Source: Pseudomonadota bacterium
GTDB lineage: Bacteria; Pseudomonadota; Gammaproteobacteria; Burkholderiales; Thiobacillaceae
Reading direction: 5' to 3'
Assembly (NCBI GenBank): GCA_021802945.1
Contig: JAJZRE010000009.1
Span: 1 to 49,913, forward strand
Length of the DNA stretch: 49,913 nucleotides
In this document: in pieces, positions 1 to 49,913 of the stretch
How positions within the stretch are numbered: position 1 is the stretch's first letter
Layout: every line of letters begins with the position of its first letter
Notes under the pieces: generated by a model
Told to the model about the DNA's origin: nothing
Seen by the model: only the letters and a program-made list of their open reading frames with translations
Database searches by the model: none
Made by a program: the position numbers and the translations under genes

Positions 1-125
1 CCGCCAAACTTCTTCGACAGAATGGTGGTGATCGCCGCGGTCAAGGTGGTCTTGCCGTGGTCAACGTGTCCAATCGTGCCTACGTTTACGTGCGGCTTGG
101 TCCGCTCGAATTTTTCCTTAGCCAT
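1..125 (-). CDS. tuf: Elongation factor Tu, N-terminal fragment
   Basis: EF-Tu carries aminoacyl-tRNA to the ribosome as a GTP complex in the cytoplasm. Only the first 41 codons are inside the window; the gene runs off the left edge. The product starts [20 protein letters not shown] and continues [11 protein letters not shown], which contains the G1 nucleotide-binding loop [11 protein letters not shown] at 125 is the family start, with a purine-rich AGGGG about ten bases upstream. It follows three tRNA genes on the same strand, the usual tyr-gly-thr-tuf arrangement, so it is probably read from the promoter at about 640-669. Identity is certain; which tuf copy it is cannot be told. Confidence 0.97.
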
Positions 126-271
126 TTCAAGTACCCCTCAAATTTGCACAAGAACGATGCGGCTCATCAAACCAACACACCGACTACCGCTTCAATCAAC
201 AACCGGCGCACCGCCCTGAACGGCAACACCCCGAACCCGGTGCGCCACGCAAGCCACGGCCAGCCAAAACC

Positions 272-346
272 TGGTGCCCATGGGCAGGATTGAACTGCCG
301 ACCTCTCCCTTACCAAGGGAGTGCTCTGCCACTGAGCTACATGGGC
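272..346 (-). tRNA. tRNA-Thr (GGT)
   Basis: The reverse complement folds as a complete tRNA: acceptor arm GCCCATG pairs with CATGGGC, discriminator A and an encoded CCA end. The anticodon stem CTCCC/GGGAG encloses loop TTGGTAA, giving anticodon GGT for threonine. The T arm holds GTTCAATCC. It lies between tRNA-Gly and tuf. Confidence 0.95.
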
Positions 347-382
347 CTTGGACTTACTACCAAATAAGCCCATTCAAAAAAC

Positions 383-456
383 TGGAGCGGGTGAAGGGAA
401 TCGAACCCTCGTCTTAAGCTTGGAAGGCTTCAGCTCTACCATTGAGCTACACCCGC
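383..456 (-). tRNA. tRNA-Gly (TCC)
   Basis: The reverse complement begins GCGGGTG and ends CACCCGC-T-CCA with the CCA encoded. The anticodon loop CTTCCAA gives TCC, reading glycine GGA/GGG codons. The T arm GGTTCGATTCC is intact. Second gene of the tRNA-tuf unit. Confidence 0.95.
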
Positions 457-539
457 ATGGGGTGGGCCGTGGTTGTAAAGCCGCTAAAGCGTCAACACCC
501 ACGCTCCTCCCGCTTCGCCCTGCTCCTAACTGCAAAAAC

Positions 540-624
540 TGGTGGTGGGGGAAGGATTCGAACCTTCGAAGGCAGAGCCGTCAGATTTACAGTCTGATCC
601 CTTTGACCGCTCGGGAACCCCACC
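540..624 (-). tRNA. tRNA-Tyr (GTA)
   Basis: An 85-nt class II tRNA with a long variable arm. Acceptor GGTGGGG pairs with CCCCACC, followed by A and encoded CCA. The anticodon stem CAGAC/ATCTG region encloses GTA for tyrosine. First gene of the tRNA-tuf unit, starting about nine bases after the predicted transcription start. Confidence 0.95.
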
Positions 625-639
625 CAAACGAAGCGCGAG

Positions 640-669
640 ATTATAGGGGGGTTCAGGAGATACTGTCAA
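640..669 (-). promoter_or_regulatory. Consensus sigma-70 promoter of the tRNA-tuf unit
   Basis: On the minus strand there is a perfect -35 TTGACA (664-669), an 18-base spacer and a perfect -10 TATAAT (640-645). The -10 is followed by a GC-rich discriminator (CTCGCGC) just before tRNA-Tyr. Such discriminators are typical of promoters under stringent (ppGpp) control in proteobacteria; that regulation is inferred here. Confidence 0.85.
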
Positions 670-696
670 ACACCTTCACGGAAAACCCGGACGATC

Positions 697-1788
697 TCAC
701 ACATTGAAGAGGAAATTCAGGACATCGCCATCCTTGACGATGTACTCCTTGCCCTCGGCGCGCATCTTGCCGGCTTCCTTGGCGCCCTGTTCGCCCTTGC
801 AGGCAATAAAGTCCTCGAACGCGATGGTCTGCGCGCGGATGAAGCCGCGCTCGAAATCGGTATGGATCACCCCCGCCGCCTGCGGGGCGGTGTCACCCTT
901 GTGGATGGTCCAGGCCCGCACCTCCTTGACGCCGGCGGTGAAATACGTCTGCAGGCCGAGCAGATCGTAGGCCGCGCGAATCAGGCGGTTGAGGCCGGGC
1001 TCGTCCCAGCCGAGTTCCTTCAGGTATTCCAGGCGGTCTTCCGGCGACAGTTCCTGCAGCTCCGCCTCGAGCGCCGCGCACACCGGGACGACCGGCGCGC
1101 CTTCCTTGTCGGCAAACGCTTTCAGCGCGTCGAGCATGGGGTTGTCGTGAAAGCCGTCTTCGCTGACGTTGGCGACGTACAGCGTGGGCTTGACCGTCAT
1201 CAGGCACAGCGGCCTGATCGCCTCCAGTCCTTCCGCGTCGAGCCCGGCGGCGCGCGCGGGGCGGCCCTCGTTCAACGCAGCCAGCACCGGCTTCAAGACT
1301 TCCACGATGGCTTTCGCCTCCTTGTCGCCCCCGCGCGCCGCTTTTTCATACCGGGTCAGCGCTTTCTCGGCGCTGGCCAGGTCGGCGAGCGCCAGCTCGG
1401 TGGCGATGGTTTCCACATCGGAGATCGGATCGACCCTGCCGGAAACGTGAATCACGTTTTCATTGTGGAAACAGCGCACCACGTGACAGATCGCGTCCGT
1501 TTCGCGGATGTTGGCGAGAAACTGGTTGCCCAGGCCTTCGCCTTTCGATGCGCCCGCCACCAGGCCGGCAATGTCGACGAATTCGACGATCGCCGGCACG
1601 ACGCGCTGCGGCTTGACGATGCCGGCCAATTGCACCAGGCGCGGGTCCGGCACCTCGACCACACCGGTATTCGGCTCGATGGTGCAGAAAGGATAATTCT
1701 CCGCCGCGATGCCCGCCTGGGTCAGCGCGTTGAAAAGGGTGGACTTGCCGACGTTGGGCAAGCCAACAATGCCGCATTTGAGGCTCAT
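697..1788 (-). CDS. ychF: Redox/ribosome-associated ATPase YchF (Obg family)
   Basis: YchF (OLA1) is a cytoplasmic Obg-family P-loop protein that hydrolyses ATP and associates with ribosomes. The 363-aa product matches the usual length. Visible motifs are the P-loop GLPNVGKST at residues 9-17, the G3 region [14 protein letters not shown] near 66, and NVSE in place of the NKxD guanine-specificity motif near 200, the hallmark of ATP preference. A TGS-like C-terminal domain ends FLFNV. The start at 1788 has AGGAAA upstream, and its ATG overlaps the pth stop as ATGA, so pth and ychF are probably translationally coupled. A longer reading frame upstream overlaps pth and is not real. Confidence 0.96.
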
Positions 1789-2396
1789 GGGGTTTCCTGT
1801 TCGGGTTTGACGGTGGCGCCTTTGGCGGACGGATTGGTATTGGCACGCTGAACGGCTGCGTTCCACTCGCCTTTTTCAATCAGCGGCACAAGATCGAGGG
1901 CGCGCTCGATGGCCGCCTCGATTTCAGCCATCTCCTCGCCCCGCGGCGGCTTCAGGACGTAGTTCACGACCTCGTTGCGGTCGCCCGGATGGCCGATGCC
2001 GATGCGCAGCCGCCAGTAATCCTGGGTGCCCAGATGCGAGGTGATGTCCTTGAGGCCGTTGTGGCCGCCCATGCCGCCGCCGAACTTGAGGCGCAGCTGG
2101 CCGGGCGGGATGTCGAGTTCATCATGCACCACCAGGATTTCGGCCGGCGCGATGCGATGAAAGCGCGCAAGCGCCCCGACCGCCTGGCCGGATCGGTTCA
2201 TGAAGGTCTGCGGCAGCAGCATCCAGATGTTTCCGGGGCTGCGGCCGACGATGCCGTGAAAGCGCGATTCGTGCGCCAGCGGAATGCCCCGCGCATGCGC
2301 CAGGCGCGCGCAAAACCAAAACCCGGCATTGTGCCGGGTTTCTTCGTAGTCGCGCCCCGGGTTGCCGAGGCCGACAATCAGGCGGGGGGCCGTCAT
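1785..2396 (-). CDS. pth: Peptidyl-tRNA hydrolase
   Basis: Pth frees tRNA from peptidyl-tRNA that has dropped off the ribosome. The 203-aa product starts [14 protein letters not shown], the family N-terminus. It keeps the substrate-binding NPG, catalytic His22 in the RHNAGFW motif, the FMNRSG segment near 65-70 and HDELD at 91-95. An in-frame GTG 21 bases upstream (2417) would add seven residues, but the ATG at 2396 fits the family better. No strong ribosome binding site is seen for either. It lies between rplY and ychF, the common rplY-pth-ychF order, and its stop overlaps the ychF start. Confidence 0.95.
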
Positions 2397-2436
2397 GACG
2401 ATTCGCAACGCAGCCACACCCGGGCTGCGTCAAGAC

Positions 2437-3057
2437 TCAGGCTGCGGGTGCAGCGGGCGTCTCGGGCGCCGCTTCGTCGGACTTCATGCCCTTGGGCAGC
2501 GTGACCGTCGCCACCGCGGGGTTTTCCTGCTTGACGTGGGCCACCAGTTCAACGCCCTCAGGCAGCGTGAGGTCGTTCGCATGGATGGAATGACCGATCT
2601 CCAGCGCGCCCATGTCCACCTCGATGAACTCGGGCAGATTGCCCGGCAGACAGGTCACGTCGATTTCAGTCACCACATGGCTGACTTTGCCGCCGCCGGT
2701 CTTGACGCCAGGGGCCGTATCCGCATTCAGGAAGTGCAGCGGAACCTTGACGTGAATTTTGTGCGTTTTGTCGACGCGCTGGAAGTCGATGTGCAGCACC
2801 TGCTGCCTGTAGGGGTGCCATTGCGTATCGCGCAGCAGCACCGGCTCCTTGGCGCCGTCGACATTCAGCGTCAGCACGGAAGCGTGGAAGGCCTCCTTGC
2901 GCAGCGCGTGGTACAGCGCGTTGTGATCCAGTTCGATCTGCATCGGGGCGGCAGTGCCGCCGTAGACGATGCCGGGGACCTTGCCCGCGTGACGCAGACG
3001 GCGGCTCGCACCCGTACCTTGCAACTCACGCTTGGCGGCGATAACTTCGATTTCCAT
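2437..3057 (-). CDS. rplY: 50S ribosomal protein L25/Ctc (general stress form)
   Basis: L25 binds 5S rRNA in the large ribosomal subunit. At 206 aa this is the long TL5/Ctc form: an N-terminal L25 domain ([11 protein letters not shown]...[10 protein letters not shown]) followed by a beta-rich C-terminal domain ([16 protein letters not shown]...). The C-terminus is an Ala/Pro-rich tail. ATG at 3057 has GGAG seven bases upstream; 20 extra in-frame codons before it show no family similarity. It is downstream of prs on the same strand, as in many proteobacteria. Confidence 0.95.
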
Positions 3058-3115
3058 AGCATTTCTCCAAAATAACCACTTAATGATGCATTGCCGGAAG
3101 GGGTCAATGCATACC

Positions 3116-3137
3116 AAAAGCCCCCGCGACCAGGGGC
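3116..3137 (-). terminator. Possible rho-independent terminator between prs and rplY
   Basis: On the minus strand GCCCC (3133-3137) and GGGGGC (3120-3125) can pair around a seven-base loop, followed by TTTTGG. The stem is short, so it may only attenuate, since prs and rplY are often co-transcribed. Confidence 0.5.
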
Positions 3138-3149
3138 ATTCCCAGCCCG

Positions 3150-4100
3150 CTATTCAATGAAGAGCGAACTGACGGAATCCTCGTTGCTGATGCGGCGGAT
3201 GGTTTCCGCCAGCAGTTCAGCCACCGACAATTGCCGGATTTTCTTGCATGCGCGCGCATCGTCGCGCAGCGGGATGGTGTCGGTCACCACCAGTTCGTCG
3301 AGCGCGGAATTCGTCACGCGTTCGGCGGCGCTGCCCGACAGCACGGCGTGCGTGCAATACGCCATCACCTTCTTGGCGCCGTGCTCCTTCAGCGCATTGG
3401 CCGCCTCGCACAGCGTGTTCGCGGTGTCGACCATGTCATCCATGATGATGCAGGTGCGATCCTTGACGTCGCCGATGATGTGCATCACCTTGGCCACATT
3501 GGGCTTGGGACGGCGCTTGTCGATGATCGCCAGATCGCATTCGAGACGCTTGGCGATCGCGCGCGCCCGCACGACCCCACCCACATCGGGCGACACCACC
3601 ATCTGGTTCGGGTGGTCGCGCTTCCAGATGTCACCCAGCAGGATCGGGCTGGAATAGATGTTGTCGACCGGAATATCGAAAAAACCCTGGATCTGGTCGG
3701 AGTGCAGATCCATCGTCAGCAGGCGGTCGACGCCCGCGCCCTGCAGCATGTTGGCCACCACCTTGGCGGTGATCGCGACCCGCGCCGAGCGCGTGCGGCG
3801 GTCCTGGCGCGCATAGCCGTAATACGGGATCGCAGCGGTGATGCGGCCGGCCGATGCGCGCTTCAGCGCGTCGACCATCACCATCACCTCCATCAGGGTG
3901 TCGTTGGTCGGCTGGCAGGTCGACTGCAGCACGAATACGTCCTTGCCGCGCACGTTCTCGAGGATCTCGACCATCACCTCGCCATCGGAAAACCGCGACA
4001 CCGTGGCGCGGCCGAGATGGATATTCAGATGACGCACCACATCGCTGGCAAGACGCGGGTTGGCATTCCCGCTGAACACCATCAAGTTGTCTATGGACAC
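3150..4100 (-). CDS. prs: Ribose-phosphate pyrophosphokinase (PRPP synthetase)
   Basis: Prs makes PRPP from ribose-5-phosphate and ATP for purine, pyrimidine, histidine, tryptophan and NAD synthesis. The 316-aa product is full length (class I). Motifs seen are FSDGE (substrate/ATP binding), YYGYARQDR, the [11 protein letters not shown] metal-binding segment, VSPDVGG and the PRPP loop [12 protein letters not shown]. The start is a GTG at 4100 preceded by GGAG at a six-base spacing, matching the family N-terminus better than the ATG at codon 7. It lies downstream of tRNA-Gln and ispE, the typical ispE-tRNA-Gln-prs-rplY order, but with a terminator between tRNA-Gln and prs. Confidence 0.97.
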
Positions 4101-4134
4101 ACGCGTCTCCGGCGATTGGGCTGGACCGATACCA

Positions 4135-4162
4135 CAACAAAAACAGCCGCCACCGGCGGCTG
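4135..4162 (-). terminator. Rho-independent terminator after tRNA-Gln
   Basis: On the minus strand CAGCCGCC-GGT-GGCGGCTG forms an eight-base-pair stem with a three-base loop (4144-4162), followed by TTTTTGTT. It would end the lolB-ispE-tRNA-Gln transcript before prs. Confidence 0.85.
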
Positions 4163-4172
4163 CTCGCTTATC

Positions 4173-4247
4173 TGGCTGGGGAGGTAGGGATCGAACCTAC
4201 GAATGTCGGAATCAAAATCCGATGCCTTACCACTTGGCGACTCCCCA
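4173..4247 (-). tRNA. tRNA-Gln (TTG)
   Basis: The reverse complement has acceptor TGGGGAG paired with CTCCCCA, discriminator G and encoded CCA. The anticodon loop TTTTGAT gives TTG for glutamine, and the T arm GGTTCGATCCC is intact. It sits eleven bases after the ispE stop and may be processed from the same transcript. Confidence 0.95.
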
Positions 4248-4258
4248 ATGGGTGCTAC

Positions 4259-5092
4259 TCAGGCGCAACAGTCCTGCAAGGGATGCCTGTCGAGACCCTG
4301 CGCCACGAAACCCTGCATCGTTCCGGGCAGTTGCCGCAGCACATTTCGCGCCGCCTCTTCCGTTCCGAATGATGCAAACACACAGGCGCCCGAGCCGGTC
4401 ATCCGTGCCTCGCCGAATTGCGCCAGCCATTCGAGATGACGCGCGACTTCGGGATAACGATGGATGACCACGGGCTGCAGGTCGTTCCGACCCATGCCTG
4501 CGGAAAAGGGCGCTATTTTGAGGGCTGGCGTGTTGCGTGTCAATTCCGGCGCAGCAAAAATTGCGGCGGTCGGCACCTGCACCGGCGGCATCAGCACCAC
4601 GTACCAGGCCGGCGGCGCGCTCACCGGATGCAGGATGTCGCCCACCCCTTCTGCGAACGCCGTCTGGCCGAATACGAACACCGGCACGTCGGCGCCCAGT
4701 TGCAGCGCCAGCTGCTGCAGGGTTGCGCGCGGCAGGTCGAGGTGCCACAGGCGATTCAAGGCCAGCAGCACCGTGGCGGCATCCGAACTGCCGCCGCCGA
4801 GGCCGCCGCCCATCGGCAGGACCTTCTCCAGCCGGATGCTCACCCCGGCCCCGGCCGGCGCATGCGCCTGCAACAGGCGCGCCGCGCGCACGGTCAGGTC
4901 GCGGTCTTCCGGCACCCCCGGCAGGTCGCCTTCGCGCACCACCCGGCCGTCGCCGCGCACGTCCAGATGCACGATATCGGCGCGGTCGATCAGGCGGAAC
5001 ACGGTCTGCAGCAGGTGGTAGCCGTCGGCGCGCCTGCCGACGACGTGCAGGAACAGGTTCAGCTTGGCGGGGGCGGGGTAGGCGTGGCTCAT
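4259..5092 (-). CDS. ispE: 4-diphosphocytidyl-2-C-methyl-D-erythritol kinase
   Basis: IspE phosphorylates CDP-methylerythritol in the MEP isoprenoid pathway (cytoplasm). The 277-aa product is a GHMP kinase: the N-terminal substrate motif PAPAKLNLFLHVVGRRADGYH, the ATP loop PMGGGLGGGSSDAA near residue 95, and the C-terminal MTGSGACVF. ATG at 5092 overlaps the lolB stop as ATGA, which fixes the start; the upstream extension of the frame is lolB in another frame. The lolB-ispE-prs neighbourhood is widely conserved in beta- and gammaproteobacteria. Confidence 0.96.
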   Translation of the reverse strand: MSHAYPAPAKLNLFLHVVGRRADGYHLLQTVFRLIDRADIVHLDVRGDGRVVREGDLPGVPEDRDLTVRAARLLQAHAPAGAGVSIRLEKVLPMGGGLGGGSSDAATVLLALNRLWHLDLPRATLQQLALQLGADVPVFVFGQTAFAEGVGDILHPVSAPPAWYVVLMPPVQVPTAAIFAAPELTRNTPALKIAPFSAGMGRNDLQPVVIHRYPEVARHLEWLAQFGEARMTGSGACVFASFGTEEAARNVLRQLPGTMQGFVAQGLDRHPLQDCCA

Positions 5093-5646
5093 TCGGCTTG
5101 CCAGCTGTCCGCCACCAGGCGGATTTCCAGCCCGTCCCGCGCAACCGTCAGCTTGCGCGGACGGGCGTCGGCAGCGTATTGCAGATAATCGATCGTCCAG
5201 CCATCCTGCTTCAGTCGCGTCAGACGACCGGATGCGTCGCGCGTGGCCTCGAAGGGTCGGTCGGGTGCCGGGCGCGCCTGCACCCACCACGTCAGCCCCG
5301 TGACCGGCAGCACGTAACCGAGCGCCTCGCGCGTCAGCGTGTCGGCATCGGGGGCATGGCGCGTGGGCTGATCGGGCATTTCGAGTGTCACGCCTTCGCC
5401 GTTGCGCACGATGCGCGCGACCCCCTGCCCCAGCGGCGACGCCATCAGCAGTTCGTCCCGGTCTTCGCGGTGCTGCCAACGGATCTGGCCCGACAGGTTC
5501 TGCTCGCCGTTCAGGACGCCAATGCGGCCCTGCAGGGTCCAGCTGGTGGCCCGGAAAGGCGCTTCCACGGTCGGCGGAACGGAAGAAACCGATGCGCAGC
5601 CTCCCAGAAGCAGCGCCAGCAGCGCTGTCGGAATCCAGGCGCGCAT
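5089..5646 (-). CDS. lolB: Outer-membrane lipoprotein receptor LolB
   Basis: LolB accepts lipoproteins from the periplasmic carrier LolA and inserts them into the outer membrane. The 185-aa product begins MRAWIPTALLALLLGGCASV: a lipoprotein signal with lipobox LGGC and lipidated Cys17. The mature part contains WTLQGRIGVLNGEQNLSG and ends with a beta-rich segment typical of LolB. ATG at 5646 shares one base with the TGA of the upstream TPR gene (TGATG). The gene is therefore coupled at both ends, to the TPR lipoprotein and to ispE. Confidence 0.93.
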   Translation of the reverse strand: MRAWIPTALLALLLGGCASVSSVPPTVEAPFRATSWTLQGRIGVLNGEQNLSGQIRWQHREDRDELLMASPLGQGVARIVRNGEGVTLEMPDQPTRHAPDADTLTREALGYVLPVTGLTWWVQARPAPDRPFEATRDASGRLTRLKQDGWTIDYLQYAADARPRKLTVARDGLEIRLVADSWQAE

Positions 5647-7415
5647 CAGGGCTTGAAACGGCGCAGCGTTTCCAGCAGCACTTCGTTCTGCGGATGGGTT
5701 TGCAGGCTGTTCTGCCACAGTTTGCCGGCTTCGTCGCGCTGCCCGCGCGCCCACATCACCTCACCCAGATGGGCGGCGATTTCGGGGTCGGCGCGTAGCT
5801 TGTAGGCGCGCCCGAGATAGTCCTGCGCACGCGCAAGATTGCCCGCGCGGTATTGCGCCCAGCCCACGCTGTCGAGGATGAAAGGATCGTCCGGCGCCAG
5901 CGCCAGCGCCTTGTCGAGGAGGGCGATCGCCTCGGACAGACGCTTGGTGCGGTCGGCCAGCGTGTAGCCGAGCGCATTGTAGGCCTGCGCATCATTGGGG
6001 CGCAGCACGATCACGCGACGCAGGTCCGCCTCCAGCACATCGAGCTTGCCGAGCTTCTCGGCGGCCATGGCATGGTCGTACAGCAGATCCGCCGAATCGG
6101 GATGGCGCCTGAGCCCATCCGACAGTACCGCGAAGACCGCCGGATACTGCTTGCCGTCGCGCAGCAGTTCGGCCTGGGCCTGGATCAGCCGCACATTTTG
6201 CGCCTCATTTTCGCCATGCGTCGCCTTCAGCAGGGCGCGCGCCTCGCCCAGCTTGCCTGCCTGCGCCAGCAACGCCGCCTGGCGCGCACGCGCCGGCACC
6301 AGGTAGTTGCCTGCCTGGACCTGGGCATACTGCGCCGCCGCCACGTCGGGCTGCTTCATCTGTTCGGCTGTCTGCCCGAGGTAATAGTGCACGGCCGCCG
6401 GGTCGCGCGGGTGGTATTCCAGCGTCCGCGTCAGCAAATCGCGCGCCGCGTCGGCATCCCCCATCTGCAGGGAGAGCAGGCCTGCCGCAAAGCTCACTTC
6501 GGCGTTGCGCGGGAAATCCGTGGTCAGCCGGGTGAACTCGGCGCGCGCCTCGTCCAGGTGATTGGCGCTGACCAACGCGCGCGCATAGGCCAGCCGCATC
6601 TCCCGGGCATCGGCATGCGCTGCCAGGAACGCCCGCATGAACGCAAGCGCGTCGGCATGCGATGCCTGATCGAGGATCTGGGCCCGCAACAAAGCGGCCA
6701 GCTCCCAGCCGGGACGCAACGTGTCGGCCTGCTGCAATTCCGCGATCGCCATCTCGGCGCGCCCGGCACCGGCCGCTGCCTGCGCGACGGCGAAGCGGGC
6801 CTCCGGCAAGGACGGGTAGTCCGCGGCCAGCCGCTCAACCAGCGCCAGCCCCGCCGGGGACCCACGCATTTTTCCCATCACTGCGGTCAGATGCATGAAG
6901 CCGTTGGCAGGATCTTGCTTCAGCAGGGTCCGCAGAATGGGCTCGGCCTCGTCGGCTTTGTCTTCGTTCAGCAGCAGCGCCACCAAGGTTTGCCGCGCGC
7001 GATCCGAATCCGGCTCCGCTGCCGCCCACAGCCGGGCAGCCTCCAGCGCGCCCGCCTGATCATGCGCAAACATCGACACCTCGGTTGCACGGCGGGCGAT
7101 GCGGGGGTCGCGCGTCTGCCGCGCCAGGTCGAGATACGTCGACTCGGCGACGCCGATCTCGCCGCGCTGCGCGGCCACTTCGGCCACCAGGAACTTGAAC
7201 AGGATATCGGGGGTGAGCGGCTGTCTGGGCAATGCGGCCGGGGACTTGACCGCAGGCTCCGCAGCCGCGTCGGCGACGGGCCCGGCCTCCGCTTCGGCAG
7301 GCTGTTGCGCCCGGGATGCCGTCACTTCGGGCCGGGACGCCCTGACGCCGGGCTGGCTGCACGCGGTCGCCAGTGCAAGCGCTGCATAGAGAGGAAGGGT
7401 TCTGAGAAATGCCAT
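5646..7415 (-). CDS. TPR-repeat lipoprotein
   Basis: A 589-aa protein with a lipoprotein-type signal (MAFLRTLPLYAALALATAC, candidate lipidated Cys19), an Ala/Pro-rich linker, then alpha-helical tetratricopeptide repeats across nearly the whole length. Clear TPR units near the C-terminus include NDAQAYNALGYTLADRT and LDSVGWAQYRAGNLARAQDY. TPR arrays bind other proteins, so a scaffold in outer-membrane biogenesis beside LolB is plausible, but that is inference. Start ATG 7415 is preceded by AAGG. A longer frame upstream adds 21 residues without a signal and was rejected. It is the first gene of the TPR-lolB-ispE unit. Confidence 0.88.
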   Translation of the reverse strand: MAFLRTLPLYAALALATACSQPGVRASRPEVTASRAQQPAEAEAGPVADAAAEPAVKSPAALPRQPLTPDILFKFLVAEVAAQRGEIGVAESTYLDLARQTRDPRIARRATEVSMFAHDQAGALEAARLWAAAEPDSDRARQTLVALLLNEDKADEAEPILRTLLKQDPANGFMHLTAVMGKMRGSPAGLALVERLAADYPSLPEARFAVAQAAAGAGRAEMAIAELQQADTLRPGWELAALLRAQILDQASHADALAFMRAFLAAHADAREMRLAYARALVSANHLDEARAEFTRLTTDFPRNAEVSFAAGLLSLQMGDADAARDLLTRTLEYHPRDPAAVHYYLGQTAEQMKQPDVAAAQYAQVQAGNYLVPARARQAALLAQAGKLGEARALLKATHGENEAQNVRLIQAQAELLRDGKQYPAVFAVLSDGLRRHPDSADLLYDHAMAAEKLGKLDVLEADLRRVIVLRPNDAQAYNALGYTLADRTKRLSEAIALLDKALALAPDDPFILDSVGWAQYRAGNLARAQDYLGRAYKLRADPEIAAHLGEVMWARGQRDEAGKLWQNSLQTHPQNEVLLETLRRFKP

Positions 7416-7495
7416 GTTGTGCCTTGTTGACGGATTGCCTGCCACGATTCTAAGCGTTGGAGGGCTGCCTGTATGCAAGGTTCACCCTTGTGCCC

Positions 7496-8719
7496 TTATT
7501 GCGAACGCAGCGCATCGATGGGATCGAGCCCGGCGGCGCGGCGCGCCGGGTAGAAACCGAAAAACACGCCGATCAGGAAAGACACGCAGACCGCCATCAG
7601 CACCGAGGCGGGCGTCACCGCGACCGGCAGGCCGGCCAGCCTGCCGACCAGCCAGGCGCCCCCGATGCCGAACAGCAGGCCGATCCCGCAGCCGATCAGC
7701 GACAGGGTCAATGCCTCGATCAGGAACTGCCACAGCACGTCCCGCCGGCGTGCGCCGATCGCCATGCGGATGCCGATCTCGCGGGTCCGCTCGGTCACGG
7801 ATACCAGCATGATGTTCATGATGCCGATGCCGCCCACCACCAGCGAGATGGCGGCGATGGCGCCGAGCAGCAGGCTCATGATGCGGGTGGTCGAGGCGGC
7901 GGCCTCGGCGAGTGCCGTCAGGTTGCGTACGGTGAAGTCGTCGTCCTGTCCCGCCCCGATCCGGTGCCGGCTGCGCAACAGGTCGTTGATGGCGGTTTCA
8001 GCGGCGTCCATGCGCTTTTCCGACACCGCCTGCACCATGATGAACCGGGCGCGGTTGCGCAGGGTGTTGCTGAAGATCTTCTGCTGCGCGCTGCTGATCG
8101 GAACCAGCACGGTATCGTCCTGATCGCGCCCGTCCAGGCTCTGGCCCTTGGCCGCCAGCACGCCGATCACCTCGAACGGCGCCTGCTTGATGCGGATGAT
8201 CTTGCCGACGGGATCCTCGTCGCCGAACAGTTCGCGTGCCACCACCTCGCCGATCACCGCCACCCGCGCGCCCCGGCGCACGTCGGCGTCGCTGAAGAAG
8301 CTGCCCGACGCCATCGGCCAGTTCCGCACCACCGCGTAGTCCGGCGTGGTGCCGTAGACCGAGGTGTTCCAGTTGACGCCGCCGTAGATCAGCTGCGCGC
8401 CGCCGGGCGACACCGGCGCCGCCGCCGCGATGTCGGGCAGTGCGCGGATGGCGTCGGCATCGTCGAAGGTGAGCGAGGGCGCACTACCCGTCGCCACGCG
8501 CGCACCGCCCGACGAGGTGGCACCGGACAGGATGATGAAGAGATTGCTGCCCATCGACTCGATCGAACTGCGCACCATCGCCTGCGCGCCCTGGCCGATC
8601 GCCAGCATGAGGATGACCGCCGCCACCCCGATGACCATGCCGAGCATGGTGAGGAAGCTGCGCATGCGATGCGTGGCGAGGGCATGCCAGGCGGTCTCGA
8701 TCAGGCTGGTGAAGATCAT
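7496..8719 (-). CDS. MacB-type ABC transporter permease
   Basis: A 407-aa FtsX/MacB-family permease. It starts with an amphipathic segment and one membrane helix (MLGMVIGVAAVILMLAIGQG), followed by a periplasmic MacB_PCD domain and three C-terminal helices. The conserved FtsX segment EIGIRMAIGARRRDVLWQF is visible. With the separate ATPase, the MacA-like adaptor and the TolC-like channel upstream it should form a tripartite exporter, probably for a drug, siderophore or peptide; the substrate cannot be read. Start ATG overlaps the ATPase stop (ATGA). Unlike E. coli MacB, ATPase and permease are separate chains. Confidence 0.9.
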   Translation of the reverse strand: MIFTSLIETAWHALATHRMRSFLTMLGMVIGVAAVILMLAIGQGAQAMVRSSIESMGSNLFIILSGATSSGGARVATGSAPSLTFDDADAIRALPDIAAAAPVSPGGAQLIYGGVNWNTSVYGTTPDYAVVRNWPMASGSFFSDADVRRGARVAVIGEVVARELFGDEDPVGKIIRIKQAPFEVIGVLAAKGQSLDGRDQDDTVLVPISSAQQKIFSNTLRNRARFIMVQAVSEKRMDAAETAINDLLRSRHRIGAGQDDDFTVRNLTALAEAAASTTRIMSLLLGAIAAISLVVGGIGIMNIMLVSVTERTREIGIRMAIGARRRDVLWQFLIEALTLSLIGCGIGLLFGIGGAWLVGRLAGLPVAVTPASVLMAVCVSFLIGVFFGFYPARRAAGLDPIDALRSQ

Positions 8720-9435
8720 GCGGCGGTCCCCATTTCCGCCTGCGCCACGTCCTCGATCACCCGGCCGTCCTGGAAATGGATGCGTCTTTGCGCATAGGCG
8801 GCGATGTCGGCTTCGTGCGTGACCAGCACCAGCGTGATGCCTTCCTCGCGGTTGAGCCGGCTGAACAAGTCCATCACCTGGCGGCTGGTCTCGCTGTCGA
8901 GATTGCCGGTTGGCTCGTCGGCAAAAATGAGGCGCGGGCGGGTCGCGAGCGCACGCGCGGTCGCCACCCGCTGCTGCTGGCCCCCGGACAGCTGCAGCGG
9001 CGTGTGATGCGAACGATCGCCCAGCCCCACGCGCTCGAGCATGGCCTGCGCCTGCCGGCGCCGCGTCTCGCGTCCCATGCCGGCGTACATCAGCGGCAGC
9101 GCGACGTTGTCGAGCGCGGTCAGCTTGGGCAGCAGGTTGAAGCCCTGGAACACGAAGCCGATTTCGCGGTTGCGCAAGGCGGCCAGCTGGTCCGACGACA
9201 GGCGGCTGACATCCTGCCCGTCGAGGCGGTAGCTGCCGCGGGTGGGGCGGTCGAGGCAGCCGAGCAGATTCATGAAGGTGCTCTTGCCCGAACCCGACGC
9301 CCCCATGATGGCGACGAACTCGCCCGCGGCGATGGCGAGGCTCACGCCACGCAGCGCCCGGAACACGCCGGCACCGGTCGGGTAGTCCTTTTCGAGGTCC
9401 ACCACCTCGATCAGCGGCGTCCCCGATGCGGCCAT
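8716..9435 (-). CDS. ABC transporter ATP-binding protein (MacB/LolD-type)
   Basis: A 239-aa ATPase subunit. Walker A GASGSGKST lies at 45-53, the Q-loop in FVFQGFNLLP, the signature LSGGQQQRVA, Walker [13 protein letters not shown], and the H-loop in VTHEAD. It powers the neighbouring MacB-type permease at the inner membrane. ATG at 9435 shares a base with the stop of the MacA-like gene (TGATG), so the long reading frame continuing to 10506 is spurious: it is macA read out of frame. Confidence 0.93.
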   Translation of the reverse strand: MAASGTPLIEVVDLEKDYPTGAGVFRALRGVSLAIAAGEFVAIMGASGSGKSTFMNLLGCLDRPTRGSYRLDGQDVSRLSSDQLAALRNREIGFVFQGFNLLPKLTALDNVALPLMYAGMGRETRRRQAQAMLERVGLGDRSHHTPLQLSGGQQQRVATARALATRPRLIFADEPTGNLDSETSRQVMDLFSRLNREEGITLVLVTHEADIAAYAQRRIHFQDGRVIEDVAQAEMGTAA

Positions 9436-10559
9436 CAGAACAGGCGTCCGCGCGGCATGCCGCCGTTGTCTTTTCTGGCTGCCAGATCGGCCACGATCAC
9501 GGCATCGCCCGGCTTGAGCTTGCCGCCGACGATTTGCGTGTAGGCCTTGTCGCTGATGCCGGTCTTGACCGCTACCCGCTCCGGCTTGCCGTCGACCAGC
9601 ACATATACCGCCGAGCCGCGCGACTTGCCGGCCCCCTCGATCGCGCTGTCTGCCCGCGGCCGGAAACGCAGCGCCGCCGTCGGCACGCGCAGCACGTCCG
9701 GCCGGGTCTCGACGAGTATGCGCAGATTGGCGGTCATCCCCGGCATCAGCGCCAGGTCGGGGTTGGCGACATTCACCACCACGTTGTAGGTGACGACGTT
9801 CTGCTGGGTCGTGGCGTTCAGCCGGACCTGCCGCACCGCGCCGCTGTATTCGGTATCGGGAAACGCATCGACCCGGAACTTGACCGGCTGCCCCACCTTG
9901 ATCTGTCCGATGTCGGCTTCCGACACGGTGGAATCGATCTGCATCCGCGTCAGGTCCTTGCCGATCTGGAACAGCGTCGGTGTCTGGAAACTCGCCGCCA
10001 CGGTCTGCCCGACGTCGACCTGGCGATTGATCACGGTGCCGTCGACCGGCGAACGGATGATCGAGAAGCCGAGATTGGTCTGGTCGCGCGTCACCTGCGC
10101 GCGCGCCAGCCGCACCTGGGCCGCGGCCTGCGCGCGGGCGGCCAGCGCCTGGTCGAGTTCCTGCCGCGACACGTATTCCTGCTTGAACAGCGTCTCCATG
10201 CGCACCGCGTTGGCCTCGGCCAGATTGAGTTGCGCCTGCGCATTGGCCAGGTTGGCCGTACTTTGCGCCAGCGCCGCCTGAAACAGCGCCGGGTCGAGTT
10301 CGGCCAGCACCTCTCCCGCTTTCACCCGCTGGTTGAAGTCGGCATAAATGCGCCGCACCGTACCCGACACCTGGGTGCCGACATTGACCAGGGTGACCGG
10401 GTTGAGCGTGCCGTTGGCCGAGACCTCGGCGACAATGTCGCCGCGATCGGCCGTCGCGGTCCGGTATTGCGGCTCGGCAGGCTTGCTCTTGCTGCTCCAC
10501 CACCATGCCGCGGCAAGGATCACCACGACCAGCAGCGCCAGCATTCCCGTTCTTTTCAT
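9435..10559 (-). CDS. MacA-like periplasmic adaptor (membrane fusion protein)
   Basis: A 374-aa RND/MacA-type adaptor. One N-terminal membrane anchor (residues ~5-21, ending AAAWWW) is followed by the biotinyl-lipoyl half GTVRRIYADFNQRVKAGEVLAEL, a coiled-coil hairpin rich in Ala/Gln/Leu (~95-150), the second lipoyl half (VDGTVINRQVDVGQTV) and beta-barrel and membrane-proximal domains. It bridges the inner-membrane transporter and the outer-membrane channel. ATG at 10559 overlaps the stop of the TolC-like gene (ATGA). Confidence 0.92.
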   Translation of the reverse strand: MKRTGMLALLVVVILAAAWWWSSKSKPAEPQYRTATADRGDIVAEVSANGTLNPVTLVNVGTQVSGTVRRIYADFNQRVKAGEVLAELDPALFQAALAQSTANLANAQAQLNLAEANAVRMETLFKQEYVSRQELDQALAARAQAAAQVRLARAQVTRDQTNLGFSIIRSPVDGTVINRQVDVGQTVAASFQTPTLFQIGKDLTRMQIDSTVSEADIGQIKVGQPVKFRVDAFPDTEYSGAVRQVRLNATTQQNVVTYNVVVNVANPDLALMPGMTANLRILVETRPDVLRVPTAALRFRPRADSAIEGAGKSRGSAVYVLVDGKPERVAVKTGISDKAYTQIVGGKLKPGDAVIVADLAARKDNGGMPRGRLF

Positions 10560-11965
10560 CGCACCCCTTCCTGCCGCGCCGGTTCCAGCCAGTCCCAGCT
10601 CAAATCCCCAATGGCCTGCGCCAGCTCGGCCCGCGCCACCCGCAGACCCAGCCGCGTCTCCAGCTGGGTCTGGCGCGCCTGGGCCAGACTGGCCTGCGCG
10701 CTCAACACGTCCAGCAGGATGCCAAGTCCCGCCTGATAACGCCCGAGCGCGAGTTTTTCGGCGGCCACGGCGCTTTCGACCAGGTCGGCGCTGCGGCTGT
10801 CCGCCTCGGTTTCGCTCTTCACGTTGTAATAGGCGCGCCACACATCCAGCGCCACCTGGTTGGCCACGCGGTCGCGTTCCACCGCGGCCAGGTCGGCCTG
10901 CGTTTGCGCAGCGGCGATCTGATAGCTGTTCCGGTAGCCGGTGAAGAGCGGAATGGTCAGGTTGACCCCGATACTGGAACTGGTCGCCGCCGCCAGAAAG
11001 CCGCTGTCCTGCCGCTGCGCATCATAAAAGGCAGACAGGCGGGGCTTGCCATCGGCCCGCGCGCTCCGCACCCCGGCTTGTTGCGCAAGCACCGTGGCCT
11101 CTGCCGCACGCAGGTCGGGGCGACGGCTGCGCGCGGCTTCGATCAGCGCATCCACCGCGACGCTCAGATCCGGCGTCTGGCTGAAGGCCGCTTCGCTATC
11201 GATCACGCTGAACCCGGTCTGCCGGGCATCGCCCATCAGCGCGGCCAGTTCGCCCTGCATTTGCGCCGCCTGGCCCTCGGCGCGGATGCGCTCGATCTGG
11301 CGCTGGGCATACACCGTCCTGGCCTGCAGCCGATCGAACGGGATCGCCGTTCCCGCGCCCACCCGTGCGGTCGCCGCCTTCAGGGTGGCGAGTGCCGACG
11401 CTTCGGCCTCGCGCGCGACCGTCACCGCCCCCCGCGCGGTCAGCAGATTGAAATAGGCCGTGACCGTCTGCAGATAGAGCTGACGCACGCCGGCATCCTG
11501 GCTGGCGCGCGCCGCCGCCAGCAGCGCCTCGGCGGCATCGCGCCGGGCCTCGCGTCCGCCGAAGTCATACAGCAGGTATTGCGCGTCCAGACCGAGTTGC
11601 CAGGCACTGCGATCGTTCGGCAGCATGCGCGCACCGTTGCGGGACAGGCCGCCGCTGAGCGTCACGCCGGGCAGATAGGCGCTGTACGCCTGCCCCAGCT
11701 CGGCGGCGCGCAGACGCGCCGTGAGCCAGGCGCTGCGCGTCGCCGGATTGGCACACAGGGCGCGCCCGACCGCCTGGGCCAGCGTGATCGGGCCCGACGG
11801 CGCGGCGGCGTCGCACACCATGGCCGGACGCAGGTCGGCCGCCGGCGATGTCGATACCTGGTCGAACACCTCGAAGGGGTCCGCAGCCGAGGCCGCACTG
11901 CTGACCAACACCATCAGCAGCAGAGAGAATCGTGTGTTCAAGAGAGGAGGCGTTTCAGCGATCAA
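10556..11965 (-). CDS. TolC-family outer membrane efflux protein
   Basis: A TolC-like channel: an Sec signal ending VSSAASA-ADP, then two repeats of the outer-membrane efflux domain (first ITLAQAVGRALCANPATRSAW, second starting VDALIEAARSRRPDLRAAE) with Ala/Gln-rich coiled coils. First gene of the efflux unit and coupled to the adaptor gene. The start is unsure. No ATG with a ribosome binding site exists upstream of the signal. Possible starts are TTG at 11965, TTG at 11941 (giving the neatest signal peptide, MNTRFSLLLMVLVSSAASA) or ATG at 11914. The 5' region faces mutM, so both promoters lie in 11,940-12,078. Confidence 0.88.
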   Translation of the reverse strand: MIAETPPLLNTRFSLLLMVLVSSAASAADPFEVFDQVSTSPAADLRPAMVCDAAAPSGPITLAQAVGRALCANPATRSAWLTARLRAAELGQAYSAYLPGVTLSGGLSRNGARMLPNDRSAWQLGLDAQYLLYDFGGREARRDAAEALLAAARASQDAGVRQLYLQTVTAYFNLLTARGAVTVAREAEASALATLKAATARVGAGTAIPFDRLQARTVYAQRQIERIRAEGQAAQMQGELAALMGDARQTGFSVIDSEAAFSQTPDLSVAVDALIEAARSRRPDLRAAEATVLAQQAGVRSARADGKPRLSAFYDAQRQDSGFLAAATSSSIGVNLTIPLFTGYRNSYQIAAAQTQADLAAVERDRVANQVALDVWRAYYNVKSETEADSRSADLVESAVAAEKLALGRYQAGLGILLDVLSAQASLAQARQTQLETRLGLRVARAELAQAIGDLSWDWLEPARQEGVR

Positions 11966-12078
11966 GGCGCGTTATATAGAATGGCAGTGTATCGGTTCAG
12001 TTCCCGCCCGCAGGGACAAATCATCACAGCGCGTCGCGCCACCCCTTTTACCCGCCCCAGCCAACGCAAGCCCACGCC

Positions 12079-12891
12079 ATGCCCGAATTGCCCGAAGTCG
12101 AAACCACCCGCCTGGGCTTGCTGCCACGCCTGCGGCATCGCACCCTCAACCGCATCGTGGTGCGCAACCCGCGCCTGCGCTGGCCGGTACCGGACGACCT
12201 GGAGGCGCGGCTGGGCGGCCTGACGCTCAAGGGCATCGCGCGGCGCGGCAAATACCTGCTGTTCGATTTTGGGGCGGTCGCACAGATCGTCCACCTCGGC
12301 ATGTCGGGCAGCCTGCGTCTGGTCGGGCCCGAGGAGCCGGCCGCCCTGCACGATCACGTCGACTGGCTGTTCGACGACGGCAGCACGCTGCGGCTGCGCG
12401 ATCCGCGCCGTTTCGGCGCCGTGCTGTGGACCGGGAATCCGGCGCAGCATCCGCTGCTGATCCACCTGGGACCGGAGCCGCTGACGCCGGAATTCGACGC
12501 CGCGTATCTCCATGCGCAGTGCCAGCGCCGCAGCGCGGCCATCAAGCAGGTCATCATGGATGCGCAGGTGGTGGTCGGCGTCGGCAACATCTACGCCTCC
12601 GAGTCGCTGTTCCACGCCGGCATCCGCCCGGCCACCGCTGCGCGCCGCCTCAGCCGCCCGGCCTGCGCGCGGCTGACGGCGGCGATCAAGCAGGTGCTGA
12701 CCGCCGCCATCGCCGCGGGCGGCAGTTCGCTGCGCGATTACGTCGCGAGCGACGGCGAACTGGGCTATTTCCAGCTGCAGACGCGGGTGTACAACCGCGA
12801 GGGCCTGCCGTGCAAGGCCTGCGGCACGCCGATCCGCCGCATCGCGCAGGGACAGCGCGCGAGTTTCTACTGCCCGGCCTGCCAGCGCTGA
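12079..12891 (+). CDS. mutM: Formamidopyrimidine-DNA glycosylase (Fpg)
   Basis: MutM removes oxidised purines such as 8-oxoguanine and cuts the abasic site. The 270-aa product starts with the catalytic PELPEVE (Pro2 nucleophile, Glu3). It has the Lys of the RGKYLLFD segment near residue 57, the helix-two-turn-helix region ([11 protein letters not shown]), and a C-terminal zinc finger C-x2-C-x16-C-x2-C (CKAC...CPAC). It is divergent from the efflux unit. The 113-base gap before it has no clear consensus promoter. Confidence 0.97.
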
Positions 12892-12918
12892 CGGGGCCGG
12901 CACGCAATCAAGTTTGTC

Positions 12919-12935
12919 ATTAACATGTCGTTAAT
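12919..12935. promoter_or_regulatory. Dyad upstream of the dynamin gene
   Basis: ATTAAC (12919-12924) and GTTAAT (12930-12935) are perfect inverted six-base arms with a five-base spacer in the 73-base gap between mutM and the dynamin gene. This is operator-like, but no known regulator is recognised. Confidence 0.35.
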
Positions 12936-12964
12936 CAGCTGTGCCTGACCCGGTGGACCTCCGC

Positions 12965-14929
12965 ATGAAACCCGCAACCCTGGTTGACGAATTCGAGCAG
13001 TACAGTGCCTGGCGCGACGCCGTGCACGTGCGCGTCGAAGCGCTGCGCGACTGGCTCAATGTGCAGGAACTGGGCGACGCCGAATCCGAGATGCGGCTGA
13101 ACCAGCTGTTGGGGCGTCTGCAGGAAGACACGCTGAACGTGGCCTTCGTCGCCGAATTTTCGCGCGGCAAGTCCGAGCTCATCAACGCCATCTTCTTCTC
13201 GGATTACCGGCAGCGCGTGCTGCCCTCGTCCGCCGGGCGCACCACCATGTGCCCCACCGAACTGTTTTTCGACCCGCTCCGCCGCCCCTCGCTGCGGCTG
13301 CTGCCGATCGACACCAAGACCCGCGAAGGCGGCATCGCCGACTTCAAGCGCGACGCGGACGCCTGGACCGAATTCCCGCTCAACCTCGACTCCGCCGCGG
13401 AGATGAGCGCGACGCTGATGCGGCTGGCCGATACGGTCGACGTCGACGCCGCCACCGCCGAGAACTTCGGCCTGCTCAACCCCGACGACGAGGAAACCGC
13501 ACGCAGCCTGGAACGTGACGGCAGCATCGCCATCCCGCGCTGGCGCCATGCGCTGATCAACTTCCCCCATCCGCTGCTGAAGCAGGGGCTGGTCATCCTC
13601 GACACGCCCGGCCTCAACGCCATCGGCACCGAGCCCGAGCTGACGCTCAACATGCTGCCCAGCGCCCATGCCGTGCTGTTCCTGCTGGCCGCCGACACCG
13701 GCGTCACCAAATCGGACATCGAGATCTGGCGCCAGTACATTGCGCCGGTGCAGGGTGCCAGCCGGGCCCGGCTGGTGGTGCTGAACAAGATCGACGGCCT
13801 GTGGGACGAACTCAAGACGCAGGCCGAGATCAATGCCGAAATCGCCAGGCAGGTCGCCAGCAGCGCCGCGCTGCTCGACCTGCCGCCGGGCCAGGTCTAT
13901 CCGGTATCGGCGCAGAAAGCGCTGGTCGCCAAGGTGAAGGGCGACGGCGCGCTGCTGGCGAAAAGCCGCCTGCCCGAACTGGAAGCGGCGCTGTCGCAGG
14001 AACTCATTCCCTGCAAGCAGTCGCTGGTCAGCGAATCGGCCCGGGCCGCCGTCGAGGACGTGGTGGTCAAGACCACCGAACTGCTGGAAACCCGGCTCGC
14101 CACGATCCAGGATCAGGTCGACGAACTGCAGGGCCTGCGCGGCAAGAACCGCGACGTCATCCAGCACATGATGGTCAAGGCCAACGAGGACAAGCAACAG
14201 TTCGAACGCGGCCTGGAGCAGTTCAATGCCTTGCGCAATGTGTTCGCGACGCAGGTCGAGGCGCTGCGGCTGCGGCTGGGCATGGAGACGCTGCGCAACG
14301 AGGTGCGCCATACCCGGCAGGCGATGGAAACAAGCCATTTCAGCGTGGGGCTGCGCGAGGCGATGGGCCGCTTCTTCCGCCAGGTGGACGGCAATCTGGA
14401 TGCGTCGTCGGCGACCATCAAGGAAATCCGCGCCATGATGACGGCGATGTACCAGAAATTCAGCGACGAACACGGGCTGGCGGCCGTCAACCCGCCGGAT
14501 CACAGCCTGCACAAATACCGCAAGGAAATGGCCCGGCTGGAGCGCATTTTCGAAGAACGCTTCAACACCGTGTTCAAGATGCTGACGGTGGGCCAGAGCC
14601 AGCTGACCGCGCGCTTTTTCGAGACGCTGGCAAGCAAGGTGGTGCAGGTGTTCGAGCTGGCCAACAGCGAAACCGGCGCCTGGCTCAAGGCCCTGATCGC
14701 GCCGATGGAAACCCAGGTGCGCGAACACAAGCTGCAATTGAAACGCCGCCTGGAGAGCGTCAGCCGCATCCACGCCGCAACCGAAACGCTGGACGAACGC
14801 ATTGCCGAACTGGAGGCCGCGATCGAGACGGCGAGCGATCAACTGGACCATCTGGCGCGCATCAATCTGCGCATCGCCGATGCCCTGGCGGGCGAACCGC
14901 GCGGAACGCCCCTGGCCAGAATGGCCTGA
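12965..14929 (+). CDS. Dynamin-like GTPase
   Basis: A 654-aa bacterial dynamin-family protein. The P-loop reads AEFSRGKS (63-70), with Ala instead of the first Gly; G3 is DTPG at 213-216 and G4 is NKID at 274-277. The C-terminal half is almost entirely alpha-helical and coiled-coil (about 350-640), resembling the helical bundle of dynamins. No obvious membrane helix is present; association through the helical tip would be typical. Bacterial dynamins remodel or protect membranes. A GTG eight codons upstream (12941) is an alternative start; ATG 12965 was chosen without strong ribosome-binding-site support. It stands alone after mutM, with a dyad (ATTAAC-N5-GTTAAT) in its upstream gap. Confidence 0.85.
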   Translation: MKPATLVDEFEQYSAWRDAVHVRVEALRDWLNVQELGDAESEMRLNQLLGRLQEDTLNVAFVAEFSRGKSELINAIFFSDYRQRVLPSSAGRTTMCPTELFFDPLRRPSLRLLPIDTKTREGGIADFKRDADAWTEFPLNLDSAAEMSATLMRLADTVDVDAATAENFGLLNPDDEETARSLERDGSIAIPRWRHALINFPHPLLKQGLVILDTPGLNAIGTEPELTLNMLPSAHAVLFLLAADTGVTKSDIEIWRQYIAPVQGASRARLVVLNKIDGLWDELKTQAEINAEIARQVASSAALLDLPPGQVYPVSAQKALVAKVKGDGALLAKSRLPELEAALSQELIPCKQSLVSESARAAVEDVVVKTTELLETRLATIQDQVDELQGLRGKNRDVIQHMMVKANEDKQQFERGLEQFNALRNVFATQVEALRLRLGMETLRNEVRHTRQAMETSHFSVGLREAMGRFFRQVDGNLDASSATIKEIRAMMTAMYQKFSDEHGLAAVNPPDHSLHKYRKEMARLERIFEERFNTVFKMLTVGQSQLTARFFETLASKVVQVFELANSETGAWLKALIAPMETQVREHKLQLKRRLESVSRIHAATETLDERIAELEAAIETASDQLDHLARINLRIADALAGEPRGTPLARMA

Positions 14930-14933
14930 GGGT

Positions 14934-15203
<270 letters not shown>

Positions 15204-15686
15204 TCAGTTTTTCATTATTTTCTCACTTAATCGCCGCGCCACCAATGGGTGGACGAAGGGCGTCACGTCGCCCCCCAACTGCGCGATCTCGCGGATCATG
15301 CTGGCCGAAATGAACATGTACTGGTCCGACGGCGTCAGGAAAATGGTTTCGATATCGGGCTTGAGGTTGCGGTTCATCCCCGCCAGCTGGAACTCGTATT
15401 CGAAGTCGGATGCGGCGCGCAATCCACGCAACACGGCGATCGCACCCTGCTCGGCGACGAAATCGATCAGCAGGCCGGAAAAGCCTTCGACCCGTACATG
15501 CGGCACATCGGCCAGCACGTCACGCGCCATTGCCACCCGTTCGTCCATGGTGAAAAAGGGGCGTTTATTACGGGCCTCCGCCACCGCGACGACAACGTGG
15601 TCGAACAGCCGTACCGCGCGCCGCACCAGGTCCTCATGGCCGCGCGTGATGGGGTCGAAGGTCCCGGGATAGACAGCTGTCAGCAT
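15204..15686 (-). CDS. coaD: Phosphopantetheine adenylyltransferase
   Basis: CoaD makes dephospho-CoA from phosphopantetheine and ATP. The 160-aa product has the nucleotidyltransferase motif [13 protein letters not shown] near the N-terminus and [10 protein letters not shown] near the end. ATG at 15686 ([12 protein letters not shown]) is preceded by GGAAG; a TTG just before it is not needed. It follows rsmD by nine bases, the common rsmD-coaD pair, and is followed by the ferredoxin gene. Confidence 0.96.
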
Positions 15687-15695
15687 CAAGTCTTC

Positions 15696-16271
15696 CTATT
15701 CTTTCGTGAGCAGGGCGAAATGCGAGCGCCCCGCGCGCCCGCCGCGGTGGATGATAAACCCCGGCGGCGCCACGATCTCCGTTCCCTGCTCGACGTAAGC
15801 CTGGCCGCCGGATCCGAGATGGCGCGCCAGGTCCGCCAGCACGGCCCCGGCCAGGCCGCTGTCGAATGGCGGATCGACGAAAACCAGGTCGAACGTCTCG
15901 CGGCTGTTCGCCAGCCAGGCCAACGCGTCGGCACGCAGGATCTCGACCTGGTTTGCCCCGAGCACGGCGCGGTTCTTTTCCAGCGCATCGAAGGCGGCGC
16001 GTTCGCGTTCGATCATGACGACCCGTCCCGCCCCGCGCGAGGCCGCCTCGAAGCCGAGCGCGCCGCTGCCGGCGAACAGGTCCAGACAGGTCCAGTCCGG
16101 CAGGTCCTGGCCCAGCCAGTTGAACAGCGTCTCGCGCACGCGGTCGGGCGTCGGGCGCAGACCTGCGCCATTGGGAAACTCGAGCAGGCGGCGCCGGTAT
16201 TGACCGCCGATGATACGCACCCGGTTGGGCGCGCCGTGCGCCCGCTGGGGCGCCGCATGCTTAGCGCGCAC
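15696..16271 (-). CDS. rsmD: 16S rRNA (guanine(966)-N2)-methyltransferase
   Basis: RsmD methylates G966 of 16S rRNA. The 191-aa product has RIIGGQYRRRLLEFP, RPTPDRVRETLFNWL, the SAM-binding motif LDLFAGSGALGFEA and the catalytic VDPPF. The likely start is GTG at 16271, which overlaps the end of the upstream M16 gene by 11 bases; a second GTG at codon 18 would remove a basic, Ala/Pro-rich N-terminus. The coupling suggests co-transcription with the M16 pair. Confidence 0.93.
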   Translation of the reverse strand: MRAKHAAPQRAHGAPNRVRIIGGQYRRRLLEFPNGAGLRPTPDRVRETLFNWLGQDLPDWTCLDLFAGSGALGFEAASRGAGRVVMIERERAAFDALEKNRAVLGANQVEILRADALAWLANSRETFDLVFVDPPFDSGLAGAVLADLARHLGSGGQAYVEQGTEIVAPPGFIIHRGGRAGRSHFALLTKE

Positions 16272-17562
16272 CGCCCACCACCACGGTCACCAGCTTGTCG
16301 GGGTCGATGCGGCGGGCAAACGCCTGCTTCACCGCCGCGACATCGACCGCGTCGACCTTGTCGACCCAGGTATCCAGATAATCCAGCGGCAGATTGTAGA
16401 ACCCGATCAGCGACAGATATTCGAGAATTTTCCTGTTGCTGTCGATGCGCAGCGGAAAGCCGCCGGTGAGGTTGTCCTTGGCCTGCTTCAGCTCCGCCTC
16501 GCTGGGGCCTTCGGCAATGAACTGTCGCAGCGTGGCCTGCGCCACCTTGAGCGCGTCGTCGGTTTGCGCCAGCTTGGTCTGCAGGCCGAGCTGGAACGGG
16601 CCGGCCTCCATCATCGGCAGGAAATAGCTGTAGGCGCTGTAGGCATAGCCGCGCTTGTCGCGCACCTCGTGCATCAGCCGCGAATCGAAACCGCCGCCGC
16701 CCAGCACGTAGTTGCCCACGAACAGCGGAAAGAAGTCGGGGTCGTTGCGCGCCATGCCCACCGCCCCCACCAGCACATGGCTCTGCGTGGAAGGGAAAGC
16801 GATGCGCTTGTCGGTGGCCGGCGCCGGCCCGGGCTTCGGCAGCGCAGGCACGGCCGCCGCCCTCGACAGGCCGCCCGCCAGGCGCGCGGCGATGGCCTCG
16901 GCCTCGGTGCGGGAGATGTCGCCCATCAGCGAAATCACCGCATTGGGTGCGCTGTAATGCGTGCGGTAGAACCCCTGCAAATCCTGGCGCGTCAGGCGTT
17001 CGATCGCGGCGGGGTCGCCCGCTTCATCGTGCGCATACGGGTGCGTGCCATAGAGCGCGCGATAGAACGCCTTGTCGGCGACGGTGCCGGGGTCGGCCTC
17101 CGCTTCGCGGATGGACGCAATGAGACGCTGTTTCTCGCGCTTGATCACGGCCTGCGGGAAATCGGGCTGTTGCAGCACGCGCGTCAGGATGTCGAGCGCA
17201 GCGTTCTTCTCGGCCGCGGACGCCAGGGTGCGCAAGGTGACGCCCGCGCGGTCGCGGTCGAAACTGCCCCCCAGCTCCGCCCCCACATCGGCCAGGCGAT
17301 GCGCGATCGCCGTGTCGGAAAGCCCGCCGGCCCCCTGATCGAGGAGAATGTGGGTCAGCTGGGCGAGTCCCGCCTGGCCGGCGGGGTCGCGGGCGCTGCC
17401 CGCGGGAAAGTCGACCGCGATGTCGAGGATGGGCAGCTCGTGGCTCTCGACGAAGATCACCCGCGCGCCTTGCGGCGTCTTCCAGTGCTGGAGGGCCAGC
17501 GCGGCCTGCGCAGACAGGGGCAGGCTCAGCAACAGCGCGACACAGAATGCCTTAATCGTCAT
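16261..17562 (-). CDS. M16-family peptidase homologue, zinc motif missing
   Basis: A 433-aa secreted protein with signal MTIKAFCVALLLSLPLSAQA and the two-domain M16 (pitrilysin/insulinase-like) fold: N-terminal LALQHWKTPQGARVIFVESHELP and C-terminal GGGFDSRLMHEVRDKRGYAYS with the conserved R...GY pair. At the position of the HxxEH zinc motif it reads LTHILLDQG, so metal binding and catalysis should be lost. In many bacteria such proteins pair with an active M16 subunit like the neighbouring gene. ATG at 17562 has GGGAG upstream and overlaps the active gene by 11 bases. Confidence 0.9.
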   Translation of the reverse strand: MTIKAFCVALLLSLPLSAQAALALQHWKTPQGARVIFVESHELPILDIAVDFPAGSARDPAGQAGLAQLTHILLDQGAGGLSDTAIAHRLADVGAELGGSFDRDRAGVTLRTLASAAEKNAALDILTRVLQQPDFPQAVIKREKQRLIASIREAEADPGTVADKAFYRALYGTHPYAHDEAGDPAAIERLTRQDLQGFYRTHYSAPNAVISLMGDISRTEAEAIAARLAGGLSRAAAVPALPKPGPAPATDKRIAFPSTQSHVLVGAVGMARNDPDFFPLFVGNYVLGGGGFDSRLMHEVRDKRGYAYSAYSYFLPMMEAGPFQLGLQTKLAQTDDALKVAQATLRQFIAEGPSEAELKQAKDNLTGGFPLRIDSNRKILEYLSLIGFYNLPLDYLDTWVDKVDAVDVAAVKQAFARRIDPDKLVTVVVGGAR

Positions 17563-18913
17563 GACGGACTCCCGGCACCGCGGCGCGGTGCGGCTGGGGT
17601 TGCAGGGGTTGCGGGTCGAGCACGCCCACGCTCAGATCCTCGTCCTGCAGCCATTGCTTCGCAGCGGCCTGAACGTCTTTGGCAGTCACTGCGCGCAACT
17701 TGTCGACCCGCTGCGCGAGCGCCTCGGGCGGCAGGCCCGCGGTCACGTACTCGCCGAGCTGCATTGCCTGATAAAACAGCGAGTCGCGCCGGTAGACGTC
17801 CGCCGCGATGACCTGCGCCTTGACCCGGGCAAGCTCGGCTTCGCTGATGCCGTCGCGCTGGAGCCGCCCGATCTGGTCGCGTATGGCTTTCTCGAGCGCG
17901 TCCACCGACTTGCCCGGCGCGGGCGTCGCATCGATCATGAACATGCCCGGCCCGCGCGACACGTCGTCGTAGCCCGCGCTCGCGCTCACGGCGATCTGCC
18001 GCGTCTTGACCAGCGCTTGCTGCAGCCGGGCCGAGTCGTTGCCGGACAGCACGCCCGCGAGAATCTCCAGCGCATAGGGCGCGGTGTCCTTCCGCCAGTC
18101 GCGGAGCACCGGCGCATGCCAGGCCATCAGCAGGTAGGGCACCTTCGCGGGCGCCTTGACCACGATGCGCTTCTCGCCGATCTGCGCAGGCTCGTCCTGC
18201 GGCTTGCGCACCGGCAATGCACGCGCGGGGAGCACCCCGAAATACCGCTTGGCCAGCGCGATCACGTCGTCCGCCTTCACGTCGCCCGCCACCACGAGCG
18301 TGGCGTTGTTGGGCACATACCAGCGGGCATACCAGTCGCGCGCGTCCTGAGCGGCCAGGTGCTGGAGATCGTCCATCCAGCCGATGACGGGGCGGCGATA
18401 GGGGCTCTCCTGGTAGGCCGCCGCCATCAGATGTTCGTAGACGACCGACTGCGGCTGGTCGTCGGTGCGCAGCCGGCGCTCCTCCATCACCACCTGCATT
18501 TCCTTGGCGAACAGGTCGTCCCGGATGACGAGATTGGCCATGCGATCCGATTCCAGCTGCATCGCCAGCTCCAGCCGGTCTTTCTGCAACTGCTGGAAAT
18601 ACGCCGTATGGTCGCGGTTGGTGAAGGCGTTCTCGCGTCCACCGGCGGCGGCGATGCGCTTGGAGAATTCGCCCGGCGGCACCGTTTTCGTTCCCCGGAA
18701 CATCATGTGCTCCAGCACGTGCGCCACGCCGGTCGTGCCGTTGAATTCGTCCATCGACCCGGCCCGGTACCACACCTGCGACACCACCACCGGTGCGCGA
18801 TGATCCTCCTGCACGATCACCCGCATGCCATTGTCCAGCGTGACGTCCGTCACCGCCGCCTGCGCACCGCCCACCACCAGCAGTGCCAGCAGCATCCCCC
18901 GCATGCCGAGCAT
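17552..18913 (-). CDS. M16-family zinc metallopeptidase (active subunit)
   Basis: A 453-aa secreted peptidase: a signal up to about residue 19 (MLLALLVVGGAQA), then the M16 domain with intact zinc motif HVLEH in GTTGVAHVLEHMMFRGT and a downstream EERR glutamate segment. The C-terminal M16 domain contains NDSARLQQAL. Likely periplasmic, with the partner encoded just downstream. The C-terminus is Gln/Pro rich. Several close in-frame ATGs (18913, 18904, 18895) leave the exact start open. Confidence 0.92.
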   Translation of the reverse strand: MLGMRGMLLALLVVGGAQAAVTDVTLDNGMRVIVQEDHRAPVVVSQVWYRAGSMDEFNGTTGVAHVLEHMMFRGTKTVPPGEFSKRIAAAGGRENAFTNRDHTAYFQQLQKDRLELAMQLESDRMANLVIRDDLFAKEMQVVMEERRLRTDDQPQSVVYEHLMAAAYQESPYRRPVIGWMDDLQHLAAQDARDWYARWYVPNNATLVVAGDVKADDVIALAKRYFGVLPARALPVRKPQDEPAQIGEKRIVVKAPAKVPYLLMAWHAPVLRDWRKDTAPYALEILAGVLSGNDSARLQQALVKTRQIAVSASAGYDDVSRGPGMFMIDATPAPGKSVDALEKAIRDQIGRLQRDGISEAELARVKAQVIAADVYRRDSLFYQAMQLGEYVTAGLPPEALAQRVDKLRAVTAKDVQAAAKQWLQDEDLSVGVLDPQPLQPQPHRAAVPGVRHDD

Positions 18914-18923
18914 GTTTCACCCC

Positions 18924-18966
18924 TCGTTGAACAAGTTCGAATGATAAGCCGTAGCCGAATGATAAG
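18924..18966. repeat. Palindrome and direct repeat between M16 and ftsY
   Basis: In the 94-base gap between the divergent M16 gene and ftsY, TTGAAC-AA-GTTCGAA is a near-palindrome. CGAATGATAAG occurs twice, at 18938-18948 and 18956-18966, offset by 18 bases. No consensus promoter is clear; these may be regulator sites. Confidence 0.4.
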
Positions 18967-19007
18967 ATTAGGCGTCCGTCAAACAGCAATGCTGACCGCC
19001 TTTACTC

Positions 19008-20008
19008 GTGTTTAGTTTCTTCAAGCCGAAACCGCCTGCCGCCGAACCGGCCGCGCCCGTCGCGCCTGAGCCTGTCGAGTCGCGTCCCGGCTGGGCGCAG
19101 CGGCTCAAGCAGGGGCTCGCCAAGACCCGCGACAAGCTGGGCGGCCAACTGGCCGGCCTGTTCGGCGTCGGGCGCAAGATCGACGCCGGGCTGTTCGAGG
19201 AACTCGAAACCATCCTGATCACCGCCGACGTCGGCGTCGATGCCACCCATGCCCTGCTCGACACCCTGCAGAAGAAAGTGCGTCGTGAAAACCTCACCGA
19301 GGCCTCCGACCTGCAGGCCGCGCTGAAGGAGGCCCTGGTCGACCTGCTGACGCCGCTGCAGGCGCCGCTCGACGTCACCCCGCACAAGCCCTTCATCCTC
19401 ATGCTGGCCGGCGTCAACGGCGCCGGCAAGACCACGACCATCGGCAAGCTCGCCAGGCTCTACCAGTCGCAGGGGCTGTCGGTGCTGCTGGCGGCGGGCG
19501 ACACCTTCCGCGCGGCGGCGCGCGAGCAGCTGCAGGTCTGGGGCGAACGCAACAACGTCACCGTCGTGAGCCAGGAAAAAGGCGATTCCGCCGCGGTCAT
19601 CTACGACGCCATCCAGGCCGCGCGCGCGCGCAACATCGACGTCGTGCTGGCCGACACCGCCGGCCGTCTGCCGACGCAGCTGCATCTGATGGAAGAGATC
19701 AGGAAGGTCAAGCGCGTGATCGAGAAAACGGCCCCCGGCGCGCCGCACGAGGTGCTGCTGGTGCTCGACGCCAACACGGGCCAGAACGCCGTCACCCAGG
19801 TCAAGGCCTTCGACGATGCGCTCGGCGTGACCGGCCTGGCGCTGACCAAGCTCGACGGCACCGCCAAGGGCGGCGCCATCGCCGCGATCGCCCACGCCTG
19901 CTTGACGCGGCCGCGGCCGATCCCGGTGCGCTACATCGGCGTCGGCGAGACCGTGGACGACCTGCGGCCCTTCGATGCGCGCGAATTCGTCGAGGCGGTG
20001 TTCGCAGC

Positions 20009-20012
<4 letters not shown>
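19008..20012 (+). CDS. ftsY: Signal recognition particle receptor FtsY
   Basis: FtsY docks SRP-ribosome complexes at the inner membrane. The 334-aa product has a short Pro/Ala-rich acidic N-terminus in place of the long A domain of E. coli, then the N domain. The GTPase G domain follows: [45 protein letters not shown] and the closing [14 protein letters not shown]. The start is GTG at 19008 (MFSFFKPK), a typical FtsY beginning, without a good ribosome binding site. Its stop overlaps the ftsE start (ATGA). Confidence 0.96.
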
Positions 20013-20667
<655 letters not shown>

Positions 20668-20671
<4 letters not shown>

Positions 20672-21576
20672 TCGGCTGGCTGCGTCATCACAAGCATGCG
20701 GTGCTTGCCGCCCTGCGTCGCCTGGGCGCACAACCGGTCACGACGGTTCTGACCGCGCTCGCCATGGGCGTGGCGATCAGCCTGCCGAGCGGGCTGTATC
20801 TGGGACTGGGCAACCTCGCGCGGGTGGCGGGCGGCCTGCCGGCGCAGCCGGAAATCAGCCTGTTTCTCGATGCCGGCGCATCCGCCGAACAAAAACAGCT
20901 CATCGCCGCGCGGCTCAGGCAGCCCGATATCGCCCAGGCCCGCTACGTGCCCCGGGACGAGGCGCTGGCCGCCCTGAGCGCAGCGCAGGATCTGGCCGAC
21001 ATCACCGCCGGCCTGCCGGAGAATCCGCTACCGGACGCCTGGGTCGTGCGACCGCGGACCGCGTCGCGCGACGCGCTGGTGCGGCTCTCCGACAGCCTGG
21101 GCAAACTGCCGGGCGTAGCGGAAACCCATCTCGACAGCCAGTGGGCGGAGCGCCTGCAGGCCGCGCTCGCCATCGGCCGCATGGGCGTCTGGCTGCTGGG
21201 CACCCTGTTTGCCATTGCCCTGATCGCCATTTCGGGCAACGCCATCCGCGCTCAGGTGCTGGCCCGGCGCGACGAAATCCTGGTCAGCCGGCTGATCGGC
21301 GCCACCGATTGGCATATCCGCCGCCCGTTCCTCTATCTGGGCGCGCTGCAGGGCCTGCTCGGCGGGCTCGCTGCAGGCGGCGTGCTGGCTGCCGCCGGCG
21401 CGGCCTTGCATGCCCCGGTCGAACGCCTGGCAAGCCTCTATGGGTCGACCTTTCATCTGCTGCCACCGAGCGCGGCCGAAATCGCCGTCGTACTCGGCCT
21501 GACCACGCTATTCGGCTGGCTGGGCGCCTGGCTCTCGGTGACCCGGACCCTGCTCCAGGTCGAAACGGCGCGCTGA
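20668..21576 (+). CDS. ftsX: Cell division membrane protein FtsX
   Basis: FtsX is the four-helix inner-membrane partner of FtsE. The 302-aa product has a cytoplasmic N-terminus, a first helix around TVLTALAMGVAISLPSG, an extracytoplasmic loop domain (~60-160), and three C-terminal helices, with the FtsX-domain segment ARRDEILVSRLIGATDWHIRR. ATG 20668 has GGGGAGG upstream within ftsE. A longer frame starting at 19975 overlaps ftsE out of frame and is not real. Confidence 0.95.
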
Positions 21577-21604
21577 TCTCCCGTCCCGGGAACCCTTCAC
21601 GGGT

Positions 21605-21631
21605 TTAGCACTCTCAGCATCAGAGTGCTAA
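21605..21631 (+). promoter_or_regulatory. CIRCE element (HrcA operator) upstream of rpoH
   Basis: TTAGCACTC (21605-21613), nine spacer bases, then GAGTGCTAA (21623-21631). Both arms match the CIRCE consensus perfectly. CIRCE is bound by the heat-shock repressor HrcA. It lies 27 bases before the rpoH ATG, in the 82-base gap after ftsX, so HrcA should repress rpoH transcription. Confidence 0.95.
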
Positions 21632-21658
21632 ACTAGCAAAAAAGGGGGTTTTACACGC

Positions 21659-22504
21659 ATGAATCAATCGATGTCTTTACCCGTTCCTGCGGCCTACAGC
21701 CTGGATAGCTACATTCAGACCGTCAATCGCTACCCCATGCTCGGCATGGAGGAAGAACAGCAGCTGGCGCGTGCCTGGCACGACAAGCAGGATGTCGAGG
21801 CGGCGCGCCAACTCGTGGTATCGCACCTGCGTGTCGTGGTGAGCGTGGCGCGCCATTATCTGGGCTACGGACTGCCCCATGCCGACCTCATCCAGGAAGG
21901 CAATGTCGGCCTGATGAAGGCGGTGAAACGTTTCGATCCGGACCGCGGGGTGCGCCTGGTCTCGTTCGCGCTGCACTGGATCCGTGCCGAAATCCACGAA
22001 TACGTTCTGAAAAACTGGCGCCTGGTCAAGGTGGCGACCACCAAGTCGCAGCGCAAGCTGTTCTTCAACCTGCGCAGCCTGAAGCAGTCGCTCAATGCCC
22101 TGACGCTGCAGGAAGCCGACGCCATGGCGCGCGAGCTCAATGTCAGCCGCAAGGACGTGCTGGAAATGGAAACGCGGATGTCGGGCCACGATGTATCGAT
22201 CGATCCGGCCGTGGACGACGGCGAGGAAAGCTACAGTCCGTTAGCTTATCTGGCGAGCCCGGACGAAAATCCGGCCCAGGTGCTGGAACGCGAGCAGACC
22301 GAACGGCTGCGGCACGACGGGCTGAACAACGCGCTGGAAGACCTCGACGAGCGCAGCCGCCACATCATCCAGGCGCGCTGGCTGACCGAAGGCGAAGCCG
22401 CGACGCTTCATGAACTGGCTGCCGAATATGGCGTCTCCGCGGAGCGCATCCGGCAGATCGAAGCCCGCGCCCTTCAAAAAATGCGCGCAGCGATACCCGT
22501 TTAA
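21659..22504 (+). CDS. rpoH: RNA polymerase heat-shock sigma factor RpoH (sigma-32)
   Basis: Sigma-32 directs RNA polymerase to heat-shock promoters. The 281-aa product has region 2 (GNVGLMKAVKRFDPDRGVR and SFALHWIRAEI), the RpoH box QRKLFFNLR that separates it from other sigma-70 proteins, and region 4 with the helix-turn-helix TLHELAAEYGVSAERIRQIE. ATG 21659 follows a GGGGG run. It lies behind ftsYEX as in many proteobacteria, but with its own CIRCE-bearing upstream region, so HrcA control is expected in addition to any thermosensing of the mRNA. Confidence 0.96.
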   Translation: MNQSMSLPVPAAYSLDSYIQTVNRYPMLGMEEEQQLARAWHDKQDVEAARQLVVSHLRVVVSVARHYLGYGLPHADLIQEGNVGLMKAVKRFDPDRGVRLVSFALHWIRAEIHEYVLKNWRLVKVATTKSQRKLFFNLRSLKQSLNALTLQEADAMARELNVSRKDVLEMETRMSGHDVSIDPAVDDGEESYSPLAYLASPDENPAQVLEREQTERLRHDGLNNALEDLDERSRHIIQARWLTEGEAATLHELAAEYGVSAERIRQIEARALQKMRAAIPV

Positions 22505-22510
22505 GCATCT

Positions 22511-22562
22511 CCCCCGCCAACGACAAGGCCCCGCAACTGCGGGGCCTTGTCGTTGGCGGGGG
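22511..22562. terminator. Perfect 24-bp hairpin, bidirectional terminator between rpoH and the cco genes
   Basis: Arms 22511-22534 and 22539-22562 are fully complementary around the loop AACT. The inner part (GGCCCCGC/GCGGGGCC) is followed on either strand by TTGTCGTT, a poor U-rich tail, and the stem extends through that tail. It lies between the convergent rpoH and the small cco-linked gene, so it probably ends both transcripts. Confidence 0.75.
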
Positions 22563-22567
22563 GCCAA

Positions 22568-22675
22568 TCAGAAAAACGAGCCGATCAGGACCGACAGGAT
22601 GCTGATCCATGCCCAGATGGTCAATCCTACGACCACCACCATGGGGAAACCCTGAAAAGTCAGAAGCTGTTTCAT
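22568..22675 (-). CDS. 35-aa single-helix membrane protein at the end of the ccoGHS unit
   Basis: A small gene: ATG at 22675 with GGAG eight bases upstream, 35 codons, then TGA. The product starts MKQLLTFQGFPM, has one strongly hydrophobic helix (VVVVGLTIWAWISILSVL) and ends IGSFF. It lies 34 bases after ccoS on the same strand and directly before the terminator hairpin, so it is the last gene of the ccoG-ccoH-ccoS unit. Size and position recall the small cbb3 subunit CcoM, but the sequence does not resemble the Pseudomonas stutzeri CcoM I know. A structural or assembly role in the cbb3 oxidase is inference. Confidence 0.7.
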   Translation of the reverse strand: MKQLLTFQGFPMVVVVGLTIWAWISILSVLIGSFF

Positions 22676-22709
22676 TGTGCGCACTCCATTAAGGTTGATG
22701 AATTTTAAT

Positions 22710-22895
22710 TTATTCGTCTTTGCTGCTCAAGCGCCGCGTCGGCAGCAGCGGATCATCGTCATCCATCAGGATGCGTTCGGCCGGGCCTTCCAGATCGTCG
22801 AACTGGCCGCTTTTGATCGACCAGAACACACCCAGGACGATCAGCAGCACGAATACGCCGGACAGCAGGAACAGGAATCCCAGGATGCCGCTCAT
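22710..22895 (-). CDS. ccoS: cbb3-type oxidase assembly protein CcoS
   Basis: CcoS (61 aa) is a one-helix inner-membrane protein needed for cofactor insertion into cbb3 oxidase. Its hydrophobic N-terminus leads into the family signature FWSIKSGQFDDLEGPAERIL, followed by an acidic stretch (MDDDDP). ATG at 22895 overlaps the stop of the FixH-like gene (ATGA). Confidence 0.95.
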   Translation of the reverse strand: MSGILGFLFLLSGVFVLLIVLGVFWSIKSGQFDDLEGPAERILMDDDDPLLPTRRLSSKDE

Positions 22896-23665
22896 GGCAG
22901 CACCAACTCCTGCGTATGCTGATAATGCAGGACGTGATCACGCGAAAGCCGAAGCTCGACCAGCCAGCGTCCGTTCGCAGGCAAGCGCAGCGCCCCGCCG
23001 TAGACGCCGGCATCGAGTTCCGCCAGCGGCAGGATGAGCTCCGCCCGCACTGCGCCAGGACGCTGCAGGCGGAGCTCGGCCTCGACGCCGTCGACGGGCA
23101 GGCCGGTGTGATTCCTGACCCGGACCCGGACAGCCCGCTCGAAGCCGTTGCCGTCCAGGCCGCTGACGTCGATGTCCCAGCCAAGCTCGGCCTCGCGGTG
23201 CGCCTTGGACAGCTCCGACGAAATTGCGGTGGCCGCTTCCTGATTGTGAGGAACCACGCCGGAGAATCCGCTGTAGACCGCCCCGCCATGGCTGCCCAGC
23301 CACCAGCGGCCGATCGGCTCCGGCAGGCCCTTGTTCGCGATGTAAAGAAAGCCCGCCATGAGCACCGTCAGCCCGGCGAAAAACAGCATGAGCAGCTTCG
23401 GGGCCCAGTGCATGCGCCCGCCACGCCGCCGGAACATGGTCAGCGCAAACAGCACCAGCGCCGTCGCGAAGAAAACCGAGATGTGGATGGCCACCACATC
23501 GAGCCCCGGCCAGCGGCCGATGATAAGGGCGAAATACGCGACCAGGGGAATGCCCCCCGCCAGAACGGCACGCAGGATCGGCGGCAGGCTGCGGACGAGC
23601 CCCCCGATGGCGTACAGGACAAGCACGGCGGCGAGTCCGCCGAACAGGGTGATCATCGTATTCAT
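22892..23665 (-). CDS. ccoH: FixH/CcoH-like oxidase assembly protein with extra membrane helices
   Basis: FixH/CcoH proteins act in cbb3 oxidase assembly. This 257-aa product is longer than the usual ~150-170 aa. Residues 1-~115 hold about four membrane helices (LFGGLAAVLVLYAIGGLV, an ILRAV... helix, HISVFFATALVLFALTMF, LLMLFFAGLTVLMAGFLYIA). Residues ~130-257 form a FixH-like periplasmic beta domain (VRVRVRNHTGLPVDGVEAEL, LDAGVYGGALRLPANG). It overlaps ccoG upstream and ccoS downstream by ATGA junctions. The copper ATPase gene ccoI, normally next, is missing. The FixH assignment rests on the C-terminal domain and the position. Confidence 0.8.
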   Translation of the reverse strand: MNTMITLFGGLAAVLVLYAIGGLVRSLPPILRAVLAGGIPLVAYFALIIGRWPGLDVVAIHISVFFATALVLFALTMFRRRGGRMHWAPKLLMLFFAGLTVLMAGFLYIANKGLPEPIGRWWLGSHGGAVYSGFSGVVPHNQEAATAISSELSKAHREAELGWDIDVSGLDGNGFERAVRVRVRNHTGLPVDGVEAELRLQRPGAVRAELILPLAELDAGVYGGALRLPANGRWLVELRLSRDHVLHYQHTQELVLP

Positions 23666-25098
23666 GGACGTATTCCGGGTGCGTCGAAACGGACGGTTTC
23701 GCTGCGGGCTTCCGCAGGCTTGCCGAGCGGGGTAATGACCAGTTCAAAGTGCTGCGTTCGCGCCGCCAGCGCCGGGGGCAGCCGCACGCTGGCCTGGACA
23801 AGCCCGCTGTGTCCGGGCTTGACCGTGATCTGCCTGAAATTTCCCAGATCCAGCGCGCCTGCCGGCACGCCGTTCGCGCTGATCACGTAGGTCTGATCCT
23901 GCGCGGCCTTGTTGGTGATGTGAATCTGGTAGCGATTGCGGATGTCGCCGTTCGACAGCACGACATACAAAGGCTGCCGAATCTGGTTCACGGTTCGATC
24001 GTAGCTGCCGCGGGAACCGATGCTGTAGACGAGGTAGGCACTCATCAGGATCAGGGCCACGCCATAGCCGATGGTTTTCAGACGCTTCCATTCGATCTTG
24101 GGCGCAGCGGGCTCGGGCGAAGCCAGATTCCTTTCCGAGTCGTAGCGGATCAGGCCGCGCGGAAAACCGAACGAATCCATGATGGTGTTGCACGCGTCGA
24201 TGCACAGGCCGCAGGAGATGCACTTGTATTGAAGTCCGTCACGAATATCGATGCCGGCCGGACACACCTGCACGCACAGACCGCAGTCGACGCAGTCGCC
24301 GAAGCCCTTTTCACGGCGCTCGGCCAGGGTGCGCTGACCGGCGCGGGCGCTGGCACGGCCATGGGCCGCTTCGCCACGTTTTGCGTCGTAATGCACCGCC
24401 AGCGTTTCAGGCTCGTACATCACGCTCTGAAAGCGGCCGTACGGACAGACATAGGTGCAGATCTGCTCGCGCATGAGACCCGCTGCGGCATACGTCGAGA
24501 CGGTGAGGATGCTGACCGTGATATAGGCGGCCGCATTGGCCTGGCCGCTGAAGAAGTCGAGCACCAGTTGGGGCGCGTACGTGAAGTAGGCGACGAAGGT
24601 CATGCCGGTCCAGAACGATGCCAGCAGCCATAGCGCATGCGTCCCGCCGACCTTGAGCACCTTTTCACGATCCCACGGCTGGCGATAGAGGCGGACGCGT
24701 GCGGGGCGTTCGCCCTGGATCGTGTGTTCGATCCAGATGAAGAAGTCGGTCCACAGCGTCTGGAAACAGAAGTAGCCGCAAAACGCGCGCCCCACCAGGC
24801 CGGTGACGAAGAACAGCAGGATGGCTGCGATGAACAACAGCAGGGCCAGCCAGATGACGTCCTGCGGATAGACCGTCAGGCCGAAGATCAGGAAACGTCG
24901 GCCAGGCAGATCAAACAGCACCGCCTGGGCAGGCGCATCCAGCCGCGACCATGGCAGCCATGGCGCCAGAAAATAAATCGCATAGGCCAGCGCCAGCACC
25001 GTAGTCTTGAAGCGGCGAAACCGTCCCTTCACCGAGCGGGTAAAGATGGGAATGCGCTTCTGGTAAAGCCCGAGCTGTTCTTCTAAGCCTGTTTGCAT
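23662..25098 (-). CDS. ccoG: cbb3 oxidase assembly protein CcoG (polyferredoxin)
   Basis: CcoG (478 aa) is an inner-membrane iron-sulfur protein that reduces Cu(II) for the cbb3 copper supply. It shows several membrane helices, C-x3-C in FCGYFCFQ, ICTYVCPYGRFQ, and two cytoplasmic [4Fe-4S] motifs, CVDCGLCVQVCPAGIDIR and CISCGLCIDAC. A C-terminal Ig-like periplasmic domain follows (PLYVVLSNGDIRNRYQIHI). It starts at 25098, 74 bases after the ccoP stop and past a terminator-like hairpin, so it may have its own promoter or rely on read-through. It overlaps the FixH-like gene downstream. Confidence 0.95.
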   Translation of the reverse strand: MQTGLEEQLGLYQKRIPIFTRSVKGRFRRFKTTVLALAYAIYFLAPWLPWSRLDAPAQAVLFDLPGRRFLIFGLTVYPQDVIWLALLLFIAAILLFFVTGLVGRAFCGYFCFQTLWTDFFIWIEHTIQGERPARVRLYRQPWDREKVLKVGGTHALWLLASFWTGMTFVAYFTYAPQLVLDFFSGQANAAAYITVSILTVSTYAAAGLMREQICTYVCPYGRFQSVMYEPETLAVHYDAKRGEAAHGRASARAGQRTLAERREKGFGDCVDCGLCVQVCPAGIDIRDGLQYKCISCGLCIDACNTIMDSFGFPRGLIRYDSERNLASPEPAAPKIEWKRLKTIGYGVALILMSAYLVYSIGSRGSYDRTVNQIRQPLYVVLSNGDIRNRYQIHITNKAAQDQTYVISANGVPAGALDLGNFRQITVKPGHSGLVQASVRLPPALAARTQHFELVITPLGKPAEARSETVRFDAPGIRP

Positions 25099-25122
25099 GG
25101 CGTGGCGGGTTGATCAGCGGGA

Positions 25123-25151
25123 AGCAAAAGCCCCCTTGACGGGGGCTTTGC
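25123..25151 (-). terminator. Terminator-like hairpin between ccoP and ccoG
   Basis: On the minus strand AAAGCCCCC-GTCAA-GGGGGCTTT forms a strong stem followed by TGC; the T run is inside the stem's 3' arm. It lies just after the ccoP stop and would end or attenuate ccoNOQP transcription before ccoG. Confidence 0.75.
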
Positions 25152-25172
25152 TTATGTCCTTATTCGACGGCC

Positions 25173-26093
25173 TTACTGCCCGCCACCCAGTTCGTGAACA
25201 TAGACTGTCAGAACCTTGATTTGTTCTGGCGAAAGGCGGCCGGCCCACGTCGGCATCACACCCTTGTTGAGGCCGCCGGTGATGACGCCGCGGATCGCCG
25301 CCACTTTGCCCGCGGCGCTGTCGGTCCCGGGGACGTTGGCCCACAGCCAGATGTTGTCGGTCAGGTTGGCGGAGCCGATGACCTGCCTGCCCTTGGCATC
25401 GGCGCCATGGCAGTAGTAGCAGGCTGCGGTTTCGCCATGGAACAGGGTGTTGCCGGCTGCCGCCTTCGCGGCGTCATGGCCGATACCCGAGAGGCTGGCC
25501 ACGTAGTTGGCCAGATCGTCGATCTGCTCGCCCGTCAGCACTTCGCCGAAAGCCGGCATGTAGCCGTGCCGACCGCCCGTGATCGTTTCGTTGATCTTGT
25601 CGAACGTGCCGCCATACAGCCAGTCGTCATCCGTCAGGTTGGGAAAGAAGCCGATCTTGCCCTGCCCACCGGCCTGGTGGCACGGCGCGCAGTTGTCGGC
25701 GAAGAGCGCCTTGCCCGATGACAGGATGAAGCCGTTCATGTCCGGATCCTTGGCGATCTCGGCGTAGGACATGCCCGCGATCTTGTCGAAGTAGGGCTTT
25801 TGCGCGGCCGCGGCCTTGTTCAGATCTTCCATCAGCAGCGCCCGGGTGTTCCAGCTATGCGTCTTGGTTTCGCCCTCGCTATTGACATAGGTGATGTTCG
25901 AGACACCGCCGATCCAGCCCTTGCCGAACGGCCACGAGGGATAAATGGTCCAGTACACCAGGGCGAAGGCCACCGTGACGTAGAAGGTGTAGACCCACCA
26001 GACCGGCAGCGGATTGTTGTATTCCTGCAGGTCGCCGTCCCAGGCATGGCCCGTGGTTTGCACAGTTTGAGATTGTAGTTTTTGCTCGCTCAT
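25173..26093 (-). CDS. ccoP: cbb3-type cytochrome c oxidase subunit III (diheme)
   Basis: CcoP (306 aa) passes electrons to CcoO/CcoN. It has an N-terminal helix (VWWVYTFYVTVAFALVYWTIYP) and the conserved DGDLQEYNNPLPVWW. Two cytochrome c domains have heme motifs CAPCH and CYYCH and Met-ligand regions (GYMPAF, GVMPTW). ATG 26093 overlaps the ccoQ stop (ATGA). Last gene of the structural operon, followed by a hairpin. Confidence 0.97.
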   Translation of the reverse strand: MSEQKLQSQTVQTTGHAWDGDLQEYNNPLPVWWVYTFYVTVAFALVYWTIYPSWPFGKGWIGGVSNITYVNSEGETKTHSWNTRALLMEDLNKAAAAQKPYFDKIAGMSYAEIAKDPDMNGFILSSGKALFADNCAPCHQAGGQGKIGFFPNLTDDDWLYGGTFDKINETITGGRHGYMPAFGEVLTGEQIDDLANYVASLSGIGHDAAKAAAGNTLFHGETAACYYCHGADAKGRQVIGSANLTDNIWLWANVPGTDSAAGKVAAIRGVITGGLNKGVMPTWAGRLSPEQIKVLTVYVHELGGGQ

Positions 26094-26275
26094 TGCTTGT
26101 CCTTCGTGTCTTCCTCATCGTCCATGAACGGTATGTTGCGGTAGGACTCGAGTTGGTCGCTCCGCTTCTTGCTACCGTAGGCGTAGAACACGATGCCGAT
26201 AAAGGTGACGAAAAAAATGACCAGTCCCAGGGGTTTGGTGTTTTCCGGCCTCGAAAACCACATCAACATGTCCAT
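26090..26275 (-). CDS. ccoQ: cbb3-type oxidase small subunit CcoQ
   Basis: CcoQ (61 aa) is a one-helix subunit that stabilises cbb3 oxidase. The segment PLGLVIFFVTFIGIVFYAYGSKKRS followed by an acidic C-terminus (MDDEEDTKDKQ) is typical of the family. It lies 24 bases after ccoO and overlaps ccoP. A second ATG at codon 4 is possible. Confidence 0.93.
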   Translation of the reverse strand: MDMLMWFSRPENTKPLGLVIFFVTFIGIVFYAYGSKKRSDQLESYRNIPFMDDEEDTKDKQ

Positions 26276-26299
26276 TTCAGGCCCCCGGATTGCTTTCGA

Positions 26300-27046
26300 T
26301 CAGCGGTCGTTGACGAATGCATCGTCGTTGTACTTGCTGAAATCGACCATGGTGCCCAAGACCTGCAGATAGGCCACCAGCGCGTCCATCTCGGAAATAC
26401 CGGAACGATCGCCGTCATAGTTGCCGAAGTTGGCCTGCTCGATCAGGCTCTGCTGCGCATTGGGGATGTGCAGCTGCTTGGCGACGGTCTCGCCGAACTT
26501 CTTCACGTTCGCCTCGTATTCCGCCTGCGTCAGCGAGTACGGCACGCCCACCTTGCGCAAGGCCTTCATGCGGTCCGCGATGTCGGAAATGTCCAGCGGG
26601 GTCTTGATCAGCCACGGGTAGTTCGGCATCACCGATTCGGGCACCATCGAGCGCGGCGCGGTCAGGTGCTGAACATGCCATTCGTTCGAGTACTTGCCGC
26701 CCACCCGCGCCAGATCGGGACCGGTCCGCTTGGAACCCCACTGGAAGGGATGGTCGTACTGCGACTCCGCCGCCAGCGAGTAATGGCCGTAGCGCAGCTT
26801 TTCGTCACGGAACGGACGGATCATCTGGGAGTGGCACAGGTAGCAGCCTTCGCGCTGATAGATGTCGCGCCCACGCTGCTCAAGCGGCGTGTAGGGACGC
26901 ACGCCGTCGACCTTCTCGATGGTCTTGTCGATGAAGAACAACGGCGCGATTTCCACCAGGCCGCCGACGCTGATCGCCAGCATGGTCAACACCGCCATCA
27001 GGCCGATGTTGGTTTCAATCCATTCGTGTTTGAAGTTGAAGTTCAT
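26300..27046 (-). CDS. ccoO: cbb3-type cytochrome c oxidase subunit II (monoheme)
   Basis: CcoO (248 aa) is the membrane-anchored monoheme cytochrome c of the cbb3 oxidase. It shows one N-terminal helix, then EIAPLFFID, the heme motif [20 protein letters not shown], and the Met-ligand region [12 protein letters not shown] at 27046 has GGGAAAG upstream, 17 bases after ccoN. The frame extending to 28207 is ccoN read out of frame. Confidence 0.96.
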
Positions 27047-27063
27047 GGTCTGTCTTTCCCGAA

Positions 27064-28518
27064 TCATGCGTGAGCCAGCTTGGCGGCCAGCCTGGCTTCC
27101 AGCGCGGCGCTTTCGCGTTTGCCCTGACGGATGGTCATGAGCATGTTGAACGCCATCAGCACGGCACCGGTCAGGAAGAACATGCCGCCAATCGCGCGCA
27201 TCGCGTAGAAGGGATGCATGGCCGCGACCGACTCGACGAACGAGTACTGGAGGTTGCCGAACTGGTCGAACGCACGCCACATCAGACCCTGGGTGATGCC
27301 GGAAATCCACATCGCGACGATGTAGAGCACGATGCCGATGGTGGCCAGCCAGAAATGCCATTCGATCAGCTTGCGGCTGTACATCTTGGTATCCCACAGC
27401 TTGGGCATCATGTGATACAGCGAACCGAAGGAAATCATCGCCACCCAGCCCAGCGCGCCGGAGTGCACGTGACCGACGGTCCAGTCGGTGTAGTGCGACA
27501 GCGCGTTGACCTCCTTCAGCGACATCATCGGACCCTCGAAGGTCGACATGCCGTAGAACGACAGCGCGACGATCATGAAGCGCATGATCGGGTCGGTGCG
27601 CAGCTTGTCCCAGGCGCCCGACAGGGTCATGATGCCGTTGATCATGCCGCCCCACGAGGGCATCAGCAGCAGGATGGAGAACGCGGCGGCCAGCGACGAG
27701 GTCCAGTCGGGCAGCGCGGTCCAGTGCAGGTGGTGCGCGCCCACCCACATGTACATGAAGCCCAGCGCCCAGAAGTGGACGATGGACAGGCGATAGGAAT
27801 AGATCGGCCGGCCGGCCTGCTTGGGCACGAAGTAGTACATCATGCCGAGGAAGGCGGCGGTCAGGAAGAAGCCCACCGCGTTGTGGCCGTACCACCACTG
27901 CGTCATCGCATCCTGCACGCCCGAGAACAGGCTGTAGGACTTCATCGAGAACAGGTTGATGGGCATGGCCAGGTTGTTGAAGGTATGCAGCAGGGCGGTC
28001 GCCAGTATGAAGGCCAGGTAGAACCAGTTTGCGACATAGATGTGCGGCTGCTTGCGGCGCATGATGGTGCCGACGAACAGGATCAGGTAGGTTACCCACA
28101 CGATCTCGATCAGGATGTCGATCGGCCATTCCATTTCCGCGTATTCGCGCGACTGGGTATAGCCCAGCACATAGCTGAAGTCCGCGAGCGCGATGGCCGC
28201 CATCCATCCCCAGAAGGTGAAGCTGGCCATGCCATCGGAAATCAGGCGGGTCTGGCAGGTACGCTGGACCACATAATAGGAAGTCGCAAACAGCGCCGAT
28301 CCACCGAAGCCGAAAATCACCGAGGTGGTGTGGACGGGACGGAACCGCCCAAACGAAAAGTACGGGCTGTCGAAGTTCAGAAACGGCCAGGCCAGCTCGG
28401 AGGCGATATACACGCCAACGAACATGCCGACCACCGCCCAGACGAGCGACATGACGGCAAATTTCTTAACGACTTCGAAGTTGTACTGCTCCGCACCGGA
28501 ATATGTGGTTACCGCCAT
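27064..28518 (-). CDS. ccoN: cbb3-type cytochrome c oxidase catalytic subunit I
   Basis: CcoN (484 aa) carries heme b and the heme b3-CuB site where O2 is reduced with high affinity. Twelve or so helices are visible with the cbb3 landmarks [29 protein letters not shown] (CuB ligand His and cross-linked Tyr region), GAHHLHW, and [14 protein letters not shown] holding the heme ligands. ATG 28518 is preceded by GGAG at six bases. The gap upstream holds a good promoter candidate but no FNR/ANR box. Confidence 0.97.
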
Positions 28519-28595
28519 GGACCGCTCCTGTTGTACCCAAAATAGCGCCTGCTGCTGCGCCTTAACAGCATATGGTTATATTAAAAAACTGCGGG

Positions 28596-28625
28596 ATTAT
28601 ATGCCTGCCAGCCCATGCCCCGCAA
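28596..28625 (-). promoter_or_regulatory. Candidate sigma-70 promoter of ccoNOQP
   Basis: Minus strand: -35 TTGCGG (28620-28625), 18-base spacer, -10 TATAAT (28596-28601), about 70 bases before the ccoN ATG in the 120-base gap after the SCO1 gene. The perfect -10 supports separate transcription of ccoNOQP. Confidence 0.55.
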
Positions 28626-28638
28626 GCCCAAACCGGGT

Positions 28639-29229
28639 TCAGGCCCTGGACAGCAGTATCTTCAGATCGTGTGCAATTGCCTCGGGGGCGCTTCCATAAG
28701 GCACGAGAAGCCTCAAATGTCCCCTGGGATCATAGATATAGGTCCCGGCACTGTGGTCGATCAGGTAATCATCTGCCGCTTTCACCGATGTCTTTTGATA
28801 GACCACTTTGTACTCTTTCGCCAACTGCGCCAGCGTGTCGGGATCGGTGTACATGCCGAGAAAGCCCGGGTTGAAGGCAGGCACGAACTGCCGCAGGATT
28901 TCCGGCGTATCGCGCTGCGGGTCGAGCGTCACGAATATGACCTGGACGCGTGCGGCATCCGGCCCCAGCAGCTTGAGCGCGGCAGCGAAATCGGCCAGCG
29001 TCGTGGGGCACACGTCCGGGCAATGGGTATAGCCAAAGAATACGGCCACAACCTTGCCCCGGAAGTCCGCCAGCGTGCGTTGCCGGCCGGTGTGGTCGGT
29101 CAGGCGGAAATCACGCGCAAAGGTGGCACCCGTTATGTCGGTCGCCTGAAAAGCGGGGGGCGGAGCGGGCTGACAGCCGGCCAGCGCGAACAGGGCCGCG
29201 GCCCAGACCGCGGCAAGCCAGTTTGTCAT
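28639..29229 (-). CDS. SCO1/SenC-type copper chaperone lipoprotein
   Basis: SCO proteins deliver copper to, or reduce thiols of, oxidase copper sites. The 196-aa product has a lipoprotein signal (lipobox LAGC, Cys at 19), then the thioredoxin-like SCO fold with the copper motif C-x3-C in FFGYTHCPDVCPTTL and the distal His ligand in DYLIDHSAGTYIYDP. ATG 29229 overlaps the Rrf2 stop (ATGA), so regulator and chaperone are translationally coupled. It lies just upstream of ccoN. Confidence 0.95.
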   Translation of the reverse strand: MTNWLAAVWAAALFALAGCQPAPPPAFQATDITGATFARDFRLTDHTGRQRTLADFRGKVVAVFFGYTHCPDVCPTTLADFAAALKLLGPDAARVQVIFVTLDPQRDTPEILRQFVPAFNPGFLGMYTDPDTLAQLAKEYKVVYQKTSVKAADDYLIDHSAGTYIYDPRGHLRLLVPYGSAPEAIAHDLKILLSRA

Positions 29230-29690
29230 GCCTTGATCTGCTCGAACAGCTGCCCCGGAACGTCAGCCAGGCGGTATTTGCCGGACTCGACCGCCTTCGC
29301 CAGCTTGTCCAGCGTGGTGTCCTGCAACAGGTCGATGATTTTCTTCTTCACGGGAACCCAGCGAAAGTGCAGCGGACACGCCGTTTCATCGCTGCATTTT
29401 TTCAAGCCCAGCAGGCAGCTCTGGGTGAACGCCGGCCCTTCCGTCAGCAGCAGGATTTGCATCAGCGTGACCTTCTCGCCGCCTTCGCGCAAACAGAAGC
29501 CTCCGAGACGGCCGCGAAAGGAAAACAGCAGGTTGCCCTTGGCCAGGCTTTGCAGGATTTTGGCCAGGTAGGGCGCGGGCACGCCGAGTTTGGCGGCGAT
29601 ATCCTTGTTCAGCACCGGCGTGGTATCGGGCTGGGTAGCCATGTAGATCAGCGCCTGGACGGCATACTGACTGGTGCGCGACAGGATCAT
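29226..29690 (-). CDS. Rrf2-family transcriptional regulator with Fe-S cysteines
   Basis: A 154-aa Rrf2 regulator from ATG 29690 (MILSRTSQYAVQAL). The N-terminal winged helix contains NKDIAAKLGVPAPYLAKILQ as recognition region and the wing SFRGRLGGFCL. Three cysteines follow near residues 90-105 with spacing C-x6-C-x5-C (CLLGLKKC...AC), near the Fe-S site of IscR/NsrR/RirA, suggesting sensing of iron-sulfur status, O2 or NO. It is directly upstream of SCO1 and the cbb3 genes, so oxidase control is a reasonable inference. An upstream TTG (29702) is a less likely start. Confidence 0.88.
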   Translation of the reverse strand: MILSRTSQYAVQALIYMATQPDTTPVLNKDIAAKLGVPAPYLAKILQSLAKGNLLFSFRGRLGGFCLREGGEKVTLMQILLLTEGPAFTQSCLLGLKKCSDETACPLHFRWVPVKKKIIDLLQDTTLDKLAKAVESGKYRLADVPGQLFEQIKA

Positions 29691-29774
29691 CTTGTACCCC
29701 AACGAAACAAACTGGGGCCAATATAAAACAATCCTGTCCGAATATCCAGTTAGAACATCAAATCTCCATAAGAA

Positions 29775-30671
29775 TCAAATGGGTAAATGGTAATAATGAT
29801 CCACCAGCATGATCCCAAACAACAGACTCAGATACCAGATGGAAAAACGGAACGTCCGCTTTGCCAGCGCGTCGCTGTATTCGCGATACAACTGCCAGCC
29901 GTATTGAATGAAGCGGCCGCCAAGCAATACGGCGCCGGCCAGATAGATCCACCCGCCCATGCCGGTGCCGACCGGCAGCATGGTCACGGCAAACAGCAAC
30001 AGCGTGTAGAGCAGAACGTGCAAGCGGGTGTAGGCCTCGCCATGCGTCACCGGCAGCATCGGCAATCCGGCCCGCGCGTACTCGTCGCGCCGGTAAAGGG
30101 CCAGCGCCCAGAAATGCGGCGGCGTCCAGGCAAAAATGATGAGGAACAGCAGCAGGGCGTCATGATGGATTTCGCCGGTGGCGGCGGCCCAGCCAAGCAC
30201 GGGCGGCATCGCGCCGGAGGCACCGCCGATGACGATGTTCTGCGGCGTGGCCGGCTTCAGCAACGCCGTGTAGATCACCGCATAACCGACAAACGTCGCC
30301 AGCGTCAGCCACATCGTGAGCGGGTTGACGAACGCATTCAGCAGATACAGGCCGGCTCCGCCCACGACACCGGCGAATACCAGCGTCTGCGCGCTCGTCA
30401 GTTCGCCACGCGGCAACGGGCGGGCGCGCGTGCGCGCCATCACGGCGTCGATCTTCTGCTCGATCAGGCAATTGAATGCGGCGGCCGCACCGGCAACCAG
30501 TGCGATGCCGAGCGTGCCGGCCCACAGCGCGTTCCACTCCGGCCAGCCGGGCACGGCGAGGAACATGCCGATCACCGCCGTGAACACGATCAGGCTGACC
30601 ACGCGCAGCTTGCACAAGGCCAGAAACTGCTGGCAGCGGCAGGCCGCCCCCTGAATCATCAAGGATTCCAT
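29775..30671 (-). CDS. cyoE: Protoheme IX farnesyltransferase (heme O synthase)
   Basis: CyoE/CtaB adds a farnesyl group to heme B to make heme O, the precursor of heme A for the aa3 oxidase. The 298-aa UbiA-family product has about eight helices and the prenyl-diphosphate motif [22 protein letters not shown] second motif region lies in the conserved loop [20 protein letters not shown] 30671 has GGAG at a six-base spacing inside the end of ctaA; an ATG six bases earlier (30677) would sit directly on that site, so 30671 is preferred. Confidence 0.95.
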
Positions 30672-30673
30672 AC

Positions 30674-31657
30674 TCATCTCCTGCGCACCCGATAATTCAG
30701 CAACACGAGGCTGCACAACAACAGTGCCGCCCCGGCATTATGCGCAACGGCCACGCCCAGGGGCAGGCTGAACAGAACATTGCTGATGCCCAACGAAACC
30801 TGCAGCAGCAACAGCCCCCCTATGGCCACGCCCATGCCGGCATACCCCGGGCTGCGCAGCAGGCGCAGCACCAGCCAGCTCAAATACACGGTCACCACCA
30901 ACGCCATGACGCGATGCGTCCAGTGGATTGCCGTCAACGCCGCCAGAGGCAGCAACTCACCGGTGGCCGTCTCGCCAAGATTCCGGTGCAGGGTGAAACC
31001 CTGCTCGAAATCCATGGGTGGCATCCAGGCCCCGTGACACAACGGAAGATCGGGGCAGGCCAGCGCGGCATAGTTGGTACTCACCCAGCCGCCCAGGCCG
31101 ATTTGCACGGCTACCAGCGCCAGCCCCAGCAAGGCGCTGCCACGCAGATGATCGCTGTTCGCATAATAGCCATGGCCATACCAGCTACGTTCGCGCAGCC
31201 ATAGCCACAACAGCAGGGACAGCGTTGTCATCCCGCCGAGCAAATGAGAACTGACAATCACCGGCTTGAGCAACTCGGTGACCGTCCACATTCCGAGCAG
31301 CGCCTGAAACACGATCAGGCCGAGCAACAGGAGCGGCAGCCCCACCCCGCCTCGCGTGTCGCGCCGCCCGCGCCATGCCAGCACGGCAATGGCGAGCACC
31401 AGCAGCCCGAGCGTGCCCGCGAAGTAACGATGCACCATTTCCTTCCAGGCTTTTGCATGGGAGACCGGTCCATCGGGACGAACGGCCAGTTCGGCGTTGA
31501 TCGCATCGGCCGCGTTGTGCGGCGTCAGTTTGCCGTAGCATCCCGGCCAGTCGGGGCACCCCAGTCCGGCATCGGACAAACGAACGTACGCGCCCAGCGT
31601 CACCACGCCGAACGCGAGGATCAGGGCGACAAGAATGAATTTTCGAAATGTGGTCAT
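30674..31657 (-). CDS. ctaA: Heme A synthase
   Basis: CtaA oxidises heme O to heme A. The 327-aa product has eight helices. The first loop has the cysteine pair [16 protein letters not shown] with EMVHRYFAG following. The second half has the matching pair CPDLPLCHG and heme-ligand histidines in [15 protein letters not shown] and AVAHNAGAA. Start ATG 31657. It lies between the SCO-like gene and cyoE, forming a heme A module beside the oxidase operon. A frame extending to 32272 overlaps the SCO-like gene and was rejected. Confidence 0.95.
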
Positions 31658-31668
31658 GGTCAGCCCGC

Positions 31669-32232
31669 TCAGCCTATCTGCGACGCCTTGAGCAGCAGCC
31701 TGAGGTCTTTCATCATGCGCTCGGCATCGACCTGCGCGGGGAAACGCAGCATCAGGTTGCCCAGCGGATCGACCAGATAGATATGTTCGGCACGATTCCG
31801 CGCAGCAGGAAACTGCGCCGCAAAATTGGCGTCCGCCGGCCGCCATACGTGCAAACCGGGATGCGCCCGCAGCAGTTGCGCGTCCGGCGTGCCGTTGTCG
31901 GTCACGACCCAAAGACGTTCGATGCGGTCTTGCTCCTTCCCCTGCGCGATCCGCGTCTGGCGCATCAGGTAGAGCTGCCATGCGCAGGCCGCATCGCAGC
32001 GGGCAGGCCCCACATGCACCATCACCCATTTTCCGTGCAGCGCATCGAGGTTGAACGGGTGGCCGTCGAAGGTACTCCCCGCTGTCTGCCGCAAGGGCGT
32101 CACCTTGAGCAAATCGCCGTAATTGGAATGAGCGGCCGGACGCCAGCCCGCGTAGGCCAGATAGGCGGCCACCACGGGCAGCAGGAACACGCCGATCACG
32201 AACAGGAGTTTGCTGCGCGAAGTCAATTGCAT
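31669..32232 (-). CDS. Membrane-anchored SCO-like thioredoxin-fold protein
   Basis: A 187-aa protein with one N-terminal helix (LLFVIGVFLLPVVAAYLAYAG) and a periplasmic thioredoxin-like domain. It has a C-x3-C pair (GPARCDAAC) and an EHIYLVDPLGNLMLRF segment placed like the distal His segment of SCO proteins. It lies between SURF1 and ctaA, and such genes are common in betaproteobacterial cox clusters. Delivery of copper to, or thiol reduction of, CuA is inferred. ATG at 32232 was chosen; an ATG four codons upstream (32244) has no better ribosome binding site. Confidence 0.8.
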   Translation of the reverse strand: MQLTSRSKLLFVIGVFLLPVVAAYLAYAGWRPAAHSNYGDLLKVTPLRQTAGSTFDGHPFNLDALHGKWVMVHVGPARCDAACAWQLYLMRQTRIAQGKEQDRIERLWVVTDNGTPDAQLLRAHPGLHVWRPADANFAAQFPAARNRAEHIYLVDPLGNLMLRFPAQVDAERMMKDLRLLLKASQIG

Positions 32233-32261
32233 ACTTGAAACCATTCCAGACGTTGGGTACA

Positions 32262-32999
32262 TCACGCGCCATCGCCCCGATGACGTTTTACATTCATGAC
32301 CAGCCACAGCACCGCCAGCGTCGTCGCCAGACTGTACCACTGGATCGCGTAGCTGACATGCATGCTGACGCCGGTATCGGGACGCGGCCAGTCGCGCCGC
32401 AGCCCGTCCTCCAGACTGCTGGTCTGCAACAGCAGCACGGGCTGCAGCGTCAGCCGGGTGGACGCCGCGTAGCGCGCGAAATCCAGGTTCTGCCACACGC
32501 GCCCCTGTGGCGCCGCATGCACCAGTTCGAGATATCGGCTGTGCGGATCGACCGCCATGCCTTCGAGGCGCACCGGGCCCGGCGGCGTCGGCGGCACGGG
32601 AACCTGCTCGCGCGAACGTCCCACCGCCACCCAGCCCCGGTTGACCAGGATGGCTAGCGGCCCGCCGTCGATGAGGAGCGGCGTCAATACGTGATAGCCC
32701 GCCACGCCCTTGTAAATGCGGTTGTCCAGGAGGATGGTGTGCGCCGCATCAAACACGCCGCGGACTTCCAGCTTCCGGTACAACACGCTGTCGCGGTCCA
32801 GCAGCGTGGCGCCGACATGGATGGGCGCCTCGTGCATCGCCACGTCGTAACGCGCCTGCAGCGCGCGCTTCGTCTCGGCGCGTCCGCTCTGCCAGTTGCC
32901 CAGCCAGAGCGTCAGCGCGAAGAAGAACACCGCGGCCAGTGTCGGCCACACACCGGGCGCAAACTGCCAGGCGCCGACGCGCAGCTTCAACAAGTGCAT
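32262..32999 (-). CDS. SURF1-family cytochrome oxidase assembly protein
   Basis: SURF1 assists heme a insertion into subunit I of aa3 oxidases. The 245-aa product has an N-terminal helix (VWPTLAAVFFFALTLWLGNWQSGRA), a periplasmic domain with LLDNRIYKGVAGYHVLTPL and VNRGWVAVGRSRE, and a C-terminal helix after HVSYAIQWYSLATTLAVLWLV, all SURF1 hallmarks. Start ATG 32999. First gene of the SURF1-SCO-like-ctaA-cyoE group and divergent from the small DUF2909 gene. Confidence 0.94.
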   Translation of the reverse strand: MHLLKLRVGAWQFAPGVWPTLAAVFFFALTLWLGNWQSGRAETKRALQARYDVAMHEAPIHVGATLLDRDSVLYRKLEVRGVFDAAHTILLDNRIYKGVAGYHVLTPLLIDGGPLAILVNRGWVAVGRSREQVPVPPTPPGPVRLEGMAVDPHSRYLELVHAAPQGRVWQNLDFARYAASTRLTLQPVLLLQTSSLEDGLRRDWPRPDTGVSMHVSYAIQWYSLATTLAVLWLVMNVKRHRGDGA

Positions 33000-33047
33000 G
33001 GGCGCGCCAATCCGGTTAGACTGGAATTTTTACGAGCGTACCGTTCC

Positions 33048-33248
33048 ATGCGCATCATTGCCCTGCTCTTCATCGTCTTCATTCTGGCCAGCCTCGCCAG
33101 CGCGCTCTACTATCTCATCAAGGACAAGGGGCAGTCGGACCGCACGGTCAAGATGCTCACCGTGCGTGTCGCGCTCTCCCTCACCCTTTTTCTCCTGCTG
33201 ATGGGCGGCTACTACTTCGGCATCATCCCGCAAACCGGGCTGCGCTAA
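33048..33248 (+). CDS. Small twin-transmembrane protein (DUF2909)
   Basis: A 66-aa protein with two helices: FIVFILASLASALYYLI, then a short charged loop (KDKGQSDRTVKM), then VALSLTLFLLLMGGYYFGII. It matches the DUF2909 family, frequently found beside SURF1 and cox genes in beta- and gammaproteobacteria. Function unknown. It is the only plus-strand gene in the oxidase block and ends at a bidirectional terminator. Confidence 0.88.
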   Translation: MRIIALLFIVFILASLASALYYLIKDKGQSDRTVKMLTVRVALSLTLFLLLMGGYYFGIIPQTGLR

Positions 33249-33259
33249 CCCCTGCCCCG

Positions 33260-33294
33260 CAACAAAAAGCCGCGCTGGACGCGGCTTTTTGTTG
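33260..33294. terminator. Bidirectional rho-independent terminator
   Basis: A 15-base-pair perfect stem, CAACAAAAAGCCGCG paired with CGCGGCTTTTTGTTG, around loop CTGGA. It gives a GC core with a U run on both strands. It serves the convergent DUF2909 gene (plus) and ctaE (minus), ending the cox operon. Confidence 0.92.
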
Positions 33295-33341
33295 CCCGGT
33301 GCCGCGTCCGGCCGCGGCAATCCTGTTGCAGTCGCGGTCGC

Positions 33342-34208
33342 TCAGATCAACCAGTACACCAGGATGAACAACAGCACCCACACCACATCGACGAAGTGCC
33401 AGTACCACGACACCGCCTCGAAGGCGAAATGATGTTCGGCAGTGAAATGCCCGGCGAGCGAACGCAGCAGCATGACGATCAGCATCGTCGTCCCCACCAG
33501 CACGTGAAAGCCGTGGAAACCCGTCAACATGAAGAAGGTCGCGCCATAGACGCCCGCGCCCAGCGTCAGGCCCATCTCGGTGTAGGCGTGATGGTATTCG
33601 AAGGCCTGCAGGCCGAGGAAGGTCACGCCGAGCGCAACGGTCATCGCCAACCCCAGAATCAGCTGCGTGCGGTTGTTCTTTTTCAATCCCCAGTGCGCCC
33701 AGGTAACCGTCACGCCGGAACTCAGCAGCAGCAGCGTGTTGATGGCCGGAATGCCCCATGCCTCCATCGGGGTGAACTTCAGGCCATCGGCCGTCAGGCC
33801 GGGGCCCGCGGTCGGCCACGTCGCCTTGAAGGCGGGCCAGAGCTGTTGCATCGTGTCGGACTCGCCCAGCCAGGGCACCGACAGCACCCGGGTATAAAAC
33901 AGCGCGCCGAAGAAGGCCGCGAAGAACATCACCTCGGAAAAGATGAACCAGCTCATCGACCAGCGGAACGAGGAATCGACCTGCTTGTTGTACCGCCCTG
34001 CCTCGCTGTCTCGAATCACTTCGCCGAACCAGCCGAACATCATGAAAAACAGGACGGCCACCCCGGCCAGCAGCACCCAGCCGCCATGGTTCATGTGGTG
34101 CATGGTCATGACGCCGCCCACGGCCATCGTCAGCAGCGCGACCGAACCGATGATCGGCCAGAGCGAAGGTTGCGGCAGATAGTATTTATCAGTTTGTGCC
34201 AGGCTCAT
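33342..34208 (-). CDS. ctaE: Cytochrome c oxidase subunit III
   Basis: Subunit III stabilises the aa3-type oxidase and supports proton uptake. The 288-aa product has seven helices and the family landmarks WFGEVIRDSEAG, FRWSMSWFIFSEVMFFAAFF, LLLLSSGVTVTWAHW, FEYHHAY and TGFHGFHVLVG, ending SWYWHFVDVVWVLLFILVYW. ATG 34208 has GGGAAG upstream. It is the last gene of the ctaC-ctaD-ctaG-ctaE unit, followed by the bidirectional terminator. Confidence 0.97.
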   Translation of the reverse strand: MSLAQTDKYYLPQPSLWPIIGSVALLTMAVGGVMTMHHMNHGGWVLLAGVAVLFFMMFGWFGEVIRDSEAGRYNKQVDSSFRWSMSWFIFSEVMFFAAFFGALFYTRVLSVPWLGESDTMQQLWPAFKATWPTAGPGLTADGLKFTPMEAWGIPAINTLLLLSSGVTVTWAHWGLKKNNRTQLILGLAMTVALGVTFLGLQAFEYHHAYTEMGLTLGAGVYGATFFMLTGFHGFHVLVGTTMLIVMLLRSLAGHFTAEHHFAFEAVSWYWHFVDVVWVLLFILVYWLI

Positions 34209-34238
34209 GTCTTCCCCTCTTCCTCGTCTATTGATCGT

Positions 34239-34436
34239 TCACTTCACGAACTGCAGCACCAGGTACACCACCAGCAACAGCGTCAAAACGAACGCCGCAC
34301 CGCCAATCAGTCCGGCAATGATGATCTGTGCCCGGGTCAGATTTTGCGCGTCGGCGTCGTAGTCGCGCCGCTTGCGCACCCCGAAAAAACTCCAGAACAC
34401 AGCCAGTGCCGCCCTGAGATTCCCCTTTTCAGCCAT
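34239..34436 (-). CDS. DUF2970 family small membrane protein
   Basis: A 65-aa protein: an N-terminal segment NLRAALAVFWSFFGVRKRRDYDAD followed by a helix IIIAGLIGGAAFVLTLLLVVYLVL. This is the DUF2970 pattern, usually encoded between ctaG and ctaE in betaproteobacteria. Function unknown. Its start (34436) overlaps the end of ctaG by eight bases, so it is expressed with the oxidase operon. Confidence 0.88.
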   Translation of the reverse strand: MAEKGNLRAALAVFWSFFGVRKRRDYDADAQNLTRAQIIIAGLIGGAAFVLTLLLVVYLVLQFVK

Positions 34437-34983
34437 GTGGCGCCGTCTGCCTCAACGCAGCAGTCTGCGCCTTCGCGTCCGCATTGAAGAACGTGTAGGA
34501 CAAGGTCACGGTATGCAAATCCTTGTCCATCGACGGATCCAGAACGAACAGCACGGGCATCCTGCGCCGCTCCCCCGCAGCCAGTTTCTGCGGCGTGAAG
34601 CAGAAGCACTCTATTTTCCTGAAGAACGCGCCGGCGCGGGCCGGCCCGTAACTCGGCACAGCCTGCCCAACAATCGCATGGCCGCTGTCGTTGACGACGT
34701 CGTATTCCACCTGCACCAACTGGCCCGGATGTACCTTGAGGCTGCGCTGGACCGGCGTGAACCGCCACTGCAGGCCTTCATTGGTATTGGCGTCGAATTC
34801 AATCGTCACCCAGCGGCTGGTGTCGACCTGGGTGTTTTTCACCAGCGCTTGTTCGTCACCGGAATTGATCCCGGTCACTTCGCAGATCTTGTAATAAAAC
34901 GGCACCAGCGCAAATCCGAACCCGAACATGCCCAAGGCCACGACAATGAGCTTGGTCAGCGTGCTGGATTTGCCCGTCGCCAT
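34429..34983 (-). CDS. ctaG: Cytochrome c oxidase assembly protein CtaG/Cox11
   Basis: Cox11 inserts CuB into subunit I. The 184-aa product has one N-terminal helix (LIVVALGMFGFGFALVPFYYKICEVTG) and a periplasmic immunoglobulin-like domain with the copper motif ECFCFTPQ. The conserved FDANTNEGLQWRFTP and PVLFVLDPSMD segments are present. Start ATG 34983, three bases after the 39-aa gene, and its end overlaps the DUF2970 gene. Confidence 0.96.
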   Translation of the reverse strand: MATGKSSTLTKLIVVALGMFGFGFALVPFYYKICEVTGINSGDEQALVKNTQVDTSRWVTIEFDANTNEGLQWRFTPVQRSLKVHPGQLVQVEYDVVNDSGHAIVGQAVPSYGPARAGAFFRKIECFCFTPQKLAAGERRRMPVLFVLDPSMDKDLHTVTLSYTFFNADAKAQTAALRQTAPHG

Positions 34984-34986
34984 GGC

Positions 34987-35106
34987 CTATTTCAAACCGT
35001 TGAACAGCGTGAACAGGAACAGGCCGATCGCAATGGCGGCCAGAATGCCCGCCGTCAGGTATTTGCCGTTCCGCTTGTCAGCCATGTTCGTCGAATCCGC
35101 GCTCAT
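34987..35106 (-). CDS. 39-aa cytochrome oxidase small assembly protein
   Basis: A small gene: ATG 35106 overlaps the ctaD stop (ATGA), 39 codons, TAG at 34987. The product has a polar N-terminus ([16 protein letters not shown]) and one helix ([19 protein letters not shown]), ending NGLK. Position and make-up fit the short 'cytochrome oxidase small assembly protein' found between ctaD and ctaG in betaproteobacteria. An internal ATG at codon 8 is possible. Role unknown. Confidence 0.8.
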
Positions 35107-36683
35107 TTCACCACCGGCGCCGTCTCAAAGGTGTGATAAGGCGCCGGCGAAGGCAGCGTCCATTCCAGACCTTCCGCGCCTTCCCAAACCCGGTCGCTGG
35201 CTTTGGCGCCACCCTTGATCGCTTTCAGCACCACGTACAGGAAGACCAGCTGGCTGAAGCCGAAGATGAAGGCGCCCACGGTGGCGATCTGGTTGAACTC
35301 GGTGAACTGCAGCGCATAGTCGGGAATGCGGCGCGGCATGCCGGCCAGGCCGAGAAAGTGCATCGGGAAGAACACGATGTTCATGCCGATGACCGACAGC
35401 CAGAAATGCACCTTGCCGAGGGTCTCGTTGTACATGTGGCCCGTCCACTTCGGCAGCCAGAAATAGATGCCCGCGAAAATGGAGAACAGCGCGCCGGACA
35501 CCAGGACGTAATGGAAATGGGCCACGACGTAGTAGGTGTCCTGCAACTGGATGTCGACCGGCGCCATCGCCAGCACGAGGCCCGAGAAGCCGCCGATCGT
35601 GAACAGGCACACGAACGCGATGGCGAACAGCATCGGCGTCTCGAAAGTCAGGGAGCCCTTCCACATCGTCGCCACCCAGTTGAACACCTTCACCCCGGTC
35701 GGGACCGCGATCAGCATCGTGGAGAACATGAAGAACAGCTGCGCCGCCACCGGCATGCCCACGGCGAACATGTGGTGCGCCCACACGGTGAACGACAGGA
35801 TCGCGATCGACGCGGTGGCGTACACCATCGAGGCGTAGCCGAACAAGGGCTTGCGGGCGAAGGTCGGAATGATCTGCGAGATGATGCCGAACGCCGGCAG
35901 GATCAGGATGTAGACCTCGGGATGCCCGAAGAACCAGAAGATATGCTGGAACATCACGGGGTCGCCGCCGCCCGCCGCGTTGAAGAAATGGGTACCGAAA
36001 TTGCGGTCGGTGAGCAGCATGGTGACCGCGCCCGCCAGCACCGGCATGGTGGCAATCAGCAGATAGGCGGTGATCAGCCAGGTCCACACGAACATCGGCA
36101 TCTTCATCAACGTGAGCCCGGGCGCACGCATGTTGAGGATGGTGGTGATGATGTTGATCGAGCCCATGATCGACGACAGGCCCATGATGTGCACCGCCAG
36201 AATCGTCAGGTCATAGGACACGCCGCCCTGGATGAAAAGCGGCGGATACATCGTCCAGCCGCCCGCGACGGCGCCGCCCGGCAGCCAGAACGAGCCCAGC
36301 AGCATGATGCCGGCGACCGGCAGGAGCCAGAAGCTCCAGTTGTTCATGCGCGGGAATGCCATGTCGGGCGCGCCAATCATCAGCGGAACCTGCCAGTTCG
36401 CAAACCCCGTGAAGGCCGGCATGATGACGCCGAAAATCATGATCAGGCCGTGCATCGTGGTGAGCTGATTGAAGAAATCGGGGTGCATCAGCTGCATGCC
36501 GGGCTCGAAGAGCTCGGAACGGATCAGCAAGGCCATCGACCCGGCGGTAAACAGCATGATGAGCGAAAACCACAGGTAGAGCGAACCGATGTCCTTGTGG
36601 TTGGTCGTGGTCAGCCAGCGCATGATTCCGGCGGGATGCGCGTGGTGTCCGTGATCGTCGTGGGCGTGTGCTGCGTCAGACAT
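35103..36683 (-). CDS. ctaD: Cytochrome c oxidase subunit I
   Basis: Subunit I (526 aa) holds heme a and the heme a3-CuB centre that reduces O2 and pumps protons. Seen are a His-rich N-terminus, [26 protein letters not shown], the A1-type motif [14 protein letters not shown] (Glu of the D channel with the CuB His and cross-linked Tyr), WAHHMF, and [13 protein letters not shown] with the heme histidines. ATG 36683 has AGGAG upstream; nine extra codons before it are unlikely. It lies between ctaC and the 39-aa gene. Confidence 0.97.
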
Positions 36684-36706
36684 GACTGTGCTCTCCTCTC
36701 GGTTGT

Positions 36707-37861
36707 TCATAGCGCGGCGGCGGGAGCGGCGGCGGCGGTGGCTCCCCCGCGCGTGGCTGCGATGTCCGCGGGCTGCGCCGCGTCACCCGTCTTGTTGTCC
36801 CAGGCATTGCGCTGATAGGTCACCACTGCGGCTATGTCGGCATCGGACAGCTGGCCGGCGAATGATGCCATTGCTGTACCTGGCCGGCCGTTCAGCACCA
36901 CCTTGATGTGGTCGGCAATCGGGCCGGTGGCGACCTTGGAGCCATTGATTGCCGGGAACGTGCCGGGCAGACCCATGCCATTCGCCTGGTGGCAGGCGGC
37001 GCAGTTGGCCTGATAGACCTTCTCGCCGCGCGCCACCAGCTCCGCGGTCCCGAAGGTTTTGCCGTTGTCGGCGGCCGCGGCTTGCGCCGTCCCTTTCTTC
37101 CGGGCGACCCAGGCCTTGTAGTCCTCGTCGGAAACCACCTTGACCACGATCGGCATGAATCCGTGGTCCTTGCCGCACAGCTCGGCGCACTGACCGCGGT
37201 AGGTCCCGATCTTGTCGGCCTTGAACCAGGTGTCACGAATGAAACCCGGGATGCCGTCCTGCTTGACGCCAAACGCAGGAACCCACCAGGAATGGATCAC
37301 GTCATTGCCGGTCACCAGCAAACGTATCCGCTTGCCAACCGGGACCACCATCGGCTGATCGACTTCCAGCAGATAGTGCGCATCCTTGGCCGCGGTGCCG
37401 TCGATCTGCTCGCGCGGGGTGGCGAGGGTGCTGTAGAACTGGACACCATCGTTAAGGTAGTCGTATCCCCACTTCCACTGATAGCCGGTTATCTTGACCG
37501 TCATGTCGGGGTTGGAGGTGTCCTTCATCTCGATCACGACCTTGGCGGCCGGATACGCCATGCCCACCAGGATGATGAAGGGAATCACGGTCCAGATGAT
37601 TTCGACCGTGGTGTTCTCGTGGAAATGCGCGGCCTTGTGGCCAACCGACTTGCGATGCTTGAACAGCGAATAGAACATCGCGCCGAACACCACGATGAAA
37701 ATCCCTACGCACACCAGCATGATGAGGTTGTGCAGATGGAACACATCCTGCGCCACCTTGCTGACCGGCGGTTGCAGGTTGTATGCATAGTCCGCCAGCG
37801 CTGACTGGCTGACTCCCCATGCCGCCCCAATCGCCCCTGCCCGTTGCCACATGCTCTTCAT
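36707..37861 (-). CDS. ctaC: Cytochrome c oxidase subunit II fused to a cytochrome c domain
   Basis: Subunit II (384 aa) accepts electrons from cytochrome c. It has a signal-like N-terminus, two helices ([22 protein letters not shown] and [20 protein letters not shown]) and the CuA domain with the motif [12 protein letters not shown] and [11 protein letters not shown]-terminal cytochrome c domain has heme motif CAACH, making it a caa3-like fusion. The tail is Ala-rich. ATG 37861 has GGGGGA upstream. First oxidase gene, behind a DUF2244 gene. Confidence 0.96.
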
Positions 37862-37916
37862 CGCGTCCCCCGTCCTCTCGACTTTGTTATGGGTAGTCGT
37901 TGCAGCGTGTATCGCG

Positions 37917-38432
37917 TTATGCCTGCAACTTTCTGCGCAACGCCGCAGCCAGCCGCAGCCGCGCCTCGTCACTCAGGTACTGTCCGATTTCCGTTTCGCG
38001 ACCGTGAGAACTCAGGCTGAGACGACAATTTCTGCCCGGCGTCCTGCAGTCGCACACCACGCGCGCCCACCGACGATTCATTTCGCGGCGCCCTCCTCTC
38101 GTGCCGGCATGCCATTCCACCCGCACCACATCCCCTTCGATCGTGAGCGTTTCGTAGTCCCCTTCCCGGCTACGCAACGCCTCCAGCGCCCATGCCAGGA
38201 GGCCGATCTCCAGTCCGGCAAACGGCAGGATCAGCCAGTACCCCAGGAGCGCAAATCCGCTCGAAGTTGCAAGACACACCGCCGCCAGGCTCCAGAACAC
38301 GAACCGTTGCTGGCCGTGCGTCAATGAATGATTGGGGCGGGATTGGAATACAAACGCGCCTGACGCATCCCCTCCACAGTCTTCCGTATCCACCTGTTCC
38401 ATATCGTGAATCGAGGAAACCGGGTGCGGCAT
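37917..38432 (-). CDS. DUF2244 domain protein
   Basis: A 171-aa protein with an N-terminal polar region, the DUF2244-like start FQSRPNHSLTHGQQRFVFWSL, two closely spaced helices (SLAAVCLATSSGFALLGYWLILPFAGLEIGLLAWAL), then a cytoplasmic pleckstrin-like beta domain (YETLTIEGDVVRVEWHAG). The C-terminus is helical (LSDEARLRLAAALRRKL). DUF2244 genes often precede oxidase genes. Function unknown. The start may be ATG 38432 or ATG 38402; neither has a clear ribosome binding site. Confidence 0.82.
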   Translation of the reverse strand: MPHPVSSIHDMEQVDTEDCGGDASGAFVFQSRPNHSLTHGQQRFVFWSLAAVCLATSSGFALLGYWLILPFAGLEIGLLAWALEALRSREGDYETLTIEGDVVRVEWHAGTRGGRREMNRRWARVVCDCRTPGRNCRLSLSSHGRETEIGQYLSDEARLRLAAALRRKLQA

Positions 38433-38502
38433 GTTGTCGCAGACAGTAACACGACGCCGCTCGCCTGGACAAGCGGTACGATCGTATTAAGTTATTGATT
38501 TA

Positions 38503-38531
38503 ATTATAAAATATCGTTATTACAGACTATT
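38503..38531 (-). promoter_or_regulatory. AT-rich promoter region of the DUF2244-cox unit
   Basis: The 99-base gap between bioD and the DUF2244 gene is strikingly AT-rich in its bioD-proximal part (about 38,485-38,540). Minus strand -10 TATAAT lies at 38503-38508, but the -35 position (AATAGT) is poor, which suggests an activator. No FNR-type palindrome is complete. Confidence 0.45.
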
Positions 38532-39212
38532 CTAAGATACTAACCCTTCAGGCAGCGTCAGCCATTGCGGCGGGTTCGGGGGCGAAATCTCCCCGTGAAG
38601 AAAGCCCCGCACACCGAGGCACGGGCCAGGCAGGCGCATGTGCAAGCAAGCAACATTTTCGGCCGCCCGTGGCATCGCCGGCTCGACCTGGTTGCCCACC
38701 CAGCCGGCCCAGGGCAGGCGCCGGTGGGCGACCGACTCGGCCGTCAGCAAGGCGTGATTGAGACAGCCCAGCCTGAGCCCGACCACCAGCACGACAGGCA
38801 GCGCCAAACGCTGGGCCAGATCCGCCATGTCCTCGTGTTCGTTGAGCGGCACCCGCCAGCCGCCGGCGCCCTCGACCACCACCACGTCGGCCATCGCAGC
38901 GAGCCGGGAATACGCCGCCACGATGACGTCCGGTTCGATCCGCACGCCGGCCAACGCCGCCGCAACATGCGGGGCGACGGGCTCGGCAAAGGCATAGGGA
39001 TTCATATCGCGCACGTCGGCGGTGACGTTGCCTGCCTGCAACAGTGCGAGCACATCCTCGTTCAGTTCCCCCGGCGCATGCCCGGCCGACACCGGCTTCA
39101 TCGCCGCCACGCGCAGGCCACGCGCTCGCAGCGCCCGGATCAGCGCCACCGCGACCCGGGTCTTGCCGACGCCGGTGTCGGTTCCGGTCACGAACAGCCC
39201 GCGCGCGCTCAT
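38532..39212 (-). CDS. bioD: Dethiobiotin synthetase
   Basis: BioD closes the ureido ring of dethiobiotin from DAPA, CO2 and ATP. The 226-aa product has the P-loop FVTGTDTGVGKTRVA near the N-terminus, MKPVSAG, and VVVEGAGGWRVPL. The usual C-terminal region follows. ATG 39212 overlaps the bioC stop (ATGA). Last gene of bioB-F-H-C-D. Confidence 0.95.
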   Translation of the reverse strand: MSARGLFVTGTDTGVGKTRVAVALIRALRARGLRVAAMKPVSAGHAPGELNEDVLALLQAGNVTADVRDMNPYAFAEPVAPHVAAALAGVRIEPDVIVAAYSRLAAMADVVVVEGAGGWRVPLNEHEDMADLAQRLALPVVLVVGLRLGCLNHALLTAESVAHRRLPWAGWVGNQVEPAMPRAAENVACLHMRLPGPCLGVRGFLHGEISPPNPPQWLTLPEGLVS

Positions 39213-40129
39213 GCCAGACCCCGTTTGCGGCGGCGTTCGCCGATGTTGAGCCGGATCACCTGCCGCCCGTCTTCGCGCTGCGTCTTGTCGCCTGTCCACG
39301 CATGGCCGTAGATCACTTCGAACGTGGCCGGCAGGCGCCCTTCGTGCCGGTTCGATTCGTACGCCTGCTCCAGCCTTGCCCATGCCGACTTGCCGAGCAG
39401 GCCGCGCCTGCGCGCCGCCGCGGCATTGTGCGCGCCGATGCCCTTGAGATCGCGCATCAGGGCCTTGAGATCGGCATAGGTCAGCGTCAGCATGTCCATT
39501 TCCATGACCGGATTGGCGAAGCCGGCGTGGATCAGCATGTCGCCGATGTCGTGCAGGTCGATGAAGCGGTTCACGTGCGGCGCGTCGTCGACCGCCCCGA
39601 AGGCCGCGCGCAATTCCTTCAGCGTGTCGGGGCCGAAGGTCGCGAACATCAGCAGTCCGCCTGGCGCCAGCACGCGATGGAAGCCCCTGAGCGCGGCTTC
39701 GAGATCGTGCGCCCACTGCAATGCCAGACTGGACCAGACGAGATTCACGCTGCTGGCCGCGAGCGGCAGCCGCGCCATGTCGGCGCACACTGGATGCGTG
39801 AGGCGTGAGGCGTGAGGCGTGAGGCGTTGCAGCGTCCGCTGGACCCACGTCGGCTGCGGCAGGCGTGCACGCACAGCCTTGAGCATGGCCGGCGCGATGT
39901 CGAGCGCGCAAAGCTCGGCAGCCGCGTAGCGCGAACGCAGATGCGCCAGGCCATAGCCGGTTCCGGTACCGACATCGAGCACCCGGGCAGGCTGCAAGGC
40001 CATGAAATCGAGGCGCTCGAGCAAGCGATCACACACCTCGCGCTGCAGCACCGCGTGCGCGTCGTAGCTGGCGGCGGCGTGGTCGAAAGCGCGCCGCACT
40101 TCGGCGAAATCGAGCTCGGATTCAGTCAT
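39209..40129 (-). CDS. bioC: Malonyl-ACP O-methyltransferase BioC
   Basis: BioC methylates malonyl-ACP so that fatty acid synthesis can build the pimeloyl chain. The 306-aa product has RRAFDHAAASYDAHAVLQREV, the SAM motif VLDVGTGTGYGLAHL, and LVWSSLALQWAHDLEAALRGFHRVLAPGGLL. Between LPQPTWVQ and CADMARLPL there is an insert, RTLQRLTPHASRLTHPV (~99-115), encoded by a heptanucleotide tandem repeat and absent from BioC proteins I know. The reading frame is intact. It overlaps bioH by eight bases. Confidence 0.93.
   Translation of the reverse strand: MTESELDFAEVRRAFDHAAASYDAHAVLQREVCDRLLERLDFMALQPARVLDVGTGTGYGLAHLRSRYAAAELCALDIAPAMLKAVRARLPQPTWVQRTLQRLTPHASRLTHPVCADMARLPLAASSVNLVWSSLALQWAHDLEAALRGFHRVLAPGGLLMFATFGPDTLKELRAAFGAVDDAPHVNRFIDLHDIGDMLIHAGFANPVMEMDMLTLTYADLKALMRDLKGIGAHNAAAARRRGLLGKSAWARLEQAYESNRHEGRLPATFEVIYGHAWTGDKTQREDGRQVIRLNIGERRRKRGLA
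39796..39827 (-). repeat. Heptanucleotide tandem repeat inside bioC
   Basis: Four full copies of GCGTGAG (plus strand) from 39796 to 39823 and a partial GCGT. On the coding strand they are CTCACGC units read in three frames as RLTPHAS-RLTH. Gain or loss of a single unit would shift the bioC frame. Confidence 0.9.
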
Positions 40130-40922
40130 GGGCAAAGCGTCCGATCGCCGCGGCCACCTCTGCACCATGCGACAGGTGCGGCGCGTGCGCGGCGCGCGGA
40201 AATTCGACGTGCCGCGCGGCGGGCAGGGCCTCGGCGAGCCAGGCGCCCGCGGCCGGCGGCGTGAGGGTGTCGAGCGCGCCGTGCAACACCAATGTCGGCT
40301 GCTTCAGCCGCGCCAGCTCATCACGCAAGTCGGTGTCGCGCAAGACCGCCAGACCGGCCGCCAGCGCCTCGCTGCTTGCGGCGGGCGCGGCCAGCAGGAT
40401 CTGCCGCAATTGCTGCAGCAGGGATTTCTGCCCCCCAAGGGGACTCCGATCCACTACGGGCTGAAGCCCGTGTGGAGTCGTATGCCCCGGCATGCCGCGC
40501 GTCTGCAGACTCAGGAAACGCAGCAGCGTGGCCTGCGGGTCGGCCAGCAGCGCCGCGCCGAAATCCTGCAGGTCGGCAGCCGCCATGCCGCGTTCCCAGT
40601 CTCCCGCCGCAACAAACTTTGGAGTCGAAGCCAGCAGCACCAGACGCGCGATCTTGTGCGGATGGTCGAGCGCCGCGCGCATCGCCACCTGGCCGCCGAG
40701 CGACCAGCCGAGCAGAAGCGCGTTGTCCGGCAGCTGCCGCGCCAGATCGTCGGCCCAGCTATGCAGCGTGTTCACCGGCAGCGCAGCCCGCCCGCCATGG
40801 CCCGGCAGGTCGAGCGCACGCACCTCGAAATCATCAGACAACCGTTCCACCAATGCATCGAACACGCGTGCATTCATGCCCCAGCCGTGCAGCAGCGCGA
40901 GTACGGGTTTAGCTGACGGCAT
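40122..40922 (-). CDS. bioH: Pimeloyl-ACP methyl ester carboxylesterase BioH
   Basis: BioH cleaves pimeloyl-ACP methyl ester to end chain building. The 266-aa alpha/beta hydrolase has LLHGWGMNARVFDAL (oxyanion region), nucleophile Ser in LLGWSLGGQVA, the acid Asp in HGALDTLTPP and His in RAAHAPHLSH. Relative to E. coli BioH the cap region after FLSLQTRG carries an insert (about residues 144-164, MPGHTTPHGLQPVVDRSPLG) encoded by a palindromic stretch. The frame stays open. It overlaps bioF by 14 bases and bioC by eight. Confidence 0.92.
   Translation of the reverse strand: MPSAKPVLALLHGWGMNARVFDALVERLSDDFEVRALDLPGHGGRAALPVNTLHSWADDLARQLPDNALLLGWSLGGQVAMRAALDHPHKIARLVLLASTPKFVAAGDWERGMAAADLQDFGAALLADPQATLLRFLSLQTRGMPGHTTPHGLQPVVDRSPLGGQKSLLQQLRQILLAAPAASSEALAAGLAVLRDTDLRDELARLKQPTLVLHGALDTLTPPAAGAWLAEALPAARHVEFPRAAHAPHLSHGAEVAAAIGRFAHD
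40431..40490. repeat. Palindromic insertion inside bioH
   Basis: ACGGGCT (40456-40462) and AGCCCGT (40465-40471) form the core, flanked by GACTCC (40442-40447) and GGAGTC (40474-40479) and by a CCCC/GGGG-rich outer part. The hairpin is imperfect. It coincides with residues that have no counterpart in E. coli BioH, so it looks like a small palindromic element inserted in frame. Confidence 0.65.
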
Positions 40923-42069
40923 GCAGCGCCTCGATGAGTTGCGCGACGTCGTCGGCGCTGTGCGCGGCCGACAGCGTGATGCGCAGCCGCGCCGTGCCGA
41001 CAGGAACCGTCGGGGTGCGGATGGCGGGCACCAGGAGGCCGCGCTGCGAAAGCGCGCGCGACAGCCGTACCGCGTCGGCATTCGCGCCGATCACCAGCGG
41101 CTGGATCGGGGTAGCGGAATCCATCAGGCTGCCACGCGTCAGACCGGCCAGCCCTTCGCGCAGCTGCGCGACATGACTGCGCAGCTGCGCGCGCCGCGCG
41201 TCGCCCGCCTCGATCTGGCGCAGGCTTTCCAGCAGGCAGGCAGCCAGCAGCGGCGGCGAAGCAGTAGTGTAGATGTAGGGCCGCGCCTTCTGGATCAGCC
41301 AGTCGGTCACGCTGGCGTGCGCCGCTACCGCCGCGCCCGAGACGCCGGCCGCCTTGCCGAGCGTGGCGAGATAGATCACGCGGTCGCTCGCGCGGGCGCG
41401 GCCGGTCAATCCGCCGTGGCCGTCGTTCAGCACGCCGAAGCCATGCGCGTCGTCGAGATACAGCCAGGCGTCGTAGCGTTCGGCGAGGTCGAGCAGCGCA
41501 TCGACTGGCGCCATGTCGCCGTCCATGCTGAACACCAGATCGGAAGCGATGAGCTTGTCCTGTGCCGCGCTGTTTGCCAGTTGCGATTCCAGCTGGGCGA
41601 GATCGCCGTGGCGATAGCGGGTGAAGCGTGCGCCGGACAGCTGCGCCGCGTCGACCAGCGAGGCGTGGTTGAGCTTGTCGGCGAACACCTCGTCGTGGCG
41701 CCCGGCCAGCGCGGTCAGCACGCCGAGGTTGGCCAGGTAGCCGGTGGAAAACAGCAGCGCCGCCGGCTTGCCGACGAAGCGCGCGAACGCGGCTTCGAAA
41801 TCGTGATGGAAACGATGATGGCCGGTAATGAGATGCGCCGCGCCCGCGCCGACACCGCACGCATCGAGCGCGACGTGGGCGGCGGCCACCAGCGCCGGAT
41901 CGGCGGCGAGGCCCAGATAATCGTTGCTGCAGAAGGAGACGACGCGGCGGCCGTCGATCATGACGTGCGCGCCTTGCGCGCCGTCGAGCAGGCGGCGATG
42001 GCGCTCGAGATGCTCGGCCTTCAGCGCCGCCAGCCCGTCCTGCAGGCGGGTCAGCGCAGCGTGTGTCAC
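40909..42069 (-). CDS. bioF: 8-amino-7-oxononanoate synthase
   Basis: BioF condenses pimeloyl-ACP with L-alanine using PLP. The 386-aa product has [46 protein letters not shown], and [12 protein letters not shown]. The PLP-Lys lies in [15 protein letters not shown]. The start is GTG at 42069, which overlaps the bioB stop (GTGA); 16 extra in-frame codons upstream lie in bioB and are not needed. Confidence 0.95.
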
Positions 42070-43019
42070 AACGGCTGCAGGCCCAGCGAGTCGAACAGGC
42101 GCTGGTCGCGCTCCCACTCGGGGTTACCGGTGGTGAGCAGCTTTTCGCCGTAGAAAATCGAGTTGGCGCCGGCGAGGAAACACAGCGCCTGCACCGCGTC
42201 GCTCATCTGCTGGCGGCCGGCCGACAGGCGCACGAAACTCTGCGGCATGCAGATGCGCGCGACCGCGATGGTGCGCACGAACTCCAGCGGATCGAGCGCC
42301 TCGGTACCGGCAAGCGGCGTACCCTCGACCTGCACCAGCAGATTGATCGGCACCGATTCCGGCTGCGGATCGAGGCTCGCCAGCTGCGCGATCAGGCCCG
42401 CGCGCTGGGTGCGCGATTCGCCCATGCCGACGATGCCGCCGCAGCACACGTGGAGGTCGGCGTGGCGGACTCTTTCCAGCGTGTCGAGGCGGTCCTGGTA
42501 CTCGCGGGTGGTGACGATCTCGCCGTAGAACTCGGGCGCGGTGTCGAGGTTGTGGTTGTAGTAGTCGAGGCCGGCCTCCTTCAGCTGCTCGGCCTGGCCG
42601 TCCTTCAGCATGCCCAGCGTGGCGCAGGTTTCCAGCCCCAGCGCCTTGACCTCGCGCACCATGTCGAGCACCGGCTCGAGGTCGCGCTGCTTCGGCCCGC
42701 GCCAGGCCGCGCCCATGCAGAAGCGCGAGGCGCCGGCCGCCTTGGCGGCTTTCGCCGCGGCGAGCACGTCGTCGATGTCGAGCAGGCCCTGATTTTCCAC
42801 CCCGGCGTCGTAGCGCGCCGACTGCGGGCAGTAGCCGCAATCCTCGGAGCAGCCGCCGGTCTTGATCGACAGCAGGGTGGAGAGCTGCACCCTGTTGGGG
42901 TCGAAATGCGCGCGGTGCACGGTCTGCGCCCGGTACATCAGGTCGGCGAAGGGCAGCGCGAACAGCGCGTCGATGTCGGCCACCGAGCGGCACGCGGGGG
43001 GATGGATCATGTCATTCAT
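42066..43019 (-). CDS. bioB: Biotin synthase
   Basis: BioB inserts sulfur into dethiobiotin by radical SAM chemistry. The 317-aa product has the [4Fe-4S] motif C-x3-C-x2-C in [17 protein letters not shown], then [39 protein letters not shown] and [16 protein letters not shown] 43019 (MNDMIHPP) has AAGG upstream; a longer frame adds 25 unrelated residues. First biotin gene. bioA is not in the window. Confidence 0.96.
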
Positions 43020-43122
43020 TGATTGTCGCCTTGTCAAATCTTCACACGATGCGTACGCCATACGGCGACTGGGGCGATTCGCGGCCGCGCGCATCCCGCT
43101 GTGCGGGAACCCTGCCTGCTGC

Positions 43123-43575
43123 TCATAGCTCCACCTCGATGGTCATGTCCTGCCACGACTCGCGCGCGGCCCGGTAAATGTCAAACACTGCCCACGGCAC
43201 GATGATCGCCACCGCCGAACCCAGCACCAGCACCAGCCCCTGCCAGCCGCCCAGCAGGTCGTAGAGCGGCTGGCCGAACACCACCAGGCTGCCCATCACG
43301 CCGTAATAGCGGTAGCCTGCCCACTTGTTGTAATGCGCCGTGCGCGGATTGGGATGGTGGGCGATACTGGCGTAGACGAAAATCGAGGCGCCCAGCCAGA
43401 TCATCACCGGCGGCAGCGACAGCACCAAAGGCAGGAAGCCGATTTTCTGGCCGGCGAGCAGCTTGCCCAGCAGCAGGGCCGTCAGCGAAACCAGCAGCAC
43501 CGCGACGGTGATGAGGTTGAACAGCTGCGCGGCGAAGCGGGAGGACGATGCGGAGATGACGCGTTTGGCTAGCAT
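43123..43575 (-). CDS. Four-helix integral membrane protein of unknown function
   Basis: A 150-aa protein with about four helices: [63 protein letters not shown] and [21 protein letters not shown]. The cytoplasmic-looking loop [21 protein letters not shown] and an acidic C-terminus (MTIEVEL) are present. I do not recognise the family. It is 103 bases upstream of bioB on the same strand and divergent from comF. ATG 43575 was preferred to a TTG at 43611. A biotin-related role such as precursor uptake would be speculation. Confidence 0.65.
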
Positions 43576-43606
43576 GGCCGCAATTCTCGCGGGACGGGGC
43601 AGCCCT

Positions 43607-43618
43607 GTCAAATTTGAC
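43607..43618. promoter_or_regulatory. 12-bp perfect palindrome between divergent genes
   Basis: GTCAAATTTGAC is a perfect palindrome in the 54-base gap between the membrane-protein gene (minus) and comF (plus), 12 bases before the comF ATG. It could be an operator for either gene. It is unlike the BirA operator. Confidence 0.4.
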
Positions 43619-43629
43619 CTGCCAACAAA

Positions 43630-44328
43630 ATGAACATCAGCTCATTTATTAATCGACTGTTTCCGCGAAGCTGCCTCCTGTGCGCGGATGGGGCGGGCGC
43701 GGAACACCTCTGCCCCGCCTGCCTGGCCGACCTGCCCTGGCACACGCAGCCCCAGTGCCCGCAGTGCGCCACCCCCACCCCGCTCGGGCAGACCTGCGGC
43801 GCCTGCCTCAAGCGCCCGCCCGCGTTCGACCGCACGGTCGCGGCACTGGGCTATGCCTTTCCCCTCGACCGCCTGATCCCGCGCCTGAAATATCATGGGC
43901 GGCTCGCCATCGCCCCGGCGCTGGGCGCGTGCCTGGCGCGCGCCGTGGAAGGCGCCCCCGTGCCGGACCGCCTGATTCCCATGCCCCTGCATGCGCAGCG
44001 CATCCGCGAACGCGGCTTCAACCACGCCACCGAAATCGCCCGCGACGTGGCGAAACGGCTGGGCCTGCCGCTCGACCTCGACAGCTGCCGGCGCATCCGC
44101 GACACCCCGCCGCAAATGGGGCTGAAGCACGACGCGCGGCGCCGCAACGTGCGCGGCGCATTTTCGTGTTCGGGCGAAGTCCGGGGGCAGCGCATCGCGC
44201 TCGTCGACGACGTGATGACCACCGGCACCAGCCTCGACGAACTGGCCGCGACGCTGAAGCGGGCGGGCGCGCGCGAGGTGAGTTGCTGGGTGGTGGCGCG
44301 GACGCTGCCGCCGGGTGATTCCGCCTGA
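43630..44328 (+). CDS. comF: ComF-family amidophosphoribosyltransferase-like protein
   Basis: ComF proteins are needed for natural DNA uptake and recombination. The 232-aa product has an N-terminal zinc finger with C-x2-C pairs (SCLLCAD, CPAC, CPQC, CGAC) and a phosphoribosyltransferase domain with PRPP loop RIALVDDVMTTGTSLDEL. The conserved PMPLHAQRIRERGFNHA is also seen. ATG 43630. Neighbouring biotin genes on the other strand are a common context of comF in betaproteobacteria. Confidence 0.94.
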   Translation: MNISSFINRLFPRSCLLCADGAGAEHLCPACLADLPWHTQPQCPQCATPTPLGQTCGACLKRPPAFDRTVAALGYAFPLDRLIPRLKYHGRLAIAPALGACLARAVEGAPVPDRLIPMPLHAQRIRERGFNHATEIARDVAKRLGLPLDLDSCRRIRDTPPQMGLKHDARRRNVRGAFSCSGEVRGQRIALVDDVMTTGTSLDELAATLKRAGAREVSCWVVARTLPPGDSA

Positions 44329-44356
44329 GCCTCGGCCCGTCTCGCCGAGCGGCGCC

Positions 44357-45484
44357 TCAGCCGTAAATCTCCTCCACCGCGAAAATCCGCCGGTGTTCGC
44401 GCATGGCGTAGCGGTCGGTCATGCCTGCGATGTAATCGGCCACCGCGCGCGCGCCCTCGAGCGATTCGCGCGCCTGGTGCTCGGGCGGCAGCAGGCGGGC
44501 ATCGCCGGTGAACGCGGTGTAGAGATCGGTGACGATGCGGCTGGCCTTGGCGCTCATGCGCGCCACCTTGTAATGGCGGTACAGGTGGCGGTTCAGGAAA
44601 CGCTTCAGATCACGGTGCTCGTCCAGCAGCGCCGGGCTGAACGCCGCCAGCGGCGGCGCGGCGCGCACGTCGTCCAGCGTCTGCACGCCGCTGTTTTCGA
44701 TGTTGATCCGCGTCGTATTCACCAGGTCGAGAATCAGCGTGTTGATCATGCGGCGCACGGTTTCGGTCACCACGCGGCGCCCCTGCAGCGCCGGGTATTT
44801 TGCGCGGACCTCGCCCAGGTGGCGGGCAAACAGCGGCACCTCCATCAGTTGTTCCAGCGTGACCAGCCCCGAGCGCAGGCCGTCGTCGACGTCGTGGTTG
44901 TTGTAGGCGATCTCGTCCGCCAGGTTGGCGATCTGCGCTTCCAGCGAGGGCTGCTGCTTGTCGAGAAAGCGCCGCCCGATCTCGCCCAGCTTCTCGGCGT
45001 TGCCGAGCGAGCAGTGCTTGAGGATGCCCTCGCGCGCCTCGAAGGTGAGGTTCAGGCCGTCGAATTCGGCGTAGCGCTCTTCCAGCAGGTCGACCACGCG
45101 CAGCGACTGCAGGTTGTGCTCGAAGCCGCCGTGCTCGCGCATGCAGGCGTTGAGCGCATCCTGCCCGGCGTGGCCGAAGGGCGTGTGGCCGAGGTCGTGC
45201 GCCAGCGCCACCGCCTCGACCAGGTCCTCGTTCAGATTCAGCAGGCGCGCGATGGTGCGGCCGATCTGCGCGACCTCGATGCTGTGGGTGAGGCGGGTGC
45301 GGAACAGGTCGCCCTCGTGGTTCACGAACACCTGGGTCTTGTATTCGAGCCGGCGGAACGCGGTGGAATGGATGATGCGGTCGCGGTCGCGCTGGAATTC
45401 GGAGCGCGGCGCGGCGGGCGGCTCGGCGTGCCGGCGCCCGCGGGTTTGGCTGGAATGCGCTGCGTAGGAAGCTAACGGCTCCAT
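44357..45484 (-). CDS. dgt: dGTP triphosphohydrolase-like HD-domain protein
   Basis: A 375-aa HD-domain phosphohydrolase that should cleave dNTPs to nucleoside and triphosphate. Seen are [20 protein letters not shown], the metal His in [15 protein letters not shown], the HD pair in [15 protein letters not shown], and the last Asp in [19 protein letters not shown] 45484 has AAGGGA upstream, ten bases after the aroB stop, so the two are co-transcribed, a usual aroB-dgt arrangement in betaproteobacteria. Confidence 0.94.
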
Positions 45485-45494
45485 CAAGTCCCTT

Positions 45495-46574
45495 TCAGTG
45501 TGGCGCGGTCAGCACGCCGTTCAGCACCTCGGCCGGCACGTCGCCGGTGATCACCGCCTCGCCCAGCTTTTTCAGCAGCACGAAGCGCATCTTGCCGCCC
45601 TCGACCTTCTTGTCGTGGCCCATGTATTCCAGATACGTATCGACGCCCAGATCCGGCGCCACGTCCGGCAGCCCGGCGGCGCGGATCAGCGCACGGGTGC
45701 GCGCCACGTCGGCTTCGGAAATCCAGCCCAAACGCTGCGAGGTCTGCGCCGCCATCACCATGCCCGCCGCCACCGCCTCGCCGTGCAGCCAGGTGCCGTA
45801 GCCCATGCCGGTCTCGATCGCGTGGCCGAAGGTGTGGCCCAGGTTGAGGATGGCGCGGATGCCGCCTTCGCGCTCGTCCTCGCCCACCACCTGCGCCTTG
45901 ATTTCGCACGAGCGGTAAATGGCGTGGGCGATCGCCGCCGGGTCGAGCGCGCGCAGCCTGTCCATGCCGGCTTCCAGCCAGGCGAGAAAATCCGCGTCCC
46001 GGATCAGGCCGTACTTGATCACCTCGGCCAGCCCCGCCGACAGTTCGCGGGCGGGCAGCGTCTTCAGCGTGTCGGTGTCGGCCAGCACCACCTTCGGCTG
46101 GTAGAAGGCGCCGATCATGTTCTTGCCGAGCGGGTGGTTGATGCCGGTCTTGCCGCCCACCGACGAGTCGACCTGCGACAAGAGCGTGGTGGGAATCTGG
46201 ACGAAGGGCACGCCGCGCTGGTAGCACGCCGCCGCGAATCCGGTCATGTCGCCGATCACGCCACCGCCCAAGGCGATCAGCGTGGTCTTGCGCTCGGCGC
46301 GGTCGCTCAGCAGCGCGTCGAAAATCAGGTTCAGCGTTTCCCAGTTCTTGTAGGCCTCGCCGTCCGGCAGCACCACGCTCGCCACCCTCACCCCGGCGCC
46401 TTCCAGCGTCGCGGTCAGCTGCGCCAGATAGAGCGGCGCTACCGTCGTGTTGGTCACCACCATCACGCGCTTCTGCGCCAGGTGCGGCAGGATCAGGTCG
46501 GCCCGGGCCAAGAGGCCGGTGCCGATGTGGATGGGATAGGCGCGATCGCCGAGATCGACGGTGAGGGTTTGCAT
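45495..46574 (-). CDS. aroB: 3-dehydroquinate synthase
   Basis: AroB makes 3-dehydroquinate from DAHP in the shikimate pathway, using NAD and zinc. The 359-aa product has [10 protein letters not shown], the NAD-binding [14 protein letters not shown], and [20 protein letters not shown]. Zinc ligands lie in [11 protein letters not shown] and the HGEAV segment. ATG 46574 was chosen; a TTG four codons upstream is not needed. A TACAAT at 46607-46612 (minus) may be its -10. aroK, often adjacent, is not present upstream. Confidence 0.96.
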
Positions 46575-46695
46575 GGGGCATGCCAAATGAGTAAACGTAT
46601 GTCCGGATTGTAACCAAACCGCGCTTCGTCATTCCGCTCAGGCCGGCAACCGGTCAAATGATCCGCATGATCGGCCACTACACAGCCGATTGAGC

Positions 46696-46732
46696 GCCGC
46701 CGCTTTGCAAGACAGGCGGCTGAACCCATAAT
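46696..46732 (+). promoter_or_regulatory. Candidate promoter and operator of the mntA-hepT pair
   Basis: -35 TTGCAA (46705-46710), 16-base spacer, -10 CATAAT (46727-46732). The -10 ends only six bases before the mntA ATG, so the mRNA would start at or next to it. Inverted repeats GCCGCC (46696-46701) and GGCGGC (46715-46720) flank the -35. The rest of the 164-base gap (46575-46738) shows no gene. Confidence 0.5.
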
Positions 46733-46738
46733 CCGTTC

Positions 46739-47146
46739 ATGGACACGCCCAGCCTCCACGAACTCACGAGAACGCTCAAGGAAACGCTCGCCGAGCACGG
46801 GGGCATTCGCCTGGCGATTCTGTTCGGTTCGCATGCAACCGGACGTGCCTCCGCAAACAGCGACCTCGACCTGGCTGTGCGAACAACCGCACCCCTCGAT
46901 GCTGTTGAAAAAATCGCACTCATCGAAAAACTCGCCGCGTCTACCGGCCTGCCGATCGACCTCATCGACCTCAGCCACGCTGGCGAGCCCCTGCTCGGAC
47001 AAATCCTGAAACACGGTATCCGTCTGGTGGGCAGCGACGAGGACTACGCAACCCTGCTGACCCGCCATCTGTTCGACGCAGCGGACTTCCTGCCCTATCG
47101 ACGCCGCATCCTTGCCGAACGGAGGCAGTCATGGATCGGCATGTAG
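46739..47146 (+). CDS. mntA: MntA-type minimal nucleotidyltransferase antitoxin
   Basis: MntA antitoxins inactivate HepT by adding AMP groups to the Tyr of its active site. The 135-aa product has the nucleotidyltransferase motif GSx10DxD: Gly30-Ser31, Asp42 and Asp44 in FGSHATGRASANSDLDL, with a third acidic residue expected in LPIDLIDLS. The gene has no ribosome binding site and sits directly after a putative -10. Its last 16 bases overlap hepT, typical of a toxin-antitoxin pair. Confidence 0.9.
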   Translation: MDTPSLHELTRTLKETLAEHGGIRLAILFGSHATGRASANSDLDLAVRTTAPLDAVEKIALIEKLAASTGLPIDLIDLSHAGEPLLGQILKHGIRLVGSDEDYATLLTRHLFDAADFLPYRRRILAERRQSWIGM

Positions 47147-47565
47147 TCGAGCAAAAGCTCGAATCGCTGAGGCGCTGCATCGCCCGGGTCCGGCAGAAAA
47201 CGCCGGCCACCGCGGAGGCGCTCGCCAGCGACCCCGATGCCCAGGACGTCGTCACGCTCAACCTCACGCGCGCCGTGCAATTGTGCGTGGATATCGGCGC
47301 CCATGTAATTGCCGGCAGCGACCAGGCTGCGCCCGACACCATGGGCCAGACCTTCGACGTACTGGCCGACATGGGATTGATCGCGCCCGAACTGGCGCTT
47401 CGCATGAAAAAAGCTGTCGGCTTTCGCAATATTGCAATCCACAACTACGAAGCGATCGATTGGCAGATCACGTACCTCATCGCCAGCCGGCACATCGAGG
47501 ACTTTTCCGCCTTCGCTGTTGGAATAATGAATTATCTGGAAGCGCAAATAGACAGTCCTGAGTAA
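47131..47565 (+). CDS. hepT: HepT-type HEPN toxin (putative RNase)
   Basis: HepT toxins are HEPN-fold RNases. The 144-aa all-helical product carries the catalytic and AMPylation motif Rx4HxY as Arg99, His104 and Tyr106 in FRNIAIHNYEAIDW. ATG 47131 has a perfect GGAGG six bases upstream inside mntA, giving 16 bases overlap. The antitoxin is first in the order. The target RNA is unknown. Confidence 0.9.
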   Translation: MDRHVVEQKLESLRRCIARVRQKTPATAEALASDPDAQDVVTLNLTRAVQLCVDIGAHVIAGSDQAAPDTMGQTFDVLADMGLIAPELALRMKKAVGFRNIAIHNYEAIDWQITYLIASRHIEDFSAFAVGIMNYLEAQIDSPE

Positions 47566-47647
47566 GCTGTCACCCGAGTCAAAACGCGGCACGCGCCATC
47601 TGGCTGGATCGCCAAGGGAAATCAGGGCACAAGCAAAAAACAATTCC

Positions 47648-48616
47648 ATGGACAAGTTCGACCCCGCGCTGATTTCCGTCGTCATGCCCTGCCACAATGC
47701 CGCGCCCTACGTGGAGGAGGCGATCGCGAGCGTGCTGGGGCAAAGCTACCCGCACGTGGAACTCATCGTGGTGGACGACGGCTCGACCGACGGGTCGACT
47801 GAAATCCTGCAGCGCCTGGCAACCGAGCACCCCGGCCGCATCAACCTCGTCTTCCAGAACCGGGGCGGACCCTTCGCCGCGCGCAACCGCGCGCTCGCCC
47901 ACGCCAATGGCAACTACATCGCCTTTCTCGACGCCGACGACACCTGGCATCCGGATGCGCTGCGCCAGATGCACGGCGCGCTCGCGGCCGATCATGCCGA
48001 CATCGCCTATTGCGGCTGGCAGGCCATCGGCGTTGCCGCAACCGACCCGAACCCCCAGGTTCCCCCCGTTCTCGACGCGGACGAAGCCGTCGGCCATTTT
48101 CTGGAACACAGGCCGTGGCCGATCAACAGCATGCTGATCCGGCGCCAGTTCGTCGACGAACTGCGCGGGTTTTCCGAGCGTGCGCCCACCGCCATGGACC
48201 ACGACCTCTGGCTGAGGATGCTCGCGCGCCAGCCGCGGCTCGTTCGGGTGCCCGACGTGCTGGCGTTTTATCGCCGTTACCCGCGGGGGGATTTGCACAT
48301 CCCGCGCTGGCGGCAGGTGTTCGATGCCGTTGCCGTGCGCCGCGACTTCGCTCGCCATCATCCCGAAGCCGTCGCCCGCTTCACCCCCGCCCGCCTCAAC
48401 GAGCTGATCTACGCCCCCCTGCTGCGCGAGGCCTATCGCTGCCACTGGCGCAACGAAACCGAATCCGCCCGCCGCCTGTTCCGCCGCGCCTTCCGCCAAT
48501 CCGACTGGAAGGCCGGCGACCTCAAGCACCTCGTCGCCAGCCTGCTGCCCGCCCCGCTCTATCGAAATCTTGTGGATTTCGTCACGCGGCGGCGCAGTGC
48601 GCGCATCGAAGGCTAG
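47648..48616 (+). CDS. Family 2 glycosyltransferase
   Basis: A 322-aa GT-A fold glycosyltransferase: ISVVMPCHNAAPYVEEAIASV, nucleotide-sugar binding VVDDGSTDGST, the metal-binding DxD in IAFLDADDTWHP, and a catalytic-region segment TAMDHDLWLRML. The C-terminal ~100 residues are helical and Arg rich with no membrane helix, so it is cytoplasmic or peripheral. With the deacetylase and the PLP enzyme it suggests exopolysaccharide assembly; the sugar added is unknown. The 82-base gap before it has no clear ribosome binding site near the ATG. Confidence 0.9.
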   Translation: MDKFDPALISVVMPCHNAAPYVEEAIASVLGQSYPHVELIVVDDGSTDGSTEILQRLATEHPGRINLVFQNRGGPFAARNRALAHANGNYIAFLDADDTWHPDALRQMHGALAADHADIAYCGWQAIGVAATDPNPQVPPVLDADEAVGHFLEHRPWPINSMLIRRQFVDELRGFSERAPTAMDHDLWLRMLARQPRLVRVPDVLAFYRRYPRGDLHIPRWRQVFDAVAVRRDFARHHPEAVARFTPARLNELIYAPLLREAYRCHWRNETESARRLFRRAFRQSDWKAGDLKHLVASLLPAPLYRNLVDFVTRRRSARIEG

Positions 48617-48673
48617 ATTTTCGCCACATTGCGCCGTAGACGAAGCGAACAACGCTCAAACCCCGACATTCGA

Positions 48674-49654
48674 ATGACTCCGCCGATGTCCGACCTTGCC
48701 CATCCCCTCTTCCGGTTTCTGGCCAGCCGCCTCGCCCCTGCCGGGCCCGGGGCCCGGCTCAGCATCCTCATCTTCCACCGGGTGCTGGCCGCGCCCGACC
48801 CGCTGTTCCCAAGCGAAGCGACGGTCGAAACATTCGACGCGCAAATGGGTTTGCTCAAATCGGTGTTCAACGTTCTGCCCCTGCCCGAGGCGATCGTACG
48901 GCTCCAGGCGGGCACCCTGCCGGCGCGCGCGGCAGCGATCACCTTCGACGACGGCTACGCCGACAACGTCGAACTCGCGCTGCCCATCCTGCAGAGGCAC
49001 GGACTGCACGCCACCTTCTTCATCGCCACGTCCTACCTCAACGGCGGGCGCATGTTCAACGACACGGTGATCGAAAGCATCCGTCGCTGCACGCAACCCC
49101 GACTCGACCTGAGCGATCTCGGCCTGGGCATGCACGACCTGGGCTCCGGCGCCGCAAAGGCCTTGGCCATCGGAAAAATCCTGCCGCAAGTGAAGTACCA
49201 GCCGCTCGACGCGCGCGAAGACCTTGTTGCGCGGATAGCATCCCGCGCAGGCGTCAGCAGCCTGCCCGGCGACCTGATGATGACGACCCGCCAGTTGCAG
49301 GCGCTGCACGCAGCCGGCATGGAGATCGGCGGCCACACCCACCGTCACCCCATCCTTGCCAAACTGGATGACGCCGGGGCGCGAGCGGAAATCGCGGCAG
49401 GCAAGACCTGGCTGGAAGACACGCTGGGAGATCGCGTCCGGCTGTTCGCCTACCCCAATGGCAAACCCGGGGCGGACTACCTGCCACAGCAGGCCGAGAT
49501 CGTGCGCGGGCTGGGATTCGATGCCGCCGTCTCGACACAGCGCGGGGTCTCGACCCGCCAGAGCGACGTGTTTCAATTGCCGCGCTTCACGCCATGGGAT
49601 GTCAACCGGACCGCCTATGCGTTGCGCCTGCTGCAAAACCTGAAGGCGGCCTAA
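48674..49654 (+). CDS. Polysaccharide deacetylase (NodB family)
   Basis: A 326-aa carbohydrate esterase 4 protein. The catalytic motif AITFDDGYADN (Asp-Asp) lies near residue 91, followed by ATFFIATSYLNGGRMFNDTVIE. The zinc histidines lie in EIGGHTHRHPILAKL, then RLFAYPNGKPG. It would remove acetyl groups from polysaccharide amino sugars. No signal peptide is clear. ATG at 48674 or 48686; neither has a good ribosome binding site. A TTG at 48629 is unlikely. Deacetylases of this type accompany exosortase-associated exopolysaccharide loci. Confidence 0.9.
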   Translation: MTPPMSDLAHPLFRFLASRLAPAGPGARLSILIFHRVLAAPDPLFPSEATVETFDAQMGLLKSVFNVLPLPEAIVRLQAGTLPARAAAITFDDGYADNVELALPILQRHGLHATFFIATSYLNGGRMFNDTVIESIRRCTQPRLDLSDLGLGMHDLGSGAAKALAIGKILPQVKYQPLDAREDLVARIASRAGVSSLPGDLMMTTRQLQALHAAGMEIGGHTHRHPILAKLDDAGARAEIAAGKTWLEDTLGDRVRLFAYPNGKPGADYLPQQAEIVRGLGFDAAVSTQRGVSTRQSDVFQLPRFTPWDVNRTAYALRLLQNLKAA

Positions 49655-49661
49655 GACAGCG

Positions 49662-49913
49662 TCACACCAGCACCTCGACAGGCGCCGGGTGCCCGAGGAA
49701 TGCTGTCGGGCTGGCCGTCAGGCCGTAGGCGCCGGACTGGAACACCACGATCAGATCGCCTTCGCGGGCATGACCCAGCTCCATCCGGTCGCCCAGCACG
49801 TCCAGCGGCGTGCACAGCGGGCCGACTGCCGAAGCAGGCAGCGCCTCGCCTTCGGGCTCGACGCGATTGCCCACCAGCACGGGATAGTTCTTGCGGATGA
49901 CCTGCCCGAAGTT
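49662..49913 (-). CDS. PLP-dependent decarboxylase, C-terminal fragment (exosortase-system type)
   Basis: The last 83 codons of a gene that starts beyond the right edge. The fragment has NYPVLVGNR, GPLCTPLDVLGDRMEL with the conserved Cys-Thr-Pro-Asp-type segment, and EGDLIVVFQSGAYGLTASPTAFLGH. These are the C-terminal barrel of fold III (alanine racemase-like) ornithine/diaminopimelate decarboxylases. The version annotated as exosortase A-associated fits best given the neighbouring glycosyltransferase and deacetylase, but the class cannot be fixed from the fragment. It is convergent with the deacetylase gene, seven bases apart. Confidence 0.85.
   Translation of the reverse strand, partial: NFGQVIRKNYPVLVGNRVEPEGEALPASAVGPLCTPLDVLGDRMELGHAREGDLIVVFQSGAYGLTASPTAFLGHPAPVEVLV

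Follow-up and report, generated by a model that had tools for sequence, protein, structure and literature searches.

A CIRCE element upstream of rpoH and its overlap with candidate promoter motifs in a Thiobacillus-like bacterium and related genomes

The rpoH locus and the heat-shock genes of the genome

The window, that is the whole stretch of 49,913 bases that was analysed, carries the gene order ftsY-ftsE-ftsX-rpoH on its plus strand. The three upstream genes, ftsY (positions 19008–20012; TIGR00064, 343.5 bits), ftsE (20009–20671; TIGR02673, 274.4 bits), and ftsX (20665–21576; TIGR00439, 270.3 bits; start codon not fixed), all score above the cut-offs of their families. The open reading frame at 21659–22504 is an RpoH equivalog, the heat-shock sigma factor sigma-32, with 407.8 bits for TIGR02392 (cut-off 323.1), 425.3 bits for NF005143 (cut-off 241), and the Sigma70 regions r2 and r4. 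Its upstream neighbour ftsX lies on the same strand, with 82 bases between the ftsX stop codon, ending at 21576, and the rpoH ATG at 21659. The four nearest named rpoH genes, 86–92% identical, come from three Thiobacillus genomes and one Hydrogenophilales metagenome genome, so the host is Thiobacillus-like.

On the 3′ side of rpoH, a long and near-perfect GC-rich hairpin directly follows the gene (about 22512–22562), with no T-run after it on the plus strand. A search of positions 19000–24000 against Rfam gave no family at its gathering score; six matches fell below the threshold, four of them on this hairpin. Farther on, a mini-ORF of the minus strand (22568–22675), located between rpoH and the cbb3 oxidase genes, would encode a single-pass membrane protein of 35 residues. 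It recurs at five of the seven loci inspected (L005–L009 among L004–L010) and has no match in Pfam or NCBIfam. ccoG and ccoP lie nearby, and the mini-ORF is a candidate for a small protein belonging to this oxidase cluster.

Between ftsX and rpoH, at 21605–21631 of the plus strand, lies a CIRCE element, the predicted operator of HrcA (TTAGCACTC-N9-GAGTGCTAA). The full element reads TTAGCACTC-TCAGCATCA-GAGTGCTAA, in which all 18 arm bases are exact (0 mismatches), and 27 bases separate its end from the rpoH ATG. It is kept at related rpoH loci and is the sole site with at most three mismatches in the window, which was scanned in full; a chance occurrence was ruled out by 0 occurrences in 100 shuffles. 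Given the exact arms, this distance, and the scoring of the open reading frame as RpoH, the claim of an earlier note on this DNA that a perfect CIRCE stands directly upstream of rpoH is borne out.

The assembly searched (2.55 Mb, 87.6% complete) contains hrcA (TIGR00331, 318.1 bits; cut-off 197.2), for which the earlier note had proposed a search together with one for CIRCE at groES and dnaK. It also contains rpoE (TIGR02939, 314.6 bits, above the cut-off). One other CIRCE with at most three mismatches is present, an exact one upstream of groES-groEL, and a sigma-32-like promoter (TTGAAA ... CCCCTA) immediately precedes it. The groESL half of that search was therefore positive, but neither dnaK nor hrcA has a CIRCE at up to three mismatches in this 87.6% complete assembly. 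At dnaK, the sigma-32-like promoter is CTTGAAT-N13-CCCCACAT. The earlier proposal that the two heat-shock circuits stand in series, HrcA acting on sigma-32 and sigma-32 on the chaperone genes, agrees with dnaK, which has such a promoter and no CIRCE at this threshold, but not with groESL. As groESL carries both a sigma-32-like promoter and CIRCE, the circuit would form a feed-forward loop and not a simple series. At another locus (L003, minus strand), a run of N beside hrcA has on either side a copy of the beginning of the following, ferrochelatase-like gene, an apparent assembly artefact.

Promoter-like motifs overlapping the operator

An alignment was made of 109 rpoH CIRCEs, namely that of the window, 78 from named loci, and 30 from order-wide loci, with 27 groES CIRCEs as a control. 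For the control, 30 groES loci were fetched, and the 27 having a CIRCE with at most three mismatches were used. The three dropped were L129, whose contig lacks the upstream region because groES already starts at its base 4, and L132 (genome G034) and L138 (G019), both from hrcA-negative genomes, where groES has no CIRCE at this threshold in the fetched locus, which matches the loss at rpoH. Twenty class-wide loci, hand-chosen from the 118 matches outside the order and all on the plus strand, bring the total to 129 rpoH loci; the class is here Gammaproteobacteria in a taxonomy that includes the betaproteobacteria. All the promoter and conservation statistics given below come from related sequences, which are not independent.

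In the rpoH alignment, the right arm and its flank read TGC-TAAnAT, an extended -10, located 18 bases from TTAGCA. In the window, the candidate sigma-70 -35 is thus TTAGCA, that is the outer part of the left CIRCE arm (21605–21610, plus strand), and the candidate extended -10 is TGC-TAAACT (21626–21634, plus strand), made up of the right CIRCE arm and three further bases. TGC is found in 109/109 sites, and the first two bases that the -10 would have, T and A, never vary. The final T of the -10, third base to the right of CIRCE, is present at all 109 rpoH sites vs. 4 of the 27 groES sites, and also in 20/20 class-wide loci, hence at 129/129 rpoH sites; the -10 ends with AT at 103/109 rpoH vs. 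4/27 groES sites. No conservation of the mirror flank on the left of CIRCE was found among the 109 aligned sites. Within the arms, the third base of the left one is G in 15/109 and the last base of the right one is G or T in 7/109, and the -35 variant TTGGCA occurs in 12/109 loci. The -10 hexamer has four or five of the six consensus bases in 108/109 loci; the form of the window, TAAACT, is a minority one (3/109), with three to four of six. Taken alone, TTAGCA makes a weak -35 at a spacing of 18 bases, and the -10 of the window is below consensus.

A second promoter-like pair, of the sigma-E type, runs into the same element. The candidate -35, GGAACCC, is located at 21589–21595 (plus strand), at the same offset as in the relatives L004–L007. 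The candidate -10, TCTCA (21612–21616, plus strand), begins 16 bases after it and is made up of the end of the left CIRCE arm and three spacer bases. Against a consensus of GGAACTT and a TCnnA-like -10, the window motif GGAACCC-N16-TCTCA has 5/7 consensus bases in the -35 and 3/4 in the -10. A GGAAC-like -35 is found within 35 bases upstream of CIRCE at 72/109 rpoH vs. 2/27 groES sites, and is absent from the searched span at 43 of the 129 rpoH loci.

The distance from this -35 to CIRCE varies among loci and the TC of the sigma-E -10 shifts along with the -35. TC stands exactly 16 bases past the -35 at 57 of the 72 loci, where 5000 permutations gave 35.5 on average and 44 at most. At offset −12, TC falls inside the CIRCE spacer in 25/26 loci and the final A is present in 26/26, vs. 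a TC at that place in 9/103 other rpoH and 1/27 groES loci. At offset −28, the -10 is located just before CIRCE (5/5), and at offset −17 TC fits a 17-base spacer (0/10 at 16). At offset −16, that of the window, TC belongs to the invariant left-arm sequence, and the placement of the -35 and the spacer A alone are informative; this A is found at 39/46 loci with offsets −16 or −17, vs. 9/83 other rpoH and 3/27 groES loci. The best sigma-E motif scores at least 9 at 39/79 loci (shuffle mean 0.37, maximum 3) and at 14/20 class-wide loci (shuffle mean 0.185, maximum 3). Because the best match stands at offset −16 in 13 of the 20 class-wide loci, this register may be ancestral. At three Alcaligenaceae-type loci (L069, L078, and L082), the motif lies directly before CIRCE.

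The earlier note had described the operator as having no other promoter motif. The analysis gives no support for this, as two candidate motifs, one a sigma-E-type pair and the other an extended -10, share bases with CIRCE, both being below consensus in the window (GGAACCC; TAAACT). As for sigma-32 autoregulation of rpoH, it was rejected as a general rule, a CTTGAAA-like -35 being found at 6/109 rpoH vs. 21/27 groES sites.

Distribution of the rpoH operator and of hrcA

Among the 80 named rpoH loci listed, 78 carry a CIRCE of at most three mismatches in the 400 bases before the matched start, and the two others have four (L017) and seven (L025) mismatches. A strict pattern was also defined, in which both six-base CIRCE cores are followed, 256–316 bases downstream, by an RpoH-coding motif; the spacing is limited, so that a miss does not mean absence. 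The strict pattern occurs in 186 of 300 genomes of the order, the reversed-pattern columns being all zero. It occurs in 121/274 genomes of a class sample (118/271 without three genomes of the window's order) and in 7/150 of a phylum sample, with 0/113 in other classes. The earlier note had named betaproteobacteria for a predicted link between HrcA and rpoH; that scope was too narrow, since 118 of the 271 class genomes outside the order also have the pattern. In one genome (G047, contigs C23 and C43), two CIRCE-rpoH matches are present, corresponding to a second rpoH or to contamination (3%).

A match to hrcA is found in 264 of the 300 genomes of the order, 262 of them above the cut-off. The strict pattern is present in 185/264 hrcA-positive genomes, and missing from the other 79, vs. 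1/36 hrcA-negative ones (Fisher 1.1e-15; counts and tests ignore phylogeny); the single hrcA-negative genome with the pattern, G246, is 86% complete. The rpoH operator is thus conserved and is missing where hrcA is missing, in keeping with the HrcA-rpoH link put forward earlier. Three genera hold both states. In g38, G034 and G256 lack both hrcA and the pattern, and G079, G121, G160, G196, G226, and G286 have both. Likewise, both are missing from G115 and G190 and present in G251 and G281 for g77, and for g102 missing from G172 and present in G205.

Thirty of the 36 hrcA-negative genomes were surveyed further, leaving out G052, G126, G144, G212, G246, and G259 (78–88% complete). A full-score rpoH was found in 29 of the 30, with a weak match only in G127. 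None of these 29 genomes has a CIRCE with at most three mismatches within 260 bases of rpoH, the closest having five. A sigma-E motif scoring at least 9 is present in six of them (G256, G034, G115, G296, G262, and G130), at about 200 bases in G262 and G130, where it may be due to chance, and is absent at rpoH in the other 23/29. In G034 and G256, the CIRCE arms have decayed (five to six mismatches), and GGAACTT-N16-TCATA and TAAAAT are still in place. Only these two genomes, both of one genus, clearly keep the promoter once the operator is lost, which is an illustration, not a rule.

Predicted regulation of rpoH and comparison with known systems

As judged from these sequences, the predicted control of rpoH by HrcA in this genome is well supported. 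The best explanation, which we hold to be probable, is that the element combines an HrcA operator with a core promoter and that HrcA would block two promoters. Two promoters that overlap each other would drive rpoH. In the first, a housekeeping promoter, the two CIRCE arms and three flanking bases would supply the -35 and the extended -10; the second, of the sigma-E type, would have its -35 upstream and its -10 running into CIRCE. Since CIRCE spans the first from -35 to -10 and overlaps the -10 of the second, bound HrcA would keep the polymerase off both. As long as folding is healthy, GroE would keep HrcA active and bound to CIRCE, and both promoters would be shut. Once GroE is filled by unfolded protein, or HrcA is inactivated by heat, the block would be lifted and rpoH transcribed, with sigma-E, and so envelope stress, also helping to set the level. 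Sigma-32 would then act on dnaK and, together with the relief from HrcA, on groESL. Finally, new GroE would restore HrcA, closing the feed-forward loop. The operator, the genes, the promoter-like motifs, their conservation, and the joint absence of CIRCE and hrcA are read from the DNA, and the help of GroE to HrcA, the heat inactivation of HrcA, and the transcription of rpoH by sigma-E are taken from papers on other species. For the present organism, we infer HrcA binding, occlusion of both promoters, the start sites, and the direction of regulation.

The element could also be a plain HrcA operator on one housekeeping promoter, the sigma-E-like motif being unused in this species and envelope stress having no influence. 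The -35 of the window is indeed GGAACCC and not GGAACTT, and the 43/129 rpoH loci devoid of a GGAAC-like -35 still keep CIRCE and the -10 T. However, the same sigma-E register is found in L004–L007 and at 13/20 class-wide loci, the spacer A tracks the register (39/46 vs. 9/83), and rpoE is present in the genome, which together make this reading unlikely. The conserved bases to the right of CIRCE abut the right arm at every aligned rpoH site and might be an extended contact of HrcA, with no -10 at all. Against this, the mirror bases on the left are not conserved, and TAAAAT is retained in the hrcA-negative G034 and G256 next to decayed arms. An extended HrcA half-site was moreover rejected on the groES control, where CIRCEs of the same order mostly lack the T (4/27), and we give this reading very little credit.

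Finally, rpoH could be expressed mainly by read-through from ftsYEX, with heat control by an mRNA thermometer of the E. coli type and CIRCE having a minor role. The ftsX-rpoH gap, just 82 bases on a same strand, would allow it. However, no Rfam family reaches its gathering score between 19000 and 24000, and the operator is retained where hrcA is retained. In addition, a thermometer near the start codon was rejected, five Thiobacillus-type leaders with 120 coding bases being no more stable than base-shuffled sequences. This possibility appears highly improbable.

The combined operator and core promoter remains our preferred reading. Its wider form is a three-layer element, in which an HrcA operator and two promoters, one of the sigma-E type and one of the sigma-70 extended -10 type, lie within about 45 bases, ancestral to much of the class and lost several times with hrcA; we would give it an even chance. 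The 43/129 loci without a GGAAC-like -35 and the 23/29 hrcA-negative genomes without a sigma-E motif scoring at least 9 speak against such an element being universal. If the three-layer reading is true, the sigma-E -10 at rpoH lies partly or wholly in the nine-base CIRCE spacer, which is supposed to be free, and HrcA gates the transcription of sigma-32 at the basal level as well as under envelope stress, so that the full response of rpoH to envelope stress occurs only with GroE overload. Chaperonin load, envelope stress, and sigma-32 synthesis would be coupled at one site of about 45 bases, and base-by-base predictions follow. More generally, the comparison suggests that HrcA controls the heat-shock sigma factor itself in many beta- and gammaproteobacteria, by way of an operator merged with the promoters of its gene.

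CIRCE upstream of rpoH was reportedly predicted by Permina and Gelfand in 2003 in beta-, gamma-, and epsilonproteobacteria. In the same order, the 27 groESL CIRCEs offer the closest comparison, with the same operator and presumably the same repressor, but they stand directly after a sigma-32-type promoter (CTTGAAA-like -35 at 21/27, vs. 6/109 at rpoH) and have no fused -10. In E. coli, P3 is the sigma-E promoter of rpoH, and the likeness would lie in a sigma-E-type promoter driving this gene. The difference is that E. coli has neither CIRCE nor HrcA there: to our knowledge, its heat-shock circuit has no HrcA, and the control genomes matching the hrcA family do not include E. coli, in line with the earlier statement that enterobacterial rpoH is not under HrcA.

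In Geobacter sulfurreducens, an exact CIRCE was predicted 51 bases before rpoH, and groESL has a CIRCE too, as in the genome studied here, but the hrcA-grpE-dnaK-dnaJ operon also carries one; the accessible part of this account mentions neither promoter overlap nor a sigma-E motif (PMC545781). CIRCE before rpoH is therefore a known prediction, for Geobacter (PMC545781) and reportedly for betaproteobacteria, and the Geobacter account is its sole description found in the literature searched, most subscription journals being outside that scope. The accessible parts of PMC2194791, PMC3135505, and PMC10696704 hold nothing bearing on an HrcA-rpoH link. Within the same scope, no description of the nesting of CIRCE and promoters at rpoH was found. 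As far as searched, what is new is that CIRCE is fused at single-base scale with two types of candidate promoter, that this fusion is conserved class-wide as judged against groES, and that CIRCE and hrcA are absent together. For Campylobacter jejuni HrcA at groESL, binding to the core promoter, stimulation by GroE, and loss of DNA binding with heat were described, all of which resemble the present proposal; however, according to the accessible text, HrcA acts there along with HspR on a chaperone operon and not on a sigma-factor gene (PMC8533110).

In Bordetella bronchiseptica, SigE transcribes the fam (rpoH) promoter in vitro, and E. coli rpoH P3 served as a reporter in the same work (PMC3490749). 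As with the candidate motif of the window, a sigma-E-type promoter lies directly upstream of a betaproteobacterial rpoH, and HrcA and CIRCE are mentioned 0 times in the accessible part of that account (PMC3490749). Because the three Alcaligenaceae-type loci have the motif directly before CIRCE, a similar overlap of CIRCE and sigma-E promoter is likely in Bordetella, by analogy. In B. pseudomallei, a heat-inducible promoter of rpoH is reportedly under RpoE control (Vanaporn 2008, cited in the accessible part of PMC5552950). The sigma-E control of rpoH in Bordetella and Burkholderia, studied without reference to HrcA in the accessible parts of these sources, may depend on HrcA.
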